Shown here: positions 1-64,000 of the stretch, in pieces
Layout of the letters: each line of letters opens with the position of its first letter
Position numbering within the stretch: the first letter of the stretch is position 1
From: Flavobacterium sp. GT3R68
GTDB taxonomy: Bacteria; Bacteroidota; Bacteroidia; Flavobacteriales; Flavobacteriaceae
Assembly: GCF_007109225.1 (NCBI RefSeq)
Contig: NZ_VJZK01000004.1
Coordinates: 124,001-188,000, forward strand
Reading direction: 5' to 3'
Length of the DNA: 64,000 bases
Program-made: the position numbers and the translations under genes
The notes under the pieces: generated by a model
The model's input: only the letters and a program-made list of their open reading frames with translations
Database searches by the model: none
Told to the model about the DNA's origin: nothing

Positions 1-1554
1 ATCGGTGTGTTCCGGGTCTGTGTTAAAAAAAGAGAAACCTTCTTTTACATCAACCTTAAATACATCGTCACGACCTAAGTCTAAAGTTTCTTTAAGGTAA
101 TCTTTCAATTGCATCCAGTCGAAATTGTCTCTCGAGCCAATATTTACAAAATAACGTGTTGCGCCATTGTTGTTGTTTTCTCTTGGAGCTCCATCCCTAT
201 CATCACGCTCACGTCTGTCTGAACCTGAAGATTGATTGGAAATGTCTCTGTTTTTCTTGTAGTAAGCAATAAAACGGTTGAATTCTACCGATACCATTTT
301 CTTAATCAGTTCTTCTTTGGTTAAACCATCTAAAACTTGATTAATTGCAGGTAAGTAGTTGTCAATTTCGTGATCTACTTCTGTGTCTTTTATTTTAGTT
401 GCAAGGTGCAACAATTGGATTTCACAGATTTCGATTCCTGATGGAATAGTTTTTTCTTCAAATTTTTGTTTGATGATTCTTTCGATAGAAGAAATCTTAC
501 GCAATTCACTTTTAGTAACAATTACGATAGAAGTTCCAAGTTTCCCGGCTCTTCCCGTACGTCCTGAACGGTGATTGTAAGTTTCGATTTCATCAGGTAA
601 TTGATAGTTTACTACGTGAGTAATATTATCAACGTCAATTCCACGTGCAGCAACATCGGTAGCTACCAACATTTGGATTTGTCTTCCACGGAAAGATTTC
701 ATTACACCGTCACGTTGCGCCTGAGATAAATCTCCGTGCAAAGCGGCAGCGCTGTATCCGTCCTCAATCAATTTTTCAGCAACAGCCTGTGTATCTCTTT
801 TGGTACGACAGAAAACTACTGAGAAAATGTCTGGATTAGCATCGGCTAAACGTTTCAAAGCTTCGTAACGGTCACGTGCATTTACTAAGTAAAATTCGTG
901 AGAAACGGTTGCAGAACCCGAGTTTTTAGTTCCAACTGTAATTTCTAAAGGATCGTGCATGAATTGTTTTGCAATACGTGCTACTTCCTGTGGCATAGTT
1001 GCAGAGAACAACCATGTGCTTTTTTCGTCCGGAGAGGTAGATAAGATGTTTACGATGTCTTCGTAGAAGCCCATGTTCAACATTTCATCTGCTTCGTCAA
1101 GAATGCAATAATTAATCTGAGAGATGTTTACCAATCCTCTGTTAATCATGTCCTGCATTCTACCCGGAGTGGCCACGATAATCTGTGCGCCTCTTTTAAT
1201 GTCTCTGGCTTGCTCTGTAATACTTGCACCACCGTAAACTGCTACTACATTAATACCTTTTTCGTATTTAGAGTAATTTTTAATTTCGTTGGTAATCTGT
1301 AAACAAAGTTCACGTGTTGGAGATAAAATTAATGCTTGTGTATTTCTGTTGTTGGCATCAATTTTTTGAATTAGCGGAAAACCAAATGCTGCCGTCTTCC
1401 CTGTCCCTGTCTGAGCCAACGCAACCATATCAGTATCTTTTTCCAATAATAGGGGAATCGCTTTCTCCTGTACTTCAGTCGGATTCTCAAATCCTAGATC
1501 TAAAATCGCCTTCAGTAACGATTCACTCAATCCTAATTGTTCAAATTTATTCAT
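1..1554 (-). CDS. DEAD-box RNA helicase with DbpA-like RNA-binding domain (3' end outside window)
   Basis: ATP-dependent RNA helicase of the DeaD/CsdA type, acting on structured RNA such as ribosome assembly intermediates. The reading frame starts at ATG 1554 (MNKFEQLGLSES) and runs off the left edge, so the C-terminus is missing. Visible motifs in order: Q motif (FENPTEVQEKAIP), motif I AQTGTGKT, PTRELC, TPGR, motif II LDEADEM, motif III SATMP, ARGIDVD and HRSGRTGR. After the helicase core there is a low-complexity Arg/Asp/Asn linker and then a DbpA-type RNA-binding domain (RYFVNIGSRDNFDW). A -7 promoter element TACTTTTG lies just upstream at 1576-1583. Family assignment is firm; whether it is the DeaD or another paralogue is inference. 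Confidence 0.95.
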   Translation of the reverse strand, partial: MNKFEQLGLSESLLKAILDLGFENPTEVQEKAIPLLLEKDTDMVALAQTGTGKTAAFGFPLIQKIDANNRNTQALILSPTRELCLQITNEIKNYSKYEKGINVVAVYGGASITEQARDIKRGAQIIVATPGRMQDMINRGLVNISQINYCILDEADEMLNMGFYEDIVNILSTSPDEKSTWLFSATMPQEVARIAKQFMHDPLEITVGTKNSGSATVSHEFYLVNARDRYEALKRLADANPDIFSVVFCRTKRDTQAVAEKLIEDGYSAAALHGDLSQAQRDGVMKSFRGRQIQMLVATDVAARGIDVDNITHVVNYQLPDEIETYNHRSGRTGRAGKLGTSIVIVTKSELRKISSIERIIKQKFEEKTIPSGIEICEIQLLHLATKIKDTEVDHEIDNYLPAINQVLDGLTKEELIKKMVSVEFNRFIAYYKKNRDISNQSSGSDRRERDDRDGAPRENNNNGATRYFVNIGSRDNFDWMQLKDYLKETLDLGRDDVFKVDVKEGFSFFNTDPEHTD

Positions 1555-1575
1555 ATTGTATTTTAAAATATTTTG

Positions 1576-1583
1576 CAAAAGTA
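1576..1583 (-). promoter_or_regulatory. -7 promoter element of the DEAD-box helicase gene
   Basis: On the minus strand this reads TACTTTTG, an exact match to the Bacteroidetes -7 consensus TAnnTTTG, 21 bases before the ATG at 1554. No clear -33 TTTG was seen. Confidence 0.5.
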
Positions 1584-1716
1584 CACCTTATATTTGTGAT
1601 AAACTAATGCTTTTAACAGTTTTAAATATTGATGATGAATTGACTGTCAGCTTTTTATGTTTTATAATTGCTATTTGTACCGGTTCAACGCGTGTAAAAC
1701 TGTCAGATAAGCGATG

Positions 1717-2295
1717 TTATAGTGCCGAATTCAAATGTTTCAGCAATAGGTTAATAGCAATCCCTCTGTGGCTGATGGCTGCTTTCTCGGCCATGTCCAA
1801 TTCTGCGAAAGTTGCATGATATCCTTTTGGTTTAAAAATGGGATCATATCCGAAACCCTTACTTCCTTTCCTAGCAGCAGTAATTTCACCCTTGGCTATG
1901 CCCGTAAAAAGGTGCTGTTGGTTGTTTATATTTAATGCGATGACGGTTTTGAACTGGGCTTTTCTGTTGGATTCTTCCGAAAGCGCAACAAGAAGTTTAT
2001 CCATATTATCGTCGGCATTTTTTTGTTCACCTGCATAACGTGCCGAGTATACTCCAGGAGCACCATTTAAAGCTTCAACTTCGAGCCCAGTGTCGTCTGC
2101 AAAACAATCGTAACCGTATTTTTGAGTAACATAGTTGGCCTTCAAAATGGCATTTCCTTCAATAGTATCGGCGGTTTCGGGAATATCTTCATAACATCCA
2201 ATGTCTTCAAGGCTTAAGATTTGGATGTTCTCCGGAAGTAATTGCTGAATTTCCTGGATTTTATTTTTATTGTTGGAGGCCAAGACGAGTTGCAT
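1717..2295 (-). CDS. rdgB: Non-canonical purine NTP pyrophosphatase (RdgB/HAM1 family)
   Basis: Hydrolyses dITP, ITP and XTP to the monophosphates, keeping deaminated purines out of DNA and RNA. The 192-residue product has the normal length. Family signatures are visible: N-terminal substrate motif LVLASNNKNK, the metal/nucleotide motif DDTGLEVEALNGAPGVYSAR, and GFGYDPIF followed by the C-terminal SHRG motif. The start at 2295 is supported by a -7 element TAACTTTG at 2322-2329. It is a monocistronic-looking gene upstream of the DEAD-box helicase, with 162 bases between them. Confident call. Confidence 0.96.
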   Translation of the reverse strand: MQLVLASNNKNKIQEIQQLLPENIQILSLEDIGCYEDIPETADTIEGNAILKANYVTQKYGYDCFADDTGLEVEALNGAPGVYSARYAGEQKNADDNMDKLLVALSEESNRKAQFKTVIALNINNQQHLFTGIAKGEITAARKGSKGFGYDPIFKPKGYHATFAELDMAEKAAISHRGIAINLLLKHLNSAL

Positions 2296-2321
2296 AATTT
2301 ATTTTTTTTGTTACAAAGAGA

Positions 2322-2329
2322 CAAAGTTA
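2322..2329 (-). promoter_or_regulatory. -7 promoter element of rdgB
   Basis: Minus-strand TAACTTTG, an exact TAnnTTTG match, 26 bases upstream of the rdgB ATG. Confidence 0.5.
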
Positions 2330-2470
2330 CTTGTTTTAAACAATATTTGAGAAAGTGTAATTATTAAATTATTTATACATAATTGTTTTTCAATTTTATG
2401 TTAGAGACTAGATTAAATTAGTTTGTGGTTGTTAGTGGTTCAGATGTTTCTCGGGAAAAAGATTAATTAA

Positions 2471-2551
2471 ACTGGATGTACAAAAGATTTCGTAGCATTT
2501 AAAGCTGCTGTAGGTAATTCTGCTGATTATTTTGGTTCTGATTGTACTTAA
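2471..2551 (+). pseudogene. Possible orphan C-terminal coding remnant (about 26 codons)
   Basis: Directly after an in-frame TAA there is a short open frame that reads like real protein (TGCTKDFVAFKAAVGN then SADYFGSDCT, stop TAA at 2549-2551) with flavobacterial codon use, but it has no start codon. It is followed immediately by a terminator-like hairpin. It may be the 3' end of a decayed gene. The product is not recognised. This is a low-confidence call based only on composition and context. Confidence 0.25.
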
Positions 2552-2583
2552 AAAAAAGCTAACAGTAATTTTGGCTTTTTTTT
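2550..2583 (+). terminator. Intrinsic terminator-like hairpin
   Basis: An A-tract plus GC pairs with GC plus a T-tract (AAAAAAAAGC, 14-base loop, GCTTTTTTTT). It lies directly behind the orphan reading-frame remnant. Confidence 0.45.
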
Positions 2584-2686
2584 GTATGGCATCTGAGGAA
2601 AGCTGTTTTAATGTATTATTTGAATGGCAGATTCGTTAAATAATAATTAAAAAATTCATTTACAATAAGTTAGGTAAATTTTTTTT

Positions 2687-2694
2687 TATCTTTG
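2687..2694 (+). promoter_or_regulatory. -7 element of small RNA unit 1
   Basis: TATCTTTG, an exact TAnnTTTG match, five bases before the conserved GTAG that begins each RNA unit. The same octamer occurs at the same place before units 3 (3114-3121) and 4 (3314-3321); unit 2 has the one-mismatch TACTTTTA (2888-2895). Confidence 0.7.
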
Positions 2695-2698
2695 AAGT

Positions 2699-2830
2699 GT
2701 AGTTTTGATTAATTACTTGAATATACCAATCTGCATTAGGAAATATTCAATAGTCAGCCAACCGAAAGGTGCAGTTGATAATAGTAAATCAAAACCACAA
2801 CTGAAGAGGTCTGAAAGGGCCTCTTTTTTT
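2699..2830 (+). ncRNA. Tandem structured small RNA, unit 1 (long form, about 132 nt)
   Basis: First of four tandem copies. Probable 5' end at the conserved GTAG, 3' end at the T-tract of an intrinsic terminator. Predicted pairing: closing stem P1 GTTTTGATT (2702-2710) with AATCAAAAC (2787-2795); stem P2 TTGAATAT (2717-2724) with ATATTCAA (2743-2750), whose loop holds CCAATCTG; small hairpin P3 ACC-GAAA-GGT (2761-2770); and terminator hairpin AGAGG/CCTCT with T7. There is no open frame of note. Seen directly: repeats, promoter, terminator and pairing. Inferred: that it is a transcribed trans-acting RNA. Relation to Rfam families Flavo-1 or 6S-Flavo is untested. Confidence 0.75.
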
Positions 2831-2887
2831 ATGCTATAAAAATTAGTTAAAGTGCTGGATTATATTTTTATACAGCAAAAAATATTG

Positions 2888-2895
2888 TACTTTTA
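2888..2895 (+). promoter_or_regulatory. -7 element of small RNA unit 2
   Basis: TACTTTTA, one mismatch to TAnnTTTG, five bases before the conserved GTAG start, the same spacing as in the other units. Confidence 0.5.
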
Positions 2896-2899
2896 TGAT

Positions 2900-3033
2900 G
2901 TAGTTTTGATTAATTACTTGAGTATTCATCTGTATAAGGGAAGATATTCAATAGTCAGCTATACTGAAAGGTATAAGGTGATAATTGTAAATCAAAATGA
3001 CAACTAGAGGCCTTGTATAAGGGCCTCTTTTTT
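2900..3033 (+). ncRNA. Tandem structured small RNA, unit 2 (long form, about 134 nt)
   Basis: Second copy, closest to unit 1. P1 TTTTGATT (2904-2911) pairs with AATCAAAA (2990-2997). P2 TTGAGTAT (2918-2925) pairs with ATATTCAA (2944-2951), an A-U of unit 1 becoming G-U. P3 is TATAC (2960-2964) with GTATA (2971-2975) around TGAAAG, a compensated replacement of unit 1's ACC/GGT. The terminator is AGAGGCC/GGCCTCT followed by T6. The paired changes against unit 1 support an RNA structure under selection. Confidence 0.75.
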
Positions 3034-3113
3034 ATGCATTTCCATAAAAATTTGAAATCTATTAATTAATAGTTAAAATGTTAATTTTCAATACCGTGAA
3101 TTCAATATTATTG

Positions 3114-3121
3114 TATCTTTG
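3114..3121 (+). promoter_or_regulatory. -7 element of small RNA unit 3
   Basis: TATCTTTG, exact TAnnTTTG, followed after three bases by the conserved GTAG. An ATAGTTAAAAT block about 45 bases upstream is shared with the unit 4 promoter, so the promoter was duplicated with the gene. Confidence 0.7.
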
Positions 3122-3124
3122 AGT

Positions 3125-3232
3125 GTAGGTTTTGATTATTGCTTTAATTTATCAATCTGTTTTTTAAGAAAGATTATTTACTGAACGAATCAAAATTGAC
3201 ATGAGAGGCCTGTTAAAAGGCCTCTTTTTTTT
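3125..3232 (+). ncRNA. Tandem structured small RNA, unit 3 (short form, about 108 nt)
   Basis: Third copy, shorter in the middle. TTTTGATT after GTAGG pairs with the later AATCAAAA; within it AATCT pairs with AGATT, and the conserved ATCAATCTGT segment is present. The P3 hairpin of the long form is absent. It ends in a strong terminator (AGAGGCCT, GTTAA, AAGGCCTCT, T8). Its promoter is a perfect TATCTTTG. Confidence 0.72.
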
Positions 3233-3313
3233 GTTGTCTTTTTTGTTTGGAATCAAAAATGCTAATAAATAGTTAAAATACTGAACTATAGATTGTTAAT
3301 CAAAAAATTATTG

Positions 3314-3321
3314 TATCTTTG
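3314..3321 (+). promoter_or_regulatory. -7 element of small RNA unit 4
   Basis: TATCTTTG, exact match, with a TTG 18 bases upstream that could serve as the -33 element. Confidence 0.7.
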
Positions 3322-3324
3322 AGT

Positions 3325-3431
3325 GTAGATTTTTGATTAATTATCTAATATATCAATCTGTCAAAAGAAAGAAATTAATAGTGAATCAAAATTTATCAAA
3401 ATCGGAGGTCTGTCAAACGGCCTCCTTTTTT
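3325..3431 (+). ncRNA. Tandem structured small RNA, unit 4 (short form, about 107 nt)
   Basis: Fourth copy, similar in size to unit 3. TTTTTGATT follows GTAGA and pairs with a later AATCAAAA; ATCAATCTGTC is conserved in the middle. The terminator has a G-rich variant stem (GGAGG/CCTCC) in place of the AGAGG/CCTCT of the other copies, a compensated change, with T6. The array ends 20 bases before the 3' end of the convergent NYN-domain gene, so this terminator may also limit read-through into it. Confidence 0.72.
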
Positions 3432-3451
3432 ATTTAATACTTTCAAGGAAA

Positions 3452-4234
3452 TCAGCTGAAGCGTAGTCGGACGTACACGTGTTTGATTCCTTTTTTGTCG
3501 GAATCGCGTTCGTCGATTTCCAGTATTTCGGTCAGGGATTTCAGCATCGGGGTCAGTTTGTTAAAACCATAATTACGCGGATCGAATTCGGGTTTTTTCT
3601 TCACGATAAGATTTCCTACATCGCCCAGGAATGCCCAGCCATCATCATCTCCAATATCTTCAATAGTAGATTCAATTAGTTCAATGGTTGGCAGATCCAC
3701 TTTGTTCAATGTTTTTGGGACTTCTTTTTTAGTACCCATAACAATTGCAGTATTTGATGCGGCTCTTTTGGGTGATTTTTTGCTGGTGGCGCCATCCAGT
3801 ACTTCAATGTAAATAAACCGATCGCAGGCAACGATAAAGGAATTTGGGGTTTTCTTTTCGCCAATTCCGATGACTTTCATTCCGGATTCCCGAAGGCGGA
3901 TGGCCAATCTGGTGAAATCACTGTCGCTGGAAACAATGCAAAATCCATCCAGTTTATCGGAATAGAGTAAATCCATCGCATCAATGATTAAGGCAGAATC
4001 TGAGGAGTTTTTTCCTACTGTATAACTGTATTGCTGAATTGGCGTAATGGCGTGTTCCAATAAAACGCTTTTCCAACCGGCAGCATTTGGCTTGGTCCAA
4101 TCCCCATAAATCCGTTTTGTGGTTGGTGTTCCGAACTTGGCAATTTCTTCCATCATTCCTTTTACATTCCGATACGGAACGTTGTCGGCGTCAATGAGGA
4201 CGGCAAGTTTTAATTCTTTTGTATTAGGCGACAT
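3452..4234 (-). CDS. NYN-domain (LabA/DUF88-like) protein with C-terminal OST-HTH/LOTUS domain
   Basis: Predicted PIN-like ribonuclease fused to an RNA-binding LOTUS (OST-HTH) domain. The NYN half carries the acidic residues expected of the active site (LIDADNVP near the N-terminus, IDAMDLLYS, and SSDSDFTRLA), and the last 75 residues form the OST-HTH (IELIESTIED to the end). I place the start at 4234 (MSPNTKEL, 260 residues) because the longer frame starting at 4261 begins inside a perfect -7 element (TATATTTG, 4259-4266). It converges with the small RNA array. Family function is known in outline only; the RNA substrate is unknown. Confidence 0.88.
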   Translation of the reverse strand: MSPNTKELKLAVLIDADNVPYRNVKGMMEEIAKFGTPTTKRIYGDWTKPNAAGWKSVLLEHAITPIQQYSYTVGKNSSDSALIIDAMDLLYSDKLDGFCIVSSDSDFTRLAIRLRESGMKVIGIGEKKTPNSFIVACDRFIYIEVLDGATSKKSPKRAASNTAIVMGTKKEVPKTLNKVDLPTIELIESTIEDIGDDDGWAFLGDVGNLIVKKKPEFDPRNYGFNKLTPMLKSLTEILEIDERDSDKKGIKHVYVRLRFS

Positions 4235-4258
4235 AGACTCTTTATTGAAATGGTTCTC

Positions 4259-4266
4259 CAAATATA
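4259..4266 (-). promoter_or_regulatory. -7 promoter element of the NYN/LOTUS gene (decides its start)
   Basis: Minus-strand TATATTTG matches TAnnTTTG. It overlaps the upstream candidate ATG at 4261, so translation must begin at the next ATG, 4234. Confidence 0.55.
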
Positions 4267-4290
4267 CAAAGTTTTATTGTGGAAAATGAC

Positions 4291-4358
4291 CTAGCCCTGA
4301 TGGAAACGGCATCCCACGCTTTTCGCGTGGATACAGTGTACAGCAGGAAACAGCTCCT
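4291..4358 (+). repeat. Interspersed structured repeat, copy A
   Basis: CTAGCCCTGATGGAAACGGC, then hairpin CCACGC-TTTTC-GCGTGG, then GGATACAGTGTACAGCAGG and AGCTCC. It shares flanks with copies at 14094, 37407, 41840 (inverted) and, more distantly, 59998. It lies in the short gap between the divergent NYN gene and the serine-palmitoyltransferase-like gene. Confidence 0.85.
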
Positions 4359-4445
4359 GAAAATAATTTTGCTTTCAATACCATAATACATTTTAAATAA
4401 TTATTTTTGCGGCTTATTGTATAAAATAATAGTACTGAACATATC

Positions 4446-5705
4446 ATGGTAAAAGATTTATTCGAAAGAATTCAGAACAATAAAGGGCCTTTAGGTAAAT
4501 GGGCTTCACAAGCGGAGGGTTATTTTGTTTTCCCTAAATTAGAGGGAGAACTTGGTCCTAGAATGCAATTTGGTGGAAAAGAGATATTAAACTGGTCTAT
4601 TAATGATTATCTCGGTTTAGCAAATCACCCGGAAGTGCGTCAGGCAGATACTGATGCAGCGATTCAATATGGTGCAGCATATCCGATGGGTGCACGTATG
4701 ATGAGCGGACATACCAAATACCACGAACAATTAGAGGAAGAATTGGCTGCTTTTGTAATGAAGGAATCGGCGTATTTATTGAATTTCGGATATCAGGGAA
4801 TGGTATCTATCATTGATGCCCTGGTTACCAAAAATGATATTATCGTGTATGATGTGGATTCGCATGCCTGTATCATTGATGGCGTTCGTCTGCATATGGG
4901 AAAACGTTTTACATACAAACACAATGATGTGGAAAGTATGGAAAAAAACCTCCAGCGTGCAACCAAGATGGCCAAAGAAACCGGAGGCGGAATCTTGTTT
5001 ATCACTGAAGGGGTTTTTGGTATGAGAGGACAGCAGGGAAAACTGAAAGAAATTGTTGCTATGAAGCAAAAATACAATTTCCGTTTACTTGTAGATGATG
5101 CACACGGTTTTGGAACACTTGGAAAAACAGGAGCAGGAGCGGGAGAGGAGCAAGGGGTTCAGGATGATATTGATGTTTATTTTTCGACTTTTGCAAAATC
5201 GATGGCCAATATTGGAGCATTCGTTGCTGCAGATGCTGCTATTATCGATTATCTAAAATACAATTTACGTTCTCAAATGTTTGCTAAAGCATTACCTATG
5301 ATCCAGACAATCGGTTCATTAAAACGATTGGAATTGTTGCGTAATCACCCAGAATTGAAAGACAAACTTTGGGAGAACGTTAATGCGTTGCAAAACGGAT
5401 TACGCTCAAGAAATTTCAATATTGGCGATACAAATACGTGCGTTACCCCTGTTTATCTGGAAGGAAGTGTACCGGAAGCGATGATTATGGTAAATGATTT
5501 GAGAGAAAATTATGGTATTTTCTTGTCAATTGTGATTTATCCGGTAATTCCAAAAGGGATTATTTTATTGAGAATGATACCTACATCTTCTCATACATTT
5601 TCTGATATTGAGGACACCTTAACGGCTTTTGAAGCAATTCGTGAAAAGTTAGAAAACGGTACTTATAAGGAAATTGCAGAAAGAACTACTGTCGATGTTT
5701 CTTAA
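4446..5705 (+). CDS. spt: Alpha-oxoamine synthase, probable serine palmitoyltransferase
   Basis: PLP-dependent condensing enzyme that would join an amino acid to a fatty acyl thioester to start sphingoid-base synthesis, a lipid class made by Bacteroidetes. The 419-residue product has the alpha-oxoamine synthase fold signatures: NDYLGLANHPE, GAAYPMGARMMSGH, LVDDAHGFGTLG and the PLP lysine K251 in TFAKSMANIG. It is monocistronic and followed by a strong terminator at 5725-5758. Alternatives are cysteate acyltransferase (sulfonolipid/capnine pathway) or 2-amino-3-ketobutyrate CoA ligase, which share the fold; the MGARMMSGH and FAKSMA variants fit the bacteroidete Spt group best. Confidence 0.82.
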   Translation: MVKDLFERIQNNKGPLGKWASQAEGYFVFPKLEGELGPRMQFGGKEILNWSINDYLGLANHPEVRQADTDAAIQYGAAYPMGARMMSGHTKYHEQLEEELAAFVMKESAYLLNFGYQGMVSIIDALVTKNDIIVYDVDSHACIIDGVRLHMGKRFTYKHNDVESMEKNLQRATKMAKETGGGILFITEGVFGMRGQQGKLKEIVAMKQKYNFRLLVDDAHGFGTLGKTGAGAGEEQGVQDDIDVYFSTFAKSMANIGAFVAADAAIIDYLKYNLRSQMFAKALPMIQTIGSLKRLELLRNHPELKDKLWENVNALQNGLRSRNFNIGDTNTCVTPVYLEGSVPEAMIMVNDLRENYGIFLSIVIYPVIPKGIILLRMIPTSSHTFSDIEDTLTAFEAIREKLENGTYKEIAERTTVDVS

Positions 5706-5724
5706 TGCAAACTGTTAATTATAT

Positions 5725-5758
5725 AAAAAACCCATCCGCCGCGGCGGATGGGTTTTTT
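5725..5758 (+). terminator. Strong intrinsic terminator after spt
   Basis: Perfect palindromic hairpin ACCCATCCGCCG/CGGCGGATGGGT (5730-5753) flanked by an A-tract and T6. It overlaps the upstream ATG of the next frame and so argues against that start. Confidence 0.9.
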
Positions 5759-5798
5759 GTTTACATTTATGTCAAATCAATTTAAAGACCTGAAGTCT

Positions 5799-6257
5799 AT
5801 GAAAAAAGTAATGATTATCAACTTGGTTTTAGTGAGTCTTTTGGTCTCTTGTAAAAAGGATAAAGCAGCAGAAATCATTCCTGAAAATGAAACTTCAGTA
5901 ATCGTTAGGCCGATTTCAGAATGTTATGTCGGAGTTCTTGAAAGAGATACCATCTCACTCACTATAAGTATAAATAAAAATAAAGTAGCGGGAGAATTAA
6001 GCTATAAATTCTTTGAAAAGGACAGCAATTCAGGAATAATATCCGGAACAATGAAAGGCAATACACTTATAGCGGAGTATACGTTCCAGTCCGAAGGGCA
6101 AACCTCAATCAGGCAGGTTGCTTTTTTGAAAAAGGGGAACACTTTTATTGAAGGCTATGGCGATGTTATGGATGATAATGGAAAAACAAAATTTAGAGAC
6201 ACGAAGCAATTACATTTTGATGGAAAGCCGCTGTCCAAAGTGGAATGTAAGATGTAA
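5799..6257 (+). CDS. Small lipoprotein of unknown function
   Basis: Product of 152 residues with a lipoprotein signal peptide (MKKVMIINLVLVSLLVSC, lipobox LVSC followed by KKDK). The upstream ATG at 5748 is rejected since it lies within the preceding terminator; the start at 5799 gives a textbook signal peptide. The mature part is a short beta-rich domain (VGVLERDTISLTISI, VAGELSYKF) resembling no family I can name. It is followed by a bidirectional terminator shared with the convergent GNAT gene. Confidence 0.75.
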   Translation: MKKVMIINLVLVSLLVSCKKDKAAEIIPENETSVIVRPISECYVGVLERDTISLTISINKNKVAGELSYKFFEKDSNSGIISGTMKGNTLIAEYTFQSEGQTSIRQVAFLKKGNTFIEGYGDVMDDNGKTKFRDTKQLHFDGKPLSKVECKM

Positions 6258-6259
6258 AT

Positions 6260-6288
6260 AAAAACGGCTCCATTTGGAGCCATTTTTT
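6260..6288. terminator. Bidirectional terminator between convergent genes
   Basis: Hairpin GGCTCC-ATTT-GGAGCC (6266-6281) with A-rich left and T-rich right flanks; serves the plus-strand lipoprotein and, within the tail of the gene, the minus-strand GNAT gene. Confidence 0.8.
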
Positions 6289-7405
6289 ATAAATCTATTC
6301 GATACGTACATCTGCGCTTGTTGATTTCCGGGTCAAAATGTTTCCACATATTAATGCTGGCTGCATTGTCAGCTAATTCGGGAGTTCTAAAACAATTAAT
6401 AATTCCTTTCTTTGTGAAAGTCTCATAATACTCCTTAAAAATGATTGCGGTAACGGCTTTGTTCTGATAATCCGGATGAACTCCGATAAGGTAGAAAAGC
6501 ACGTCTTTACTGTTTTTTTTAGCTTTCAGTAAATTGATGAATCCGAAAGGAAATAATTTTCCATTGGCTTTTTGAAGCGCCTGAGAAAAGGAAGGCATCA
6601 CAATACTGAAAGCAACAATATTATGCTCCTTATCCTCAACAAATTTGATATATTCGGGGTTTATAAACGGAATGTATTTTTTCTTGAAATATTCCTTTTG
6701 CTTATCGGTTATTGCTACGAATGAAGCTAACGGCGCGTAGGATTCATTGAATAGGTCGAACATTTTATCCACCAGCGGCAACACTTCTTTTGTCGTTTTG
6801 AAATTGATGGGTTTTAATTGGTATCTTTTCTTAACGAGATCATTCGCTTTCTCAAAAAATTCCGGTTTAACATTTGAAAAAGGGAATTTGCTTTCGATAT
6901 ATTCCTTTTCCTTCACATAACCCAACTGCTCAAAATGCGCTTTGTAATAAGGATAACTGTACCAGGTTGCCATAGTTCCAACCTGATCAAAGCCTTCGGT
7001 GAGCACACCTACTTTATCTAAATTGGAGAAACCCATCGGGCCTTCAACATACTCAAGATTGTTTTTCCGGCCTAATTCATAGACTTTTTCCAAAAGGGCT
7101 TTGGTCACTTCAATATCATCAATAGCATCAAACCATCCAAAACGGACTTTCTTTTTTTGTTGGTCGTTTATCTCACTCCAATTTACGATTGCGGCAATCC
7201 GGCCTACAATTTGATTGTCATGGTAAGCTAGGTAAAATTGAGCATCCGCATTTTCAAAAGCGGTATTCTTTTTTTTGTCAAAAGTTTCCTGCTCATCGCT
7301 GATCAGCGGCGGAACCCAATACGGATTGTTTTTGTATAATGTAAAAGGAAATTTTATAAAATCTAATAATTCGCTTTTTGTAACTGCTTCTTTAATTGTA
7401 ATCAT
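6287..7405 (-). CDS. GNAT-like N-acetyltransferase-fold protein
   Basis: A 372-residue cytoplasmic protein conserved in Bacteroidetes. The N-terminal half has GNAT features (FYLAYHDNQIVGRIAAIVN near residue 60-80), and the C-terminal half repeats the fold (LIGVHPDYQNKAVTAIIFKEYY). The substrate is unknown; similar proteins carry only general acetyltransferase or hypothetical labels. It is the second gene of a two-gene unit: the outer-membrane barrel gene ends six bases upstream. The family call is moderate, any reaction would be a guess. Confidence 0.7.
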   Translation of the reverse strand: MITIKEAVTKSELLDFIKFPFTLYKNNPYWVPPLISDEQETFDKKKNTAFENADAQFYLAYHDNQIVGRIAAIVNWSEINDQQKKKVRFGWFDAIDDIEVTKALLEKVYELGRKNNLEYVEGPMGFSNLDKVGVLTEGFDQVGTMATWYSYPYYKAHFEQLGYVKEKEYIESKFPFSNVKPEFFEKANDLVKKRYQLKPINFKTTKEVLPLVDKMFDLFNESYAPLASFVAITDKQKEYFKKKYIPFINPEYIKFVEDKEHNIVAFSIVMPSFSQALQKANGKLFPFGFINLLKAKKNSKDVLFYLIGVHPDYQNKAVTAIIFKEYYETFTKKGIINCFRTPELADNAASINMWKHFDPEINKRRCTYRIDL

Positions 7406-7411
7406 TTGTGT

Positions 7412-8377
7412 TTATTTATCGCCTTCTACTTCGTCTAAACGTTTTTTGCTTTTATCTTTTTTTCCTTTTTTCTCTTTTTTCTTGTCTTCTTTGCTTTTTT
7501 TCTTAGGGACACGAAGCATTACCTCGCTGTAATTTTCGTCAAAACGCCATGAAAGTCCTACACCTGCAAACAATAAGGAAGGAGTGTCTTTGAAATTGGT
7601 TCCAATGGAAGCGTCAAGCTGAACATTTTCCATAATCAGGTACGCAGCTCCACCACGAACAAGAACATCTGAATAATAATCGCCCATAATTCCTTGGTTT
7701 TCCACAAATCCGGACCATCTTTCGTTAAATCCTCTGGTTAAAGTTATGATGTAGGCATAGGATGAGTAATCCGTTCCGATTTTATCTGCGATGACGTTCC
7801 CAACCAATACATATCTTCCAAATTGATTTTGGGTTAACAATACGGCTTTCGGGCTCATTTTTGGTTCGTTCGGAAATGCAAAAGGATTATCTCCAATATT
7901 TAAATTCAAACCGGCATAAAGGCCCACTGCTGGGATGAAACTTTTCCAGCTGAATTTATGATTTTTTTTCCAACTGTACAGATCAGGTTTGCCTTCCGGT
8001 TTTTTGTTCGGGTCATAAAAAAGGAATTTGGCTCCTATAGTAGTTTGTTTCAGGCCGCTTCTTTTTTCATGTAAGTCGGCGGACTTATACCAGTCTTTTT
8101 GATATTGGAAGTCTACGCTGAATTCCAATTGTTCCAATAGAGCGCCATAACGTATACTCAAATCCGACCCAAAACCGTCCGCTTCATAATGCAAAAGGTC
8201 GTGATTCTCGCGGATTCCGTAAAAACCGAGTTCTGCCTGAATAACTGTTTTTCCTACAGAAAAAGCAGCTAATGACTCACCGGGACGATTTGAATTAATG
8301 ACATCGGTAAACTGGCCGTAATTTAAAGTCGTTGTCAGCAGGGCAAAAAACAGTACGGTTGACTTGGTAGGAATCAT
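7412..8377 (-). CDS. Outer-membrane beta-barrel protein, transporter-like (MetA-pathway phenol degradation type)
   Basis: A signal peptide (MIPTKSTVLFFALLTTTLNYGQ) precedes a series of alternating beta-strands such as RYGALLEQLEFSVDFQYQ, RYVLVGNVIAD and VQLDASIGTNF, ending in a Lys/Glu-rich tail (about 30 residues) that probably protrudes from the barrel. The NRPGESLAAFSVGK opening fits the putative MetA-pathway/transporter barrel family found beside many bacteroidete genes. Role not known. The gene reads into the GNAT gene with a six-base gap. The divergent DUF4834 gene begins about 120 bases upstream. Confidence 0.65.
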   Translation of the reverse strand: MIPTKSTVLFFALLTTTLNYGQFTDVINSNRPGESLAAFSVGKTVIQAELGFYGIRENHDLLHYEADGFGSDLSIRYGALLEQLEFSVDFQYQKDWYKSADLHEKRSGLKQTTIGAKFLFYDPNKKPEGKPDLYSWKKNHKFSWKSFIPAVGLYAGLNLNIGDNPFAFPNEPKMSPKAVLLTQNQFGRYVLVGNVIADKIGTDYSSYAYIITLTRGFNERWSGFVENQGIMGDYYSDVLVRGGAAYLIMENVQLDASIGTNFKDTPSLLFAGVGLSWRFDENYSEVMLRVPKKKSKEDKKKEKKGKKDKSKKRLDEVEGDK

Positions 8378-8473
8378 ATTTTATCTTTTAAATAACACTA
8401 AAACGCAGTTCAAATGTACTATATTTTATTATTTATTTAAGATTGATATTTTAATTATGACCTTTGGATTTAT

Positions 8474-8481
8474 TATTTTTG
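8474..8481 (+). promoter_or_regulatory. -7 promoter element of the DUF4834 gene
   Basis: TATTTTTG, exact TAnnTTTG, 18 bases before ATG 8499; it excludes the longer frame that starts at 8364. Confidence 0.5.
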
Positions 8482-8498
8482 TCAAAATATTTCTAATC

Positions 8499-8774
8499 AT
8501 GGAAACAGCCTCTTTCAACGGATTTCTAAAAACACTGGTTTACATTGTAGCCTTTTATTATATATTCAAATTCTTGGCCCGTATCTTTCTTCCAATTGTT
8601 GTTAAAAAAGTAGTTGATAAAGCCGGACAGAATTTTCAGCAGCAATATCAAAACACTCATACCTCTCATACGACCTCTAATCGTGAGGAGATTGTTATTG
8701 ATACTTCCAATGCAACCAAACCCCGGGAGACCAAAAAAGTCGGTGAATATGTTGACTTTGAGGAATTAGATTAA
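8499..8774 (+). CDS. DUF4834 family small membrane protein
   Basis: Product of 91 residues: one hydrophobic segment (LVYIVAFYYIFKFLARIFLPIVV, residues about 10-32), then an amphipathic linker and a polar C-terminal tail ending VGEYVDFEELD, the hallmark of this flavobacterial family. The frame extends upstream to 8364, but that part contains the promoter and would overlap the divergent barrel gene, so METASFNGF is taken as the start. Function unknown; frequently encoded next to the YfhO-type gene, as here (75 bases). Confidence 0.8.
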   Translation: METASFNGFLKTLVYIVAFYYIFKFLARIFLPIVVKKVVDKAGQNFQQQYQNTHTSHTTSNREEIVIDTSNATKPRETKKVGEYVDFEELD

Positions 8775-8849
8775 GGCATTAATTGCTGTTTTTAAATTTC
8801 AGAATTGTACTATTTATTTTTTACTTTTACATCCTACTAAAAATAAAAA

Positions 8850-11330
8850 ATGAAAACACTTCAGAAGTTTTATCCTCATGCTTTAGCCTTATTGGGTTTT
8901 GTTTTAATTTCCTTAATTTATTTTTATCCGGTCCTTCAGGGCAAGAAAATTTCTCAATCCGATATTGTTCAATATACCGGAATGGCCAAAGAGCAAAACG
9001 ATTTCCGTGCTGTTGAACATGCAGAACCGTATTGGACCAATTCCGCTTTTGGTGGCATGCCAACGTATCAGTTGGGAGCTAATTATCCACATGATTATGT
9101 TGGGAAACTGGACGATATGTTGCGTTTTCTTCCTCGTCCTGCTGATTATTTATTTCTTTATTTCCTAGGTTTTTATGCTTTATTATTGGTATTGAAAACG
9201 GATCCGCTGAAAGCATTTTTTGGTGCTTTGGCATTTGGGCTTTCCACTTATCTTATCGTAATTATTGGTGTTGGACATAATGCCAAAGCGCATGCCATTG
9301 CTTATATGCCATTAGTAATTGCCGGTTTTATTCTTGTTTTTAATAAAAAATATATAAAAGGCGGATTACTGACCATGCTGGCGGTTGCATTGGAAATCAA
9401 TGCGAATCACTTCCAGATGACGTACTACTTACTATTGCTGCTATTGGTTTTGGGTTGTTACTTTTTGTATGAAATAATAAAAAATAGAGAGGCAGCTTCT
9501 TTGCCGAAAATAGCAGGAACATTTCTGGTTGCCATCATTTTGGCCGTCGGCGTAAATGCTACAAGTTTGTTGGCTACTAAGGAATATGCGGATTTCAGTA
9601 TGCGGGGAAAAAGCGAATTGTCTTTTAATCCTGATGGTTCCAAAAATACTACGACGGCTGCCATGTCAAATGATTATATCACCGAATACAGTTATGGTGT
9701 CGCCGAAAGTCTGAACCTGATCGCGCCCCGTCTTTTTGGTGGTTCGAGTTCTGAAAATGTGGGCACCGACAGTAAATTGTATGAATTTATGGTTGGCCAG
9801 GGTGCTACGGATGAACAGGCGAAACAATTTGCCGAAAATGGACCGACGTATTGGGGATCGCAACCCATGGTTGCAGCGCCAGCTTACATTGGCGCTATTG
9901 TCTTCTTCTTATGTATCTTAGCTTTATTTCATGATAAACGTACTATTAAATATGCATTTCTCGCGGGAGCAATTCTGTCTTTGCTGCTTTCATGGGGTAA
10001 AAATTTTCCTGTCTTAACAGATTTCTTTATTCAATATGTTCCGATGTATGACAAATTCAGAGCGGTTTCGTCAATACAAGTACTGTTGGAATTATGCATA
10101 CCGGTGCTTGCTGTAATGGGACTGCAATCGTTTTTTAAAGAGAATGAAAATCAAAAAAAATCCTTGCTTTATACAGGCGCAACAGCAATTGGTTTGGTTG
10201 TTTTGTTGTTTTTGGCAAAAAGCATGTTTTCGTTTTCGACCGAGAATGATGAATATTTTATTCAGACCTATGGAAAAGAAGCCGGATCAGCCTTTTTGGA
10301 TGTATTGAAAGAAGACCGCATCAGTTTGTATACTGCTGATTTATTACGTTCCGGGTTTTTTATGATTGTAGCTTTTATTGCGCTGTGGTTTCATATTAAA
10401 GGACGATTGGCTCAGAATACGGCTATCATTATTATAGGAGTATTTATGGTGGGGGACTTGTTTTTTGTTGATAAAAAATATGTGAGCAATACGCCTGAAC
10501 AATTTAAAAGCGCCTACGAAGTGGATGTTCCATTCCAGGAAACTCCGGCAGATGTTGAAATTTTAAAAGACAAATCGATTTTCAGGGTTTATGAAATTCA
10601 GGGAAGATTACAGGGTAGAACCTCATATTTCCATAAATCGGTGGGAGGTTACAGTGCGGTGAGACCGAGACGTTACAATCAGGTTTTTGATTATCAGGTT
10701 GATCAGCAGTTGGGTAATATCGGAGAAAACGTGGATCCAAAAACAATGAGTCTGACCAAAAATATTCCGATTCTGAATGCATTGAATGTAAAATATCTAC
10801 TGCTGCAAACACAAGATGGACAAAGCGTACCTATTACGAATCCAAATGCCAACGGAAATGCATGGTTTGTCGATTCAGTAAAATTTGTTAATTCGCCTGA
10901 TGCTGAAATGAAAGCTTTAAGCAGTTTTGATTCTAAGAAAGTCGCAATCGTTAATGAAAGCTGGAAAAAGACAATAAAAGTAAATGCTATTCAGGCGGAC
11001 AGTCTGGCGACCATAACGGTAGATACCTACAAACCCAATTACATCAAATATACATCCAACAATACCAATGAAGGTATGGCAGTTTTCTCTGAAGTCTATT
11101 ATCCAAAAGGATGGCATGTTTATATTGACGGAAAAGCTACCGAGTATTTTTCAGCCGATTTTGTTTTGAGAGCGTTACAGATACCGGCAGGAAAACACAC
11201 CATCGAATTCAAATTTGAACCAGAAGTGGTGAAGACCGGAAGTGCCATAGCTTTGTTCAGCTCCATAGCAATGATATTGTTATTGGCAGGTGGTATTTAT
11301 TTTGAAAATAAGAAGAAGGTTAACGTTTAA
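8850..11330 (+). CDS. YfhO-family polytopic membrane protein
   Basis: An 826-residue integral membrane protein with about 12 hydrophobic segments, in two blocks (residues 10-270 and 340-530) separated by a loop, and a soluble C-terminal beta domain before a last transmembrane helix. The YPKGWHVYIDGK motif near the C-terminus is typical of YfhO proteins, linked in Firmicutes to glycosylation of cell-wall polymers via lipid-linked sugars. It is the first gene of a three-gene run with a glycosyltransferase and a flippase (21- and 1-base gaps), so a role in moving or attaching sugars at the envelope is inferred. Confidence 0.88.
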   Translation: MKTLQKFYPHALALLGFVLISLIYFYPVLQGKKISQSDIVQYTGMAKEQNDFRAVEHAEPYWTNSAFGGMPTYQLGANYPHDYVGKLDDMLRFLPRPADYLFLYFLGFYALLLVLKTDPLKAFFGALAFGLSTYLIVIIGVGHNAKAHAIAYMPLVIAGFILVFNKKYIKGGLLTMLAVALEINANHFQMTYYLLLLLLVLGCYFLYEIIKNREAASLPKIAGTFLVAIILAVGVNATSLLATKEYADFSMRGKSELSFNPDGSKNTTTAAMSNDYITEYSYGVAESLNLIAPRLFGGSSSENVGTDSKLYEFMVGQGATDEQAKQFAENGPTYWGSQPMVAAPAYIGAIVFFLCILALFHDKRTIKYAFLAGAILSLLLSWGKNFPVLTDFFIQYVPMYDKFRAVSSIQVLLELCIPVLAVMGLQSFFKENENQKKSLLYTGATAIGLVVLLFLAKSMFSFSTENDEYFIQTYGKEAGSAFLDVLKEDRISLYTADLLRSGFFMIVAFIALWFHIKGRLAQNTAIIIIGVFMVGDLFFVDKKYVSNTPEQFKSAYEVDVPFQETPADVEILKDKSIFRVYEIQGRLQGRTSYFHKSVGGYSAVRPRRYNQVFDYQVDQQLGNIGENVDPKTMSLTKNIPILNALNVKYLLLQTQDGQSVPITNPNANGNAWFVDSVKFVNSPDAEMKALSSFDSKKVAIVNESWKKTIKVNAIQADSLATITVDTYKPNYIKYTSNNTNEGMAVFSEVYYPKGWHVYIDGKATEYFSADFVLRALQIPAGKHTIEFKFEPEVVKTGSAIALFSSIAMILLLAGGIYFENKKKVNV

Positions 11331-11351
11331 ATTTTAACCGAATCCATCATA

Positions 11352-12632
11352 ATGAAAAAAGTACTTATCATCACTTATTATTGGCCACCAGCGGGAGGAC
11401 CCGGAGTTCAGCGGTGGTTGAAGTTTGTGAAGTACCTGCCTGATTTTGGCATTCAGCCGATTGTGTATATTCCTGAAAATCCAACCTATCCGATAATGGA
11501 TATTGGGTTGCTTTCGGAAGTATCTGAAAAAGCGATTATTGTGAAACGAAAAATTGTTGAACCCTACCAATGGGCGTCGATTTTTTCAAAAAATAAAGCC
11601 AGAGAAATCAGTTCCGGGATTATTCCCAATCAAAAGAAACAATCTTTCTTAGAGAAGTCACTGCTTTGGATACGAGGGAATGTTTTTATTCCGGACGCCC
11701 GGGTTTTTTGGGTAAAGCCTTCCGTGTCTTTTCTGGAGAAATACATTCAGGAGCATGATATCGATACTATCATTACATCGGGTCCACCACACAGTCTGCA
11801 TTTGATTGGATTCGAATTAAAGCAAAAATTAAAGATTACCTGGTTTGCTGATTTTCGCGATCCATGGACAACGATTGGTTATCATAAAGCGTTGAAATTA
11901 TCATCTTTTGCAGAAAAAAAACATAAGAAATTAGAAAGCCAGGTATTAAATACTGCCGACACTATTTTAGTGACCAGCAAAACAACTAAAGCCGAATTCC
12001 AAACACTAACTTCCAAACCGATTGAGATCATTACAAATGGTTTTGATGTGGAGAAAATTGGAAAGCAGGCTTTGGACGAAAAATTTACAATAGCCCATAT
12101 CGGTTCTTTTTTATCGGAAAGAAATCCGAGAATTTTATGGCAGTCATTGGCTGAATTAATTGAAGAGAATGATTCATTCGCGGCCAATTTTCAGTTGAAA
12201 TTAATAGGGACGGTAAGCCAGGAAGTTTTGGACACCATTGAAAATTTTCAACTAACTTCATATTTGAATAATTTGGGACTTGTTTCACACGATGCAGCAA
12301 TTACACACCAAAAAAAGTCACAGGTTTTATTATTGATTGAAATCGATTCGGAAGAAACTAAAAGTATTATTCCGGGGAAATTATTTGAATATATGGTTTC
12401 CGAAAGACCCATTATTGCTGTAGGCCCGAAGGATTCTGATTTCGCCGAGATTATCCAAAATACCAATACGGGTGTGTTTGTTCAGTACGATGAAAAGGAG
12501 CGATTGAAAAACACCCTATTGTCCTATTACAGTCAGTATTTAGAAGGGAAATTACAATCGCACGGAGTAGGACTTCAACAATATTCCAGAAAAAACCTGA
12601 CGGAAAAACTCGCCAATTTATTAAAACGATAA
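11352..12632 (+). CDS. Family 4-type glycosyltransferase (GT-B fold)
   Basis: A 426-residue cytoplasmic or membrane-associated glycosyltransferase. The N-terminal domain begins ITYYWPPAGGPGVQRWLKF, a common opening for bacteroidete GT4-like enzymes, and the C-terminal domain contains IAHIGSFLSERNP and the sugar-nucleotide region SIIPGKLFEYMVSERPIIAVG with the expected Glu. The donor and acceptor cannot be read from sequence. Lies between the YfhO-type gene and the flippase, one base from the latter, so all three are presumably co-transcribed and serve one surface glycan pathway. Confidence 0.88.
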   Translation: MKKVLIITYYWPPAGGPGVQRWLKFVKYLPDFGIQPIVYIPENPTYPIMDIGLLSEVSEKAIIVKRKIVEPYQWASIFSKNKAREISSGIIPNQKKQSFLEKSLLWIRGNVFIPDARVFWVKPSVSFLEKYIQEHDIDTIITSGPPHSLHLIGFELKQKLKITWFADFRDPWTTIGYHKALKLSSFAEKKHKKLESQVLNTADTILVTSKTTKAEFQTLTSKPIEIITNGFDVEKIGKQALDEKFTIAHIGSFLSERNPRILWQSLAELIEENDSFAANFQLKLIGTVSQEVLDTIENFQLTSYLNNLGLVSHDAAITHQKKSQVLLLIEIDSEETKSIIPGKLFEYMVSERPIIAVGPKDSDFAEIIQNTNTGVFVQYDEKERLKNTLLSYYSQYLEGKLQSHGVGLQQYSRKNLTEKLANLLKR

Positions 12633-12633
12633 T

Positions 12634-14088
12634 ATGGGAATTGTATTAAATCAATCCATTAAAAACACAGTCATTACCTATTTCGGTTTTGGGATCGGGG
12701 CGATTAATGCATTGTTTTTATACACCAATTTTTTGGGAAAAACTCATTATGGAATGGTGGCCTTTTTGCTTTCTGCAGCCAATATTATGATGCCGTTGAT
12801 GGCTTTTGGGGTACACAGTACATTGATCCGATTTTATTCGAAATGCAACTCTGAGGAAGAACGGGAAAAGTTTCTGAGTTTTATGCTCGTGATGCCGTTG
12901 CTTTTAATTGTTCCTATTTCCGCAATCACTTATTTTTGTTACGATCAGATTGCTTTTTTCATCCTTCGGAAAAACCCTGAAATAAGTCCGTTCTTATGGC
13001 TGATTCCGATAATAGGAATCTGTATGGGTTATTTTGAGGTGTATTATGCGTGGGTAAAAGTGCATATGAAGTCCGTTTTTGGGAATTTCATCAGTGAAGT
13101 CGTAGTCCGGATTGTGGTCATGATTTTGCTTTTCGCCGTGCATTGGGACTGGATTGAGAAAGACACTTTCATTTATGCGCTTTCGGGGGCTTACGGTTTG
13201 CAGCTTGTTGCGATGAAAACGTATGCGATGTATATAAAAGCGCCGGTTTTAAAATTCCATATTCCGCATAATATAAAGGAGATTGTTGGATATTCCTTTT
13301 TTATCATTTTATCCGGAAGCGTGGCAGTCTTATTGATGGATTTTGATAAAGTGATGATTCCTCTTTACATTAAGATTGAAAATAATGCGGTTTATTCGGT
13401 AGCTATATTCATTGCAACGGTAATTGCAGTTCCCAGTCGGGCGATGCTGCAGATTATCTATCCGATTACTGCTAAATTGATGAACGAAAATAAGCACGAA
13501 GAACTGGATGATTTATACAAGAAAAGCGCCATCAACTTACAGGTTTTTGGGGGATTGGTCATGCTGGGTATTTTTCTGAACATCCAGGAATTGTATAAAT
13601 TGATTCCGGGTGATTATACTGGTGGGGTTATTGTGGTTTTCATCATTGGATTAACCAAGTTCTATGACGTCATTTTGGGAAATAATAATGCGATCATCCT
13701 GAATACCAAATATTACCGGATGGTTTTGTTTTTTGGGCTTTTATTGGTTTTTATGATGATTGTCTTGAATATGATATTGATTCCGCCGTATGGAATTGTG
13801 GGTTCAGCCTGGGCAACATTAATTTCGGTGATGGTTTACAATACGATAAAACTTGTGTTTGTGGTTAAGAAAATGAAACTATATCCATTTACATCCAACA
13901 CGGCTAAATCTTTCGGGATTATTATTGCCGTTTTTTTAGCGTTCTATTTTTGGGATTTCCCATTTCAGCCGATTGTAAATATTGTCCTGAAATCAGTTCT
14001 CATTACATTAGTGTATGTTGTTGCCAATTATAAAATGGCTGTTTCTGCTGAGGTGAATCAGGTCATCCGGAAGTATATCAAAAAGTAA
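12634..14088 (+). CDS. Polysaccharide flippase (Wzx/MATE-like, oligosaccharide translocase family)
   Basis: A 484-residue protein with about 12-14 predicted transmembrane helices. The N-terminal SIKNTVITYFGFGIGAINALFLYTN and the internal RAMLQIIYPITAKLMNE are typical of flippases that turn lipid-linked oligosaccharides across the inner membrane. It is the last gene of the YfhO/glycosyltransferase operon, starting one base after the previous stop. A copy of the interspersed structured repeat follows the stop codon by five bases. Confidence 0.88.
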   Translation: MGIVLNQSIKNTVITYFGFGIGAINALFLYTNFLGKTHYGMVAFLLSAANIMMPLMAFGVHSTLIRFYSKCNSEEEREKFLSFMLVMPLLLIVPISAITYFCYDQIAFFILRKNPEISPFLWLIPIIGICMGYFEVYYAWVKVHMKSVFGNFISEVVVRIVVMILLFAVHWDWIEKDTFIYALSGAYGLQLVAMKTYAMYIKAPVLKFHIPHNIKEIVGYSFFIILSGSVAVLLMDFDKVMIPLYIKIENNAVYSVAIFIATVIAVPSRAMLQIIYPITAKLMNENKHEELDDLYKKSAINLQVFGGLVMLGIFLNIQELYKLIPGDYTGGVIVVFIIGLTKFYDVILGNNNAIILNTKYYRMVLFFGLLLVFMMIVLNMILIPPYGIVGSAWATLISVMVYNTIKLVFVVKKMKLYPFTSNTAKSFGIIIAVFLAFYFWDFPFQPIVNIVLKSVLITLVYVVANYKMAVSAEVNQVIRKYIKK

Positions 14089-14093
14089 ATTCC

Positions 14094-14162
14094 CTAGCCC
14101 TGATGGAAACGGCATCCCACGCTTTTTTGCGTGGATATAGTGGACAGCAGGAAAAAGCTCCC
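14094..14162 (+). repeat. Interspersed structured repeat, copy B
   Basis: CTAGCCCTGATGGAAACGGC, hairpin CCACGC-loop-GCGTGG, GGATATAGTGGACAGCAGG, AGCTCC. It is nearly identical to copy A and starts five bases after the flippase stop codon. Confidence 0.9.
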
Positions 14163-14163
14163 A

Positions 14164-14196
14164 ATAAAAAACCCGCTGATTAGGAATATCAACGGG
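14164..14196 (-). terminator. Intrinsic terminator of the secreted-protein gene
   Basis: On the minus strand CCCGTTGAT pairs with ATCAGCGGG and is followed by T6. It lies 30 bases past the stop of the gene ending at 14226. Confidence 0.8.
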
Positions 14197-14225
14197 CCTT
14201 TCTTCAAACCATTTAACCAAACAAA

Positions 14226-14873
14226 CTATTTTTTATCTTTTTTGATTTCTAATTTTTGTGCATCGTCTTCCACTTTAACCTTGGTACCATCGGTTTTGTA
14301 GTAATAGTAATCCTGGTCGTTTGAAGTAGAATTGTTTTCGTATTCATTGCTGTAATAGCCTTGGCTGCAACCGTTGCTTCTGCGTCCTTTTACATCGCCC
14401 ACCATGTCGATGATCTGACCGTGACGGTTGTAAATAATCTGTAAGCCGCCTACCTGAGTCAAGGCAATCCGGTTGTAGGTCATATAAACAGAACCAATTC
14501 TTTTGATTCGGTCATTTCCGTCATAGTTGATGAATACATTCCCGACACGTCTTACGCGTCCAAAATTATCATGCTCCACACGCACACCATAGTTGCCGTT
14601 TTGTACTTGTGCAGGAGCCCCATGAGTAGCATTTACAGCTCCTCTTCGGTTTGCTTTATAGTAAATATCGCCAGTTGAAGGGCGTGTATTGAAATCGAAT
14701 TGGCCGTCAGGAAAAACAAAGAACTCAATTCCTCTTTCTGTAAATACGATTGGATCTGCATCTCTAAAATCTACAGGTAATCTTCTCTCATCAGAAAAAT
14801 TGATTATTTCTGAAGCATTCGCTACACTTCCTACCAGAAAGATACTAGCTACTAAAAGGGTAATTTTTTTCAT
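14226..14873 (-). CDS. Secreted protein of unknown function
   Basis: A 215-residue product with a signal peptide (MKKITLLVASIFLVGSVANAS). The frame opens 84 bases earlier at 14957, but only the start at 14873 gives a signal peptide. The mature protein has short strands repeated with a GN/GS-V-(F/Y) pattern (RVGNVFINYDGNDRIKRIG, SVYMTYNRIALTQVGG) that look like a small beta-sheet repeat, then an Asn/Tyr-rich tail (NDQDYYYYK) and a Lys-rich end. Similar proteins occur in other flavobacteria but no role is known to me. Confidence 0.72.
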   Translation of the reverse strand: MKKITLLVASIFLVGSVANASEIINFSDERRLPVDFRDADPIVFTERGIEFFVFPDGQFDFNTRPSTGDIYYKANRRGAVNATHGAPAQVQNGNYGVRVEHDNFGRVRRVGNVFINYDGNDRIKRIGSVYMTYNRIALTQVGGLQIIYNRHGQIIDMVGDVKGRRSNGCSQGYYSNEYENNSTSNDQDYYYYKTDGTKVKVEDDAQKLEIKKDKK

Positions 14874-15192
14874 AATCAATATAATTTGAGTTTTGCCTAC
14901 TCTTGAGCTTTTCGGCTTCCGCTTTATTTGATTTGGTATATTCAAGTAGCGTGCCAAAAAAACAAAGTCTGAGGAGCGTTTTTTATAATGGCGGTATAAT
15001 TATTTGATAATAAAACAGTTGCGTGTTTAATAATTTAATTTATTTTTGACTTTTTGATTTTTAAATTATGATTCGTTCATTAATACGCGGTTTTCATGAT
15101 GGTATTTCTTATTTTTATTACCAAAAAAATATAAATACTTTACTTTTTTTAAAATTTATGTATCTTTAAACTTTTAAAACAAAAAAATTATC
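14874..15192. other. Intergenic stretch between divergent genes
   Basis: About 320 AT-rich bases. It holds the TATCTTTA promoter-like element of the iron permease-like gene (15161-15168) and presumably the promoter of the secreted-protein gene, for which no clean -7 element was found. No other gene was seen. Confidence 0.6.
15161..15168 (+). promoter_or_regulatory. Probable -7 element of the iron permease-like gene
   Basis: TATCTTTA, one mismatch to TAnnTTTG, 24 bases before ATG 15193. Confidence 0.4.
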
Positions 15193-15681
15193 ATGTTGAA
15201 AAAAACGAAAGCAGGTAAACCTCATTTTTTTGATAGATTTTCCTCCAAAGTGTCGAAAGCTACCGGTAGCACGCCTGCTTTTCTTTGTGCCTTGGGAGTC
15301 GTACTTGTTTGGGCAGCCACCGGGCCATTTTTTGATTATTCGGAAACATGGCAGCTGGTGATTAATACGGGAACAACGATTATCACCTTTTTAATGGTGT
15401 TCGTGATTCAGAAAGCCCAAAATAAAGATTCACTTGCCGTACAATTAAAACTGAATGAATTGGTTGCTTCTCATGAATATGCCAGTAACCGCTTGGTAGA
15501 TGTGGAAGATTTGACTGAAGAAGAGATGCAGGTATTGCAGAAATATTATGTAATGTTAAGCCGTTTGAGTAAAAAAGAGGACAGCCTGCGGATTTCACAC
15601 TCGATAGACGAAGCTGAAGAGCTCAATATGATTAAAAAAGAAAAAATTAATAAACCGGAAAAAAAGACCAGAAAAAAATAG
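15193..15681 (+). CDS. Low-affinity iron permease family membrane protein
   Basis: A 162-residue protein with two hydrophobic segments (AFLCALGVVLVWAATGPFFDY and INTGTTIITFLMVFVIQ), followed by the characteristic IQKAQNKDSLAVQLKLNELV stretch of this family and a charged C-terminal half. The family was named from a yeast iron transporter, yet bacterial members of this short size have no proven transport role. Closest neighbour downstream is the T9SS peptidase (27 bases), perhaps co-transcribed. Confidence 0.85.
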   Translation: MLKKTKAGKPHFFDRFSSKVSKATGSTPAFLCALGVVLVWAATGPFFDYSETWQLVINTGTTIITFLMVFVIQKAQNKDSLAVQLKLNELVASHEYASNRLVDVEDLTEEEMQVLQKYYVMLSRLSKKEDSLRISHSIDEAEELNMIKKEKINKPEKKTRKK

Positions 15682-15708
15682 TAATATGCATAACCCCTAA
15701 ACCTACTC

Positions 15709-16905
15709 ATGAAATCAATTCTTTTTAAAATTTCAATATACAGTTGTATCGCTTTAATGTGTTATGGTACTGCGAATGGACAAACCTACGTCCCAGCTTA
15801 TGGTTCCGTCGTCGGGCAATGCTCGAGTTCCAATGTTCTGACCAGCCTGACCGAATTTGAAGCCTTGGGTGTAAAACGTAGAGGAACAACTTCATTGGCA
15901 AATACGTTGGCTTGGATTAAAAATAAATATTTAAGCTACGGATACACTGCCGGACAAATTGTCGAAGACTCTTACACATATTCGGGTTCTACTTCAGCCT
16001 GTAAAAATCTGATTCTTACCAAAATTGGAACACTTTATCCAAATACTTATGTTATCATTTGTGGCCACTATGATTCAATTACCGGAAAGGGAACAAATGA
16101 CAATGGTAGCGGGACTTCTATTCTTTTGGAAACTGCCCGTTTATTGCAAAATGTTTCCACCGAGTATTCTATAAAATTTATCAATTTTAGCGGGGAAGAA
16201 GATGGGCTGTATGGAAGCCAGCATTATGTATCTTCTGTTGTAAACGGGACGACCCCAAAGATGGATATCCGGTTGGTACTGAATATCGATGAAGTAGGTG
16301 GGGTGGCCGGAATGACCAATAACACCATTACCTGTGAACGTGATACCGGGAGTCCAACCACCAATAATGCCGCTTCTAATACGATTACTAACGAATTGAT
16401 TGCGTGTGTAGGCTTATATTCTCCGTTGAGCACGTATTTGAACTATGCGTATGCTTCAGATTATATGCCTTTTGAAGACAATAATGAGATAATTACCGGT
16501 TTTTTTGAAAAAAACGAAAGCCCGTACCGACATACTGCTAATGATTTATTGGTAAATATGGATCCCACATACGTTTACAACATTGCAAAAGCAACAGTGG
16601 GCGCTGCGATGCATTTTGCAAAAGCGAGTACAGTTTTAGCTACTAATGATTTTGCTAATGACTTTCAGGTTAGTTTTTTTCCGAATCCAACGAAAGAGTT
16701 GTTGAATATCAATATAGGAACATTAAGTGAAGAAAGCTATACGTTTAAATTAGTCGATTTGCAAGGTAAAACAGTATTCTCAAAAACGGTTCAACAGGCT
16801 AAACAGATCGAGTCAATTACCGTAAATGAATGCAGTAAAGGAATGTATCTTGGGGTATTGGAAACAACAAGTAAAAGGATTACTAAGAAAATAGTCCTGA
16901 ATTAG
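15709..16905 (+). CDS. Secreted M28-family metallopeptidase with T9SS type A sorting domain
   Basis: Zinc aminopeptidase-like enzyme exported by the type IX secretion system. Order of parts in 398 residues: signal peptide (to about residue 25, ending TANGQ); M28 catalytic domain with CGHYDS, NDNGSGTSILLE, SGEEDGLYGS and NIDEVGG supplying the zinc ligands and catalytic Glu; C-terminal T9SS domain (about 75 residues) with the FFPNPTKELLNI, VDLQGKTV and KKIVLN motifs. It is short for the family, lacking a PA insert. Substrate likely extracellular peptides. Confidence 0.93.
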   Translation: MKSILFKISIYSCIALMCYGTANGQTYVPAYGSVVGQCSSSNVLTSLTEFEALGVKRRGTTSLANTLAWIKNKYLSYGYTAGQIVEDSYTYSGSTSACKNLILTKIGTLYPNTYVIICGHYDSITGKGTNDNGSGTSILLETARLLQNVSTEYSIKFINFSGEEDGLYGSQHYVSSVVNGTTPKMDIRLVLNIDEVGGVAGMTNNTITCERDTGSPTTNNAASNTITNELIACVGLYSPLSTYLNYAYASDYMPFEDNNEIITGFFEKNESPYRHTANDLLVNMDPTYVYNIAKATVGAAMHFAKASTVLATNDFANDFQVSFFPNPTKELLNINIGTLSEESYTFKLVDLQGKTVFSKTVQQAKQIESITVNECSKGMYLGVLETTSKRITKKIVLN

Positions 16906-16918
16906 TTAGAATAAGATT

Positions 16919-16948
16919 AAAAAAGCCTTCAGTTGATGAAGGCTTTTT
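16919..16948. terminator. Bidirectional terminator between the M28 gene and uvrA
   Basis: Hairpin AAAAAGCCTTC / GAAGGCTTTTTT with A-tract and T-tract, between convergent genes. Confidence 0.85.
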
Positions 16949-16954
16949 TACGGA

Positions 16955-19741
16955 TTATAGTTTTTCTTTTAAATATTTACCGGTCACCGAAGCTTTATTT
17001 TTTACGACTTCTTCCGGCGTTCCGACAGCTAAAATCTGTCCGCCGTTTTCTCCGCCTTCCGGCCCTAAATCTATTACATAATCGGCACATTTGATCAGGT
17101 CTAGATTGTGTTCAATTACGATAATGGAATGTCCTTTGTCTATTAATGCATCGAAAGAGGTTAAAAGTTTCTTGATATCATGAAAATGAAGTCCTGTGGT
17201 AGGCTCATCAAAAACGAATAGCGCTTTGTCTTTGGTACTTCCCTTTACCAGAAAGGAAGCGAGTTTGATACGCTGCGCTTCTCCGCCGGAAAGTGTCGAC
17301 GATGACTGTCCCAGTTGAACATAACCCAAACCGACATCCTGTAATGGCTGAAGTTTTTGGGAGATTTTAGTTTGTTTGGTTTCCACAAAAAAGCTTACCG
17401 CATCATCAATGGTCATCGTCAGGATGTCATCAATATTTCTTCCTTCAAAATAAATTTCCAGGATTTCTTTCTTAAACCGCTTACCATTACAGGTATCACA
17501 AGGTAATTGCACGTCGGCCATAAAAACCATTTCGACATTGATGGAACCTTCTCCTTTACAGGTTTCGCAACGGCCGCCATCGACATTAAAAGAAAAATGT
17601 TTGGGTTGGTAACCTCTGATTTTTGATAATTTTTCTTTTGCGAATAAATCCCTGATGTCATCATATGCCTTGATATAGGTAACAGGATTTGACCGGGAAC
17701 TTCGTCCAATTGGGTTTTGGTCTACGTATTCAATATGCTGAATTTTATGATAATATCCGCGCATTTCTGTGAATTGTCCCGCTTTTTCACCAACACCATC
17801 CAATTGTTTTTGCATGGCGGGAAACAGGATTTTTTTTACCAACGTACTTTTTCCGCTTCCGGAAACCCCGGTAATAACAGTAAGCACCTCCAAAGGAAAT
17901 TTGACATCAACATTTTGCAGATTGTTTTCGCGTGCGCCTAAAATTTCAATGTAGGTTGACGATTTTCTCCGGGTTCTGGGGACTTTAATTTCCAGATCTC
18001 CATTTAAATATTTTGCAGTCAGTGAATCGGATTGCAAGATTTCCTCAAACGTTCCTTGTGCAACCAATTCTCCACCATGCGTTCCGGCTTCGGGCCCAAT
18101 ATCAATAATCATATCAGCTGCTTTCATGATATCTTCATCATGTTCAACGACAATAACCGTATTTCCTAAATCACGGAGCGAAAGCAATACCTTAATCAGG
18201 CGTTCTGTATCTTTGGGATGCAATCCAATGCTCGGTTCGTCCAAAATGTACATGGAACCAACCAAGCTGCTCCCGAGCGATGTTGCTAAATTGATGCGCT
18301 GGGATTCCCCGCCAGATAATGTAGCTGAATTTCGGTTAAGGGTCAGGTAATCCAAACCTACTTCCACCAGGAAATTAAGACGGTTATTGATTTCTAACAA
18401 AAGTCTTTTCGCTACTTTTTGGTCAAATTCCGATAAACGCATCGAAGCAAAAAAGGCCGTCAGGTTTTTAATAGGCAAATCAACCAAATCCGATAAAGTC
18501 TTGCCTTCAATTTTAATGTAAGATGCTTCCTCGCGCAGACGTTTTCCCTTGCAGGCATAACATTTGGTTTTTCCGCGATAGCGCGATAACATTACACGGT
18601 TTTGGATTTTATAATTTTTTTCTTCCAATTCCTTGAAAAAATCATTCAGTCCTGTAAAATAGGTATTGCCTTCCCAAAGTACAGCCCGATCATTTTGTGT
18701 TAGTTCGAAATACGGTTTGTGTATCGGGAAGTCAAACTTATAAGCGTGTTTTACTAATTCATCGCGATACCAGCCCATGCTCTCGCCTCTCCAGGCAAAC
18801 ACGGCATTTTCATAAATAGACAAAGCAGTATTGGGAATCACAAGCTCTTCATCAATTCCGATGATATTTCCATAACCGCCACAAACGGGACAGGCTCCGT
18901 ATGGATTATTAAAACTGAATAAATGGACATTGGGTTCCAAAAACGAAATCCCGTCCAATTCAAAGTTACTGCTGTAAGTAAATCGTTTGTCACTATTCAG
19001 TTCCTGTAGATAACAGATTCCTTTGCCTTCATAAAATGCGGCCTGGATTGCATCGGCCAAACGATTATAGAATTCTTCTTCCTCTTTGACAACAATTCGG
19101 TCAATAATCAAAAGAATGTCCTTGTTGTCAAGTGAATGGCCGTCGATTTCATCCAGCCGGATCATTTCATTTTTTACCAAAATCCTCGAAAACCCTTGCT
19201 GTAATAATGCTTTTAATTTGTCTTCCAAAGCCCTGCCATTTTCCAGGTGGATCGGCGCAAGAAGTAACCATTTGCTGTCGATTTCAAATGATTTGATGTC
19301 ATTGATCGCATCTGAAACAGTGTCTTTCTTTACTTCACGACCTGACACAGGGGAGTAGGTCTTACCGATTCGGGCGTAAAGCAATTTGAGGTAATCATAT
19401 ATTTCTGTTGAAGTACCCACGGTGGAACGGGCGTTTGTAGTGTTTACTTTTTGCTCAATTGCAATAGCTGGAGCTATTCCCTTGATATACTCAACTTTAG
19501 GTTTGTCTAAACGTCCTAAAAATTGTCTTGCATACGAAGACAAGCTTTCCACATATCTTCGTTGCCCCTCGGCATATAAGGTATCAAATGCTAAACTGGA
19601 TTTACCAGAACCGGAAAGTCCGGTTATCACAACTAGTTTATTGCGTGGAATTGCCACATCCAGATTCTTTAAATTGTGAACCTGTGCTCCTTTGATGATG
19701 ATATTTCGTTTGGGATCTAATGTAGATATGTCAACTTGCAT
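16955..19741 (-). CDS. uvrA: Excinuclease ABC subunit A
   Basis: Damage-recognition ATPase of nucleotide excision repair, works with UvrB and UvrC. 928 residues from ATG 19741 ([13 protein letters not shown]); the 30-residue longer frame from 19831 is rejected because a perfect -7 element lies at 19761-19768. Motifs: Walker [10 protein letters not shown] (41-49) and GVSGSGKST, two LSGGE signatures, zinc sites [22 protein letters not shown] and CDTCNGKR. The first Cys pair of the zinc module just before LFSFNNP is missing (reads FELDG). A single uvrA copy is visible here; a second paralogue elsewhere is possible. Confidence 0.95.
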
Positions 19742-19760
19742 ATAAAAAAGTGTCTTTACA

Positions 19761-19768
19761 CAAAGATA
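19761..19768 (-). promoter_or_regulatory. -7 promoter element of uvrA (decides its start)
   Basis: Minus-strand TATCTTTG, exact TAnnTTTG, 19 bases before ATG 19741 and inside the longer possible reading frame. Confidence 0.6.
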
Positions 19769-19897
19769 ATCAAATCTAAACAGACAATTTTGGTTTTGAA
19801 AGCTGTTTTTAATGAGAGGTAAACGCCTCATTTTACTCTATATATCATACTAAAAATAGTACTTATTGCATTTAATGTGTTAATTTTTTGATTTTTT

Positions 19898-19930
19898 TTT
19901 GGGCGGTAAAAAAAAATTGTACTACATTTG
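19898..19930 (+). promoter_or_regulatory. Promoter of the sigma-factor gene
   Basis: TTTG (19898-19901) and TACATTTG (19923-19930) separated by 21 bases, close to the Bacteroidetes TTTG-N19-TAnnTTTG arrangement. It leaves a leader of nearly 90 bases before ATG 20027. Confidence 0.6.
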
Positions 19931-20026
19931 GGTATTAATTAATCTTAATTTAACATTTGCCTATAAACAGAAAACTACTTTTTAGAGAAATTCTCAAATT
20001 TTAAACCAAAACTAAAAGGTATTTTT

Positions 20027-20611
20027 ATGGCTAATGTACAAACCCCAGACGCGATATTGGTAAAAAGTTATGTAGCAGGTGATGAAAACGCTTTGGCTAC
20101 ATTAATCAATAGGCATCAATCGAAAATTTATGGTTTTATCTATTCCAAAATCTCTGACAGGGATGTTTCGGATGATATATTTCAGGACACTTTCATTAAA
20201 GTTATCAAAACTTTAAAATCAAATTCCTATAATGAAGAAGGTAAATTTCTACCTTGGGTAATGCGGATTGCACACAATCTGATTATCGATCATTTCCGAA
20301 AAACTAAAAAAATGCCATTGTTTCGCGAAACAGAGGAGTTTTCGATATTTTCGATTATGACCGATAATGTGCCCAACGTAGAAACCCAAATGATTATCAG
20401 CCAGGTTGAAAATGATTTGAAAAAATTGATTGAAGAACTTCCAAATGATCAGAAAGAAGTTTTAGTGATGCGTATTTACCAGGATTTAAGTTTTAAGGAA
20501 ATCTCAGATATAACAGGCGTTAGCATTAATACCGCTCTTGGCAGAATGCGATATGCATTAATGAATTTGAGGAAAGTTATTGAAAAACATCAAATAATAT
20601 TAACCAATTAA
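20027..20611 (+). CDS. RNA polymerase sigma-70 family (ECF-like) factor
   Basis: A 194-residue alternative sigma factor with region 2 (LATLINRHQSKIYGFIYSKI, ISDDIFQDTFIKVIK, FLPWVMRIAHNLIIDHFRK) and region 4 (LPNDQKEVLVMRIYQDLSFKEISDITGVSINTALGRMRYAL). No anti-sigma gene lies next to it. Instead a 47-codon frame follows after 56 bases and shares a terminator, so the two are likely one transcript. The regulon cannot be inferred. Its long leader and clean promoter suggest active expression. Confidence 0.92.
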   Translation: MANVQTPDAILVKSYVAGDENALATLINRHQSKIYGFIYSKISDRDVSDDIFQDTFIKVIKTLKSNSYNEEGKFLPWVMRIAHNLIIDHFRKTKKMPLFRETEEFSIFSIMTDNVPNVETQMIISQVENDLKKLIEELPNDQKEVLVMRIYQDLSFKEISDITGVSINTALGRMRYALMNLRKVIEKHQIILTN

Positions 20612-20667
20612 TACTATTTTGGAATTTGCTGCGTTATAAATGATATAAACTAAAATGTATATCAATT

Positions 20668-20811
20668 ATGGCCAAAATTTACTCTAAAAAAACATTAGCA
20701 ACTCCAAAAATGTTACCACAAAAAGAAACGATAAGTTTTTTGCTCAATTATTCAAAAGCCTTGAATATTGTAAAAGTTGGAAACATGACTTTCGAGAATA
20801 TTGCTAATTAG
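20668..20811 (+). CDS. Small protein (47 residues) downstream of the sigma factor
   Basis: Short frame MAKIYSKKTLATPKM...FENIAN ending TAG at 20809-20811, 56 bases behind the sigma-factor stop and directly before a terminator. It is soluble, Lys-rich at the N-terminus, with an amphipathic stretch TISFLLNYSKALNIVKV. I do not recognise a named family, but its position between the sigma gene and a shared terminator, and regular codon use, support a real gene, possibly acting on the sigma factor (inference). Confidence 0.65.
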   Translation: MAKIYSKKTLATPKMLPQKETISFLLNYSKALNIVKVGNMTFENIAN

Positions 20812-20812
20812 G

Positions 20813-20847
20813 AAACATCCCGGTATTATTTATCGGGATGTTTTTTT
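20813..20847 (+). terminator. Terminator of the sigma-factor operon
   Basis: AACATCCCG (20814-20822) pairs with CGGGATGTT (20834-20842) then a T-tract. The convergent nth gene ends in the loop. Confidence 0.85.
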
Positions 20848-21489
20848 ATAATATTCTTCCAAAACTGTTTTTCTTCCAATAGTTTTTGTGATAATATCTT
20901 TGTCGAGGTCCCAACCTCGCGCAGGCGAATATTCCCTGCCATACCAAATCATCTGTAGGTGCAAATCATTCCATATTTCTCTTGGGAAAATCCGTTTGGC
21001 ATCCTTTTCCGTTTTTGTTACATTTTTGCCAGAAGTCAGATTCCAGCGATACATCAGCCTATGAATGTGCGTATCAACGGGGAACGCAGGAACTCCAAAT
21101 GCCTGTGACATTACCACACTTGCCGTTTTATGTCCCACAGCCGGAAGCGCTTCCAAGGCCTCAAAACTTTGAGGAACCAATCCTTCGTGCTTATCAATTA
21201 AAATATGTGACAATCCGTGGATTCCTTTCGATTTCATTGGTGATAAACCACATGGGCGAATAATGTCCTGAATTTCTCCAACAGACAATTTAATCATATC
21301 ATACGGATTATCGGCTTTTGCAAAAAGTAATGGTGTGATTTGATTCACCCGAACATCCGTGCATTGGGCTGATAATAAAACCGCGATCAATAGGGTGTAG
21401 GGATCTTTGTGGTCAAGCGGAATTGGAATTTCGGGATAGTACTTGGCCAGTGTATCAATTACAAATTGAACTTTTTCTTCTTTGTTCAT
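20830..21489 (-). CDS. nth: Endonuclease III
   Basis: DNA glycosylase/AP lyase of base excision repair removing oxidised pyrimidines. Catalytic Lys121 (in GHKTAS) and Asp139 (in PVDTHIH) fall almost exactly at the E. coli positions 120 and 138; the helix-hairpin-helix LPAVGHKTASVV is intact. Unlike E. coli Nth, the C-terminal [4Fe-4S] ligands (C-x6-C-x2-C-x5-C) are absent: after PARGWDLDKD there is no cysteine. The protein is 219 residues. Divergent from bcp; its terminator overlaps the gene's own end. Confidence 0.93.
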   Translation of the reverse strand: MNKEEKVQFVIDTLAKYYPEIPIPLDHKDPYTLLIAVLLSAQCTDVRVNQITPLLFAKADNPYDMIKLSVGEIQDIIRPCGLSPMKSKGIHGLSHILIDKHEGLVPQSFEALEALPAVGHKTASVVMSQAFGVPAFPVDTHIHRLMYRWNLTSGKNVTKTEKDAKRIFPREIWNDLHLQMIWYGREYSPARGWDLDKDIITKTIGRKTVLEEYYKKTSR

Positions 21490-21543
21490 TTTTTTGGATG
21501 CGAATTGGAAATTAGGATTACGAAAGTACGGATTTTAATTTTG

Positions 21544-21551
21544 TAACTTTG
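21544..21551 (+). promoter_or_regulatory. -7 promoter element of bcp (decides its start)
   Basis: TAACTTTG, exact TAnnTTTG, 24 bases before ATG 21576; the upstream ATG at 21549 overlaps it and is excluded. Confidence 0.6.
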
Positions 21552-21575
21552 ATTTTCAATTTGAAACGACAGACA

Positions 21576-22028
21576 ATGACAAAATTAAAAAAAGGAGATA
21601 AAGCACCTTCATTCTCAGCACTAGATCAGGACGGAAAAACACATACTTTGGCTGATTATAATGGTAAAAAATTAGTGGTTTTCTTTTATCCAAAAGCCAG
21701 TACGCCAGGCTGCACAACGGAAGCATGTGACTTACGGGATAATTTTGAAAGGTTTCAGGCTAATAATTATGCCTTATTGGGGGTGAGTGCAGATTCTCAA
21801 AAAGCACAAAGCAAATTTAAGGATAAGTTCGATTTTCCTTTTCCGTTATTGGCTGATGAGGATAAATCGGTGATAGGAGCTTTTGGTGTTTGGGGTCCGA
21901 AAAAATTTATGGGAAGAGAGTATGATGGCATCCACAGAACAACATTTGTTATTGATGAAAACGGAATAATCGAGGATGTGATTACAGACGTAAAAACAAA
22001 AGCGCACGCCAATCAGATATTGCAATGA
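21576..22028 (+). CDS. bcp: Thioredoxin-dependent thiol peroxidase (BCP/PrxQ peroxiredoxin)
   Basis: Reduces hydrogen peroxide and organic hydroperoxides. The 150-residue protein starts MTKLKKGDKAPSFSALD. The peroxidatic Cys46 and resolving Cys51 in STPGCTTEAC match the classical atypical 2-Cys BCP spacing, and the FFYPKASTPGCT context is conserved. It is followed by a terminator (22031-22060) shared with the convergent gene. Nothing unusual. Confidence 0.96.
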   Translation: MTKLKKGDKAPSFSALDQDGKTHTLADYNGKKLVVFFYPKASTPGCTTEACDLRDNFERFQANNYALLGVSADSQKAQSKFKDKFDFPFPLLADEDKSVIGAFGVWGPKKFMGREYDGIHRTTFVIDENGIIEDVITDVKTKAHANQILQ

Positions 22029-22030
22029 AT

Positions 22031-22060
22031 AAAAAGCCAGGAAAATCATCCTGGCTTTTT
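22031..22060. terminator. Bidirectional terminator after bcp
   Basis: AAAAAGCCAGG / CCTGGCTTTTT hairpin with a ten-base loop between convergent genes. Confidence 0.85.
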
Positions 22061-22072
22061 TATAATGTTTGT

Positions 22073-23533
22073 TTAGTTCGTCTGTTCCAACATTTTACTG
22101 GGGTCAAAACCAAATAAACGGTGTTCTTTTATCAGTTCGGCAATTCCGGGAGGAAGCATTTCTTCCCATCCTGGTTTACCGTTGTTAATCATTTTAAGTA
22201 CTTCACGGGAGAAAACTTCCAAAGTGTGAGGGTCAAAGTCGTCAATATCAATTACTTTTCCGTTGAATTTAAAGAATTTATACAACTCTTTCATTCGAGG
22301 ATGAACTTTCAGGTTTTCAGAATTGATAATTTCTCCGTTTTCTCCTAACATCGGATATAGGAAAACTTTCAGGTCGCGGTAGAATAATTTTCCGAATGCT
22401 TCCAAAATACCTCCACTTAAATGACGGTAGTATTTCTCATCAAATATATCAATCAGGTTATTCACACCCATCGCCAATCCCATACGGGCCTTGGTATAGT
22501 TAGAAAAATATTCAACCACTTTATAATATTCCTGGAAATTAGAAATCATTACGGTTTGGCCCAGAGAACAAAGCAATTCGGCCCGGTCCATAAAATCGCG
22601 TTCGTCAATTTCTCCGTCGGAACGTAAGTTGGAAAGCGTAATTTCAAAAATAACCAAGGTGTTATCCTTGTCCACTTTACTTTCGTTAAGGAACATTTTC
22701 AACGATTTCTCGTACATGTCCATATTTACTTTGGTTACCGGACGGAAACTTCCGCGCAGCGCCAATATATTTTTCTTGTACAGTATGGCTGCCGGTAAAA
22801 TATTATTTCCGGTTGGATCAAACATTACCGCATCGGTCATTCCGTTTTTAACCAATTGCAGACTCATCAAACGATTGTCTACATTCGCAAAACGAGGCCC
22901 AGAGAAATTAATGGTGTCAATTTCAAACTGGTCTTTATCCAGGTGGTCGTATAAATAACGTAATATTCTTTTCGGATCGTTGTATTTATAATAGGCTCCA
23001 TAAATCAGGTTTACACCTAAAATACCCAATGTTTCCTGTTGCAAACGGGCATCAGTTTCCTTGAAACGGATATGGATGATAATTTCATTGTAGTCTTCGT
23101 CAGGTTCTATTTGGTAGCGGATTCCAACCCAACCATGACCTTTGAATTGCTTGGCAAAATCAATTGTGGCAACCGTATTGGCATAACTGAAAAACATTTT
23201 GCTTGGATGCTTATCTCTTTTCAGACGCTCCTCAATTAGATTAACCTCATGCGAAAGCATCTTTTTCAATCGGCTTTCAGTTACGTAACGCCCATCTTCC
23301 TCAATCCCATAAATAGCATCACTAAAATCCTTATCATAAGCTGACATGGCTTTAGCAATTGTTCCAGAAGAACCTCCAGATCTAAAAAAATGTCGCACCG
23401 TTTCCTGGCCTGCGCCAATTTCGGCAAAGGTACCATAGATGTTTTCGTTCAGATTGATACGAAGTGCTTTGTCTTTTGTAGATGGTATTTGTTCGATGAC
23501 TCTGTCACCTTTTAACTTTATTTCCGTGTCCAT
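22073..23533 (-). CDS. Conserved hypothetical protein, 486 residues
   Basis: A large soluble protein with no signal peptide or membrane segment. An internal alpha/beta region carries NLNENIYGTFAEIGAGQETVRHFFRSGGSSGTI, which is glycine-rich, followed by AMSAYDKDFSDAIYG and later MGVNNLIDIFDEKYYRHLSGGILEAFGKLF. Such proteins are common in Bacteroidetes and other phyla and often mislabelled as TonB-box proteins or nucleotidyl transferases; I see no catalytic motif of those. Function unknown. Its own promoter would lie in the 90-base gap to the divergent MBL gene. Confidence 0.75.
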   Translation of the reverse strand: MDTEIKLKGDRVIEQIPSTKDKALRINLNENIYGTFAEIGAGQETVRHFFRSGGSSGTIAKAMSAYDKDFSDAIYGIEEDGRYVTESRLKKMLSHEVNLIEERLKRDKHPSKMFFSYANTVATIDFAKQFKGHGWVGIRYQIEPDEDYNEIIIHIRFKETDARLQQETLGILGVNLIYGAYYKYNDPKRILRYLYDHLDKDQFEIDTINFSGPRFANVDNRLMSLQLVKNGMTDAVMFDPTGNNILPAAILYKKNILALRGSFRPVTKVNMDMYEKSLKMFLNESKVDKDNTLVIFEITLSNLRSDGEIDERDFMDRAELLCSLGQTVMISNFQEYYKVVEYFSNYTKARMGLAMGVNNLIDIFDEKYYRHLSGGILEAFGKLFYRDLKVFLYPMLGENGEIINSENLKVHPRMKELYKFFKFNGKVIDIDDFDPHTLEVFSREVLKMINNGKPGWEEMLPPGIAELIKEHRLFGFDPSKMLEQTN

Positions 23534-23600
23534 TTTGATATATCGCTATACTAGTTTACAAAGTTAACAAAATAGGGCTTCAATAAAAGATAAATAATCT

Positions 23601-23608
23601 TATTTTTG
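23601..23608 (+). promoter_or_regulatory. -7 promoter element of the MBL-fold gene
   Basis: TATTTTTG, exact match, only 15 bases before the TTG start at 23624, implying a very short leader. Confidence 0.5.
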
Positions 23609-23623
23609 TAAAAAAGAACTCAG

Positions 23624-24388
23624 TTGAAAGTATATTTTTTAGGTACAGGAACTTCACAAGGTATTCCAGTAATTGGAAGCCATCACTCCGTATGTCAAAG
23701 TACCAATCCAAAAGACAAAAGATTGCGGGTATCGGTTTGGGTTTCCTGGGATGATCATTCCTTTGTGATTGATTGCGGTCCTGATTTTCGCCAACAGATG
23801 CTGACATCCAAATGTCAGAAAGTGGAAGCCATCTTATATACGCATGAACATTCGGATCATACCGCGGGGATGGATGATATCCGACCATTTAATTACAGGC
23901 AGGGGCACATGCCTATTTATGCGCATCAAAGAGTGATTGATAATCTGAAAAGACGCTTTGATTATATTTTTGAAACCGAAAATAAATATCCTGGCGCACC
24001 AACGGTAACACCAATTGAAGTTAAAAATAACAATCCATTTGTCATCGGCGACAAGACTGTTATTCCGGTTAATGTGATGCATGGCAATCTTCAGGTTTTC
24101 GGGTATCGGATTGATGATTTTGCGTACCTCACCGATGTGAAAACAATTGAGGAATCGGAATTGGAAAAACTAAAAGGATTAAAAGTTCTGGTTGTGAATG
24201 CCTTGCGTGAAGAACCGCATCACAGTCATTTTAATTTGCAGGAAGCCATAGATTTCATAGCTTTGGTCCGTCCTGAAAAAGCCTATTTGACACATATTAG
24301 TCATATTTTGGGATTACATGATGAAGTGCAGCGAAAATTACCTGCCAATGTTTATTTAGCTTACGATAATTTAGAAATAAATTTTTAA
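23624..24388 (+). CDS. MBL-fold metallohydrolase (PhnP-like)
   Basis: A 254-residue metallo-beta-lactamase-fold hydrolase. It begins at TTG (MKVYFLGTGTSQGIPVIG); no ATG is available before the conserved GTGTSQGIP motif. Metal ligands: THEHSDHTAG, the second-sphere HGN (VMHGNLQVFG) and LTHISHILG. The Cys near the front (SHHSVCQS) matches the extra zinc site of PhnP-type cyclic phosphodiesterases. Substrate most likely a cyclic nucleotide or phosphodiester, not established. Confidence 0.88.
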   Translation: MKVYFLGTGTSQGIPVIGSHHSVCQSTNPKDKRLRVSVWVSWDDHSFVIDCGPDFRQQMLTSKCQKVEAILYTHEHSDHTAGMDDIRPFNYRQGHMPIYAHQRVIDNLKRRFDYIFETENKYPGAPTVTPIEVKNNNPFVIGDKTVIPVNVMHGNLQVFGYRIDDFAYLTDVKTIEESELEKLKGLKVLVVNALREEPHHSHFNLQEAIDFIALVRPEKAYLTHISHILGLHDEVQRKLPANVYLAYDNLEINF

Positions 24389-24458
24389 ATATGAAATGAA
24401 GCATATTATCCAAAAGTTCTTATTTCCAAAGTGACCAAAAAACAAATGCAAACTCCAT

Positions 24459-24974
24459 ATGAAAAAATCATTATTACTCTATCTTTTTATTTTAGCCTTA
24501 TTGTTCAATGTGTTTACTTATATGTATTACACTAAATCTTCAGCAGATGTTAAATCGAGACTTGAGATTAAAAACAAAAAATTGACTGATAGCATAGCTT
24601 CACTTAACAGTAGATTTGCTGATGCCAATTATTTTTCATTGGAGAACAATGATAATGCCCAGAACTACTTCGAGTCTTTAAGTGGAGATAAAATTATCCA
24701 ATATGAAAAACTGATTCCATTTGTTACCGAAAAATTAAAGGATTTTAACGCTGATCCCAATGGGAATCCCTATACAGGGCAGGAGAAATTAGGGGCTAAT
24801 AAGTTTATCATTAATAAAGTGAAAGTTTTGAATCACCGATGGATAATTGCTGATTTCAGCGACGGGGAATATTGGGGGGAAGTATTATTGAAATACTTCG
24901 TCAACGAAGATGAAAGTATTTCTTTTGAAGTAAATCAAAGTATCATTTACCAAAAACAACAACATTTAAAATAA
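24459..24974 (+). CDS. Membrane-anchored protein of unknown function
   Basis: A 171-residue product with an N-terminal signal anchor (LLLYLFILALLFNVFTYMYY), a short charged, probably coiled stretch (SADVKSRLEIKNKKLTDSIA), then a globular extracytoplasmic part with KVKVLNHRWIIADFSDGEYWGEVLLKYFV. No family recognised. It is preceded by a 70-base gap after the MBL gene and followed directly by a bidirectional terminator. Confidence 0.7.
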   Translation: MKKSLLLYLFILALLFNVFTYMYYTKSSADVKSRLEIKNKKLTDSIASLNSRFADANYFSLENNDNAQNYFESLSGDKIIQYEKLIPFVTEKLKDFNADPNGNPYTGQEKLGANKFIINKVKVLNHRWIIADFSDGEYWGEVLLKYFVNEDESISFEVNQSIIYQKQQHLK

Positions 24975-25002
24975 AAAAAGGTTCCGAATTGGAACCTTTT
25001 TT
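24974..25002. terminator. Bidirectional terminator
   Basis: Hairpin GGTTCC-GAATT-GGAACC with A7 before and T6 after, between convergent genes. Confidence 0.85.
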
Positions 25003-25648
25003 ATTGCTCTGACAGCCAATTTTTAAAATCATAGAAGTTTTGCGGGGATACTCCATGACCAATCGGATATTCTTTATAAGTTGTGTTGATTCCCATTTTT
25101 TCCAAAGCTGGAGGGGATTTTCTGGCCCAGTCAACTGGAATTACCTGATCCGATGTGCCGTGGGAAGCAAATATTTTTAAATTACTGAAGTCATTTTTCT
25201 CATAGCCATCTAACATAATATCGGTGTTTAAATAACCGCTCATGGCTACGACTTTTTGAATTTTTTCAGGATAGGAAAGCGCGGCAGCATAACTCAGAAT
25301 GGAGCCTTGGCTAAAGCCCACCAAAGTTACATTTTTAGGATCGATAGGGAAATTGGCAATCAGTTCATCGATAAAATGGATAATCAGATCCCGTGAAACC
25401 TTCGCTTGCTCATGATCGGAAAATTTATTTTCATCAGCATCAAAATTGATGGCGTACCACGCGTAGCTTCCGTATTGTAAATCATAGGGAGCACGGGCTG
25501 CAATCACATAATAATGCTCCGGAAGCTCACTGGCAAATGAAAATAAATCCGCTTCATTACTGCCATACCCATGTAATAAAAGCAATAATGGATTTTTGTC
25601 TAGTTTTATTTTCGGTTCTCTAACAAGATGTTGTAAGGATAAATTCAT
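25001..25648 (-). CDS. Alpha/beta-hydrolase, carboxylesterase/phospholipase family
   Basis: A 215-residue serine hydrolase. Nucleophile Ser113 in GFSQGS, Asp167 in HGTSDQVIP and His198 in IGHGVSP complete the triad; LLLLHGYGSN is the oxyanion-hole loop. The protein fits the small esterase/lysophospholipase group related to acyl-protein thioesterases. It is the last gene of the operon that begins with the BatA-like protein (six-base gap to the DUF4870 gene). Cytoplasmic; natural substrate unknown. Confidence 0.88.
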   Translation of the reverse strand: MNLSLQHLVREPKIKLDKNPLLLLLHGYGSNEADLFSFASELPEHYYVIAARAPYDLQYGSYAWYAINFDADENKFSDHEQAKVSRDLIIHFIDELIANFPIDPKNVTLVGFSQGSILSYAAALSYPEKIQKVVAMSGYLNTDIMLDGYEKNDFSNLKIFASHGTSDQVIPVDWARKSPPALEKMGINTTYKEYPIGHGVSPQNFYDFKNWLSEQ

Positions 25649-25654
25649 ATATAA

Positions 25655-25981
25655 TTATGCTACGTTTTTTAACCATTTCTGAAAAAAATCTCCCAATAAC
25701 GGAATTGGTTTTGTCTCGCCTCTTATTGCCGTAAATATGCCGTAAGTCCATAAAACGGAAACAAACAACCACATTGGTGCGGAGATCAGTATGCTGTCAA
25801 AATTACTGATGATCAAGCCCAAGGAAATAAAGGTAATCGACAAACCCAAAGCCTGACGGATATGGAACGACGCATACGGATTCTTGGTTTCCCCATTCAT
25901 CGACATGGCTATAAAAACTCCAACAATTAAAATATAACTGGTTATTGCGGCTGTTTTTCCCTCTTCTACTGTATTGTTCAT
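25655..25981 (-). CDS. DUF4870/Tic20-like small membrane protein
   Basis: A 108-residue protein with three to four hydrophobic segments (AAITSYILIVGVFIAM, ALGLSITFISLGLIIS, APMWLFVSVLWTYGIF). NPYASFHIRQALGLS matches the conserved (F/Y)-x-HxRQA(L/F) signature of DUF4870/Tic20-like proteins. No known function. Ten bases separate it from the dihydroorotase-like gene and six from the esterase gene. Confidence 0.82.
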   Translation of the reverse strand: MNNTVEEGKTAAITSYILIVGVFIAMSMNGETKNPYASFHIRQALGLSITFISLGLIISNFDSILISAPMWLFVSVLWTYGIFTAIRGETKPIPLLGDFFQKWLKNVA

Positions 25982-25991
25982 GTGTTTTTAT

Positions 25992-27242
25992 TTATAAAAC
26001 CAGTTTTCCCTGATTGTAAATTCCGTATACTTTTCCTTTCATTTCCATTCCCAGAAAAGCTGAGTTTTTTGATTTTGACAAAATGCTTTCTTTTGTAAAG
26101 GTCCAATTTCCATCAGGATTGAAAAGCGTAAAACCTGCATTTTTTCCTTCTGAGATAGTATTACTGTTGATGTTGAATGTTTTCCGGCCGGCTGTTAATT
26201 TTTCAATTACTGTCTCTAATGGTAATACTGATAGCAACGCTCCAAAAGCACTTTCCAATCCTATTGTACCATTTTTGGCACCATCAAACTCCATTTTTTT
26301 GTGCTCAATATCCATCGGATTATGATCGGAAGTAATCATATCAATGGTATTGTCGAGGATTCCGGCAATTAATGCTTTTCTGTCTTCTTCTGCACGTAAT
26401 GGAGGTGAAACCTTAAATCTGGTGTCGAATCCATCCAGTTTTTCGTCAGTCATAACCAGATGGTGTACCGCTACACTACTGGTAACCTTTAGTCCTTTGG
26501 CTTTAGCTTCCTTAATCAGTTGGACGGATTTTGCTGATGAAAGGGTTGGAATATGTAGTTTCCCGCCGGTATATTCCAATAAGAACAGGTTTCTTGCAAT
26601 CTGTAATTCTTCAGCAAGAGTAGGAATTCCCTTCAGTCCCAAACGAGTTGACACCACACCTTCATTTGCAACACCATTTCCTTTTATATTGGTATCCTGC
26701 GAATAAGCGATCACTAATCCGTCGAAATCCTGCACATATTGCAATCCGATTTTTAACAGATTGGCATTGTCCATATTTTTATTATAATCCCCAAAAGCAA
26801 TGGCTCCCGAATTTTTCATGTCAAACAATTCAGCTAGGTCTTTTCCTTCACTTCCTTTGGTCAATGCACCGATTGGGAATAATTCTGTTGCGGCGTTATT
26901 GGCTTTGTTTTTTACAAAATGCACCTGCGACTGATTATCAATAATAGGGTGGGAGTTGGGTTGTAAAGCGATTGCTGTAAAGCCGCTTTTTGCCGCAATT
27001 TCCAATCCGTTAGCAATGGTTTCTCTTTCTTCAAAACCTGGTTCCCCAAGCGAAACGCTGCTGTCAAACCAACCTTCCGAAAGATGGAGGTTATCAAGCC
27101 TGATTTCTTTAATATTCTCGAAATTGGGTAAATGGGTACCGATTTTTGCAATCTTTCCTTCAGCAATATGTAAATCTACAATCTGGTTGTGAAAAAGACT
27201 TGCGGAGTCAATAATTTTAGCTTCTCTGATGATTAGGCTCAT
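25992..27242 (-). CDS. Dihydroorotase-like protein lacking metal ligands
   Basis: Amidohydrolase-fold protein of 416 residues, aligned by eye to class I dihydroorotase. The start at 27242 (MSLIIREAKII) overlaps the stop of the BatA-like gene by 4 bases; the longer frame from 27305 lies inside that gene. The usual HxH plus LREPG is replaced by DSSVSLGEPG, so both His ligands and the substrate Arg are gone; the two later His ligands are also replaced (IAYSQD, LHIPTLSSAKS). Retained: PNSHP and SDHNP. Probably not a zinc dihydroorotase; an inactive PyrC-prime-like partner of ATCase is one option (inference). Confidence 0.85.
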   Translation of the reverse strand: MSLIIREAKIIDSASLFHNQIVDLHIAEGKIAKIGTHLPNFENIKEIRLDNLHLSEGWFDSSVSLGEPGFEERETIANGLEIAAKSGFTAIALQPNSHPIIDNQSQVHFVKNKANNAATELFPIGALTKGSEGKDLAELFDMKNSGAIAFGDYNKNMDNANLLKIGLQYVQDFDGLVIAYSQDTNIKGNGVANEGVVSTRLGLKGIPTLAEELQIARNLFLLEYTGGKLHIPTLSSAKSVQLIKEAKAKGLKVTSSVAVHHLVMTDEKLDGFDTRFKVSPPLRAEEDRKALIAGILDNTIDMITSDHNPMDIEHKKMEFDGAKNGTIGLESAFGALLSVLPLETVIEKLTAGRKTFNINSNTISEGKNAGFTLFNPDGNWTFTKESILSKSKNSAFLGMEMKGKVYGIYNQGKLVL

Positions 27243-29167
27243 TTTACAAATTTTTGTATGAATACTTCGGTAACTAAAAATAATAAGGTTAAAATAACAA
27301 ACCATTTCCAGATTTCATTGTTGGTCCGGTCGGTTTGGAAGGTATTGAAAACAGTTTCGATACTGTCGATTACTTTATAATCGTTAAGGATATTATCATC
27401 GGCCAAAGCTAAATTTCCTTCGGTTCTGTTGTAATTGAAACTGATGTTTTTCAGAAATTGGTCCTGTTTAAATATTCCGTAATTCCCGGCTTGTTCCGGA
27501 TAATCATTAAACGTAAGTTTGACTTTCGTGTTTAGTAATTGCTGTACCGGAATGAACTTTTCAGTAGGGTTTTTTATATTGACAATTTCATCTTTCGATA
27601 GCTTGGCATCTACCAAAAAAGGCTGATTGTTACCGATAGTCAGTGCCACCACGCCGGTCTTCTGACTGTTTTGGGCCATATTATAAAAAGTCGGAACAAT
27701 CAAGGGCGAATTCTGGAAATTAGAATTCGTTTTATTGATGGGAGCTGAAAATACATAAACTGAAGACAGTTGGTTTTGCAATGAAGTTAGGAAAATACTA
27801 TGATCTTCATAACCCAATATGGATGCGTTGGAACTGTTTATAGCAAAAGATGTTTTTGTATTCGGATATTGAAAATTATCAATTTTTTTCTCAAAAACCG
27901 AACGGAATAACGGATGTTGAAAACTAATTTCGGTAACTAATTTTTCGTTATTCTGAATGGAACCAAATTGTATTTTTCCAAAGTTTGACAGGAAACTGTT
28001 GATATTTGACACAGGATTTTCAGCACTTGGAATTACAATTAAATTACCTCCTTTTTGAACAAAAGATTTCAAGGTAGTTTGCAATGCCTGAGGAATTTCC
28101 GGAAGTTCATTCAAAACTATCGCGTGTTGCTTGTCAAGGGAATTATAATCTAAAGATGCCAGCGCCGAATTGTTGTAATTGAATTCCTCACTGGTGTAAA
28201 TACGCGATAAAAAATCGCTTTTTTCCGGTGCACCAATGCTGATTGCATTAATTTTTTCCGGTTTTGAAATGCTGAAATACAAGATGTTATCATATGTCAA
28301 CCCATTATCGGAAATGGTAACATAGCCATGAAAATCCTTTTTTGGAATGGTAAAGTTGATGGTTTTTATTTTGCCTTCAAATTTAGTAAGGGTTTTGGCA
28401 ATAAGTTTGTTCTGATTGTATAAAGCAATCGGAAGATCATTTGTTTTCTCACCATAAGCGGATAATTTTACGCCAATTTCATAGAAATCTTCTAAAGTCT
28501 GGTGAATAAAAACGCTATCAATCGAGACATTATTTTTTTGTTCTGCTTTGGGGGTAATGAAGTAGGTATTGAAAGTACTGTCGACACTCTTCAGATGTTT
28601 TGGTTCCAACCCGATAGCATCCGTTATGACAACTACGTCTTTATTGAACGGAGATTTTCTGGATTTTATTTTTGCCATGGCACTTTCCAATAAAAATGGC
28701 GAAGCGCTGTACTTGAGGTTTTGTAATTCTTTTTGGATGGATTTGATATCGGTATTCCAAAAAGTCTCCGAGTTGGTAATCAGCGAAAAATTTTGATGCT
28801 CCGGTGTGTTTTCCAATAATTCCTGAACGGCCCTTTTCAGAAGTTCTCCTTTTTGGCCTTTGGCCTGCATCGAAAATGAATTGTCTAAAACAATATACAT
28901 TTCATTGGCACTGCTTTTATTATCTTTTGCTGCAAAAAAAGGCTGGGCAAAAGCAAAAATAACGGCCGCTAAAATCAGTAATCGTGTGGCTAATAATAAC
29001 CATTTCTTAAGTTTGGAGCTTTTTCGGGTTTGAATGGAAAGTTCTTTGAGGAAACGGACATTCGTGAAATACTCTTTTTTGAAACGTCGTAATTGAAATA
29101 AATGAACCAAAATTGGAATGACCAGCAAGAAAAGAAAATAAAGAATTTCTGGGTGTTTGAATTGCAT
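27239..29167 (-). CDS. BatA-domain protein with von Willebrand factor A-like domain
   Basis: A 642-residue inner-membrane protein. The N-terminus MQFKHPEILYFLFLLVIPILVHLFQLRRFKKEYFTNVRFL is the BatA/aerotolerance N-terminal domain, with a second membrane helix (LLATRLLILAAVIFAFAQPFF), then a VWA-like region with a MIDAS-type DNSFSMQ and VITDAIGL, a long periplasmic beta-rich part and a final helix (WFVILTLLFLVTEVFIQKFVK). It is the first gene of a four-gene operon; 4-base overlap with the next gene. Function of such standalone BatA proteins is not established. Confidence 0.9.
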   Translation of the reverse strand: MQFKHPEILYFLFLLVIPILVHLFQLRRFKKEYFTNVRFLKELSIQTRKSSKLKKWLLLATRLLILAAVIFAFAQPFFAAKDNKSSANEMYIVLDNSFSMQAKGQKGELLKRAVQELLENTPEHQNFSLITNSETFWNTDIKSIQKELQNLKYSASPFLLESAMAKIKSRKSPFNKDVVVITDAIGLEPKHLKSVDSTFNTYFITPKAEQKNNVSIDSVFIHQTLEDFYEIGVKLSAYGEKTNDLPIALYNQNKLIAKTLTKFEGKIKTINFTIPKKDFHGYVTISDNGLTYDNILYFSISKPEKINAISIGAPEKSDFLSRIYTSEEFNYNNSALASLDYNSLDKQHAIVLNELPEIPQALQTTLKSFVQKGGNLIVIPSAENPVSNINSFLSNFGKIQFGSIQNNEKLVTEISFQHPLFRSVFEKKIDNFQYPNTKTSFAINSSNASILGYEDHSIFLTSLQNQLSSVYVFSAPINKTNSNFQNSPLIVPTFYNMAQNSQKTGVVALTIGNNQPFLVDAKLSKDEIVNIKNPTEKFIPVQQLLNTKVKLTFNDYPEQAGNYGIFKQDQFLKNISFNYNRTEGNLALADDNILNDYKVIDSIETVFNTFQTDRTNNEIWKWFVILTLLFLVTEVFIQKFVK

Positions 29168-29266
29168 TCCGATTTTTTGTTTACTTCAAAAGTCAATATT
29201 AAACCGCGTTCACTGGCTTATTGTTCAAAAATAACAATCAATTGTCAATTATCAATCAATTATCAA

Positions 29267-30619
29267 TTATTTCTTATCCTTCCGTTTTTTGTCTCTTGTT
29301 TTCAGCATGTTCCTGTTGACAGATCCTGAGATTTTCTTTTTGGTTTTTGACGGTCCTCCAAGATTCACTTTTTTATTTTTCTTAGCTTTTTCATGGAAAG
29401 CACCATCACCGTCCAGTTTTGGTTTTTTCATTAAAAACTTAATAGGCTGTTTGTCTTTTTCAGGTTCAATTAATTTCAGCGAAATTTCTACAGATTCCGG
29501 AAACGGTGCTGTAGGCAATTCCCTGTCCATTAATAATTCTGCCTGAATTTTGAATTCTTCCTCTCGAGGTGTGATGAAACTTATCGCTGTTCCGGTAGCA
29601 TCGGCGCGACCGGTACGGCCAATTCGGTGCATGTATAATTCCGGAAATTCAGGAACTTCAAAATTGATAACATGGGAGATATTGGAAATGTCCAGACCTC
29701 TGGCCATAATATCCGTGGTGATAATTCCTCTTAGATTGCCTTCCTGGAATGAAGCCATAGTACTTAAACGGTAATTCTGGGATTTATTGGAGTGGATTAC
29801 GCCAAATTGTCCTTCAAAATCTTCTTCAATACGCTCATGAAGCATATCAGAAATCTTTTTATTGTTTACAAAGACCAACACGCGTTCCATCGTTTCATCC
29901 GTTTCAAGCAAGTGCTTTAGCAGATTTATTTTGGTGTTGAAATTTGGAACGTTATAGGTAATTTGTTTGATGTTTTCCAACGGTGTACCGGAAGCAGCAA
30001 GGGTAACTTCTTCAGGAAAATCAAAAAAGTCATTTAAAATGGCATCCACTTCATCGGTCATGGTTGCCGAAAACAATATATTTTGACGTTTGGTACGGGT
30101 CATCATCGCCAAAATTGATGTCAACTGAACACGAAAACCTAAATTCAACATTTCGTCGAATTCGTCAATTACTAATTTTTGGGTTTCGTCAAAACGTATT
30201 ACGCTGTCCAATGCCAAATCCATGACGCGTCCAGGCGTTCCCACCAAGATGTCGATTCCTTCATAGACAGCTTTTTTCTGAGTATTGATATTGACACCAC
30301 CAAATATACCAAGTGTGGTAACCGACATGTATTTAGTCAGTTTTTCAATTTCTTCAACTACCTGAACTACAAGTTCACGCGTTGGTACCAGGATAACAAT
30401 TTTTGGGGTATTAGTAGGTGTAAATTTGTATAACTTCAATAGTGGCAACAGATAAGCAAAGGTCTTACCGGTTCCTGTTTGTGCAATTCCCATCATATCG
30501 CGCCCAGACATAATCACGGCAAAAGATTTTTCCTGTATAGGAGTAGGTGTTACAAATCCCAAATCATCTATTGCTTTTTGGACTGATTTTGGAAGATTGA
30601 ATTGCTCGAAAGTGGTCAT
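29267..30619 (-). CDS. DEAD-box-family RNA helicase with altered motif II (DEFD)
   Basis: A 450-residue RNA helicase. Motifs: Q motif (FVTPTPIQEKSF), AQTGTGKT, VPTRELVVQ, TPGRVMDLA, motif II IDEFDEM in place of DEAD, SATMTDE, ARGLDIS, HRIGRTGR. The C-terminus is a basic tail of about 40 residues rich in Lys and Arg. The DEFD replacement keeps the catalytic Asp-Glu pair, so activity is expected. It stands alone 99 bases ahead of the BatA-like operon. Compared with the helicase at the window start, it lacks the DbpA-like domain. Confidence 0.92.
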   Translation of the reverse strand: MTTFEQFNLPKSVQKAIDDLGFVTPTPIQEKSFAVIMSGRDMMGIAQTGTGKTFAYLLPLLKLYKFTPTNTPKIVILVPTRELVVQVVEEIEKLTKYMSVTTLGIFGGVNINTQKKAVYEGIDILVGTPGRVMDLALDSVIRFDETQKLVIDEFDEMLNLGFRVQLTSILAMMTRTKRQNILFSATMTDEVDAILNDFFDFPEEVTLAASGTPLENIKQITYNVPNFNTKINLLKHLLETDETMERVLVFVNNKKISDMLHERIEEDFEGQFGVIHSNKSQNYRLSTMASFQEGNLRGIITTDIMARGLDISNISHVINFEVPEFPELYMHRIGRTGRADATGTAISFITPREEEFKIQAELLMDRELPTAPFPESVEISLKLIEPEKDKQPIKFLMKKPKLDGDGAFHEKAKKNKKVNLGGPSKTKKKISGSVNRNMLKTRDKKRKDKK

Positions 30620-30687
30620 AAAACGTATATTTTGTGCAAAGATACGGTTTTTTATGAGGATTAGTCATTACGGGCGATAGGTTATCT

Positions 30688-31077
30688 CTATATGTGATAA
30701 AGACTTAGCGTTTCTTTTTCGATAAAAAAACGTTTGACCCTTAAAATTAACTCGGTAGGATTGAATGGTTTAGTGACAAAATCATCCACCCCAAGTTTGA
30801 AAGCTTCAATCACTGTTTGTTCTTCTTTTCCTAAAGCGGAGACTATTATTACAGGAATATTTGGGTAGTTTTTCTTCGAAAAAGCAGTTATTTCTAAACC
30901 CGATCTGTACGGCATCATAATATCGGTGATAATTAAGTCTGGTTCAAGGGAAAATATTTTTTCTATGCCCTCATTGCCGTCTCTGGCGATAAAGGTTTCA
31001 TATCCTTCTTTCTTTAAGAGGAAATCAATGATGTTGATGATTATTTTGTCATCTTCAATAAGTAAAATTCTTTTCAT
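30688..31077 (-). CDS. Stand-alone receiver-domain response regulator
   Basis: A 129-residue receiver domain without an output domain: acidic pocket Asp9/Asp10 (LIEDDK), phospho-acceptor Asp52 (ITDIMMP), Ser80 (IIVSALG) and Lys103 (VTKPFNP) are all present. It is the last gene of the HEAT/GT2/YaiO operon, 23 bases after the barrel gene. No histidine kinase is nearby. A single-domain regulator like this may act by binding another protein, such as the HEAT protein or the synthase (inference). Confidence 0.92.
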   Translation of the reverse strand: MKRILLIEDDKIIINIIDFLLKKEGYETFIARDGNEGIEKIFSLEPDLIITDIMMPYRSGLEITAFSKKNYPNIPVIIVSALGKEEQTVIEAFKLGVDDFVTKPFNPTELILRVKRFFIEKETLSLYHI

Positions 31078-31100
31078 TAGCTTGCTATTGTGTATGGTTG

Positions 31101-32351
31101 TTAAAATTTATAGTGAATCGATAAAAACAGGTCCAGTTCATTTTGAAAAGAACCGGGCGTATATTCCTGATGGTTATACATTGCCTGAATCCCGCCGAAG
31201 TAATGTTCCCAGAAAAGTTTATAATAACCGGCACCAATTCTATAGGAATCCAAAGCCGCTCTTTGATCCAATTGCCCCAAGGTAACTTTTTCATCCGGTG
31301 ACGTTCCATAACCCCCAAGAATAGTGGCGTAATCATATTTGGTGCCAAAATAATAACGTACCGTTCCTGAAAAAGCAGGATAAAGATTACTTTTATCTAT
31401 ATTTATATAGGATTTGAAATTAATCCAATACGAGTTCAGGTATTTTCCAATTCCCAACACACCGCCATACAAATCAGAAGCTCCCGTTTTTGTATATCTG
31501 ATTCCCATTTCGCCTTCCCAACTTTTGGCCAATGTACGAAAATAAGAATAGGAAAAGCGGACTTTAGGAAATACTATAGCATTGCTATATCCCACATTTA
31601 CAAATGAGTAACCTTTGTTACTGTTCACAAAATAAGTCTCCATTTCATATTGAATCCCGGTATTGATGCTCGCACCTAAAGCTCTTCTGTCAGCATAGTT
31701 TATTCGCCCGATTGCTGTAAATTTCTTTCTTTCCCGGACATATTGTAGTCCCATTAAATGCCACGGACCGAATCCATTCCTTTCGAAAGTAGTGTGGTTA
31801 TAATTTACTCCCACGCGATCTGAAACTGATTTGGCCTGTAATTCCGTTAATTGCTGTTTAATATTCTGGTCCTCCGGGTATTTTTGGATTAATGATAGTA
31901 AATAGGCAATCAATTTTTCATCATCATTTTCCAACTCTATTGCCTGCAACTTTAAGAAATGGAAATCTTTTTCTTCAGGATAGTGCAGTAGTGCTTTATC
32001 CAATATTGTATTGGCATTCAGAATGTTCTTTTCTTCTATTTCAAGTTCCGCCAAATACTCAAATGCATCTCTGTAAGATGGATTTTTATTGATGACATAA
32101 TTGAAAGAAACACGGGCACTGTCATTTTCATTTATCAGTTGATAACTTCGGCCTAAAGCCAAATGAAAATCCAGATAATCAGGGGCAATCTGAATTCCTT
32201 TTTTTGCCATCTGAATCGCTTTTAAATAATTATTAGCCGAATTCATTTCGTGTAAAGTCTGTACCAACAAACTGTCGGAATCTATTTTCTGGGCCGATAG
32301 ATTCAGGTTCATAAATATATTTAAAAGAATAAAAAGGGAAACTTTTCTCAT
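31101..32351 (-). CDS. YaiO-like outer-membrane beta-barrel protein with N-terminal TPR repeats
   Basis: A 416-residue product. Signal peptide (MRKVSLFILLNIFMNLNLSAQ), then about 4 TPR-like helical repeats (KAIQMAKKGIQIAPDYLDFHLA, ARVSFNYVINKNPSYRDAFEYLA, ANTILDKALLHYPEEKDFH), then from about residue 185 a barrel with alternating strands ending in the C-terminal YKF. TPR-plus-barrel is the layout of polysaccharide export porins such as PgaA and BcsC. Its ATG overlaps the synthase stop by 4 bases, indicating a shared operon. Family assignment to YaiO is fairly secure, polysaccharide export is inferred. Confidence 0.85.
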   Translation of the reverse strand: MRKVSLFILLNIFMNLNLSAQKIDSDSLLVQTLHEMNSANNYLKAIQMAKKGIQIAPDYLDFHLALGRSYQLINENDSARVSFNYVINKNPSYRDAFEYLAELEIEEKNILNANTILDKALLHYPEEKDFHFLKLQAIELENDDEKLIAYLLSLIQKYPEDQNIKQQLTELQAKSVSDRVGVNYNHTTFERNGFGPWHLMGLQYVRERKKFTAIGRINYADRRALGASINTGIQYEMETYFVNSNKGYSFVNVGYSNAIVFPKVRFSYSYFRTLAKSWEGEMGIRYTKTGASDLYGGVLGIGKYLNSYWINFKSYINIDKSNLYPAFSGTVRYYFGTKYDYATILGGYGTSPDEKVTLGQLDQRAALDSYRIGAGYYKLFWEHYFGGIQAMYNHQEYTPGSFQNELDLFLSIHYKF

Positions 32352-33781
32352 GGTTTAGTAATGGCGTATTTAAATCCACTTCTTGGCATGGTGCCCCATT
32401 TTTGCTCTTTTTTTCTGAAAAAGAAGTAATAGCCCTTTAGCGAGGCGAAAACATTGATGGGATGATATAGAAAAGGTTCCAGAAAAATCATGATAATCAG
32501 TGTGGTGACCTGACTCATATTGGCATAATGCTTATAAATGAATTGATCCAGAAAAACAGAAATCAGCGTTATGGACGTGTAAAATAAATAAACAAATACG
32601 CTAACAATTAATAGAAAGTCATAATTGATTGCGAAAAATAAATAATCGACAAGCAAAACAATCAATCCGGTTACTTCTAGTATTGGCACAACAAATTCAC
32701 AAATGATGAAATAAGGAAAAATTATAAATGCGGTTCTTCCGTATTTTGGATTCAGAATTAGTTTTTTATGCAACCAGAGCGTCTGTACTAACCCTCTGGC
32801 CCAACGCGTGCGCTGTCTTATGAACAGTTCCATAGTATTTGGGACTTCTGTCCAGCAGAGTGTTTCCGGAATATAAATAATGAGGAATTTTTCTTTTTTC
32901 TCATGCATTAATATTCGCATCCGGGTAATCAGTTCCATATCTTCTCCCATTGATTTATGCCAATAGCCACCGGCTTCTATGACAGTTCCCTTATCGAACA
33001 TTCCCAAACCGCCCGAAACCAGGAGCAGAGAATTCGTCTGGCTCCAAGCCATTCTTCCAAATAAAAAAGCGCGGATGTATTCCAATTCCTGGAACCTTGC
33101 AAAAAAGTTATCAGGATAATGTGATTTGTGAAGCATGCCATCTTTGAATTCACACGAGTTCGAAATTCGGATAGCAGCACCAGTTGCGATCACTTTTTCT
33201 GTATTTTCAATGAAAGGTTTTGCCAACATGGAAATAGTGTCCCTACGAAGGATGCAGTCTACATCGGTGCATAAAAAAAGACCATATTTCGCAGAATTGA
33301 TACCGGAATTTGAAGCATCCGCTTTACTTTTACCGTTGATTTTATCAATAATAATAAGCTTGGAATAAATGGGATTGGTGGATTTATAATGTCCCCGGAC
33401 TTTTTGGGTAGGGATTTTTTCCTGATAAAAGAAATCCACTTTTACAAGACTAAAAACCTGAATCATGATTTCGAGTGTTGCATCGGAACTCCCGTCGTTA
33501 ATTATAATGACCTCAAATTTGGGATATTCCTGGGAAAGCAGCGATTTGACATTGTATTCAATTGTGGCAGCTTCATTAAATGCCGGTGCGATAATTGAAA
33601 CTCCCACAGTATGATTTGATTTTACAAGAACTTCCTTAAGTAAGAAGTATTTTGCATTAAAGTAATGTTTGATAGCCACGTAAGAAAGTATTGCGAGCAA
33701 AAAATAGATTGCTATATAACTAATTGCATAGTACATAGTAAATATTTCATAGGCTTTAATGAAATTCTCTACAGTTTTCAA
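32348..33781 (-). CDS. Processive family 2 glycosyltransferase (polysaccharide synthase)
   Basis: A 477-residue membrane enzyme: N-terminal helix (YAISYIAIYFLLAILSYVAI), a GT2 domain with APAFNE, NDGSSD (Asp96), TDVDC (Asp173/Asp175), GEDME (Glu280/Asp281) and the processive signature QRTRW (323-327), then 3-4 C-terminal helices from about residue 350. This is the arrangement of hyaluronan, PNAG (PgaC) and cellulose synthases, with no PilZ domain. The sugar is unknown. Both ends overlap neighbours by 4 bases, so it is translationally coupled to the HEAT and barrel genes. Confidence 0.93.
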   Translation of the reverse strand: MKTVENFIKAYEIFTMYYAISYIAIYFLLAILSYVAIKHYFNAKYFLLKEVLVKSNHTVGVSIIAPAFNEAATIEYNVKSLLSQEYPKFEVIIINDGSSDATLEIMIQVFSLVKVDFFYQEKIPTQKVRGHYKSTNPIYSKLIIIDKINGKSKADASNSGINSAKYGLFLCTDVDCILRRDTISMLAKPFIENTEKVIATGAAIRISNSCEFKDGMLHKSHYPDNFFARFQELEYIRAFLFGRMAWSQTNSLLLVSGGLGMFDKGTVIEAGGYWHKSMGEDMELITRMRILMHEKKEKFLIIYIPETLCWTEVPNTMELFIRQRTRWARGLVQTLWLHKKLILNPKYGRTAFIIFPYFIICEFVVPILEVTGLIVLLVDYLFFAINYDFLLIVSVFVYLFYTSITLISVFLDQFIYKHYANMSQVTTLIIMIFLEPFLYHPINVFASLKGYYFFFRKKEQKWGTMPRSGFKYAITKP

Positions 33782-34959
33782 ATCAGATATGGATTATTGA
33801 CATGCAAAACAATTCTGTTGATAATGTCGCCCTCTGTTTGGTCTTCTACTGAATAACCCTCGAAATACGTACGGTCAATTTTGAGAAGGCAGTGGATGAT
33901 TTCGAACTTTATTTCCAAATCTTCTTCCTCGGATAATAAACCGGAAACAAAACGATTCGTTTGCATATTACCGATGATGCCAAAAGTCTTTAATATCGAA
34001 ATTCTGTTTCTTTTGTCAGTTTCATGGGGATAATGGGCCATTAAACAATCATTCGCTTCCACAGTCACTAATTCCCGGATCGCCAATATGGTTTCCTTTC
34101 GCACTAATAGATCCTGATTGGCCAACAGACTGCAAATTTGAGGAATTGTCAATGTTTCACGGTATTGAATCATCAGCTTGACTGCCAGAATCACAATCGA
34201 GGTATTTTCATTGGTAAGCCAATGGCCAATTCTTTTTGGTATCGTTGACTTTTTTTGATAAATGATATCCAGAATTTTTAATTCGTCAGCCTTGGATAAT
34301 TTGTCCTGATAATTGTTTAATATATCAAATTTTTCATCCGACAGCGAAATCAACGCAATCAATGCATTTGATTTTAAAAATCTGTTTTTATCGTTAATAT
34401 AAGGTTTAATATATCCTTTTTTGATTTTGTAATCCAACATTTGGTAATGATAGATACCTTTTGATTTCCGATGCCATTTTCTGCTCAGAATGAGTTTTTT
34501 GCTGTAAAATTCGAATCCGAAATATTTGTAAACTAACAATAACTGATGCGGATTAACACTATTGATGTTTTGTTTTACGGTAATAATTTTCGAAAGGATC
34601 GATTCCCGGCACCATTTCTTTTCAAAAGGAATCTGCTCCTCATCGATAAATGATTTAATTTTCAACTTAATAAGAGGAATACTGTAATCGGAAAAGATGA
34701 TTTCGGTAAGGAAGGTATCAATCTTTATTTCGAGAGTTTCCTTAGGAATGATGTTTTTTTCAAATAAATACCTGGTGATAAGCAGCGAAATAATAAAAAC
34801 AGTTATTATTAAAAGTAAGAGCGGAATTGCGAAATATTTGAGTAAATTATAGATGAAAGCAGCGTTCGGCCCGTCATCGAAAATAGAGATGACTCCGGAT
34901 TCAATGTTTTTGTAGAACGTGTCTATTCTTAAAATATAATATAATAATACGGACGTCAT
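33778..34959 (-). CDS. Membrane-anchored HEAT-repeat protein
   Basis: A 393-residue protein: a transmembrane helix near residues 40-65 (YFAIPLLLLIITVFIISLLIT) followed by a cytoplasmic, all-helical HEAT-like region (KSNALIALISL, VILAVKLMIQYRE, VRKETILAIRELVT, RISILKTFGIIGN, EIKFEIIHCLLKID). First gene of the operon, with 4-base overlap to the synthase. Such helical solenoids are protein-binding scaffolds; one possibility is coupling the receiver domain to the synthase (inference). No catalytic motif is visible. Confidence 0.82.
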   Translation of the reverse strand: MTSVLLYYILRIDTFYKNIESGVISIFDDGPNAAFIYNLLKYFAIPLLLLIITVFIISLLITRYLFEKNIIPKETLEIKIDTFLTEIIFSDYSIPLIKLKIKSFIDEEQIPFEKKWCRESILSKIITVKQNINSVNPHQLLLVYKYFGFEFYSKKLILSRKWHRKSKGIYHYQMLDYKIKKGYIKPYINDKNRFLKSNALIALISLSDEKFDILNNYQDKLSKADELKILDIIYQKKSTIPKRIGHWLTNENTSIVILAVKLMIQYRETLTIPQICSLLANQDLLVRKETILAIRELVTVEANDCLMAHYPHETDKRNRISILKTFGIIGNMQTNRFVSGLLSEEEDLEIKFEIIHCLLKIDRTYFEGYSVEDQTEGDIINRIVLHVNNPYLI

Positions 34960-35103
34960 TTAGAAAAAATGTACGAGTATGAAACTAACGTTTGTTAATA
35001 AAAATTCAATTGTGGTATTTGAATGTAAACGTAGGTAATATTATTCTTTGGGGTCACAAATATATAAAATTCTTATAAAGAATGGGTTAAATCACGAAAA
35101 AAA

Positions 35104-35868
35104 TTAAAACCGCTCAAAAACACCCAATCCAAATAATGCGAAATCATATTTTACCGGATCGTTTGGGTCCAGTTGCCGAAGTTTTAAATCGAGTTCATTT
35201 ACCGCTTTTCCATCATTTTGTTTACGGGTCAGTAATCCTAATTTCCGGGCCACATTCCCCGAATGAACATCCAACGGGCACGAAAGTATTGCAGGTGAGA
35301 TATTTTTCCAGATTCCGAAGTCAACACCCCGATTATCATTTCGGCAAAACCACCGTAACATCATGTTAATGCGCTTTGCAGCCGAACCGCTCATCGGATC
35401 TGATATGTGTTTTTGCGTTCTTTGCTGATGCGGAATTTCGAAAAATGTTTTCTTGAATTCGGAAATACTTTTTTGCATCGAATCCGCTTCCTGGTATTTG
35501 GTAAAAACATCTTCCAGCCCATTATGATTTTTGTAAATGTGTTGCAGTCCTCTGATGAAACTCGTAAAATCCTGCCCGTTGAAAGTGCGGTGAACAAAAG
35601 ATTCGAGCTGTTTGAGATTTTCTTCGCTATGGGACATCACAAAATCATACGGTGCATTTCCCATCAATTCCATCATGCGATGCGAATTTTTGATAATCAT
35701 CGTGCGGTTTCCCCAAGCAATCGTAGCGCTCAGAAAGCCGGCAATTTCAATGTCTTCTTTAAGGGAAAATAAATGCGGAATCTGAATCGGGTCACTTTCA
35801 ATGAAATTTGGGTTGTTATAAAGAACAACTTTTTCGTCTAGGAAGGATTTTAATTCGGAGTTCGTCAT
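35104..35868 (-). CDS. TIGR02757 family protein
   Basis: A 254-residue soluble protein of the widespread DUF2400/TIGR02757 family, which belongs to the helix-hairpin-helix DNA glycosylase-like fold by predicted structure (inference from family knowledge). Signature stretches: IAWGNRTMIIKNSHRMMELM, FVHRTFNGQDFTSFI, DPMSGSAAKRINMMLRWFCR, PLDVHSGNVARKLGL and KYDFALFGLGV. The DVH and MMLRWF motifs are conserved in the family. Role unknown. It is 22 bases downstream of the FAD oxidase gene and could share its transcript. Confidence 0.9.
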   Translation of the reverse strand: MTNSELKSFLDEKVVLYNNPNFIESDPIQIPHLFSLKEDIEIAGFLSATIAWGNRTMIIKNSHRMMELMGNAPYDFVMSHSEENLKQLESFVHRTFNGQDFTSFIRGLQHIYKNHNGLEDVFTKYQEADSMQKSISEFKKTFFEIPHQQRTQKHISDPMSGSAAKRINMMLRWFCRNDNRGVDFGIWKNISPAILSCPLDVHSGNVARKLGLLTRKQNDGKAVNELDLKLRQLDPNDPVKYDFALFGLGVFERF

Positions 35869-35890
35869 GAGCGGGACAGATAATTACTTT

Positions 35891-37357
35891 TTACTTGTAA
35901 TGTTGGTAAAATTTATTATTGAAAATTTCCTTGGGATCATATTTTTTCTTCAGCGCAAAAAAAGTGTCTGCCTGTGTATAGACTTTTCTCATTTTCTCTC
36001 TGTCGATATGTAATCGGTAGGGTAAGTAAAAAGTGCCTTGATTTTTTATCGTTATGTCAACCAACCGGTTAGTTAAGTTTCTCATTTCATTTTCTTGTTG
36101 CGGCGTTTTCTTTTGATTAAAGAGTAATACAAACCCAAAAACACTCTCTCTAGCATAATTCATGTAACTGTCATCATCTTTTTTTACACCTCGTATAGTG
36201 ATATTAAGCAAGTCTATTTCAGATTTTCGTAATATAGGTTTCATGTCTTTTATAAATTGAGTGAAATTTTTTTCCGGAATGAAATATTCCTGTAAAATAT
36301 CGGTTGAATTAGATTCTCTATTTTCAATTAACGAGACATGGTCATTCAACAGTTCATTTCTTGTAAAAACAGTATTTCTTGAGACTTTATCCATTCCTGT
36401 TTCTAAATCCCAACGCAATCTTTTCCCATATTCACTGTTGACGGTACTTCTGAAAACCAATCGTTTCGTTTCTTCTTTCTGGTCTTGTTGCGGCAATAAT
36501 AAAGGCTTGCCGTTTACCTTTTCAAAAAAGTTTAACGAAGCTTCTTCTAGAAAAAGTTTATCTGAAATGCGTAACCGCCCAAAAACCAATCCTACATTTG
36601 GATTGTTTGAAACAAATTTTTTATAATTGGTCACGTAATTTTCAGCATTAAGGCGAACATATTTGTATTGTAAAGCCGCGTTGTCCACTACCTTGAGTTT
36701 GACATCTAAAATGATCCCGAAAAGCCCATAGCCACCAATAACCAATTTGAATAATTCCTTGTTTTCAGTTCTGCTGCAGTTTATAATTTCTCCTTTATCA
36801 TTCATTAAAGTAAATGAAACTACACTTGATGAAATAGGAGGTGAGTCTTTCTGCCATCCATGTCCATTCACGCTAATGGAGCCGCCTACAGAAAAAGAGC
36901 TGAATGCCTGCATTACTGCAATTGATTTACCGTACTTGTCCAAATATTTAATAGCGTCTTCCCAGAGTGCGCCCGAACCAATTGTCAGAATATTGGTGTC
37001 GGGATTCAATTTCATTTGTTTGTAACTAAGCATGTTGAGAACAATGCCATCAGGATAAATCGTATGACCGCCCATACTATGCTGAGCCCCTGCAATTGAG
37101 ATTTTTAAATTATTTTCTTTAGCATATTTTAAAATGCTTCTTAATTGCTTTTGGATTTCAATTTTATCATTGGGTACCTGAATGGTAGTATCAACTTTGG
37201 TCAGATTGAGTTGGCTGGCATCATTAGTGTAACCAACAGGAATTTCCGTTTTATGGTCCGTTTCATTCCACTTCGTTTTTAAAATGTGGATTATCGGAAA
37301 CGATATAAAAACTATAATCGTCAGAATTCCTACTAGCCAAAAATGTTTTTTTTTCAT
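35891..37357 (-). CDS. FAD-binding (PCMH-type) oxidoreductase, membrane anchored
   Basis: An oxidase of the vanillyl-alcohol/aldonolactone oxidase fold. N-terminal anchor (FWLVGILTIIVFISFPIIHIL), then the FAD PCMH domain with SIAGAQHSMGGHTIYPDG, LTIGSGALWEDAIKYL and GGSISVNGHGWQKDS, and a C-terminal cap ending with RKVYTQADTFFALKKKYDP and FNNKFYQ, which resembles the ALO-type C-terminus. I start at 37357 (MKKKHFW, 488 residues); eight more residues are possible from 37381. Substrate unknown, possibly an extracytoplasmic sugar lactone or alcohol. Confidence 0.85.
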   Translation of the reverse strand: MKKKHFWLVGILTIIVFISFPIIHILKTKWNETDHKTEIPVGYTNDASQLNLTKVDTTIQVPNDKIEIQKQLRSILKYAKENNLKISIAGAQHSMGGHTIYPDGIVLNMLSYKQMKLNPDTNILTIGSGALWEDAIKYLDKYGKSIAVMQAFSSFSVGGSISVNGHGWQKDSPPISSSVVSFTLMNDKGEIINCSRTENKELFKLVIGGYGLFGIILDVKLKVVDNAALQYKYVRLNAENYVTNYKKFVSNNPNVGLVFGRLRISDKLFLEEASLNFFEKVNGKPLLLPQQDQKEETKRLVFRSTVNSEYGKRLRWDLETGMDKVSRNTVFTRNELLNDHVSLIENRESNSTDILQEYFIPEKNFTQFIKDMKPILRKSEIDLLNITIRGVKKDDDSYMNYARESVFGFVLLFNQKKTPQQENEMRNLTNRLVDITIKNQGTFYLPYRLHIDREKMRKVYTQADTFFALKKKYDPKEIFNNKFYQHYK

Positions 37358-37406
37358 TGTAATGATTCGGTAAATTGACAAGACAGTGTTTTTATTGTTA
37401 CCAGGA

Positions 37407-37486
37407 CTAGCCCAGATAGAAACGGTATCCTTTTTCTGCTTTCTTTAAGCAGGAAAAGATACAAGTGAATAGCTGGAAATAGCTCC
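37407..37486 (+). repeat. Interspersed structured repeat, copy C (divergent arm)
   Basis: Flanks CTAGCCCAGATAGAAACGG and AGTGAATAGCTGGAAATAGCTCC agree with copies A, B and D, but the internal hairpin is different: TATCCTTTTTCTGCTT pairs with AAGCAGGAAAAGATA. Preserved pairing with changed sequence argues for selection on the structure. It touches the stop codon of the LolD-like gene. Confidence 0.82.
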
Positions 37487-38148
37487 TAATTACTGATTAA
37501 GCCATCGACCATAACTAATTTCCGGTCGGCCATATTAGCCAATTCTTCATTATGCGTTACGATAACAAAAGTCTGCCCGAATTCGTCACGCAATTTAAAA
37601 AACAACTGGTGCAGGTTTTCGGCCGAATGCGTATCGAGATTTCCTGATGGTTCATCGGCAAAAATAATCGCAGGCTTGTTGATTAATGCCCGTGCCACGG
37701 CCACCCGCTGCTGCTCTCCACCGGAAAGTTCATTGGGTTTGTGGTCCATTCTGTGTGAAAGTCCGAGGTAATCCAGTAATCTTTTTGCTTCGATTTCGGT
37801 TTCCTGTCTGGGTTTGTTGGCAATAAAAGCAGGAATACAAACGTTTTCCAATGCAGTGAATTCCGGTAAAAGCTGATGAAACTGAAAGATAAAGCCCAGA
37901 TTCAGGTTTCGGAACCTTGATAAGGTTTTGTCATTCATTCCCAGTATGTCCTGATTGTTGATACGTAATTCGATGGTGTTTTCGATCGTCGGTTTATCCA
38001 AAGTCCCAAGAATGTGCAAAAGCGTCGTTTTACCGGCACCCGATGCCCCTACAATGGAAACGATTTCGCCTTTTTGAATATGCAGATCAACACCTTTGAG
38101 GACATGAAGCTGATCGTAATATTTATGGATGTTTTTTGCGTGTATCAT
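37486..38148 (-). CDS. lolD: ABC transporter ATP-binding protein, LolD-like
   Basis: A 220-residue ATPase of the LolD/MacB class: Walker [10 protein letters not shown]-loop FQFHQL, signature [15 protein letters not shown], Walker [13 protein letters not shown] and the H-switch VTHNEE. The GNLDT motif and short C-terminus fit LolD, which energises release of lipoproteins to the outer membrane. The membrane subunits are not adjacent, as is usual in Bacteroidetes. The start 38148 ([11 protein letters not shown]) is preferred over 38175. Confidence 0.85.
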
Positions 38149-38270
38149 TTTGGAACGGTTTTGACAAAGAAACAAAGATTTTGAGGATTATTAAATCCCT
38201 GGCAATAGAATTTTCGTATATATAATTATAAACTTAAGTTAAGAATGAAAATTCGTTCTTGACTAATTGA

Positions 38271-38278
38271 TAAATTTG
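38271..38278 (+). promoter_or_regulatory. -7 promoter element of msrA
   Basis: TAAATTTG, exact TAnnTTTG, 17 bases before ATG 38296. Confidence 0.5.
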
Positions 38279-38295
38279 AACGTAAACTAATTATT

Positions 38296-38943
38296 ATGAA
38301 TAAAATAATCGGAATTTTATTGGCTTTGTTTTCTTTTTCATGCCAATCAAAGGAAAAAGAGATGACTTTGCCAAAAATTAATGAATCAATCAAAATGGAT
38401 GTACAAAAAGGAATGGAAGTAGCGACGTTTGCAGGCGGTTGTTTTTGGTGTACCGAAGCCGTTTTTTTGGAATTGGACGGAGTGGAAAGCGTGGTTTCTG
38501 GATACATTGGCGGAAAAACAATCAATCCAACTTACAAAGACATTTGCACTGGCGAAACAGGCCATGCAGAGGCCATTCAGATAACGTTTGATCCTAAAGA
38601 AGTCAGTTTTGGAGAATTGCTGGAAATATTTTTTGCAACGCATGACCCGACCACTTTAAACCGTCAGGGTAATGACGTAGGAACGCAGTACAGAAGCGAA
38701 ATCTTTTATCACAATGAAGCACAGAAAATGCTTTCGGAAGAGTACATCGCCTTGATGACCAGTGAAAATACCTTCGGCAAGCGCATAATGACTAAGGTAT
38801 CCGCAGCCCCTAAATTTTATGAAGCGGAAGAATACCACCAGAATTATTACAACCAAAATAAAACGCAGAGTTACTGCTCGTATGTAATTACGCCAAAAAT
38901 TGAAAAATTGAAAAAGGTCTATAAAGACAAGCTCAAAAAATAG
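38296..38943 (+). CDS. msrA: Peptide methionine (S)-S-oxide reductase, predicted lipoprotein
   Basis: Repairs oxidised methionine. 215 residues with a lipoprotein signal (LLALFSFSC, lipid Cys16), so it is exported to the envelope, unlike the cytoplasmic E. coli enzyme. Catalytic Cys49 with Glu in GGCFWCTE; conserved GYIGG, GHAEAIQITFDP and EEYHQNYY. A second Cys52 sits in the same motif. It is followed by a membrane protein gene 41 bases on. Envelope Msr is a reasonable response to hypochlorite or peroxide stress (inference). Confidence 0.95.
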   Translation: MNKIIGILLALFSFSCQSKEKEMTLPKINESIKMDVQKGMEVATFAGGCFWCTEAVFLELDGVESVVSGYIGGKTINPTYKDICTGETGHAEAIQITFDPKEVSFGELLEIFFATHDPTTLNRQGNDVGTQYRSEIFYHNEAQKMLSEEYIALMTSENTFGKRIMTKVSAAPKFYEAEEYHQNYYNQNKTQSYCSYVITPKIEKLKKVYKDKLKK

Positions 38944-38984
38944 TTGGCATTAAATTTGTATTTATAATAAAAATGAAGTGAAAG

Positions 38985-39287
38985 ATGATACAGGATAAAT
39001 TACAACTCAGCCATCTCCAAACCAAGAGAATGAATCTAATCTTCGGATTACTTTTTGATTTAATTGGAATGTTATCGTTTACGATTCCATTATTAGGAGA
39101 GTTTTCAGATGTGATTTGGGCTCCGGTTTCAGCCTATCTGATGACAAGAATGTACAAAGGCACATTAGGGAAATTAGGGGGTATTTTCTCCTTTGTGGAG
39201 GAGATATTTCCGTTTTCGGATTTTATTCCGAGTTTTACCCTGATGTGGGTTTACAAATATGTAATAAATAACAAAAACGCCCAATAG
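38985..39287 (+). CDS. Small membrane protein, unknown function
   Basis: A 100-residue protein with three hydrophobic segments (MNLIFGLLFDLIGMLSFTIPLLGEF, IWAPVSAYLMTRMY, FIPSFTLMWVYKYVI). The motif LFDLIGMLSFTIPLLGE...DVIWAPVSA resembles conserved small proteins of flavobacteria. Function unknown. A terminator follows at the end of the gene. Confidence 0.75.
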   Translation: MIQDKLQLSHLQTKRMNLIFGLLFDLIGMLSFTIPLLGEFSDVIWAPVSAYLMTRMYKGTLGKLGGIFSFVEEIFPFSDFIPSFTLMWVYKYVINNKNAQ

Positions 39288-39298
39288 GGCGTTTTTTT
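39273..39298. terminator. Bidirectional terminator
   Basis: AAAAACGCCC / GGGCGTTTTTTT with a 4-base loop, between convergent genes. Confidence 0.85.
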
Positions 39299-39599
39299 AT
39301 TGTTTGAGTAGAAATCCCAAACCCATACCTTTCAGCATTTTTTTCTCGAAGGCCCAAAAGAATTTGAACTGTCCAAAAAGAAATCCAATGACTACCAAAA
39401 GGACCTGATATAAGGGGAAAATTAATAGTAAACGAATAGGAGTAAACCAAAATCCCAAATCATCTTTGGAAATGCCCAACCATGTACAGACAGGCTTAGA
39501 CAACCATGCCGAAGAGGAGCCGGTAATTGCAAAAACGATAAAAATCATGGTAAGCTGAAAATTGGATTCAATTCCCCAACGCTTCTTTAGTTCCTTCAT
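39297..39599 (-). CDS. DUF6787-like small membrane protein
   Basis: A 100-residue protein with two hydrophobic helices (LTMIFIVFAITGSSSAWLS and LLLIFPLYQVLLVVIGFLFGQ) and the bacteroidete signature FKFFWAFEKKMLKGMG at the C-terminus. Members are sometimes labelled as diacylglyceryl transferases, which the sequence does not support. Function unknown. Confidence 0.78.
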   Translation of the reverse strand: MKELKKRWGIESNFQLTMIFIVFAITGSSSAWLSKPVCTWLGISKDDLGFWFTPIRLLLIFPLYQVLLVVIGFLFGQFKFFWAFEKKMLKGMGLGFLLKQ

Positions 39600-39631
39600 C
39601 TGTGTGAATAATGATTACAAAGGTACTAACA

Positions 39632-40069
39632 TTATCGGATGGGAACATAGCCGCTGAGTTTTTGTTTATAGGTATTTTGAAAATAAATCATGTAATTGTA
39701 AATCAGATAATTCACCTCATAACCATAATTAACGTTATAGTCGTAATTAATGTTCATCTCATAGAGACTAGGATTGTAGCGTGAGGGTTGCATTACCCTA
39801 TTATTCCATTCACTCACATAAAGACGGTTTTTGTTTTCGAGATAACTCTGAGAATGATAGCCACGGGGATGTGCTTTCGAATAAATCCAAGAGCTAAAGC
39901 CCGGATCCACAATAATTACCTCATATTTCAATTCTTCATTCGCTATGCGGATGGTGTCGCTTTTAGTCGTAGTCAGAGGTTTACTCGGAGCAGCTGTAGT
40001 TGTTTTTGAAGTAGTACAACCCACCAGAATGGAAATAATGAACAAAACGATGTAAACTGAATTTTTCAT
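39632..40069 (-). CDS. DUF6146-like lipoprotein
   Basis: A 145-residue lipoprotein: signal MKNSVYIVLFIISILVGC, lipid Cys followed by a Thr/Ser/Pro linker, then a conserved domain (YEVIIVDPGFSSWIYSKAHPRGYHSQSYLE) and a Tyr/Asn-rich stretch (YDYNVNYGYEVNYLIYNYM). The longer frame from 40147 adds 26 residues before the signal peptide and is rejected. Function unknown. Confidence 0.78.
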   Translation of the reverse strand: MKNSVYIVLFIISILVGCTTSKTTTAAPSKPLTTTKSDTIRIANEELKYEVIIVDPGFSSWIYSKAHPRGYHSQSYLENKNRLYVSEWNNRVMQPSRYNPSLYEMNINYDYNVNYGYEVNYLIYNYMIYFQNTYKQKLSGYVPIR

Positions 40070-40132
40070 GGCATAAACAGTATGATTTAACTTTAAAGTT
40101 ACAAAATAAAAGCCTGATTTGGAGATATATGT

Positions 40133-40171
40133 ATAAAAAAAAGCCATTTTACGAAATGCAGAATGGCTTTT
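40133..40171 (-). terminator. Terminator of the DUF937-like gene
   Basis: On the minus strand AAGCCATT pairs with AATGGCTT, followed by T8; lies 20 bases past the stop at 40191. Confidence 0.75.
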
Positions 40172-40190
40172 AGTCTCTTAGTATTGATGT

Positions 40191-40751
40191 TTATCTTCCG
40201 AATATTTTTCGAAGCAGTCCGCCCAGTCCACCGCTTTTTTTACTTATCGCGGTGATGGCATCCTGCATATTGACCTGACCATCTGCATTTTGATCCAATC
40301 CAAATTGTCCGCCATATTTAGAGATCGCATTCATAAGTCCCGAGTTTCCATTACCTCCTGAAATGGCAGTCACCAAATCCGATACTCCGAAACCTTTGTA
40401 ATTGGGGTCTTTGGCATTTCCTATAAGGGAACTTAAGACTTTCGGAATCAATCCTCCCGCTAAATTGTTTGCTGCTGCATCGTTCAAACCAAATTTCTGA
40501 CCTAAATTTCCGGAAAGCTGTTGTGTTAATTGCTGCACAACAGGGTTCGAGCTATCTTGTGCATTATTTCCGTCAAATAGACCGGCAAGCTGTTTCACGC
40601 CACCCGCTGCCAATATTGCCTGAAGACCGGAAAGAATGGATGTGCTGGTTTCATTCATTACGGCCTCATTGTGTTCGTTTGGAACTTCTTGATTGTTCAC
40701 TATCGAGTCCTGACCAAATCGTTCTACTAAATGCGTTAACTCTTCAAACAT
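40191..40751 (-). CDS. DUF937-like protein with C-terminal EF-hand-like motif
   Basis: A 186-residue soluble protein. The middle is Gly/Asn/Gln/Leu-rich with LSGNLGQKFGLNDAAANNLAGGLIPKVLSSLIGNAKDP, resembling DUF937/YidB-type helical repeats. Near the C-terminus DQNADGQVNMQDAI has the D-x-N-x-D-G-x-x-N spacing of a calcium-binding EF-hand/dockerin loop. No signal peptide. Function unknown; calcium binding is predicted from the loop only. Confidence 0.75.
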   Translation of the reverse strand: MFEELTHLVERFGQDSIVNNQEVPNEHNEAVMNETSTSILSGLQAILAAGGVKQLAGLFDGNNAQDSSNPVVQQLTQQLSGNLGQKFGLNDAAANNLAGGLIPKVLSSLIGNAKDPNYKGFGVSDLVTAISGGNGNSGLMNAISKYGGQFGLDQNADGQVNMQDAITAISKKSGGLGGLLRKIFGR

Positions 40752-40818
40752 AGCTATCGGATTTTAAATTGAACATAAATTTAATAAAAAATAAGCTTAA
40801 ATATTGAAAATCAGTAGA

Positions 40819-41790
40819 TTATTGTTTCTCTAATTTTAATAAGCTGATGATTTGCTCTGCCAATTCTGTTCCGATCCTGTCCTGAGCTTCCAATGTTGCA
40901 GCTCCGATATGCGGTGTAAGCGAAATTTTTGGGTGCATCAAAATCGGAATTTCCGGTTTTGGTTCATTTTCATAAACATCCAAACCCGCAAACAATACTT
41001 TTCCATTATCCAAAGCCTCTACCAGCGCCACTTCATCCATCACCCCACCGCGGGCACAGTTTACGATACCCACATTATTTTTCATGGAATCAAATTGTTC
41101 TTTCCCAATCACATATCCATTTTGAGCCGGAACGTGAAGCGTGATAAAATCGGCATGTTTTAAAATATCATCTATTGGTTCGGTCTCAATTTCAACATTG
41201 ATGAACTGGCCATTATAGAAATCCACTTTAATTTCTGCTTTCCCAACGAATTTATCCGAAGCGATAATTTTCATTCCCAATCCCAATCCGATTCGAGCTA
41301 CCTCTTTACCGATACGTCCAAAACCGATAATACCCAACGTTTTTCCACGAAGTTCAATACCGTTAGCATAGGCTTTTTTCAGCGCTTCAAAGTTACTGTC
41401 TCCTTCCAGAGGCATATTCCTGTTGGCATCATGTAAAAAGCGAACTCCGGTGAACAAATGGGCAAATACCAGTTCGGCTACCGATTCAGAGGAGGAAGCC
41501 GGGGTATTGATGACGTGGATTCCTTTTTCACGGGCATATTCCACATCAATATTATCCATTCCCACGCCGCCACGACCAATCACTTTCAGGCTCGGACAAC
41601 TGTCTATGATATCCTGACGGACTTTTGTCGCGCTTCTTACCAGCAAAACGCTCACATCATTGGCATTGATAAAATTGATGACCTGTTCCTGAGCCACTTT
41701 GGTGGTGATCACTTCAAACCCGCCTTTTTCTAAAGCCTGAATTCCACTTTTAGAAATTCCGTCATTGGCTAATACTTTCATTTTTTGCAT
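40819..41790 (-). CDS. serA: D-3-phosphoglycerate dehydrogenase (D-2-hydroxyacid dehydrogenase)
   Basis: First step of serine synthesis from 3-phosphoglycerate. 323 residues, the short form without ACT domain. NAD-binding GFGRIG, substrate region RGGVGMDNID, catalytic Arg in NCARGG, Glu in YENEP and His in TPHIGAAT. It sits 127 bases downstream of serC, with repeat copy D filling the gap; both being serine-pathway genes on one strand supports the SerA assignment over a generic hydroxyacid dehydrogenase. Start could also be the second Met, three codons later. Confidence 0.9.
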   Translation of the reverse strand: MQKMKVLANDGISKSGIQALEKGGFEVITTKVAQEQVINFINANDVSVLLVRSATKVRQDIIDSCPSLKVIGRGGVGMDNIDVEYAREKGIHVINTPASSSESVAELVFAHLFTGVRFLHDANRNMPLEGDSNFEALKKAYANGIELRGKTLGIIGFGRIGKEVARIGLGLGMKIIASDKFVGKAEIKVDFYNGQFINVEIETEPIDDILKHADFITLHVPAQNGYVIGKEQFDSMKNNVGIVNCARGGVMDEVALVEALDNGKVLFAGLDVYENEPKPEIPILMHPKISLTPHIGAATLEAQDRIGTELAEQIISLLKLEKQ

Positions 41791-41839
41791 TTTAAAATTT
41801 AAAGACTGGAAATCAATCCAATCGTACTCTATTTTTTTT

Positions 41840-41906
41840 GAAGCTATTCCTGCTATCCACTATATCCACGCAAAAAAGCGTGGGATGCCGTTTCTATCAG
41901 GGCTAG
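41840..41906 (-). repeat. Interspersed structured repeat, copy D (inverted)
   Basis: Read on the minus strand: CTAGCCCTGATAGAAACGGC, hairpin CCACGC-loop-GCGTGG, GGATATAGTGGATAGCAGG, AATAGCTT. It fills the gap between serC and serA in the direction of transcription and would be part of a serC-serA transcript. Confidence 0.9.
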
Positions 41907-41917
41907 TTACTGTAAGA

Positions 41918-42988
41918 CTATATTTTGTTTTCCAAATCCTTCATCACATCCACCAGAACCTTTACACTCTCCAAAGGCAACGCATTGTACATCGAAGCCC
42001 TGTAACCACCTACCGAACGGTGTCCCGGTAATCCGGAGATTCCGACAGCTTTCCATAACGCATCAAATGTTTCGGCATGGGCTTCATTTTCCAATAAAAA
42101 GCAGGCATTCATCGGGGAACGGTCTTCTGGATTGACAGTTCCTTTAAAAAGGGGATTTCGGTCTATTTCAGCATATAGCAAAGCGGCTTTGGCATTGTTT
42201 ATTTTTTCAATAGCAGCGATGCCTCCTTGTTTTTTAAGCCATTGCAAGGTCAGCAATGAAGCATAAATTGGAAATACCGGCGGCGTATTGTACATGCTGT
42301 CCGCTTTAATGTGCTTTTCATAATCCAGCATGCTTGGAATATGTCTTCCGGTTTTTCCAAGGATTTCTTCTTTCACCACAATCAAAGTAGTTCCGGCTGG
42401 ACCCATATTTTTCTGGGCTCCGGCATAAATCAGGTCAAATTGTGAAAAATCCATCTGACGCGAAAAAATATCCGAACTCATATCGCAAACCGTAGGAATA
42501 TCCAAATTCGGGAATTCCTGCATTTGTGTACCAAAAATAGTGTTATTACTGGTGCAATGGAAGTAATTAGCATCAGTCGGAACAGTATAATTCTTTGGAA
42601 TATGGGTGTAGTTTTCTTCTTTTGACGAAGCGACAACAACTGTTTCTCCCAAATATTTGGCTTCTTTTATGGCTCCGCTGGCCCATGTCCCGGTATCGAG
42701 ATACGCGGCTTTTCCATTTTCTTTCATCAGATTATAGGGAACCATCAGGAATTCCAGACTGGCACCACCCCCAAGGAACAAGGCCTGATATCCTTTGCCT
42801 TCAAGGCCCAAAAGTTCCAAAACTAAGGCACGGGCTTCTTCCATCACGGCAACAAAATCTTTACTGCGGTGTGAAATTTCTAAAAGGGATAATCCGGAGT
42901 TGTTAAAATTTAGGATTGCTTGTGCCGATTTCTCAAAGACTTCCTGTGGTAAAATGCAGGGGCCTGCGCTGTAGTTGTGTTTCCTCAT
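41918..42988 (-). CDS. serC: Phosphoserine aminotransferase
   Basis: PLP enzyme of serine synthesis (3-phosphohydroxypyruvate to phosphoserine), 356 residues. It begins RKHNYSAGPCILPQEV; LFLGGGASLEF binds the cofactor phosphate, the Schiff-base Lys is in YAGAQKNMGPAG, and HRSVGGYRASMYNALP marks the C-terminal substrate region. It precedes serA on the same strand. Confident call. Confidence 0.97.
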   Translation of the reverse strand: MRKHNYSAGPCILPQEVFEKSAQAILNFNNSGLSLLEISHRSKDFVAVMEEARALVLELLGLEGKGYQALFLGGGASLEFLMVPYNLMKENGKAAYLDTGTWASGAIKEAKYLGETVVVASSKEENYTHIPKNYTVPTDANYFHCTSNNTIFGTQMQEFPNLDIPTVCDMSSDIFSRQMDFSQFDLIYAGAQKNMGPAGTTLIVVKEEILGKTGRHIPSMLDYEKHIKADSMYNTPPVFPIYASLLTLQWLKKQGGIAAIEKINNAKAALLYAEIDRNPLFKGTVNPEDRSPMNACFLLENEAHAETFDALWKAVGISGLPGHRSVGGYRASMYNALPLESVKVLVDVMKDLENKI

Positions 42989-43079
42989 CGTTTGGTAGTA
43001 GTTGTGTTGTGTTCAAAAATTATGGAGTAAATTTCCAAAATTCCAACCAAAACCGCACTAAAAAAACATATTTATTTCA

Positions 43080-44138
43080 TTATATTTTTAACAAAAAATC
43101 CAAGGTATCCACATTATCGGCGTAATCCCATAAATTTGGTTTCTGGGTCTGGCCAAAATCGATGCTGTTTTCGATTAAACCATTCGAAACAATGCACTGA
43201 ATCTGTTCCTGTTCTGTTTTTAATCGGGTTTTCAGTACTTCCAAATCATCGTAATATTCATAGAAAACACTGGATATTGGTGATGCATAACTTGCATCTT
43301 CCTTGATGATTAAAAATTCATTATCCAATAATTTGAAATTACTCATCAGGAACACTGCCTTATTGTAATCATAATTATTTGCGTATTTTTCATATTTAAT
43401 CACATCCTGATGCGGAAACATTCCATTGAAAAAGAAATCAAAATTATAATTCCTCGGGATGAAAATCTTGGATACATTACGGCATCCCAATCCGAAATAA
43501 CGGAAAATGTCTTCACCCAATGCAATCATTTGTTCCTTTGATTCCTGACCGTTCAGAACCGCAGCAGAATTCCTGCTTTTTCGGATAATTGATGGCTTAT
43601 CCTTAAAATAATATTCAAAATATCGGGCGGTGTTGTTACTTCCTGTAGCGATTACTGCATCAAAGTTTTCGAGTTTTCCTTCCACGAAAGTGATGTAATG
43701 TCCGAATTCCGGCTCGACCGAAATCATATATTTGGCCAGAAAAGGAAGTAAATGCTGATCGTTTGATGAGGTTTTTAAAAGTACTTTATGACCGGCAATC
43801 AAAACAGAAAGAAAATCATGAAATCCAACGAGCGGAATATTTCCCGCGAGGATCAAACCCACAGTTTTAGGCTCGGTTACATTCAAATCATAAGGAGCCA
43901 GCCATTGGTCTAAATTCTCCTTTGCTAAAGCGATTGCCCACGATTGCACCGAAAAATATACGTTTTCAGGCGTATACCACCCATTATGTGATTGCGAAAG
44001 CTGAATCAAATCCTGAAAGGTATCAAAAAACACATCATTGTTTAAAACAGCTGGGTTTTTAACGCTGGCATTTTCGGAAAATTGGGATAAAAATTTCCCG
44101 AGTTCAATGAAAACGCTTTTTTTGTGTTCTAAAGTCAT
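43080..44138 (-). CDS. Acyl-CoA reductase (LuxC-like)
   Basis: A 352-residue acyl-CoA reductase of the aldehyde dehydrogenase superfamily, cytoplasmic. Visible: LILAGNIPLVGFHDFLSVLIAGHKVLLKTSSNDQ (cofactor domain), AVIATGSNNTARYFEYYF and the catalytic Cys region GEDIFRYFGLGCRNVSK. This family is nearly always found in Bacteroidetes divergent from a ferredoxin, as here. The fatty product it makes is unknown. Promoter -7 element TATTTTTG at 44179-44186. Confidence 0.88.
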   Translation of the reverse strand: MTLEHKKSVFIELGKFLSQFSENASVKNPAVLNNDVFFDTFQDLIQLSQSHNGWYTPENVYFSVQSWAIALAKENLDQWLAPYDLNVTEPKTVGLILAGNIPLVGFHDFLSVLIAGHKVLLKTSSNDQHLLPFLAKYMISVEPEFGHYITFVEGKLENFDAVIATGSNNTARYFEYYFKDKPSIIRKSRNSAAVLNGQESKEQMIALGEDIFRYFGLGCRNVSKIFIPRNYNFDFFFNGMFPHQDVIKYEKYANNYDYNKAVFLMSNFKLLDNEFLIIKEDASYASPISSVFYEYYDDLEVLKTRLKTEQEQIQCIVSNGLIENSIDFGQTQKPNLWDYADNVDTLDFLLKI

Positions 44139-44178
44139 AGTGGATTTGCTTATGAAGAGTTTTGGACGTAATTTTGTG

Positions 44179-44186
44179 CAAAAATA
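44179..44186 (-). promoter_or_regulatory. -7 promoter element of the acyl-CoA reductase gene
   Basis: Minus-strand TATTTTTG, exact TAnnTTTG, about 40 bases before ATG 44138. Confidence 0.45.
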
Positions 44187-44265
44187 AGGTATAATAAGTT
44201 ATAAGTCAAAACAGAACAGGAAAAGACACTGCTGTTATACTTAAAACATTAAAATAACAATAAAG

Positions 44266-44616
44266 ATGGCAATTATAATCACGGACGAATGTATTAATTG
44301 CGGGGCTTGCGAACCGGAATGCCCGAATACAGCAATATACGAAGGAGCTGACGACTGGAGGTATAAAGATGGTACAAGATTATCCGGAAAGGTAATTTTA
44401 CCCAATGGCACCGAAGTGGACGCTGAGGATGCACAAACGCCGATTTCCGATGATATCTATTATATCGTACCGGGAAAATGTACCGAATGTAAAGGTTTCC
44501 ATGAAGAGCCACAATGTGCTGCAGTTTGTCCGGTAGACTGTTGTATACCGGATTCGGATCATGTGGAAAGCGACGAGACATTATTAAACAGACAGGCATT
44601 TTTGCATAACGAATAG
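44266..44616 (+). CDS. 4Fe-4S dicluster ferredoxin
   Basis: A 116-residue ferredoxin with two cluster motifs: [12 protein letters not shown] at the N-terminus, and [21 protein letters not shown] further on, plus a 50-residue insertion between them ([16 protein letters not shown] onward) typical of the bacteroidete form. Electron carrier; likely partner of the divergent acyl-CoA reductase or of other oxidoreductases (inference from context). It is followed by a bidirectional terminator. Confidence 0.93.
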
Positions 44617-44640
44617 GTTTAGTAAAAACATGAAATAAAA

Positions 44641-44671
44641 AAAATCCTGAACATATCGTTCAGGATTTTTT
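44641..44671. terminator. Bidirectional terminator after the ferredoxin gene
   Basis: AAAATCCTGAAC / GTTCAGGATTTTTT with a 5-base loop between convergent genes. Confidence 0.85.
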
Positions 44672-44692
44672 ATTGGTATTTAAGACTACTTA

Positions 44693-45229
44693 TTAGTTTT
44701 TAATAACATTATAAGTCGTAACGGTTACTTTATCGGTTTTGTCATCATAAGTTTCTAAAACCAGATTCCCATTGGCATCAAAATAACCAAATGACGTATT
44801 GTTTTTTGTTTTATAAATATAGTTGTTGTTGGATGTTCTTCTTAAGATAGCAGCTTTTTTTCCGCTTGGGGAGAACATAGTATAACCGGTTTTATCTACC
44901 GCTACCTGATATTTTCCACCATTATAATTATAATAAGCGGAGCGGTCAACATCAATTACTCTGGTAACCCCATTCGCAGTAACTGCAGTAGTGGCGGTAA
45001 CCTGAACCGGGGTTTCTTTCATGTCTTTATTCAACACTTTAGAATCCGCATCCTGCAACTCAATATTCTGAACTTCTTTAATTTCCTCTTTTTTCACCAA
45101 TTTTTTTTCACCTTCGGAATCCTTAACAGTGGTGGTGGTGGTTTTAACTTCTGTTTTCACATTTTGATTTTGCGCCTGAATGTTTAATGTTAATAAAAAT
45201 GCAGACATTCCTAGAATTATCGTTTTCAT
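44693..45229 (-). CDS. Secreted protein of unknown function
   Basis: A 178-residue product with a signal peptide (MKTIILGMSAFLLTLNIQAQ). A Lys/Glu/Thr-rich, probably extended part (KTEVKTTTTTVKDSEGEKK) precedes a small beta-domain (AYYNYNGGKYQVAVDK, YGMFSPSGKKAAILRRT-like, FGYFDANGNLVLETYDDK). No family recognised; such proteins are found in other flavobacteria. Single gene with terminator at its 3' side. Confidence 0.72.
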   Translation of the reverse strand: MKTIILGMSAFLLTLNIQAQNQNVKTEVKTTTTTVKDSEGEKKLVKKEEIKEVQNIELQDADSKVLNKDMKETPVQVTATTAVTANGVTRVIDVDRSAYYNYNGGKYQVAVDKTGYTMFSPSGKKAAILRRTSNNNYIYKTKNNTSFGYFDANGNLVLETYDDKTDKVTVTTYNVIKN

Positions 45230-45397
45230 ATATTTAATTTTTAGGATTAGTATATTACAAATATAAAGCCAAAATGTTAAAATGACTACTAAAAATTATT
45301 AAAATTATTCTAAAATTACTTATAATTTAAAATTTTACACAAAAGAATCAATTTGTTACATAATTCACACATGCCTTTTCAGAGATGAAATGAAAAA

Positions 45398-45431
45398 AAA
45401 ATCCTGATTACATTAACGCAATCAGGATTTA
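45398..45431 (-). terminator. Terminator of the TonB-dependent receptor gene
   Basis: AATCCTGATT pairs with AATCAGGATT around a ten-base loop; A8 on the left gives a T-tract on the minus strand, 20 bases past the stop at 45452. Confidence 0.8.
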
Positions 45432-45451
45432 TAAATTTTTAAAATAATAAG

Positions 45452-48082
45452 TTAGAAATTAAATCCAAGTCTGGCGTAATAATAAGCACCGCTGAAACCC
45501 ATCTGCACAGCGTCCCAGTATCCTCCCGCTTCTGTATCACCAACTTCATCTTGTTGATCCGGATAGATATTGAATAGGTTATTGCTACCAAGGCTTAATT
45601 TTAAATTTTTAGTCAATTTATAACCTACTGTTACATCGGTAATAGTTTTCGCGTTATAAACATCATCTTCGCCGGAGTAGTCAACTAAAACCACTTTGCT
45701 AAAACGTGTAAACGCTAAACCTGCATCAAATTTATTTTTTGCATAAGTGAAATTCAATCCAAATTTACTTTCCGGGGCAGAAGCCAATAAAAATGCTTTT
45801 TCACGATCGCCAAAGAAAGTCTGTTCGTCTAAAGAGCCATTTTTTACATCTGTGATTTCCATTTTGTTAATGTTACCTACAAATGTGGCACCGAATCTTG
45901 AATCACCAAATGATTTCTTCCAGGCTAAAACTAAATCCACGCCCGTGGTTTCAGTATCTACACCATTGGTAAAGAATTGGGCTTCTGAAACACCAATGTT
46001 TAGTGCTGATGCATCAAAATAACCTGTCAAAACAATACGATCTTTTACATTGATTATATAACCATCTACTGTAGCGGTAAAGCTTCCAAAAGTAGCTGTA
46101 ACACCTAAAGATGCATTGACTGCTTTCTCCTCATTGAGTTTTTGAATACCAAAAGCTCTGGTAACCGGGCTGTTATTTGGGGAAAGCACCACTTCAGTTG
46201 CTCCACTGCTGTTAAAATTGGTGAATTTCAAATTATAATAAATTTGTGCCAATGACGGGGCTCTGAAACCAGTGCTGACAGATCCTCTGAAATTAATATT
46301 ATTAGTGGCTTTTAGTCTGGCTGCTAATTTCCCATTAAGTGTACTTCCAAAATCACTGTAATTTTCAAAACGTGCTGCTGTACTTACTAAGAAACTATCT
46401 GTGATGTCAAATTCAGCATCTGCATATAACGATAAATTGGTACGGCTTTGATTTACTTCATTAGCCGGGCTATATCCAGGAAAACCTTGAGAACCTCCTG
46501 GTCTTGGCTCTCCGGTTACAGGATCTATGGGAGCAGATTGCGTATTAGGATCAGTAATAACCATTCCATTAGTATCATACGTTGCATAAGAACCTTCTTC
46601 TCCGGCAAAAATGATAAAGTTTTCGGTTCTGAATTCTGCTCCAAAAGCAAGATTCATTCCGTTCAATACGGAACTGTAATTTTTAGAAAAATCAAAATTG
46701 GTAGTGTTTTGGCTTAAACTGTGTCCACCAGCATCAAATTCTGTTGGCGAGGCATCTTCCAAAGAAGCATTGATGGTTCCTTTAATATAGTAATGGAAAA
46801 GGTTACTCCCAAAAGTATTGCTCATGTCAATTTTCCACCCGTTAGCGGTTTTTGTTCTAAATCCTGCAGCAAATGAATTGTCAATAATGTTTGAAGTAAT
46901 TCTTGGTGTATAACCTCCGGGATAAATAGACTCTACAACTCTTTCTCCATCATTTCTGGTAAAGGCATAAGCATCAGTGTCTCTGTAATTTCTACCTCCA
47001 AAGGCATAGAATTCTGTGTTTGTAGTAACCGGAATAGCCATATTAGCCATTACGTTAAAGCCTACAATTGAAGCTTCTCCAAAGCCTTTTCTGAAATCAT
47101 ACCCTGGACGTAACGTTTTGTTTTTACTAAGATATTCGGTTGTGATATTGGCATAACCACCTTTATCACCAATAGCCACACCGTAATTAAACGCTGCTTT
47201 TACGGAACCACCATCAAAGTCCCTGTCTTTTCCAATAGAATTCCCGTTTCCATTTGGGTCTAAATAAGCCCCGTCAGTATTTGGTGTTCCAGGCAGAAAA
47301 TCGCCTTTTGCTTTAGCATTGTAAACGCCATAGGTTATAGCTCCTGTTACTTCATTTATATTATCATTCAGAACAATATTAATCACTCCCGCGATTGCGT
47401 CAGAACCATATTGGGCGGCTGCACCATCCCGTAAAATTTCAATTCTTTTAATGGCACTTGCAGGAATGGCATTTAAATCGGTTCCGGTATTTCCTCTTCC
47501 ACGAGTTCCAAAAAGATTTACCAAAGACGATTGGTGTCTTCTTTTTCCGTTGATTAAAACCAAAGTCTGGTCAGGTCCTAAACCTCTTAGAGAAGCAGGG
47601 TCTACGTGATCCGCACCGTCTGAACCCGATTGTTTATTGGCATTAAAGGATGGGGCTATATATTGAAGTAATTCATTAATTTCAATTTTACCACTTTGTG
47701 TAGTTACATCTTTTACGTTTATAATATCAATAGGAACTGCCGAATTCACGACCGTTCTTTTCGTATTCCTTGAACCTACGATTTGGACTTCTTTTAATTC
47801 TTGTCCTGCCAATAACGTCACATTTATCACAGAAGCATCAGTTGTGTTTTTTTCTACATTCGAATATCCTATATAGGAATAAACTAAAGTAGCATTTTCT
47901 TTTACCTTGATTTTGTATGCTCCATCTAAATCAGTCGCAGTTCCGTTGGACGTTCCTTTCTCGACCACATTCACACCGATTAATGGTGCTCCGGAATTAT
48001 CGATTACAACACCGCGGACTTCTTTTTGAGCAAAAAGAATGGTAATGTTGAGTAAAAAAAACATTAATGTGAATTTTTTCAT
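45452..48082 (-). CDS. TonB-dependent receptor with carboxypeptidase-regulatory-like domain
   Basis: An 876-residue outer-membrane transporter. Order: signal peptide (MKKFTLMFFLLNITILFAQ); carboxypeptidase-like domain (VRGVVIDNSGAPLIGVNVVEKG, GAYKIKV); plug domain (ASLRGLGPDQTLVLINGKRRH, RIEILRDGAAAQYGSDAIAGVINIVL); 22-stranded barrel from about residue 260; C-terminal YYARLGFNF. There is no SusD gene next to it, so it is not a typical polysaccharide-utilisation SusC; iron-chelate, vitamin or peptide uptake is more likely but cannot be read off. Confidence 0.93.
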   Translation of the reverse strand: MKKFTLMFFLLNITILFAQKEVRGVVIDNSGAPLIGVNVVEKGTSNGTATDLDGAYKIKVKENATLVYSYIGYSNVEKNTTDASVINVTLLAGQELKEVQIVGSRNTKRTVVNSAVPIDIINVKDVTTQSGKIEINELLQYIAPSFNANKQSGSDGADHVDPASLRGLGPDQTLVLINGKRRHQSSLVNLFGTRGRGNTGTDLNAIPASAIKRIEILRDGAAAQYGSDAIAGVINIVLNDNINEVTGAITYGVYNAKAKGDFLPGTPNTDGAYLDPNGNGNSIGKDRDFDGGSVKAAFNYGVAIGDKGGYANITTEYLSKNKTLRPGYDFRKGFGEASIVGFNVMANMAIPVTTNTEFYAFGGRNYRDTDAYAFTRNDGERVVESIYPGGYTPRITSNIIDNSFAAGFRTKTANGWKIDMSNTFGSNLFHYYIKGTINASLEDASPTEFDAGGHSLSQNTTNFDFSKNYSSVLNGMNLAFGAEFRTENFIIFAGEEGSYATYDTNGMVITDPNTQSAPIDPVTGEPRPGGSQGFPGYSPANEVNQSRTNLSLYADAEFDITDSFLVSTAARFENYSDFGSTLNGKLAARLKATNNINFRGSVSTGFRAPSLAQIYYNLKFTNFNSSGATEVVLSPNNSPVTRAFGIQKLNEEKAVNASLGVTATFGSFTATVDGYIINVKDRIVLTGYFDASALNIGVSEAQFFTNGVDTETTGVDLVLAWKKSFGDSRFGATFVGNINKMEITDVKNGSLDEQTFFGDREKAFLLASAPESKFGLNFTYAKNKFDAGLAFTRFSKVVLVDYSGEDDVYNAKTITDVTVGYKLTKNLKLSLGSNNLFNIYPDQQDEVGDTEAGGYWDAVQMGFSGAYYYARLGFNF

Positions 48083-48199
48083 AATAAAATATTAGTTTGT
48101 TTTGAGTTAGTTAAATCGTTGGCAATATAATATTCTTTTAACAGCCTGTTAACAAAACATAAAAAATGTTATCAACGAGTTATCAAAAGATATAAACCT

Positions 48200-48207
48200 T
48201 ATATTTG
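48200..48207 (+). promoter_or_regulatory. -7 promoter element of ychF
   Basis: TATATTTG, exact TAnnTTTG, 22 bases before ATG 48230. Confidence 0.5.
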
Positions 48208-48229
48208 CACACTTTTAAAAATAATTGCC

Positions 48230-49324
48230 ATGAAAGCAGGAATTGTAGGATTACCAAATGTCGGAAAATCAACATTATTCAATTGTTTATCGAATGCAAA
48301 AGCGCAAAGTGCCAACTTTCCTTTTTGTACTATCGAACCTAATATAGGAGTAGTAAATGTACCAGATTCCAGAATTGAAAAATTAGAGGAATTGGTTAAA
48401 CCGGAGCGTGTTCAAATGGCAACGGTGGATATCGTGGATATCGCCGGATTGGTAAAAGGAGCAAGTAAAGGCGAAGGACTGGGAAACCAGTTTTTGGGTA
48501 ATATCAGGGAATGTAACGCTATTATTCACGTATTGCGTTGTTTTGACAATGATAATATCGTTCACGTTGATGGGAATGTAAATCCAATCCGCGACAAAGA
48601 AACCATTGATATTGAGCTACAGCTTAAGGATTTGGAAACCATTGAAAAGCGTCTTGAAAAAGTAAAACGTGCCGCTAAAACCGGAAATAAAGAAGCACAG
48701 GCCGAAGAAGCCTTGTTAAATAGAATCAGAGAAAACCTTTTGCAGGCTAAATCAGCCAGAACAGTTATTCCTCAAAATGCTGATGAAGAAGAGTTGATGG
48801 AATCTTTCCAGTTGATCACCGCAAAACCGGTATTGTATGTTTGTAATGTCGATGAGGCTTCTGCCGTAGACGGAAACAAATATGTAGATCAGGTTCGTGA
48901 ATTGGTCAAAGACGAAGACGCTGAGGTAATTGTACTTTCTGTTGGTGCTGAAGCGGATATCACCGAATTGGAAAGCTATGAAGAGCGTCAAGTGTTCTTG
49001 GAAGACATGGGATTAAAAGAGCCGGGAGCATCCGTTTTAATTCGTGCCGCTTATAAATTATTAAAACAACAGACCTATTTTACCGCTGGAGTTAAGGAAG
49101 TTCGTGCGTGGACCATCAATATCGGGTCTACTGCACCACAAGCTGCAGGCGTGATCCATACTGATTTTGAAAAAGGATTTATCCGTGCCGAAGTGATTTC
49201 TTATGAAGATTTCGTACACTACGGATCTGAGGCTAAAGCTAAAGAAGCCGGAAAATTTAAAGTAGAAGGAAAAGAATACATCGTGAAAGATGGTGATGTG
49301 ATGCATTTCCGTTTTAACGTTTAA
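48230..49324 (+). CDS. ychF: Redox-regulated ATPase YchF (OLA1 family)
   Basis: A universally conserved Obg-related P-loop protein that prefers ATP and binds ribosomes. 364 residues: G1 GLPNVGKST, G3 region DIAGLVKGASKGEG, the altered G4 CNVDE instead of NKxD, a coiled stretch (LEKVKRAAKTGNKEAQAEEALL), and a C-terminal TGS domain with AWTINIGSTAPQAAGVIH and VKDGDVMHFRFNV. Standard length, its own promoter and terminator. Confidence 0.97.
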   Translation: MKAGIVGLPNVGKSTLFNCLSNAKAQSANFPFCTIEPNIGVVNVPDSRIEKLEELVKPERVQMATVDIVDIAGLVKGASKGEGLGNQFLGNIRECNAIIHVLRCFDNDNIVHVDGNVNPIRDKETIDIELQLKDLETIEKRLEKVKRAAKTGNKEAQAEEALLNRIRENLLQAKSARTVIPQNADEEELMESFQLITAKPVLYVCNVDEASAVDGNKYVDQVRELVKDEDAEVIVLSVGAEADITELESYEERQVFLEDMGLKEPGASVLIRAAYKLLKQQTYFTAGVKEVRAWTINIGSTAPQAAGVIHTDFEKGFIRAEVISYEDFVHYGSEAKAKEAGKFKVEGKEYIVKDGDVMHFRFNV

Positions 49325-49342
49325 TAGTTTTAAACATAAAAA

Positions 49343-49374
49343 ATGCCTGCAAGAGTAATTTTGCAGGTTTTTTT
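49343..49374 (+). terminator. Terminator of ychF
   Basis: CCTGCAA (49346-49352) pairs with TTGCAGG (49361-49367), then T7. Confidence 0.85.
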
Positions 49375-49592
49375 GTGCCTCATTCCGGCTTTTCATTCCA
49401 AGATTTTTTCGTCAAATCCTTTTTTTATATAAACATAAAAGGAGCTTCTATGGTCGCTCTTTTATTTTAATAAAAAATAGGCTTTTACTTCAAAATGCTT
49501 TCCATTGCAATCCGGGGCAAAGAATTAGGAATCAATTTTCTATTTTGTATCCGAAATTTCAGTACTTTTAAATTCATCCTAATCCACCAAAA

Positions 49593-50114
49593 ATGAAAAT
49601 CATCGCTTTCGCAGGAAGTCCCAGTAAAAATTCCATCAACAAAAAATTAGCGACCTATGTTTCGCATTTGTTTCAAAACGCCACTGTTGAGGTATTGAAT
49701 TTAAATGATTACGAAATTCCATTATTTACCGTCGATATCGAAAAAGAGATTGGGCATCACGAATTGGCTCAAGCATTTCTGGACAAAATCGCCGGTGCTG
49801 ATTTTCTGGTAGTTTCCATGGCCGAAAACAACGGAAATTATTCGGCGGCATTCAAAAACCTGTTTGATTGGTGTTCCCGAATAAATGTGAAAGTCTTTCA
49901 GCAAAAACCGATGTTATTGATGGCGACTTCGGATGGAAAAAGAGGAGGAGCGACGGTTCTTGAAATTGCCAAAAATGCATTTCCGCGGTATGGAGCCGAT
50001 ATAAAAGCGACTTTTTCACTGCCACTTTTCAATGAAAATTTTGACGTTCCAAATATGAAAATTTCCAATCCGGAATTGGACCAGGAAATCAAAAAAATCG
50101 TTTCAGAGCTTTAA
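49593..50114 (+). CDS. NADPH-dependent FMN reductase family protein
   Basis: A 173-residue flavodoxin-like protein: flavin phosphate loop FAGSPSKNSINKKLATYV, PLFTVDIE, VSMAENNGNYSAAFKNLFDW and MATSDGKRGGA. Members reduce FMN, quinones or chromate using NAD(P)H; the physiological substrate is not evident. Free-standing gene; upstream spacer (49375-49592) holds only a weak hairpin. Confidence 0.9.
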   Translation: MKIIAFAGSPSKNSINKKLATYVSHLFQNATVEVLNLNDYEIPLFTVDIEKEIGHHELAQAFLDKIAGADFLVVSMAENNGNYSAAFKNLFDWCSRINVKVFQQKPMLLMATSDGKRGGATVLEIAKNAFPRYGADIKATFSLPLFNENFDVPNMKISNPELDQEIKKIVSEL

Positions 50115-50229
50115 TTTCCTACATTTTTCGTCGTTTTTCTTGTCAATATTTTATTGATAACTTTCGCTTGTAGTGCTTTTATTTTTTGGCAGGATACACT
50201 ACATTAGCAACAAATCGATAAATTTTACC

Positions 50230-52092
50230 ATGTCCGATCAAAATCATTATACCGAAGATAACATTCGTTCACTCGATTGGAAAGAACACATCCGAATGCG
50301 TCCCGGAATGTATATCGGGAAATTGGGTGATGGTTCCTCCCCGGACGATGGTATCTATATTTTATTAAAGGAAGTACTCGACAACTGTATCGATGAATTC
50401 GTTATGGGCGCCGGGAAGAACATCGAAGTAACCATCAAGGACAAAACGGTGACGGTACGCGATTATGGCCGTGGAATTCCGTTAGGGAAAGTCGTGGATG
50501 TAGTTTCGAAAATGAATACCGGTGGTAAATACGATTCGCTTGCCTTTAAAAAATCCGTGGGTCTTAATGGTGTCGGTACCAAAGCAGTAAATGCTTTATC
50601 GAATTATTTCAGGGTGGAATCTGTTCGGGAGGACAAACAGAAAGCTGCTGAGTTTTCAGCCGGAAATCTGGTTCTGGAAGAAGATATTATTGAAACCACC
50701 AAACGGAAAGGGACGAAAGTAACTTTTACTCCCGATGAAGCGATATTCAAAAATTACAAATTCAGAAATGAGTATGTAATCAAGATGCTGAAGAATTATT
50801 GCTATCTGAATACCGGATTATCCATCATTTATAACGGAGAGAAATTCTATTCGGACAATGGTCTGAAAGATTTGTTGGATGAAAATATCTCGGAAGAGGA
50901 CATGGTGTATCCAATTATCCATCTTTTGGGAGAAGATATAGAAATTGCCATAACACACAGTAAATCCCAATATAGCGAAGAATATCATTCCTTTGTTAAC
51001 GGTCAGAATACCACTCAGGGCGGAACGCATTTAGTTGCATTTCGCGAAGCGTTGGTAAAAACAATCCGGGAATTTTATAACAAAGGATTTGAACCTTCCG
51101 ATATTCGGAAATCGATTGTAAGTGCCGTCAGTATTAAGGTTATGGAACCGGTTTTCGAATCGCAGACCAAAACCAAATTAGGTTCTACCGATATGGGTTC
51201 TGATCCCGGAATGCCTTCCGTACGGACTTTCGTCAATGATTTCATCAAAAATAAATTAGATAATTACCTGCATAAAAACCCGGAGGTCGCCGACTTGCTG
51301 TTGCGTAAAATACTTCAGGCCGAAAGAGAACGTAAAGAACTCTCCGGAATCCGGAAACTGGCCAAGGACCGTGCGAAAAAATCCAGTCTGCACAATAAGA
51401 AACTGCGTGACTGCCGCGTTCATTTACCGGATATTAAAAATCCAAGGTATCTGGAAAGTACTCTTTTCATTACCGAGGGAGATTCCGCTTCCGGTTCCAT
51501 TACCAAATCCCGTGATGTGAATACACAGGCGGTTTTCAGTTTGCGTGGAAAGCCCTTGAACTCGTACGGAATGAGCAAGAAAATTGTTTATGAAAACGAG
51601 GAATTCAACCTGCTTCAGGCGGCACTGAATATCGAGGAAGCCATGGAAGATTTGCGTTATAACAATATCGTTATTGCAACGGATGCCGATGTCGATGGAA
51701 TGCACATTCGTTTGCTTTTAATTACATTCTTTTTGCAATTTTTCCCGGAACTAATCAAAGAAGGTCATCTGTATATTTTGCAGACGCCTCTTTTTAGGGT
51801 TCGGAACAAAAAAGAAACCATTTACTGTTATTCGGACCAGGAGCGAAGAGATGCGATTGAAAAATTAAAACCAAAACCCGAAATCACCCGATTTAAAGGA
51901 TTGGGAGAGATTTCACCAGATGAGTTTAAGAATTTTATTGGAGAAACCATTCGTTTGGATCCGATTATGATGGATAAAAATACTTCGATTGAACAGTTAT
52001 TGTCTTTCTATATGGGTAAAAATACGCCGGACAGACAAGAGTTTATTATTAATAATTTGAAGGTAGAGTTGGATACGGTTGAGAATATTTAA
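50230..52092 (+). CDS. parE: DNA topoisomerase IV subunit B
   Basis: ATPase subunit of topoisomerase IV, which unlinks daughter chromosomes. 620 residues from ATG 50230 ([11 protein letters not shown]); the 19-residue longer frame from 50173 has no family counterpart. GHKL ATP-binding motifs [24 protein letters not shown]; Toprim motifs ITEGDSASG and [12 protein letters not shown]. It precedes parC by 44 bases on the same strand. The pairing and ParE-like length identify Topo IV rather than gyrase. Confidence 0.95.
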
Positions 52093-52136
52093 AGAGTTTA
52101 AAGTTATTTAACTTTAAATAATAGTACCAAGATATA

Positions 52137-54827
52137 ATGAACGAAGACGAAGAAAATATAAACCCCGAAGACCAGAATGAAGCAAACTCTTTTGATGAAA
52201 ATCAAGCAGAGATAAAACCTTCTGAAGGCCGCCATTTTTACGATAATAACGAGGAAGACAGTCATGATACAATTACGAAAGTAACCGGCATGTATAAGGA
52301 CTGGTTTCTGGATTATGCATCCTATGTAATTCTGGAGCGTGCTGTTCCTGCCATTGAAGACGGTTTCAAACCTGTTCAGCGCAGAATCATGCACTCTTTG
52401 AAGGAATTGGACGATGGCCGTTATAATAAAGTTGCCAATGTCGTAGGTCACACCATGCAATATCATCCGCACGGAGATCAGAGTATTGGTGATGCAATGG
52501 TGCAGATTGGCCAAAAGGAATTACTCATTGACTGTCAGGGAAACTGGGGTAACATTCTCACAGGAGATGGGGCTGCAGCTTCGCGTTATATTGAAGCCAG
52601 ATTATCCAAATTTGCTTTGGAAGTCATTTACAGCCCAAAAATTACGGATTGGGGTGTTTCATATGATGGAAGAAGGGCAGAACCAAATAATCTTCCTGTA
52701 AAATTCCCGTTGCTTTTGGCACAGGGAGCCGAAGGTATTGCAGTTGGTCTTTCCACCAAAGTACTGCCGCACAATTTTAACGAACTGATTGACGCCTCGA
52801 TAAAAATCCTGAAAGGGAAACCGTTCACCATCTTTCCCGATTTCATGACTGCGGGTATTGCCGACGTATCCAATTATAATGACGGAATGCGTGGCGGAAG
52901 AATCCGTGTGCGTGCGAAAATCGCGCAGTTGGATAAAAATACATTGGTGATTACCCAAATTCCATTTTCTACCAATACTACGACTTTGATTGACAGTATT
53001 TTGAAAGCGAACGAAAAAGGGAAAATAAAAATCAAGAAAATTGAGGACAATACGGCCGCGGAAGTAGAAATTCTAATCCATTTGTATCCTGGTGTTTCCC
53101 CTGATAAAACAATCGATGCCCTTTTTGCTTTTACTGGTTGTGAGACTTCGGTAGCGCCATTGGGATGTGTGATTCAGGACAACAAGCCGCTTTTTGTTGG
53201 CGTTACGGATATGTTGAAAATTTCGACTGAGAGAACCGTGGGCTTACTTAAGAGTGAACTCGAAATACAACTCTCCGAACTCGAAGAGCAATGGCATTTC
53301 CTTTCATTGGAAAGAATTTTTATCGAAAAGAAAGTATACCGTCTTATTGAAGAGGAAACCACCAAAGAAGGTGTGATTTCTGCTATCGATGAAGGTTTGA
53401 AACCACATATTAAACATTTAAAAAGAGCAGTTACCGAAGAAGATATTTTACGCCTGACGGAAATCCGGATTATGCGTATCTCAAAATTCGATAGTAATAA
53501 AGCCCAAGATAAGATTGAAGCGCTGGAAGGTGATATCGAACAGGTAAAACACGATTTGGCACATTTAATTGATTTTGCCATTGCTTATTTTACCAAATTA
53601 AAAGAGAAGTACGGAAAAGGAAGGGAACGCCAGACCGAACTGCGTATTTTTGATGATATCGAAGCAACGAAAGTAGTTTTGCGTAACACCAAATTGTACG
53701 TAAACAGGGAAGAAGGTTTTATCGGAACCAGCCTGAAAAAAGACGAATATGTGACCGATTGTTCGGATATTGACGATGTAATAGTGTTTCTGCGCAACGG
53801 TACGATGATGGTCTGTAAAGTAGATGACAAGAAATTTATCGGAAAAGATATTATCCATGTGGATATTTTCGACAAAAATGATAAACGAACGGTGTATAAT
53901 ATGATTTACCGTGATGGAAAATCAGGACCTTCTTATATTAAGCGATTCCATGTTTCGGGAGTTACCCGTGATAAAGCGTATGATCTGACCAATGAAACCG
54001 CTGGTTCACAAGTGTTGTATTTTTCACATAATCCAAATGGAGAAGCAGAAGTGATTACCATTTTACTGCGTCAGATCGGAAGTGTCAAGAAACTGAAATT
54101 CGACATTGATTTTGCAAGTTTGGGCATTAAAGGCAGAAGTTCGAAAGGGAATCTCGTGACAAAATACCCAATCAAGAAAATTGAACTGAAAGAAAAAGGG
54201 ATTTCGACATTGCTTCCGAGAAAAATTTGGTTTGATGATACCGTACAACGTCTGAACGTGGATGGAAGAGGAGAACTATTAGGCGAATTCAGGCCTAACG
54301 ATAAAATACTGATTATTCAGCAATCCGGAAAACTGAAAGTCATTACTCCGGAACTGACGACGCATTTTGATGAAGACATGGTTGTTTTGGAAAAATGGGT
54401 TCCTAAAAAACCGGTTTCTGCGATTTATTTTGATGGGGAAAAGGAACGTTATTATATCAAACGTTTCCTCATTGAAAATGAAAACAAGGACGAAATTTTT
54501 ATCACCGAGCATCCTAATTCCCAATTAGAAATTGTAGCTACTGATTATCGACCTATGGCAGAATTGGTGTTCAGCAAAGTGAAAGGCGTTCAAAAAGAAA
54601 ATCTGACTGTTGATATAGAAAACTTTATCTCTGTGAAGGGATTAAAAGCATTAGGGAATCAATTAACGACCGATAAACTTAAACAGGTAAATCTGTTGGA
54701 ACCATTGCCTTATGTACCACCGATAGAAGAAATCCCTGAAGAAATGGAAGTTCTGGATGAAACAGATATGGGCGGAGAAAATATAAGCCTCGAGGATGAT
54801 GGCCAGATTACGCTGACTTTAGAATAA
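52137..54827 (+). CDS. parC: DNA topoisomerase IV subunit A
   Basis: Cleavage subunit, 896 residues. An acidic N-terminal extension (about 45 residues) precedes the winged-helix core with FKPVQRRIMHSLKELDDGRYNKVANVVG, YHPHGDQSIGDAMV and the catalytic Tyr in AASRYIEARLSKFA. Coiled-coil region about residues 350-500; C-terminal beta-pinwheel repeats from about residue 530 and an acidic tail (EEIPEEMEVLDETDMGGEN). The quinolone-determining region carries GDQS, typical wild-type-like. Co-transcribed with parE, followed by a terminator. Confidence 0.95.
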   Translation: MNEDEENINPEDQNEANSFDENQAEIKPSEGRHFYDNNEEDSHDTITKVTGMYKDWFLDYASYVILERAVPAIEDGFKPVQRRIMHSLKELDDGRYNKVANVVGHTMQYHPHGDQSIGDAMVQIGQKELLIDCQGNWGNILTGDGAAASRYIEARLSKFALEVIYSPKITDWGVSYDGRRAEPNNLPVKFPLLLAQGAEGIAVGLSTKVLPHNFNELIDASIKILKGKPFTIFPDFMTAGIADVSNYNDGMRGGRIRVRAKIAQLDKNTLVITQIPFSTNTTTLIDSILKANEKGKIKIKKIEDNTAAEVEILIHLYPGVSPDKTIDALFAFTGCETSVAPLGCVIQDNKPLFVGVTDMLKISTERTVGLLKSELEIQLSELEEQWHFLSLERIFIEKKVYRLIEEETTKEGVISAIDEGLKPHIKHLKRAVTEEDILRLTEIRIMRISKFDSNKAQDKIEALEGDIEQVKHDLAHLIDFAIAYFTKLKEKYGKGRERQTELRIFDDIEATKVVLRNTKLYVNREEGFIGTSLKKDEYVTDCSDIDDVIVFLRNGTMMVCKVDDKKFIGKDIIHVDIFDKNDKRTVYNMIYRDGKSGPSYIKRFHVSGVTRDKAYDLTNETAGSQVLYFSHNPNGEAEVITILLRQIGSVKKLKFDIDFASLGIKGRSSKGNLVTKYPIKKIELKEKGISTLLPRKIWFDDTVQRLNVDGRGELLGEFRPNDKILIIQQSGKLKVITPELTTHFDEDMVVLEKWVPKKPVSAIYFDGEKERYYIKRFLIENENKDEIFITEHPNSQLEIVATDYRPMAELVFSKVKGVQKENLTVDIENFISVKGLKALGNQLTTDKLKQVNLLEPLPYVPPIEEIPEEMEVLDETDMGGENISLEDDGQITLTLE

Positions 54828-54864
54828 AAAAAACCCCGAATCTTTAAAGAATTCGGGGTTTTTA
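54828..54864. terminator. Bidirectional terminator after parC
   Basis: CCCCGAAT pairs with ATTCGGGG with an A-tract before and T5 after. Confidence 0.85.
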
Positions 54865-54871
54865 TTATATA

Positions 54872-55345
54872 TTATTTTTGTGCTGCTGCTTCTCTTTCTG
54901 CTTTCTTTTTCTTTTCAGCATCAAGAATTGCACCAGTTCCTGCTCCAAGTCCGGCTCCGGCCAAACCGCCAATTACGGCTCCGGTACCACGATCTTTTTT
55001 ATTGATAACAGCACCAGTTACGGCTCCGACACCCGCACCAATCACTGCACCTTTAGCAGCGCCACTCCATCCTTTTTTCTTTTGGGCAGCAGTAACAGGA
55101 GCTGCTGGAGCTGCTGAAGCTGAGTGGTGAACGATAACTTTTTGCGGACGCTGATTATCCATAATCGTCTGCATAGAATCTATGCTTTTCTGTTTTGCGA
55201 GCTCCACTTGTTGTTGCTCAATCACTACATTCATGGAATCAATAGTAGCTTGTTTGGAGTTTTCTGTAACTCCTGCTTCGTTTCCAGTATTTTTACAGGA
55301 AATCAGAAGAATGGATGATGTTAAAATAAATACTATCTTTTTCAT
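54872..55345 (-). CDS. Glycine-zipper lipoprotein
   Basis: A 157-residue lipoprotein: signal MKKIVFILTSSILLISC, an amphipathic helix with heptad spacing (ATIDSMNVVIEQQQVELAKQK), Ala/Pro linker, then a glycine zipper (AAKGAVIGAGVGAVTGAVI and GTGAVIGGLAGAGLGAGTGA) able to insert in a membrane, and a Lys/Ala tail. It resembles YMGG-like Gly-zipper proteins. Role in the envelope unknown. Confidence 0.85.
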   Translation of the reverse strand: MKKIVFILTSSILLISCKNTGNEAGVTENSKQATIDSMNVVIEQQQVELAKQKSIDSMQTIMDNQRPQKVIVHHSASAAPAAPVTAAQKKKGWSGAAKGAVIGAGVGAVTGAVINKKDRGTGAVIGGLAGAGLGAGTGAILDAEKKKKAEREAAAQK

Positions 55346-55524
55346 AATCGTTGATTTAAGTTTTTATAAAGATAAAAAACAAATAGTTATCTGCATAATC
55401 ATTTGTATTTTAATGATATTTGCAAATAGTATGCCAAATAATTTTTTTCCCGTCAAGTGCCGGAATACGTGACCTTTGGCATAATAAAAGTCACCCAATT
55501 AAGTGGTATTTGGTTGAAATATTT
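55346..55524. other. Intergenic region
   Basis: An AT-rich gap between two minus-strand genes; no promoter or RNA structure was convincing. Confidence 0.4.
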
Positions 55525-56301
55525 TTATTTGGCTTTATTTTTCTTCATTTTCATGTTCAGAACTTCCACCAGTAGTGAGAAAGAAATCGCAAAATATAGA
55601 TATCCTTTTGAAACCGGTGTCACATGATTTCCGAAAATGGCGGCATCAGCTAAATGGGCACTTTCTGTTATCAACATGAATCCAATTAAGAGTAAAAATG
55701 AGAGTCCCAGTATTTGAATCGATGGGTGTTTATTTACAAAACTTCCAACAGGAACAGCAAACTGCATCATAATCAGGACCGAAATTACTACGGCAGCAAC
55801 CATTATATACAAAGCACCATCCACACCGTTTGTCATTCCAACAGCAGTAAGAATACTGTCAAACGAGAAAACCAAATCGATTATTATAATTTGAAAAATA
55901 ACGTTTCCAAAAGTTTTGGTTGCAGCTTTTCCCAATTGTTTTTCTTCTTCGCCTCTCTCGTCCACTTTTTCTCTGATTTCATTGGTACTTTTATATAAAA
56001 GAAAAAGTCCTCCAAGGAGAAGAATAATGCTTTGGCCGCTAACCTGAGCTTGTAGCCAGCTCCAATTAATACTGAATAATGGTTCTTTCATTGCAATCAG
56101 GTATGAAATTCCCATCAGAAGTACGATTCTCATGAACATAGCTAAAAACATTCCTATTTTGGTGGCTCTTTTACGTTTTTCAGCAGGTAATTTTCCAGTT
56201 GCAATCGATATAAAAATAATATTATCAATTCCCAGGACAATTTCAAGAAAAGTTAATGTTAATAAGGCAATCCACGCATCGGCATTTAAAAATACTTCCA
56301 T
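55525..56301 (-). CDS. TerC family integral membrane protein
   Basis: A 258-residue protein with about 7 hydrophobic segments. TerC signatures: LEIVLGIDNIIFISIATGKLP at the start, and IIIDLVFSFDSILTAVGMTN in the middle, each with the conserved Asp thought to bind metal. Alx/TerC-family members act in Mn(II) efflux, protein metallation and tellurite resistance; which applies here is unknown. Isolated gene. Confidence 0.93.
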   Translation of the reverse strand: MEVFLNADAWIALLTLTFLEIVLGIDNIIFISIATGKLPAEKRKRATKIGMFLAMFMRIVLLMGISYLIAMKEPLFSINWSWLQAQVSGQSIILLLGGLFLLYKSTNEIREKVDERGEEEKQLGKAATKTFGNVIFQIIIIDLVFSFDSILTAVGMTNGVDGALYIMVAAVVISVLIMMQFAVPVGSFVNKHPSIQILGLSFLLLIGFMLITESAHLADAAIFGNHVTPVSKGYLYFAISFSLLVEVLNMKMKKNKAK

Positions 56302-56349
56302 TCTGTTTAATTTGAGTTATAATTTATATTGGCTGTACTATTGAAAATA

Positions 56350-56718
56350 TTAGATTTTTTGGGCAATCCCTTTTTGTTTTTGATCGCTTCCCACAATTCC
56401 ATATTCAAAGGTATATGAATTTTCTGAAGTGGTCAAAATTTTAATGCCAATTGCTTTTTTTTCAGCCATATTTTTGGGATGCAGTTTCTGCACGATATAT
56501 TCGCAGTCATTTACCCATCGGATGGAGGCCGTATCAGTTTTACCTTCATAGGTCTCGATTTGGATATTTTCGGATCTTTCAAAAACTGATGTTTTTTTTA
56601 CACCATCAATTTCCTGTACAAATTCAAATTTCCCTGTTTTAAAATCGGTGCAGTTGCGTTGTTGGTTATAGCAGGAAGTAAGTAATATCAGAACGAAAAG
56701 CAATACTGTTTTTTTCAT
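56350..56718 (-). CDS. Small lipoprotein of unknown function
   Basis: A 122-residue lipoprotein (MKKTVLLFVLILLTSC signal, Cys16), with a beta-rich mature part: CTDFKTGKFEFVQEIDGVKKTSVFERSE, then IRWVNDCEYIVQKLHPKN and YTFEYGIVGSDQKQKG. It overlaps the DinB-like gene by 4 bases and is the last gene of the murQ operon. Function unknown. Confidence 0.78.
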   Translation of the reverse strand: MKKTVLLFVLILLTSCYNQQRNCTDFKTGKFEFVQEIDGVKKTSVFERSENIQIETYEGKTDTASIRWVNDCEYIVQKLHPKNMAEKKAIGIKILTTSENSYTFEYGIVGSDQKQKGIAQKI

Positions 56719-57290
56719 TTTAACTTGTTTAATTCGTCGTCAGTAAAATTTTTAATCGTTTTTTCTTTCGAAAATTTATCAGCATTATAATTAGCGGATT
56801 TGTTTTTGGGAATAGACAAACTCTCCCAATCCCCTTTTTTAAGCAATTTTGCGTAAAATACAATCTGTCCTACGTGATAAGGATAATGTGCCAATTGCCT
56901 GTTGATCGAATCGGCAACCGAATGGCCTTCATTGCGAATGTAAATGATATCCGAAAGCTGTTCCGGCTGCAAGGAGTTGATGGCATTAAAACAACAATCC
57001 CAACCTTCATTCCATTTCTTCAGAAGTTCTGCTTTATCATTGATGTCATTTTCAAACTCACTGTCTCGGTTGCGCCATTCTTTTTCACCGTCCGTTGTCA
57101 GGAAATCCGTCCACCGTGAAAGCATGTTTCCGGACAAATGCTTGATAATGGTCGCAATACTGTTGGTGTCTTCATTCAGAGAAATGAAAAGTTGCTCCGG
57201 TACCAATTGGTCCATCGCTTTTTCGCCTATGGTTTTGTAATAAAGGAACTGTTTTTTTACGCTTTCAAGATATTGACTGTTGATTTCCAT
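56715..57290 (-). CDS. DinB-like/DUF1572 family protein
   Basis: A 191-residue helical-bundle protein of the DinB superfamily. The potential metal His residues sit in IATIIKHLSGNM and in QLAHYPYHVGQIVFYAKLL, the family's usual pattern. Members bind metals and may act as thiol transferases; the substrate is unknown. Two bases separate it from the pentapeptide gene and four overlap with the lipoprotein, so it is within the murQ operon. Confidence 0.85.
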   Translation of the reverse strand: MEINSQYLESVKKQFLYYKTIGEKAMDQLVPEQLFISLNEDTNSIATIIKHLSGNMLSRWTDFLTTDGEKEWRNRDSEFENDINDKAELLKKWNEGWDCCFNAINSLQPEQLSDIIYIRNEGHSVADSINRQLAHYPYHVGQIVFYAKLLKKGDWESLSIPKNKSANYNADKFSKEKTIKNFTDDELNKLK

Positions 57291-57292
57291 AA

Positions 57293-57865
57293 TTATTGAA
57301 TTTTGATGTCATACTTTTCCAAAAGTCCCTGAATACCAACGGTTGAAAATTTTGCTTTTTTCATCGGATTGAATTCGGGATCGATCTTATAATTATAGGC
57401 TGTCAAAAAATTGACTTCCTTGAGTTGGGTATCATTAAAAATAGCTCCCGCCAGATTACAGTTTTCGAAAATAGAATGGGAAAGATTGGTTCCGATAAAA
57501 GTGACTTCTTTCAGTGAACTGCTGACAAATTTCGTTTTAAGCATTTTTTTATTGGCAAAAGAAGAATAATCCAGAATACATTCTTCAAAATCCACATGAA
57601 ACAGGAAATCATCGCAAGTATGGAAGTGTATGCCAAGGAGTTTACAATTTTTGAATTGTACGGTTTTTAAACTGCTATTGTTCAGCTTGGTCATGGACAG
57701 ATTACAATCTATAAAATCACAATCGATAAAAGTATTATATCCAAAATCGCTGTTAGAAAAGTCGCAGTTCTTGAAAATGCAGCCCTCAAACTCACGGTTA
57801 TTGATTTTTTTATCAATAGCGATGACTTTCTCGAAAGTCTGATGAATGTTGATCAGGTTTTCCAT
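57293..57865 (-). CDS. Pentapeptide-repeat protein, Qnr-like
   Basis: A 190-residue right-handed beta-helix protein. Pentapeptides (A/C/S-x-(F/L)-x-x) begin near residue 25 (FEGCIFKNCDFSNSDFGYNTF) and continue to about residue 160, with a break at IHFHTCDDFLFHVDFEEC and a C-terminal helix IQGLLEKYDIKI, similar in layout and size to Qnr/MfpA proteins that shield gyrase or topoisomerase IV by mimicking DNA. The start 57865 (MENLINIHQ) overlaps the preceding stop as TAATG. Quinolone protection is not shown and is inference. Confidence 0.8.
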   Translation of the reverse strand: MENLINIHQTFEKVIAIDKKINNREFEGCIFKNCDFSNSDFGYNTFIDCDFIDCNLSMTKLNNSSLKTVQFKNCKLLGIHFHTCDDFLFHVDFEECILDYSSFANKKMLKTKFVSSSLKEVTFIGTNLSHSIFENCNLAGAIFNDTQLKEVNFLTAYNYKIDPEFNPMKKAKFSTVGIQGLLEKYDIKIQ

Positions 57866-58086
57866 TAGTGTCCGAACAGGCTTTTCATTATTGTTTTCAA
57901 TCCCAGAAATAAAAGGGTCATTGCCCCTATGCAAATCAAAATTCCGAAACCTAAAATTAACGGAAATATAGGCTGCAGTTTATTGATCAATGCAAAATGG
58001 ATTACTGTTGGGCCAATGAAGATACAAGGCAAGGCCCATGCAATGAATTTTATTCCTTTGTTTAATATTTCTTTATTGGTATGCAT
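57865..58086 (-). CDS. DUF6095-like two-helix membrane protein
   Basis: A 73-residue protein with two hydrophobic helices (FIAWALPCIFIGPTVIHFAL and FPLILGFGILICIGAMTLLFLGL). The motif WALPCIFIGPTVIHFAL is characteristic of a small flavobacterial family normally next to murQ, as here. Function unknown. Its stop shares an A with the start of the pentapeptide gene. Confidence 0.82.
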   Translation of the reverse strand: MHTNKEILNKGIKFIAWALPCIFIGPTVIHFALINKLQPIFPLILGFGILICIGAMTLLFLGLKTIMKSLFGH

Positions 58087-58095
58087 CGATTATTT

Positions 58096-58560
58096 TTAAA
58101 AAGTTAATGCTACTCCAATAGCATTTTTATTAGAGACAAAATTTATTTTTTCAACAGTAAAGGTTGTGGGTTTTTCTAACAGATTATAGTCTTTTACAAC
58201 TGTTTTTATTTTTTTTGAGTAACCAATTTTTACTGGGATTGCTATAATAATTGATGCAATACTCACATAGGTTAAAGCTGTTGGATATCCAGATTCAGTA
58301 CTTGCTGCAATAAGAAAATCAGTTGCAAGCAAAGCGAATCCTCCATATAACATAACACTTCCAACCGTTTTTTTAGTTCTACCCGTATTATAATAGTTTA
58401 ATAATCCAGGTTGTTTTGCTAATAATTCACGGACCTCAGTTGGGGACATTTTTTGGTTTTTTGAGTCAAATATTCGTCCACCGTATTTGTACGTTAATTG
58501 TTGTGAAAAAGAAAATAACGAAGTGAATAAAAATAGAGTAATTAGTAATTTGGTCTTCAT
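58096..58560 (-). CDS. Exported small membrane protein of unknown function
   Basis: A 154-residue protein with a signal peptide (MKTKLLITLFLFTSLFSFSQ) and two later hydrophobic segments (VMLYGGFALLATDFLIA, ALTYVSIASIIIAIPVKIG). It contains FDSKNQKMSPTEVRELLAKQPGLLNYY, which looks like a small conserved module. Second gene of the murQ operon (16-base gap from murQ, 9 to the DUF6095 gene). No named family. Confidence 0.72.
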   Translation of the reverse strand: MKTKLLITLFLFTSLFSFSQQLTYKYGGRIFDSKNQKMSPTEVRELLAKQPGLLNYYNTGRTKKTVGSVMLYGGFALLATDFLIAASTESGYPTALTYVSIASIIIAIPVKIGYSKKIKTVVKDYNLLEKPTTFTVEKINFVSNKNAIGVALTF

Positions 58561-58576
58561 GTGTAATTTATGATAT

Positions 58577-59398
58577 TTACCTGTTTTCGGCTAAATAATG
58601 ATTGATAGCATTTCTTACGCTTCCGTTTTGTTCCAGTAAAGCACTTGCTTCTTCATAGGAAACCGGAATTTCGCCCATGATCATTTTTACGCCGCGATCC
58701 ACTAATTTTTTATTGCTCAATTGCATGTCGACCATTTTATTGCCTTTTACTTTTCCGAGTTGGATCATTGTGGCGGTCGAAATCATATTCAAGACTAATT
58801 TTTGTGCGGTTCCGGCTTTCATGCGGGAACTTCCGGTGACGAATTCAGGGCCTACAACAACTTCAATCGGAAATTTTGCCGTTTGTGAAACCGGGCTTCC
58901 TTCATTGCAGACAATACATCCGGTAATGATATTATTTTGATTACAAGTTTCGAGGCCGCCAATAACGTAAGGTGTGGTTCCTGAGGCGGCGATGCCAATT
59001 ACGACATCATTTTCATTAATATTGTGTTCCTGTAAATCAATCCAGGCTTGGGTAGCATTATCTTCGGCATTTTCTACGGCTCTTCGGATGGCTTTGTCGC
59101 CGCCGGCGATGATTCCGTTGACCAATTCGAAAGGAACACCAAAGGTTGGCGGACATTCCGAAGCATCCACGATCCCCAATCGGCCCGAGGTCCCGGCCCC
59201 GATATAAAAAAGCCTTCCGCCAAGTTTCATTTTAGCCACAATCTGCGTAATCAAAGTTTCTATCTGTGATAAAGCTCTCTCGACTGCAAAAGGAACTGTT
59301 TTATCTTCCTGATTGATATTGAATAGCAATTCGGGAACAGACATTTTTTCTAAATGTTCGTATTTGGAGGATTGTTCGGTGGTTTTGGTAAAAGTCAT
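58577..59398 (-). CDS. murQ: N-acetylmuramic acid 6-phosphate etherase
   Basis: Splits MurNAc-6-phosphate into GlcNAc-6-phosphate and lactate during cell-wall recycling. 273 residues, slightly shorter than E. coli MurQ (298). SIS-domain motifs RLFYIGAGTSGRLGIVDASECPPTFG, GGDKAIRRAVENAEDN, GIAASGTTPYVIGGL and VGPEFVTGSSRMKAGTAQKL are intact, including the catalytic Glu in the AENAED region. It leads a six-gene operon. Promoter element TAACTTTG lies at 59424-59431. Confidence 0.96.
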   Translation of the reverse strand: MTFTKTTEQSSKYEHLEKMSVPELLFNINQEDKTVPFAVERALSQIETLITQIVAKMKLGGRLFYIGAGTSGRLGIVDASECPPTFGVPFELVNGIIAGGDKAIRRAVENAEDNATQAWIDLQEHNINENDVVIGIAASGTTPYVIGGLETCNQNNIITGCIVCNEGSPVSQTAKFPIEVVVGPEFVTGSSRMKAGTAQKLVLNMISTATMIQLGKVKGNKMVDMQLSNKKLVDRGVKMIMGEIPVSYEEASALLEQNGSVRNAINHYLAENR

Positions 59399-59423
59399 TT
59401 TTTTATGTCTGAGTTCAGAGTTT

Positions 59424-59431
59424 CAAAGTTA
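59424..59431 (-). promoter_or_regulatory. -7 promoter element of the murQ operon
   Basis: Minus-strand TAACTTTG, exact TAnnTTTG, 25 bases before ATG 59398. Confidence 0.5.
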
Positions 59432-59492
59432 CAAAGATTTGCTTAAATCCGGGGAATTTAGAGTCAGTTATCGGATTAACAGAACTTCAAAT

Positions 59493-59975
59493 TTATATCA
59501 TTTGCGTTGCTAATTTTTTAGCTACTTTTTGTAATATTTTTTTTCGACTGGCAGATCCGGTACCTAAATAGTAACCATACATAATAACTTTCCCTTTGCG
59601 ATCGATGACACTCAATCTGAAACTTCTATATCCATTTTCATCTTTAGAGTATCGGTATTGTAACGCAATTGAATAAATTGAATTTACATCCGTTACATTG
59701 AATGCTTTTTCGAGGTCTTTATTTTTAGAATCATTTAGTTGGTCTGTATATTGTACCAGGTTTGAAGCAGCGGTTGCAGAAACCACATTAAACCCTTCTT
59801 GTGCTAAAAGATAATTTAACTCCTTTACTGTTCCAATTGCATCATCTTTATTACCGATTGATAATGTTGTTTGTTTGGTAAAATGCTCGCCGGACATAAC
59901 TTTTAATCTAAGGCCACAAGATGTTAAGAACAAAAGAGATAATGCGAGTATTGAAATTTTCAATCTGGTTTTCAT
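59493..59975 (-). CDS. Small lipoprotein of unknown function
   Basis: A 160-residue lipoprotein: signal MKTRLKISILALSLLFLTSC with lipobox LTSC, then GLRLKVMSGEHFTKQTTLSIGN. The mature protein has an alpha/beta pattern (TVKELNYLLAQEGFNVVSA, IYSIALQYRYSKDENGYRSF, LSVIDRKGKVIMYGYYLG). No family recognised. Stands alone between murQ and the repeat copy E. Confidence 0.72.
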   Translation of the reverse strand: MKTRLKISILALSLLFLTSCGLRLKVMSGEHFTKQTTLSIGNKDDAIGTVKELNYLLAQEGFNVVSATAASNLVQYTDQLNDSKNKDLEKAFNVTDVNSIYSIALQYRYSKDENGYRSFRLSVIDRKGKVIMYGYYLGTGSASRKKILQKVAKKLATQMI

Positions 59976-59997
59976 AATTTTTTTAAATATTTTTTTG

Positions 59998-60095
59998 CTG
60001 CGTGAGGGATTGAAACGGAAATCCTTTTATCATGTAGCGTTAGCGAAATGCAAAAGATTGTAGTGAATAGCCCTTTCGCCGGGGCGAACACGCCC
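59998..60095 (+). repeat. Interspersed structured repeat, copy E (divergent subtype)
   Basis: GCGTGAGGGATTGAAACGGAAATCCTTTT, then an arm with AAAAGATT, then GTAGTGAATAGCCC and a second hairpin TTCGCC-GGGGCGAA followed by CACGCC. GCGTG pairs with CACGC as a closing stem. It shares GAAACGG-ATCC and AGTG-A-AGC with copies A to D, so it seems to be a second subtype of the same family. Confidence 0.65.
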
Positions 60096-60105
60096 AAATT
60101 TAAAA

Positions 60106-60786
60106 TTACATAATATACGCCAGTACAATTCCGAAAATAATCATCGAGACTTTGGCAATGTTGAATTTGTGTCCCTCGCTGCTTTCAAAAATGATCGTGG
60201 AGGCGATATGAAACAGAATACCGATGACAATAGCGGTAATTTCGGTGTAATAGTCATTGAGAACGGGCATATAATCCGAAATCAAAGTTCCAAGAGGCGT
60301 CATCACCGCAAATGTCACCATAAACAGGAAAATGGCGGTCTTGCTCAATTGGGCATTGACAAAAAAGGTCGTCAGGATAATGGCAATAGGGAAATGGTGT
60401 ATCGCAATTCCCCAGGCGAGGTCATGGTGGTGATTCACCGGAAAGCCTTCCAATAGCGCGTGAATGCACAGACTGGTGAAAAGCAACCATGGAATATGGA
60501 ACATTTTTTCGTGGCCGTGAACGTGTCCGTGTTCGGCTCCTTTGGAGAAAAACTCGAGGATAATCTGGAATAAAATCCCGATCATGATAAAGATCCCGAC
60601 TTTCGGATTATGGGTGTCATAGACCTCCGGCAGCAGATGCATTACCGTCAGGGAAAGTAAAAAGGAACCGCTGAACGCCAATAACAGTTTCAGGTTTTTC
60701 TTGGCTTCCGGTTTTAGGAAAAGCGCAAAAGAATAACCCAGTAAAACTGAAAGTAACGGTAATAATAGCGGTAATAATTTGTTCAT
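60106..60786 (-). CDS. ZIP family metal transporter
   Basis: A 226-residue membrane protein with about 8 helices. His-rich loop (KGAEHGHVHGHEK) between helices and the ZIP pore motifs CIHALLEGFPVNHHHDLAWGIAIHHFPIAI, with conserved His residues in the metal site, identify a ZIP importer, probably for zinc or other divalent metals. The end overlaps the methyltransferase stop region by one base; together with that gene it forms a two-gene unit. Confidence 0.93.
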   Translation of the reverse strand: MNKLLPLLLPLLSVLLGYSFALFLKPEAKKNLKLLLAFSGSFLLSLTVMHLLPEVYDTHNPKVGIFIMIGILFQIILEFFSKGAEHGHVHGHEKMFHIPWLLFTSLCIHALLEGFPVNHHHDLAWGIAIHHFPIAIILTTFFVNAQLSKTAIFLFMVTFAVMTPLGTLISDYMPVLNDYYTEITAIVIGILFHIASTIIFESSEGHKFNIAKVSMIIFGIVLAYIM

Positions 60787-61517
60787 TATTTGAAAATCAT
60801 GATTAGTCTTTCGCTTTCGGTCTTGTGGAATTTTCTCAATTTATAATCCCCAAAAATATCCAATAAAAAGATATCGGACTGTTCCATCATCGTTTCAAAA
60901 TCCTGAAGTCTTAATGCCTGCACTTTTTCTGTGAAATGGAATTTCTGGCCCTGGTCTTCAAAATCAATTTCCTTAAAAATATGATTGTCTTTTACATAGC
61001 GTTTGATGTGAAAGTCAATATTATCAACAGTTTTCACTTCTTCGGGAACTAAATTGGCAATAACGCGATCGACATTCATAAAGTCAATGACTGCAAAACC
61101 ATATTCGGTAAGGCTTTCCTTCATTGCTTTTAAAGTGGTCAGGTTGTCGTCGTCATTTTCAAAATATCCAAAACTGGTAAACAGGTTGAAAATAGCATCA
61201 TATTTCTCATCAAAAGGCAAACGCATATCGTGCTCCTGAAAATGAAGGGTCTTGTTTTCTGATTTTTTAGCGGCAGCAATACTGTTGGCAGATAAATCGG
61301 CTCCGGTTACATCAAATCCCAATTGATTCAGATAAATGGCATGACGTCCTTTTCCGCAAGCCAAATCCAGGATTTTAGCTTCTTCCGGCAAATTCAGATA
61401 ATGTACGATATTGTCCATAAATAATTGGGCTTCATCGTAATCACGGTCTTTATATAGGATGTGGTAATAAGGGCTGTCGAACCAAGAGGCGAACCAGTTA
61501 TTGACTTCTTTTTGCAT
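60786..61517 (-). CDS. Class I SAM-dependent methyltransferase
   Basis: A 243-residue methyltransferase. SAM-binding motif I LDLACGKGRHAIYL, motif II VTGADLSANSIAAA, and the post-I region HDMRLPFDEKYDAIFNLFTSFGYFEN. The N-terminal WFASWFDSPYYHILY stretch is typical for a bacteroidete subgroup. Substrate unknown. Translation of the ZIP transporter starts at its last base. Confidence 0.93.
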   Translation of the reverse strand: MQKEVNNWFASWFDSPYYHILYKDRDYDEAQLFMDNIVHYLNLPEEAKILDLACGKGRHAIYLNQLGFDVTGADLSANSIAAAKKSENKTLHFQEHDMRLPFDEKYDAIFNLFTSFGYFENDDDNLTTLKAMKESLTEYGFAVIDFMNVDRVIANLVPEEVKTVDNIDFHIKRYVKDNHIFKEIDFEDQGQKFHFTEKVQALRLQDFETMMEQSDIFLLDIFGDYKLRKFHKTESERLIMIFK

Positions 61518-61601
61518 TTTTAAAGTTTACAGTTAACGGTTTACAGTTTTTAGTTTAGTTCAATTCTCTGTGCTAAATACTGAAACAGTGCAAATTTAGT
61601 G

Positions 61602-61609
61602 TATTTTTG
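61602..61609 (+). promoter_or_regulatory. -7 promoter element of the rRNA methyltransferase gene (decides its start)
   Basis: TATTTTTG, exact TAnnTTTG. It overlaps the upstream ATG at 61607, so translation begins at ATG 61631. Confidence 0.6.
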
Positions 61610-61630
61610 CACCGAATACTTGATTTTACG

Positions 61631-62809
61631 ATGGAAAATAATTTTAAAATGGTTGCCAAAACCTTTTTTGGTTTTGAAGAAATATTAGCGAAAGAGTTAG
61701 AGATGTTGGGCGCACAAGACGTCGAGCCAGGAGTGAGGATGGTGAGTTTTAAAGGAGATAAAGGGTTTATGTACAAAGCGAATCTGGCTTTGCGTACCGC
61801 TTTGAAAATCCTGAAGCCGATTTATTTCTTCAAAGCAACAAACGAACAGGCTTTGTATAAAGGGATTTCTGGCATTAACTGGTCTAAATTGTTAAATGCG
61901 AACCAGACTTTTGTGATTGATACTACAGTCCATTCGGAATATTTTAACCACTCTGAATTTGTTTCCCAAAAATGTAAAGATGCCATAGTCGATCAGTTCC
62001 GTGAGCGAACAGGTCAGCGTCCAAGTGTTGACAAGGCTTTTCCGGATTTTAGAATCAATATTCATATCGATAAAGACCAGGTTTCAGTAGCATTGGATAC
62101 TTCCGGAAATTCGTTGCACCAACGTGGATACAGAACCGCTACCAATATTGCACCTATAAATGAAGTTTTGGCTGCAGGGATTTTACTGCTTTCCGGTTGG
62201 GATGGCGAAACCGATTTTCTGGATCCGATGTGTGGAAGTGGTACTTTTTTAGCGGAAGCTGCGATGATTGCCTGCAATATTCCGGCAAATATCAACCGCA
62301 AGGAATTTGCTTTCGAAAAATGGAATGATTGGGACAATGATTTGTTTGATACCATTTTGGATTCCCTGATGAAAAAAGTGCGTGAATTCCACCATACGAT
62401 TAAAGGATACGATAAAGCACCAAGTGCCGTAAACAAAGCCAAAGACAATATCAAAAATGCCAATCTGGATGAATATATTAAGATCGACGAAAAGAACTTT
62501 TTTGATACAGAGAAAACATCGGACGGAAAATTGCATATCGTTTTCAATCCACCCTATGATGAACGTTTGGACATTCATATGGAAGAATTCTACAAAAACA
62601 TTGGCGATACCTTAAAGAAAAATTATCCAGGAACCAATGCCTGGTTCATTACTGCAAATCTGGAAGCCTTGAAATATGTTGGATTGAAACCTTCCAGAAA
62701 AATAAAGCTTTTCAATGCCAGTCTGGAAGCCCGTTTGGTGAAATACGAAATGTATGAGGGAAGCAAGAGAACGAAGTTTCAGACCGATAATAATTCATCT
62801 GCAGAATAA
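61631..62809 (+). CDS. THUMP-domain class I RNA methyltransferase (RlmL-like)
   Basis: A 392-residue methyltransferase probably acting on 23S rRNA guanine. N-terminal THUMP-like region (MVAKTFFGFEEILAKELEML to about residue 165), then the methyltransferase domain with GNSLHQRGYR, LDPMCGSGTFLAEAAMIA and the N6/N2-type motif VFNPPYDER. It is shorter than the fused E. coli RlmL/K, lacking the second domain. It starts at MENNFKMVAK; 24 bases upstream extend into the promoter. A small membrane protein follows after 15 bases. Confidence 0.92.
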   Translation: MENNFKMVAKTFFGFEEILAKELEMLGAQDVEPGVRMVSFKGDKGFMYKANLALRTALKILKPIYFFKATNEQALYKGISGINWSKLLNANQTFVIDTTVHSEYFNHSEFVSQKCKDAIVDQFRERTGQRPSVDKAFPDFRINIHIDKDQVSVALDTSGNSLHQRGYRTATNIAPINEVLAAGILLLSGWDGETDFLDPMCGSGTFLAEAAMIACNIPANINRKEFAFEKWNDWDNDLFDTILDSLMKKVREFHHTIKGYDKAPSAVNKAKDNIKNANLDEYIKIDEKNFFDTEKTSDGKLHIVFNPPYDERLDIHMEEFYKNIGDTLKKNYPGTNAWFITANLEALKYVGLKPSRKIKLFNASLEARLVKYEMYEGSKRTKFQTDNNSSAE

Positions 62810-62824
62810 TAAAAATTTTATATA

Positions 62825-63061
62825 ATGAGCAAGTTACAACTAAGAGCCTTCATTTATCAATTATTGTGTTTCGCCATTTTATTCATTGGAATACGCTATC
62901 TGGTAGACAAATATTCTAATTTAACCGGTATTTGGATCCCTGTTACTGCTTTTGTAGTGGGCACTTTGTTGTCTCCCAAATTTCAGGCGGTGAAAACCAA
63001 AGACGGCGAGCGATTGTTTATGAAATGGATTTTTATGAAAGGAATTAAGGTTTTAAAATAA
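62825..63061 (+). CDS. Small two-helix membrane protein
   Basis: A 78-residue protein with two helices (FIYQLLCFAILFIGIRYLV, WIPVTAFVVGTLLSPKFQ), then a charged tail (KDGERLFMKWIFMKGIKVL). The motif SPKFQAVKTKDGERLFMKWIF seems conserved in flavobacteria (from family knowledge). Function unknown. It probably shares the methyltransferase transcript. Confidence 0.75.
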   Translation: MSKLQLRAFIYQLLCFAILFIGIRYLVDKYSNLTGIWIPVTAFVVGTLLSPKFQAVKTKDGERLFMKWIFMKGIKVLK

Positions 63062-63076
63062 TTTTTTTTCGAGCAT

Positions 63077-63127
63077 AAAAAACCGCAATGAATTCAAAGT
63101 AGTTTTGTTTTCATTGCGGTTTTGTTT
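63077..63127. terminator. Terminator hairpin between convergent genes
   Basis: AACCGCAATGA pairs with TCATTGCGGTT around a loop of about 20 bases, with a T-rich tail. Confidence 0.75.
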
Positions 63128-63140
63128 TAGAATATCTTTT

Positions 63141-63968
63141 TTACTTCTTGGCTTCGGCCTTCTTTTCTTCTACTTTTTTTGGAGCGATTTTCTTTTTGTA
63201 AATAGGTAAAAAGTACGAAACAGTATAATTAAATCCTACCCCAAAATCACCATTATAGGTTCTGTTAAATCCGGGAATGTATAAGTTATCAAAGTTTTCC
63301 GGTTTTTTATTCGAAACCAATCGGTTTAATCGCATACTGAAACCCACATAAATATTATTAAATACTTCGGCTTTTACTCCGGCAACGACTTCCACCCATT
63401 GTGCTGATAATCCATCGTATTTTTGTCCCGAAAGAATAGTGGCAGTTTCGCCAAAATACTGACTGGTATTGTAAATCTTGTAGCTGTTCAGGGTCTGACT
63501 AAACGTACTGACTCCATAGCGCAAGCCGATGTAAATCATGTTTTCCATATCCAGCCAGTTTTCATACCCGTTGTAATCAAACCCTGCTTTGAAGTAGGAT
63601 CCATTAGTAGTGAAATTTAGCCTGTCGTCATCGGTTGTTTTGTTTTCATTACCCAATTCAGCTGCCAGATAATAATTTTTGGCCAAACGGTAATCACCGA
63701 CAAATTCCAAACCTTTATAATCTTCTTCATATATCGAACGGGCAATTTTAGACAAATCGATACCCACACGAACACCATAACGCTCCGTTTTCGGTGGAAT
63801 GCTATCTTTCTTATTTTCCTGTTTGACAGTTGATTTCTGGTTAGGAATAGTGCCGACCACTTTATTTCTTTTGGTAAGGCTGTCGGTCTTCGTTATCTCT
63901 TGCGAATGCGCCAAAAATGACAGCAGCACAATCAATACACTAAAAGTAAATCTTGATGTGTGTGTCAT
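63141..63968 (-). CDS. DUF6048-like outer-membrane beta-barrel protein
   Basis: A 275-residue protein: signal peptide (THTSRFTFSVLIVLLSFLAHSQ), a charged spacer with Lys/Thr, then beta-strands (YGVRVGIDLSKIARSIY, YLAAELGNENKT, YFKAGFDYNGY, MIYIGLRYGVST, WVEVVAGVKAEVF) and a Lys/Glu-rich C-terminal tail. RYGVRVGIDLSKIARS is typical of DUF6048. The start at 63968 (MTHTSRF) fits the signal peptide; the frame extends 9 codons further. Its upstream neighbour is outside the window. Function unknown. Confidence 0.8.
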   Translation of the reverse strand: MTHTSRFTFSVLIVLLSFLAHSQEITKTDSLTKRNKVVGTIPNQKSTVKQENKKDSIPPKTERYGVRVGIDLSKIARSIYEEDYKGLEFVGDYRLAKNYYLAAELGNENKTTDDDRLNFTTNGSYFKAGFDYNGYENWLDMENMIYIGLRYGVSTFSQTLNSYKIYNTSQYFGETATILSGQKYDGLSAQWVEVVAGVKAEVFNNIYVGFSMRLNRLVSNKKPENFDNLYIPGFNRTYNGDFGVGFNYTVSYFLPIYKKKIAPKKVEEKKAEAKK

Positions 63969-64000
63969 TTTCGTTTTCGATATTAGAAGTTTCAACAGTT

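Follow-up and report, generated by a model that had tools for sequence, protein, structure and literature searches.

A tandem array of predicted structured small RNA genes in Flavobacterium is preceded by a direct repeat shared with an RprXY-like operon

The sibling small RNAs (sRNAs) OmrA and OmrB of enterobacteria are under OmpR control. With their OmpR-family regulator and their action on the cell envelope, these siblings (both named in PMC11697453) resemble what we propose for the units of the tandem array described here from a Flavobacterium genome, but they are unrelated to the units in sequence and in host. A closer parallel in genetic layout is offered by the csRNAs of streptococci, which are controlled by CiaR through the motif TTTAAG-N5-TTTAAG and which, as described in PMC8186281, occur as several paralogues per genome, sometimes in tandem, and carry a direct repeat whose period is 11 bp. 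The csRNAs belong to another phylum and share no sequence with the units studied here; furthermore, their regulator and targets are proven according to that source (PMC8186281), whereas those proposed below are inferred. NsiR1 of Nostoc is likewise encoded by tandem sRNA genes with individual promoters and a shared motif, and its central copies are identical while the peripheral ones have diverged, a pattern that can be likened to that of the array; however, NsiR1 is portrayed as an RNA of about 60 nt present in 12 copies, HetR-dependent and heterocyst-specific (PMC9045159). Within the Bacteroidetes, the multicopy paralogous family FopS of Bacteroides represses SusC mRNAs and thus illustrates that multicopy sRNAs of this phylum can repress outer-membrane proteins (PMC11697453). 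Nine of its 14 copies are intergenic, four are antisense and one is 3'UTR-derived; the accessible text mentions no tandem array, and the FopS length of about 65-70 nt differs from the 109-163 nt of the units and their relatives, one truncated match aside (PMC11697453). Finally, Rfp18 of F. psychrophilum is a strongly structured sRNA that is conserved in the genus Flavobacterium and has a homologue expressed in F. columnare (PMC9723704). In structure and genus-wide conservation it is like the family presented here, but the accessible text of PMC9723704 describes neither tandem copies nor a regulator for it.

The array lies on the plus strand of a 64-kb window (the whole stretch of DNA that was analysed) and consists of four head-to-tail units at about 2698-2831, 2899-3034, 3123-3231 and 3323-3432, each composed of a promoter, a folded core and a terminator. 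This arrangement, with start-to-start spacings of 201, 225 and 200 within positions 2640-3433, is present as claimed in the original prediction, and so are the closing stem TTTTGATT/AATCAAAA and the G+C-rich terminator hairpin followed by a T-run, both found in each of the four units. A promoter of the TAnnTTTG type had also been assigned to every unit; it can be recognized at units 1, 3 and 4 as the −7 box TATCTTTG (2687-2694, 3114-3121 and 3314-3321, respectively), whereas unit 2 possesses the weaker box TACTTTTA (2888-2895). We take these boxes to be of the Bacteroidetes type. The predicted start of each unit is situated near GTG/GTAG. Units 1 and 2 contain a predicted three-way junction of helices P1, P2 and P3 and match our covariance model R1 (see below) with 109.4 and 123.6 bits; units 3 and 4 have lost the inner hairpin P3 and score 55.7 and 50.1 bits. 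Taken literally, the claim that there is no open reading frame in the units does not hold, since short TTG/GTG frames of 44 and 51 amino acids overlap units 1 and 2; its essence stands nevertheless, as coding is unlikely because the length of the relatives varies from 109 to 163 nt, and we rejected protein-coding units for this reason.

To the left, the array is flanked by a divergently oriented gene that we take to be rdgB-like (1717-2295, minus strand) and that is kept at the locus in relatives; to the right, a convergent, presumably NYN/LabA-like gene (3452-4261, minus strand) follows. At 2465-2557 on the plus strand, the window carries the remains of a small lipoprotein-like gene, of which several other genomes have an intact copy between rdgB and the array; the best match, 56% over 25 amino acids, had an E value of 3e-7 when 405 bases were searched.

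All four units fold better than their dinucleotide shuffles, with z-scores of −4.73, −4.19, −4.00 and −3.20 for units 1-4; for unit 4, two of the 200 shuffles fold as well as the natural sequence. We then used 138 of 147 model matches (the nine left out of the counts were weaker than E 1e-7, and several of them lay on the opposite strand) for a covariation analysis. The aligned relatives are 109-163 nt long, plus one truncated match of 94 nt, and 91.6% of the cells of the P1/P2/P3 junction and the terminator are paired. Thirty-four of the 40 base pairs are changed on both sides, and there are 378 double-change cells as opposed to a shuffle mean of 111.6; none of the 500 shuffles reached any of the five observed measures, numbers that have to be read with the provisos that an alignment fitted to the model leans towards structure and that kinship among the sequences also lifts such measures above shuffles. 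Sliding the pairing partners by one to three columns lowers pairing to 36-56%. When a hand-written structure was placed on a MAFFT alignment of 15 units made before this one, no more than one of 500 shuffles reached the observed value for four of the five measures, and 54 of 500 did so for the fifth (10 pairs changed on both sides). Collectively, the covariation at the sequence level supports a three-way junction followed by a terminator.

The original prediction had been unable to assign the units to a known class, and this is borne out by a comparison with the Rfam covariance models: none of them scores as high as its gathering threshold within the array, and the 13 matches obtained at an E-value limit of 10 all stay below that threshold (best E 0.17). 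The models for Flavo-1 (RF01705) and 6S-Flavo (RF01685) do not match the array; the only 6S-Flavo match of the genome is on contig C42. We therefore do not identify the units with Flavo-1, with 6S-Flavo or with any other family of Rfam 15. Flavo-1 does occur elsewhere in the window, at 4289-4354, 14092-14158 and 37405-37483 on the plus strand and at 41842-41908 on the minus strand, each time above the gathering score, and a DUF805b motif (RF02914; 42.1 bits) is found at 14894-14925 on the minus strand. A search of the accessible literature found no prior report of the array or of the GTTAA repeat described below, and the motif terms are absent from the accessible text of PMC3646045 and PMC6032018.

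A BLAST search over 40 genomes yielded matches in 14, the present genome included, with consecutive copies in two of them (G007 and G010); a few other matches in this set are short and possibly due to chance. Model R1, built from 15 units, finds four copies in the present genome at E values up to 1, which are the array units only, and, of 299 Flavobacterium genomes, identifies 91 as carriers of the family (E 0.01 or better) with 1-7 copies each. At least two matches are present in 37 of the 91 carriers, the maximum being seven. Among the carriers revealed by an exact-pattern scan are F. frigoris, F. xanthum, F. granuli, F. gillisiae, F. omnivorum and F. xueshanense. In 397 Flavobacteriaceae genomes, model R2 recovered, besides the array's own four copies, weak matches only (E 1e-4 to 1e-2, 30-41 bits; best E 1.1e-4), spread over 24 genomes including one Flavobacterium; we judged these to be near chance level. 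Hence, the family appears so far to be recognizable in Flavobacterium only, with the proviso that absences are not proven because the stricter filters applied above 40 genomes lose weak matches. Strong members were also seen on metagenome-assembled contigs labelled Lutibacter, Klebsiella pneumoniae and Sphingobacterium thalpophilum (loci L068, L082, L093 and L100), which are probably mis-binned Flavobacterium; the Lutibacter-labelled match, at 90.9 bits, may be such a binning error. When 398 genomes of the genus were probed with the tail gene of F. psychrophilum phage 6H, identity reached at best 73%, along part of its length.

We inspected the surroundings of 71 loci from 67 genomes, a non-random choice of mostly better-scoring R1 matches. 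In 47 of these loci, rdgB is the first or second left neighbor and is invariably oriented away from the RNAs; by tblastn, rdgB could be placed in 50 of the 71 loci. This tie to rdgB had not been part of the original prediction. Seven other loci have a gene on the right that is presumably pseudouridine-synthase-like, three lie beside a region that we take to be copper-ATPase-like and six near a gene that we take to be racemase-like. The distance between successive matches is 188-388 bp in 65 of 72 cases. Some copies within arrays are 94-99% identical and others only about 50-60%, and in a tree of 81 short units, in which 21 of the 78 inner branches are left open, the diverged subtypes recur across species; the window's own units 3 and 4 group together as sisters (96/89). 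The arrays of one to seven copies in other Flavobacterium genomes, together with the covariation, support the earlier suggestion of self-contained RNA genes duplicated along with their promoters. For the proposed dosage or specificity family, the near-identical copies and the recurring subtypes lend sequence-level support to both alternatives. Extra units away from rdgB were noticed at loci L108, L113 and L120, the two units of L120 being 3.5 kb apart.

Upstream of the promoters, we found a regulator-like sequence element that the original prediction lacked. A perfect direct repeat GTTAA-N6-GTTAA precedes 93 of the 138 units (75 of 116 after removal of near-duplicates), while spacers other than N6, in the range from 0 to 15, occur in 0-3 units each. 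In 90 of these 93 units, the perfect repeat ends 36-38 nt before the −7 box. Allowing up to one mismatch, the repeat is at its expected place in 111 of 138 units, and neither of two control windows yields it for any of the 138; three or more mismatches were counted in 13 of the 138. The repeats of the window are imperfect but occupy the same place before each unit: those of units 1 (2635-2650), 3 (3061-3076) and 4 (3261-3276) have one mismatch, and that of unit 2 (2835-2850) has two, its downstream half being intact. The sequence ATAGTTAAAAT, originally noted as common to units 3 and 4, is indeed present there as the downstream half of the direct repeat; the element is not confined to these two units, as a GTTAA repeat stands before all four. 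Genome-wide, at fixed spacing and with no more than one mismatch in repeat and box, six sites were detected against one for a backward control: one at an efflux operon, two at units 3 and 4, and three others. With the strict promoter-plus-repeat pattern, 30 sRNA-bearing genomes contain 107 sites versus three for the backward control. Several paralogous copies, each with a promoter and terminator of its own and with a shared repeat at a fixed distance, are among the marks of the multicopy sRNA families that response regulators control, and they are combined here.

Which protein might read this repeat? In a survey of OmpR-type DNA-binding domains in four genomes, two regulators were present in all four, one RprY-like and the other, as we take it, PhoB-like; one of these genomes (G002), in which a unit with a perfect repeat occurs, has only these two OmpR-type regulators. 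The best NCBIfam model for the former is RprY (NF051850) with 283.4 bits, the next reaching 163.9 bits; because this score falls short of the curated cut-off of 370 bits, we refer to the protein as RprY-like and not as RprY. Its gene forms an operon with that of a kinase, and in each of the four surveyed genomes a perfect repeat is present upstream of this operon. The same holds true for 28 of 30 sRNA-bearing genomes and for four of ten genomes of the genus without an sRNA match (backward control 0), and since these four carry the repeat, the regulator does not need the sRNA. The distance between repeat and promoter is about 28 nt at the RprXY-like operon, as opposed to 36-38 nt at the sRNA units.

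Further operons carry the repeat. It lies upstream of a TetR/TolC-type/EmrA-type efflux operon in 25 of 30 genomes, as recognized by a shared palindrome; the reading frames of this operon were read in two genomes, including the present one, and the cut-off of the EmrA model was not reached. The palindrome, of the type TTTAA-A/T-TTAAAC, overlaps the efflux promoter downstream of the GTTAA repeat (1156-1216 in locus L203; 3733-3794 in locus L206), a layout found in 25 of 30 genomes, and is a possible TetR operator. A repeat site also precedes a DUF5117/DUF4953 zinc protease (identified from the reading frames of three genomes and a domain scan in one), an L,D-transpeptidase in one genome and, as a triple repeat, a histidine kinase/OmpR-type operon in 4 of 30 genomes. 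Other sites precede operons that are presumably of the AraC type, metallo-beta-lactamase-like or additional TetR operons; these may be due to chance or be clade-specific.

Taking these data together, we propose that the array encodes multicopy trans-acting sRNAs belonging to an RprY-type stress regulon, comparable with the csRNAs, a reading of genomic sequence to which we assign a probability of roughly 0.55 and in which regulator and targets are inferred. Under envelope stress, the sensor kinase would drive an RprY-type response regulator from the OmpR family, which would bind the GTTAA direct repeat with its 11-bp period about 60 bp upstream of the start and activate the promoter. The RprXY-like operon, having the same repeat, would be autoregulated, and the EmrA-type efflux operon would be co-regulated, as would the zinc protease and the L,D-transpeptidase in some species. 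Each RNA would end at its own terminator and form a three-way junction with P1 as the closing helix; exposed loops would let it act in trans by pairing with mRNAs, most likely those that encode envelope or secreted proteins. Near-identical copies would serve dosage, while diverged subtypes would address different target sets. Envelope stress as the signal and envelope mRNAs as the targets are suggested by the co-regulated genes and by the analogies with csRNAs, FopS and NsiR1.

Other readings of the array have to be weighed against this proposal. A repeated sequence of variable copy number could consist of decayed mobile repeats or of cis-acting leaders or terminators of the neighboring genes, and in 15 of the 71 loci a same-strand reading frame starts within 300 nt downstream or overlaps, seven times the same pseudouridine-synthase-like gene. 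However, 51 of the 71 loci have their downstream gene on the opposite strand, and on this ground we rejected a cis leader or riboswitch despite these 15 cases; a mobile element, envisaged in the original prediction as hundreds of decayed copies, was rejected because the genome contains four. Covariation and the fixed promoter geometry also argue against units that are not RNA genes, so that we regard this explanation as most improbable. RsmX and CsrB RNAs are protein sponges. The highly conserved fold and the redundant copies would suit such a role, or that of a 6S-like decoy, in which the RNAs bind a protein and do not pair with mRNAs; on the other hand, the 6S-Flavo RNA of the genome is encoded elsewhere, the loops of the subtypes have strongly diverged, and P3 is missing from two of the four units, which makes this a distinctly improbable alternative. 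The family might also be the reported Rfp18 (or Rfp11, 13 or 15) of F. psychrophilum, multicopy in other species and controlling secreted metalloproteases via one stem-loop. Strong structure, conservation throughout the genus and the expressed homologue in F. columnare fit this idea, whereas PMC9723704, in its accessible text, does not mention tandem copies, and its main text gives neither sequence nor position of Rfp18. We think this identity rather unlikely, but Rfp18 may be the same RNA, and this is the main doubt over the novelty of the family.

With regard to the regulator, the sRNA repeats could be read by the PhoB-like response regulator or by a DNA-binding protein of another family in place of the RprY-like one. 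The PhoB-like protein is present in all four surveyed genomes, and its gene has one-mismatch repeats, and no perfect ones, upstream in each of the three genomes examined. In contrast, the RprXY-like operon has a perfect repeat upstream in 32 of 40 genomes, and so does a second RprY-related kinase/regulator pair in all four genomes in which it occurs. Because the perfect repeat precedes its own operon and the PhoB-like gene has one-mismatch repeats only, we favor the RprY-like regulator and consider a different reader of the repeat doubtful, albeit worth keeping in mind. An autoregulated kinase/regulator pair (locus L204), the first one found to carry the repeat, was dropped as a candidate, as it is present in only 4 of 30 genomes and the RprXY-like pair in all four surveyed ones.

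We could, with the odds finely balanced, be dealing with the RNA arm of an RprXY-type envelope-stress response of Flavobacterium: a tandem sRNA locus that can be expanded and whose copies each have their own operator, GTTAA-N6-GTTAA being an operator of the RprY family and the regulon a Bacteroidetes counterpart of Cpx or Cia. If so, copy number would set dosage, diverged subtypes would split the targets, and the small regulon would comprise RprXY itself, EmrA-type efflux, the zinc protease, the L,D-transpeptidase and the sRNAs. The family would add a new and well-supported entry to Rfam. Few sRNA families of the Bacteroidetes have a candidate regulator; the one presented here offers an operator-like repeat, a candidate two-component system and a natural range of one to seven copies, and it opens questions about the binding sites of RprY-type regulators, the tuning of a stress response by copy number and the mRNAs common to the subtypes.
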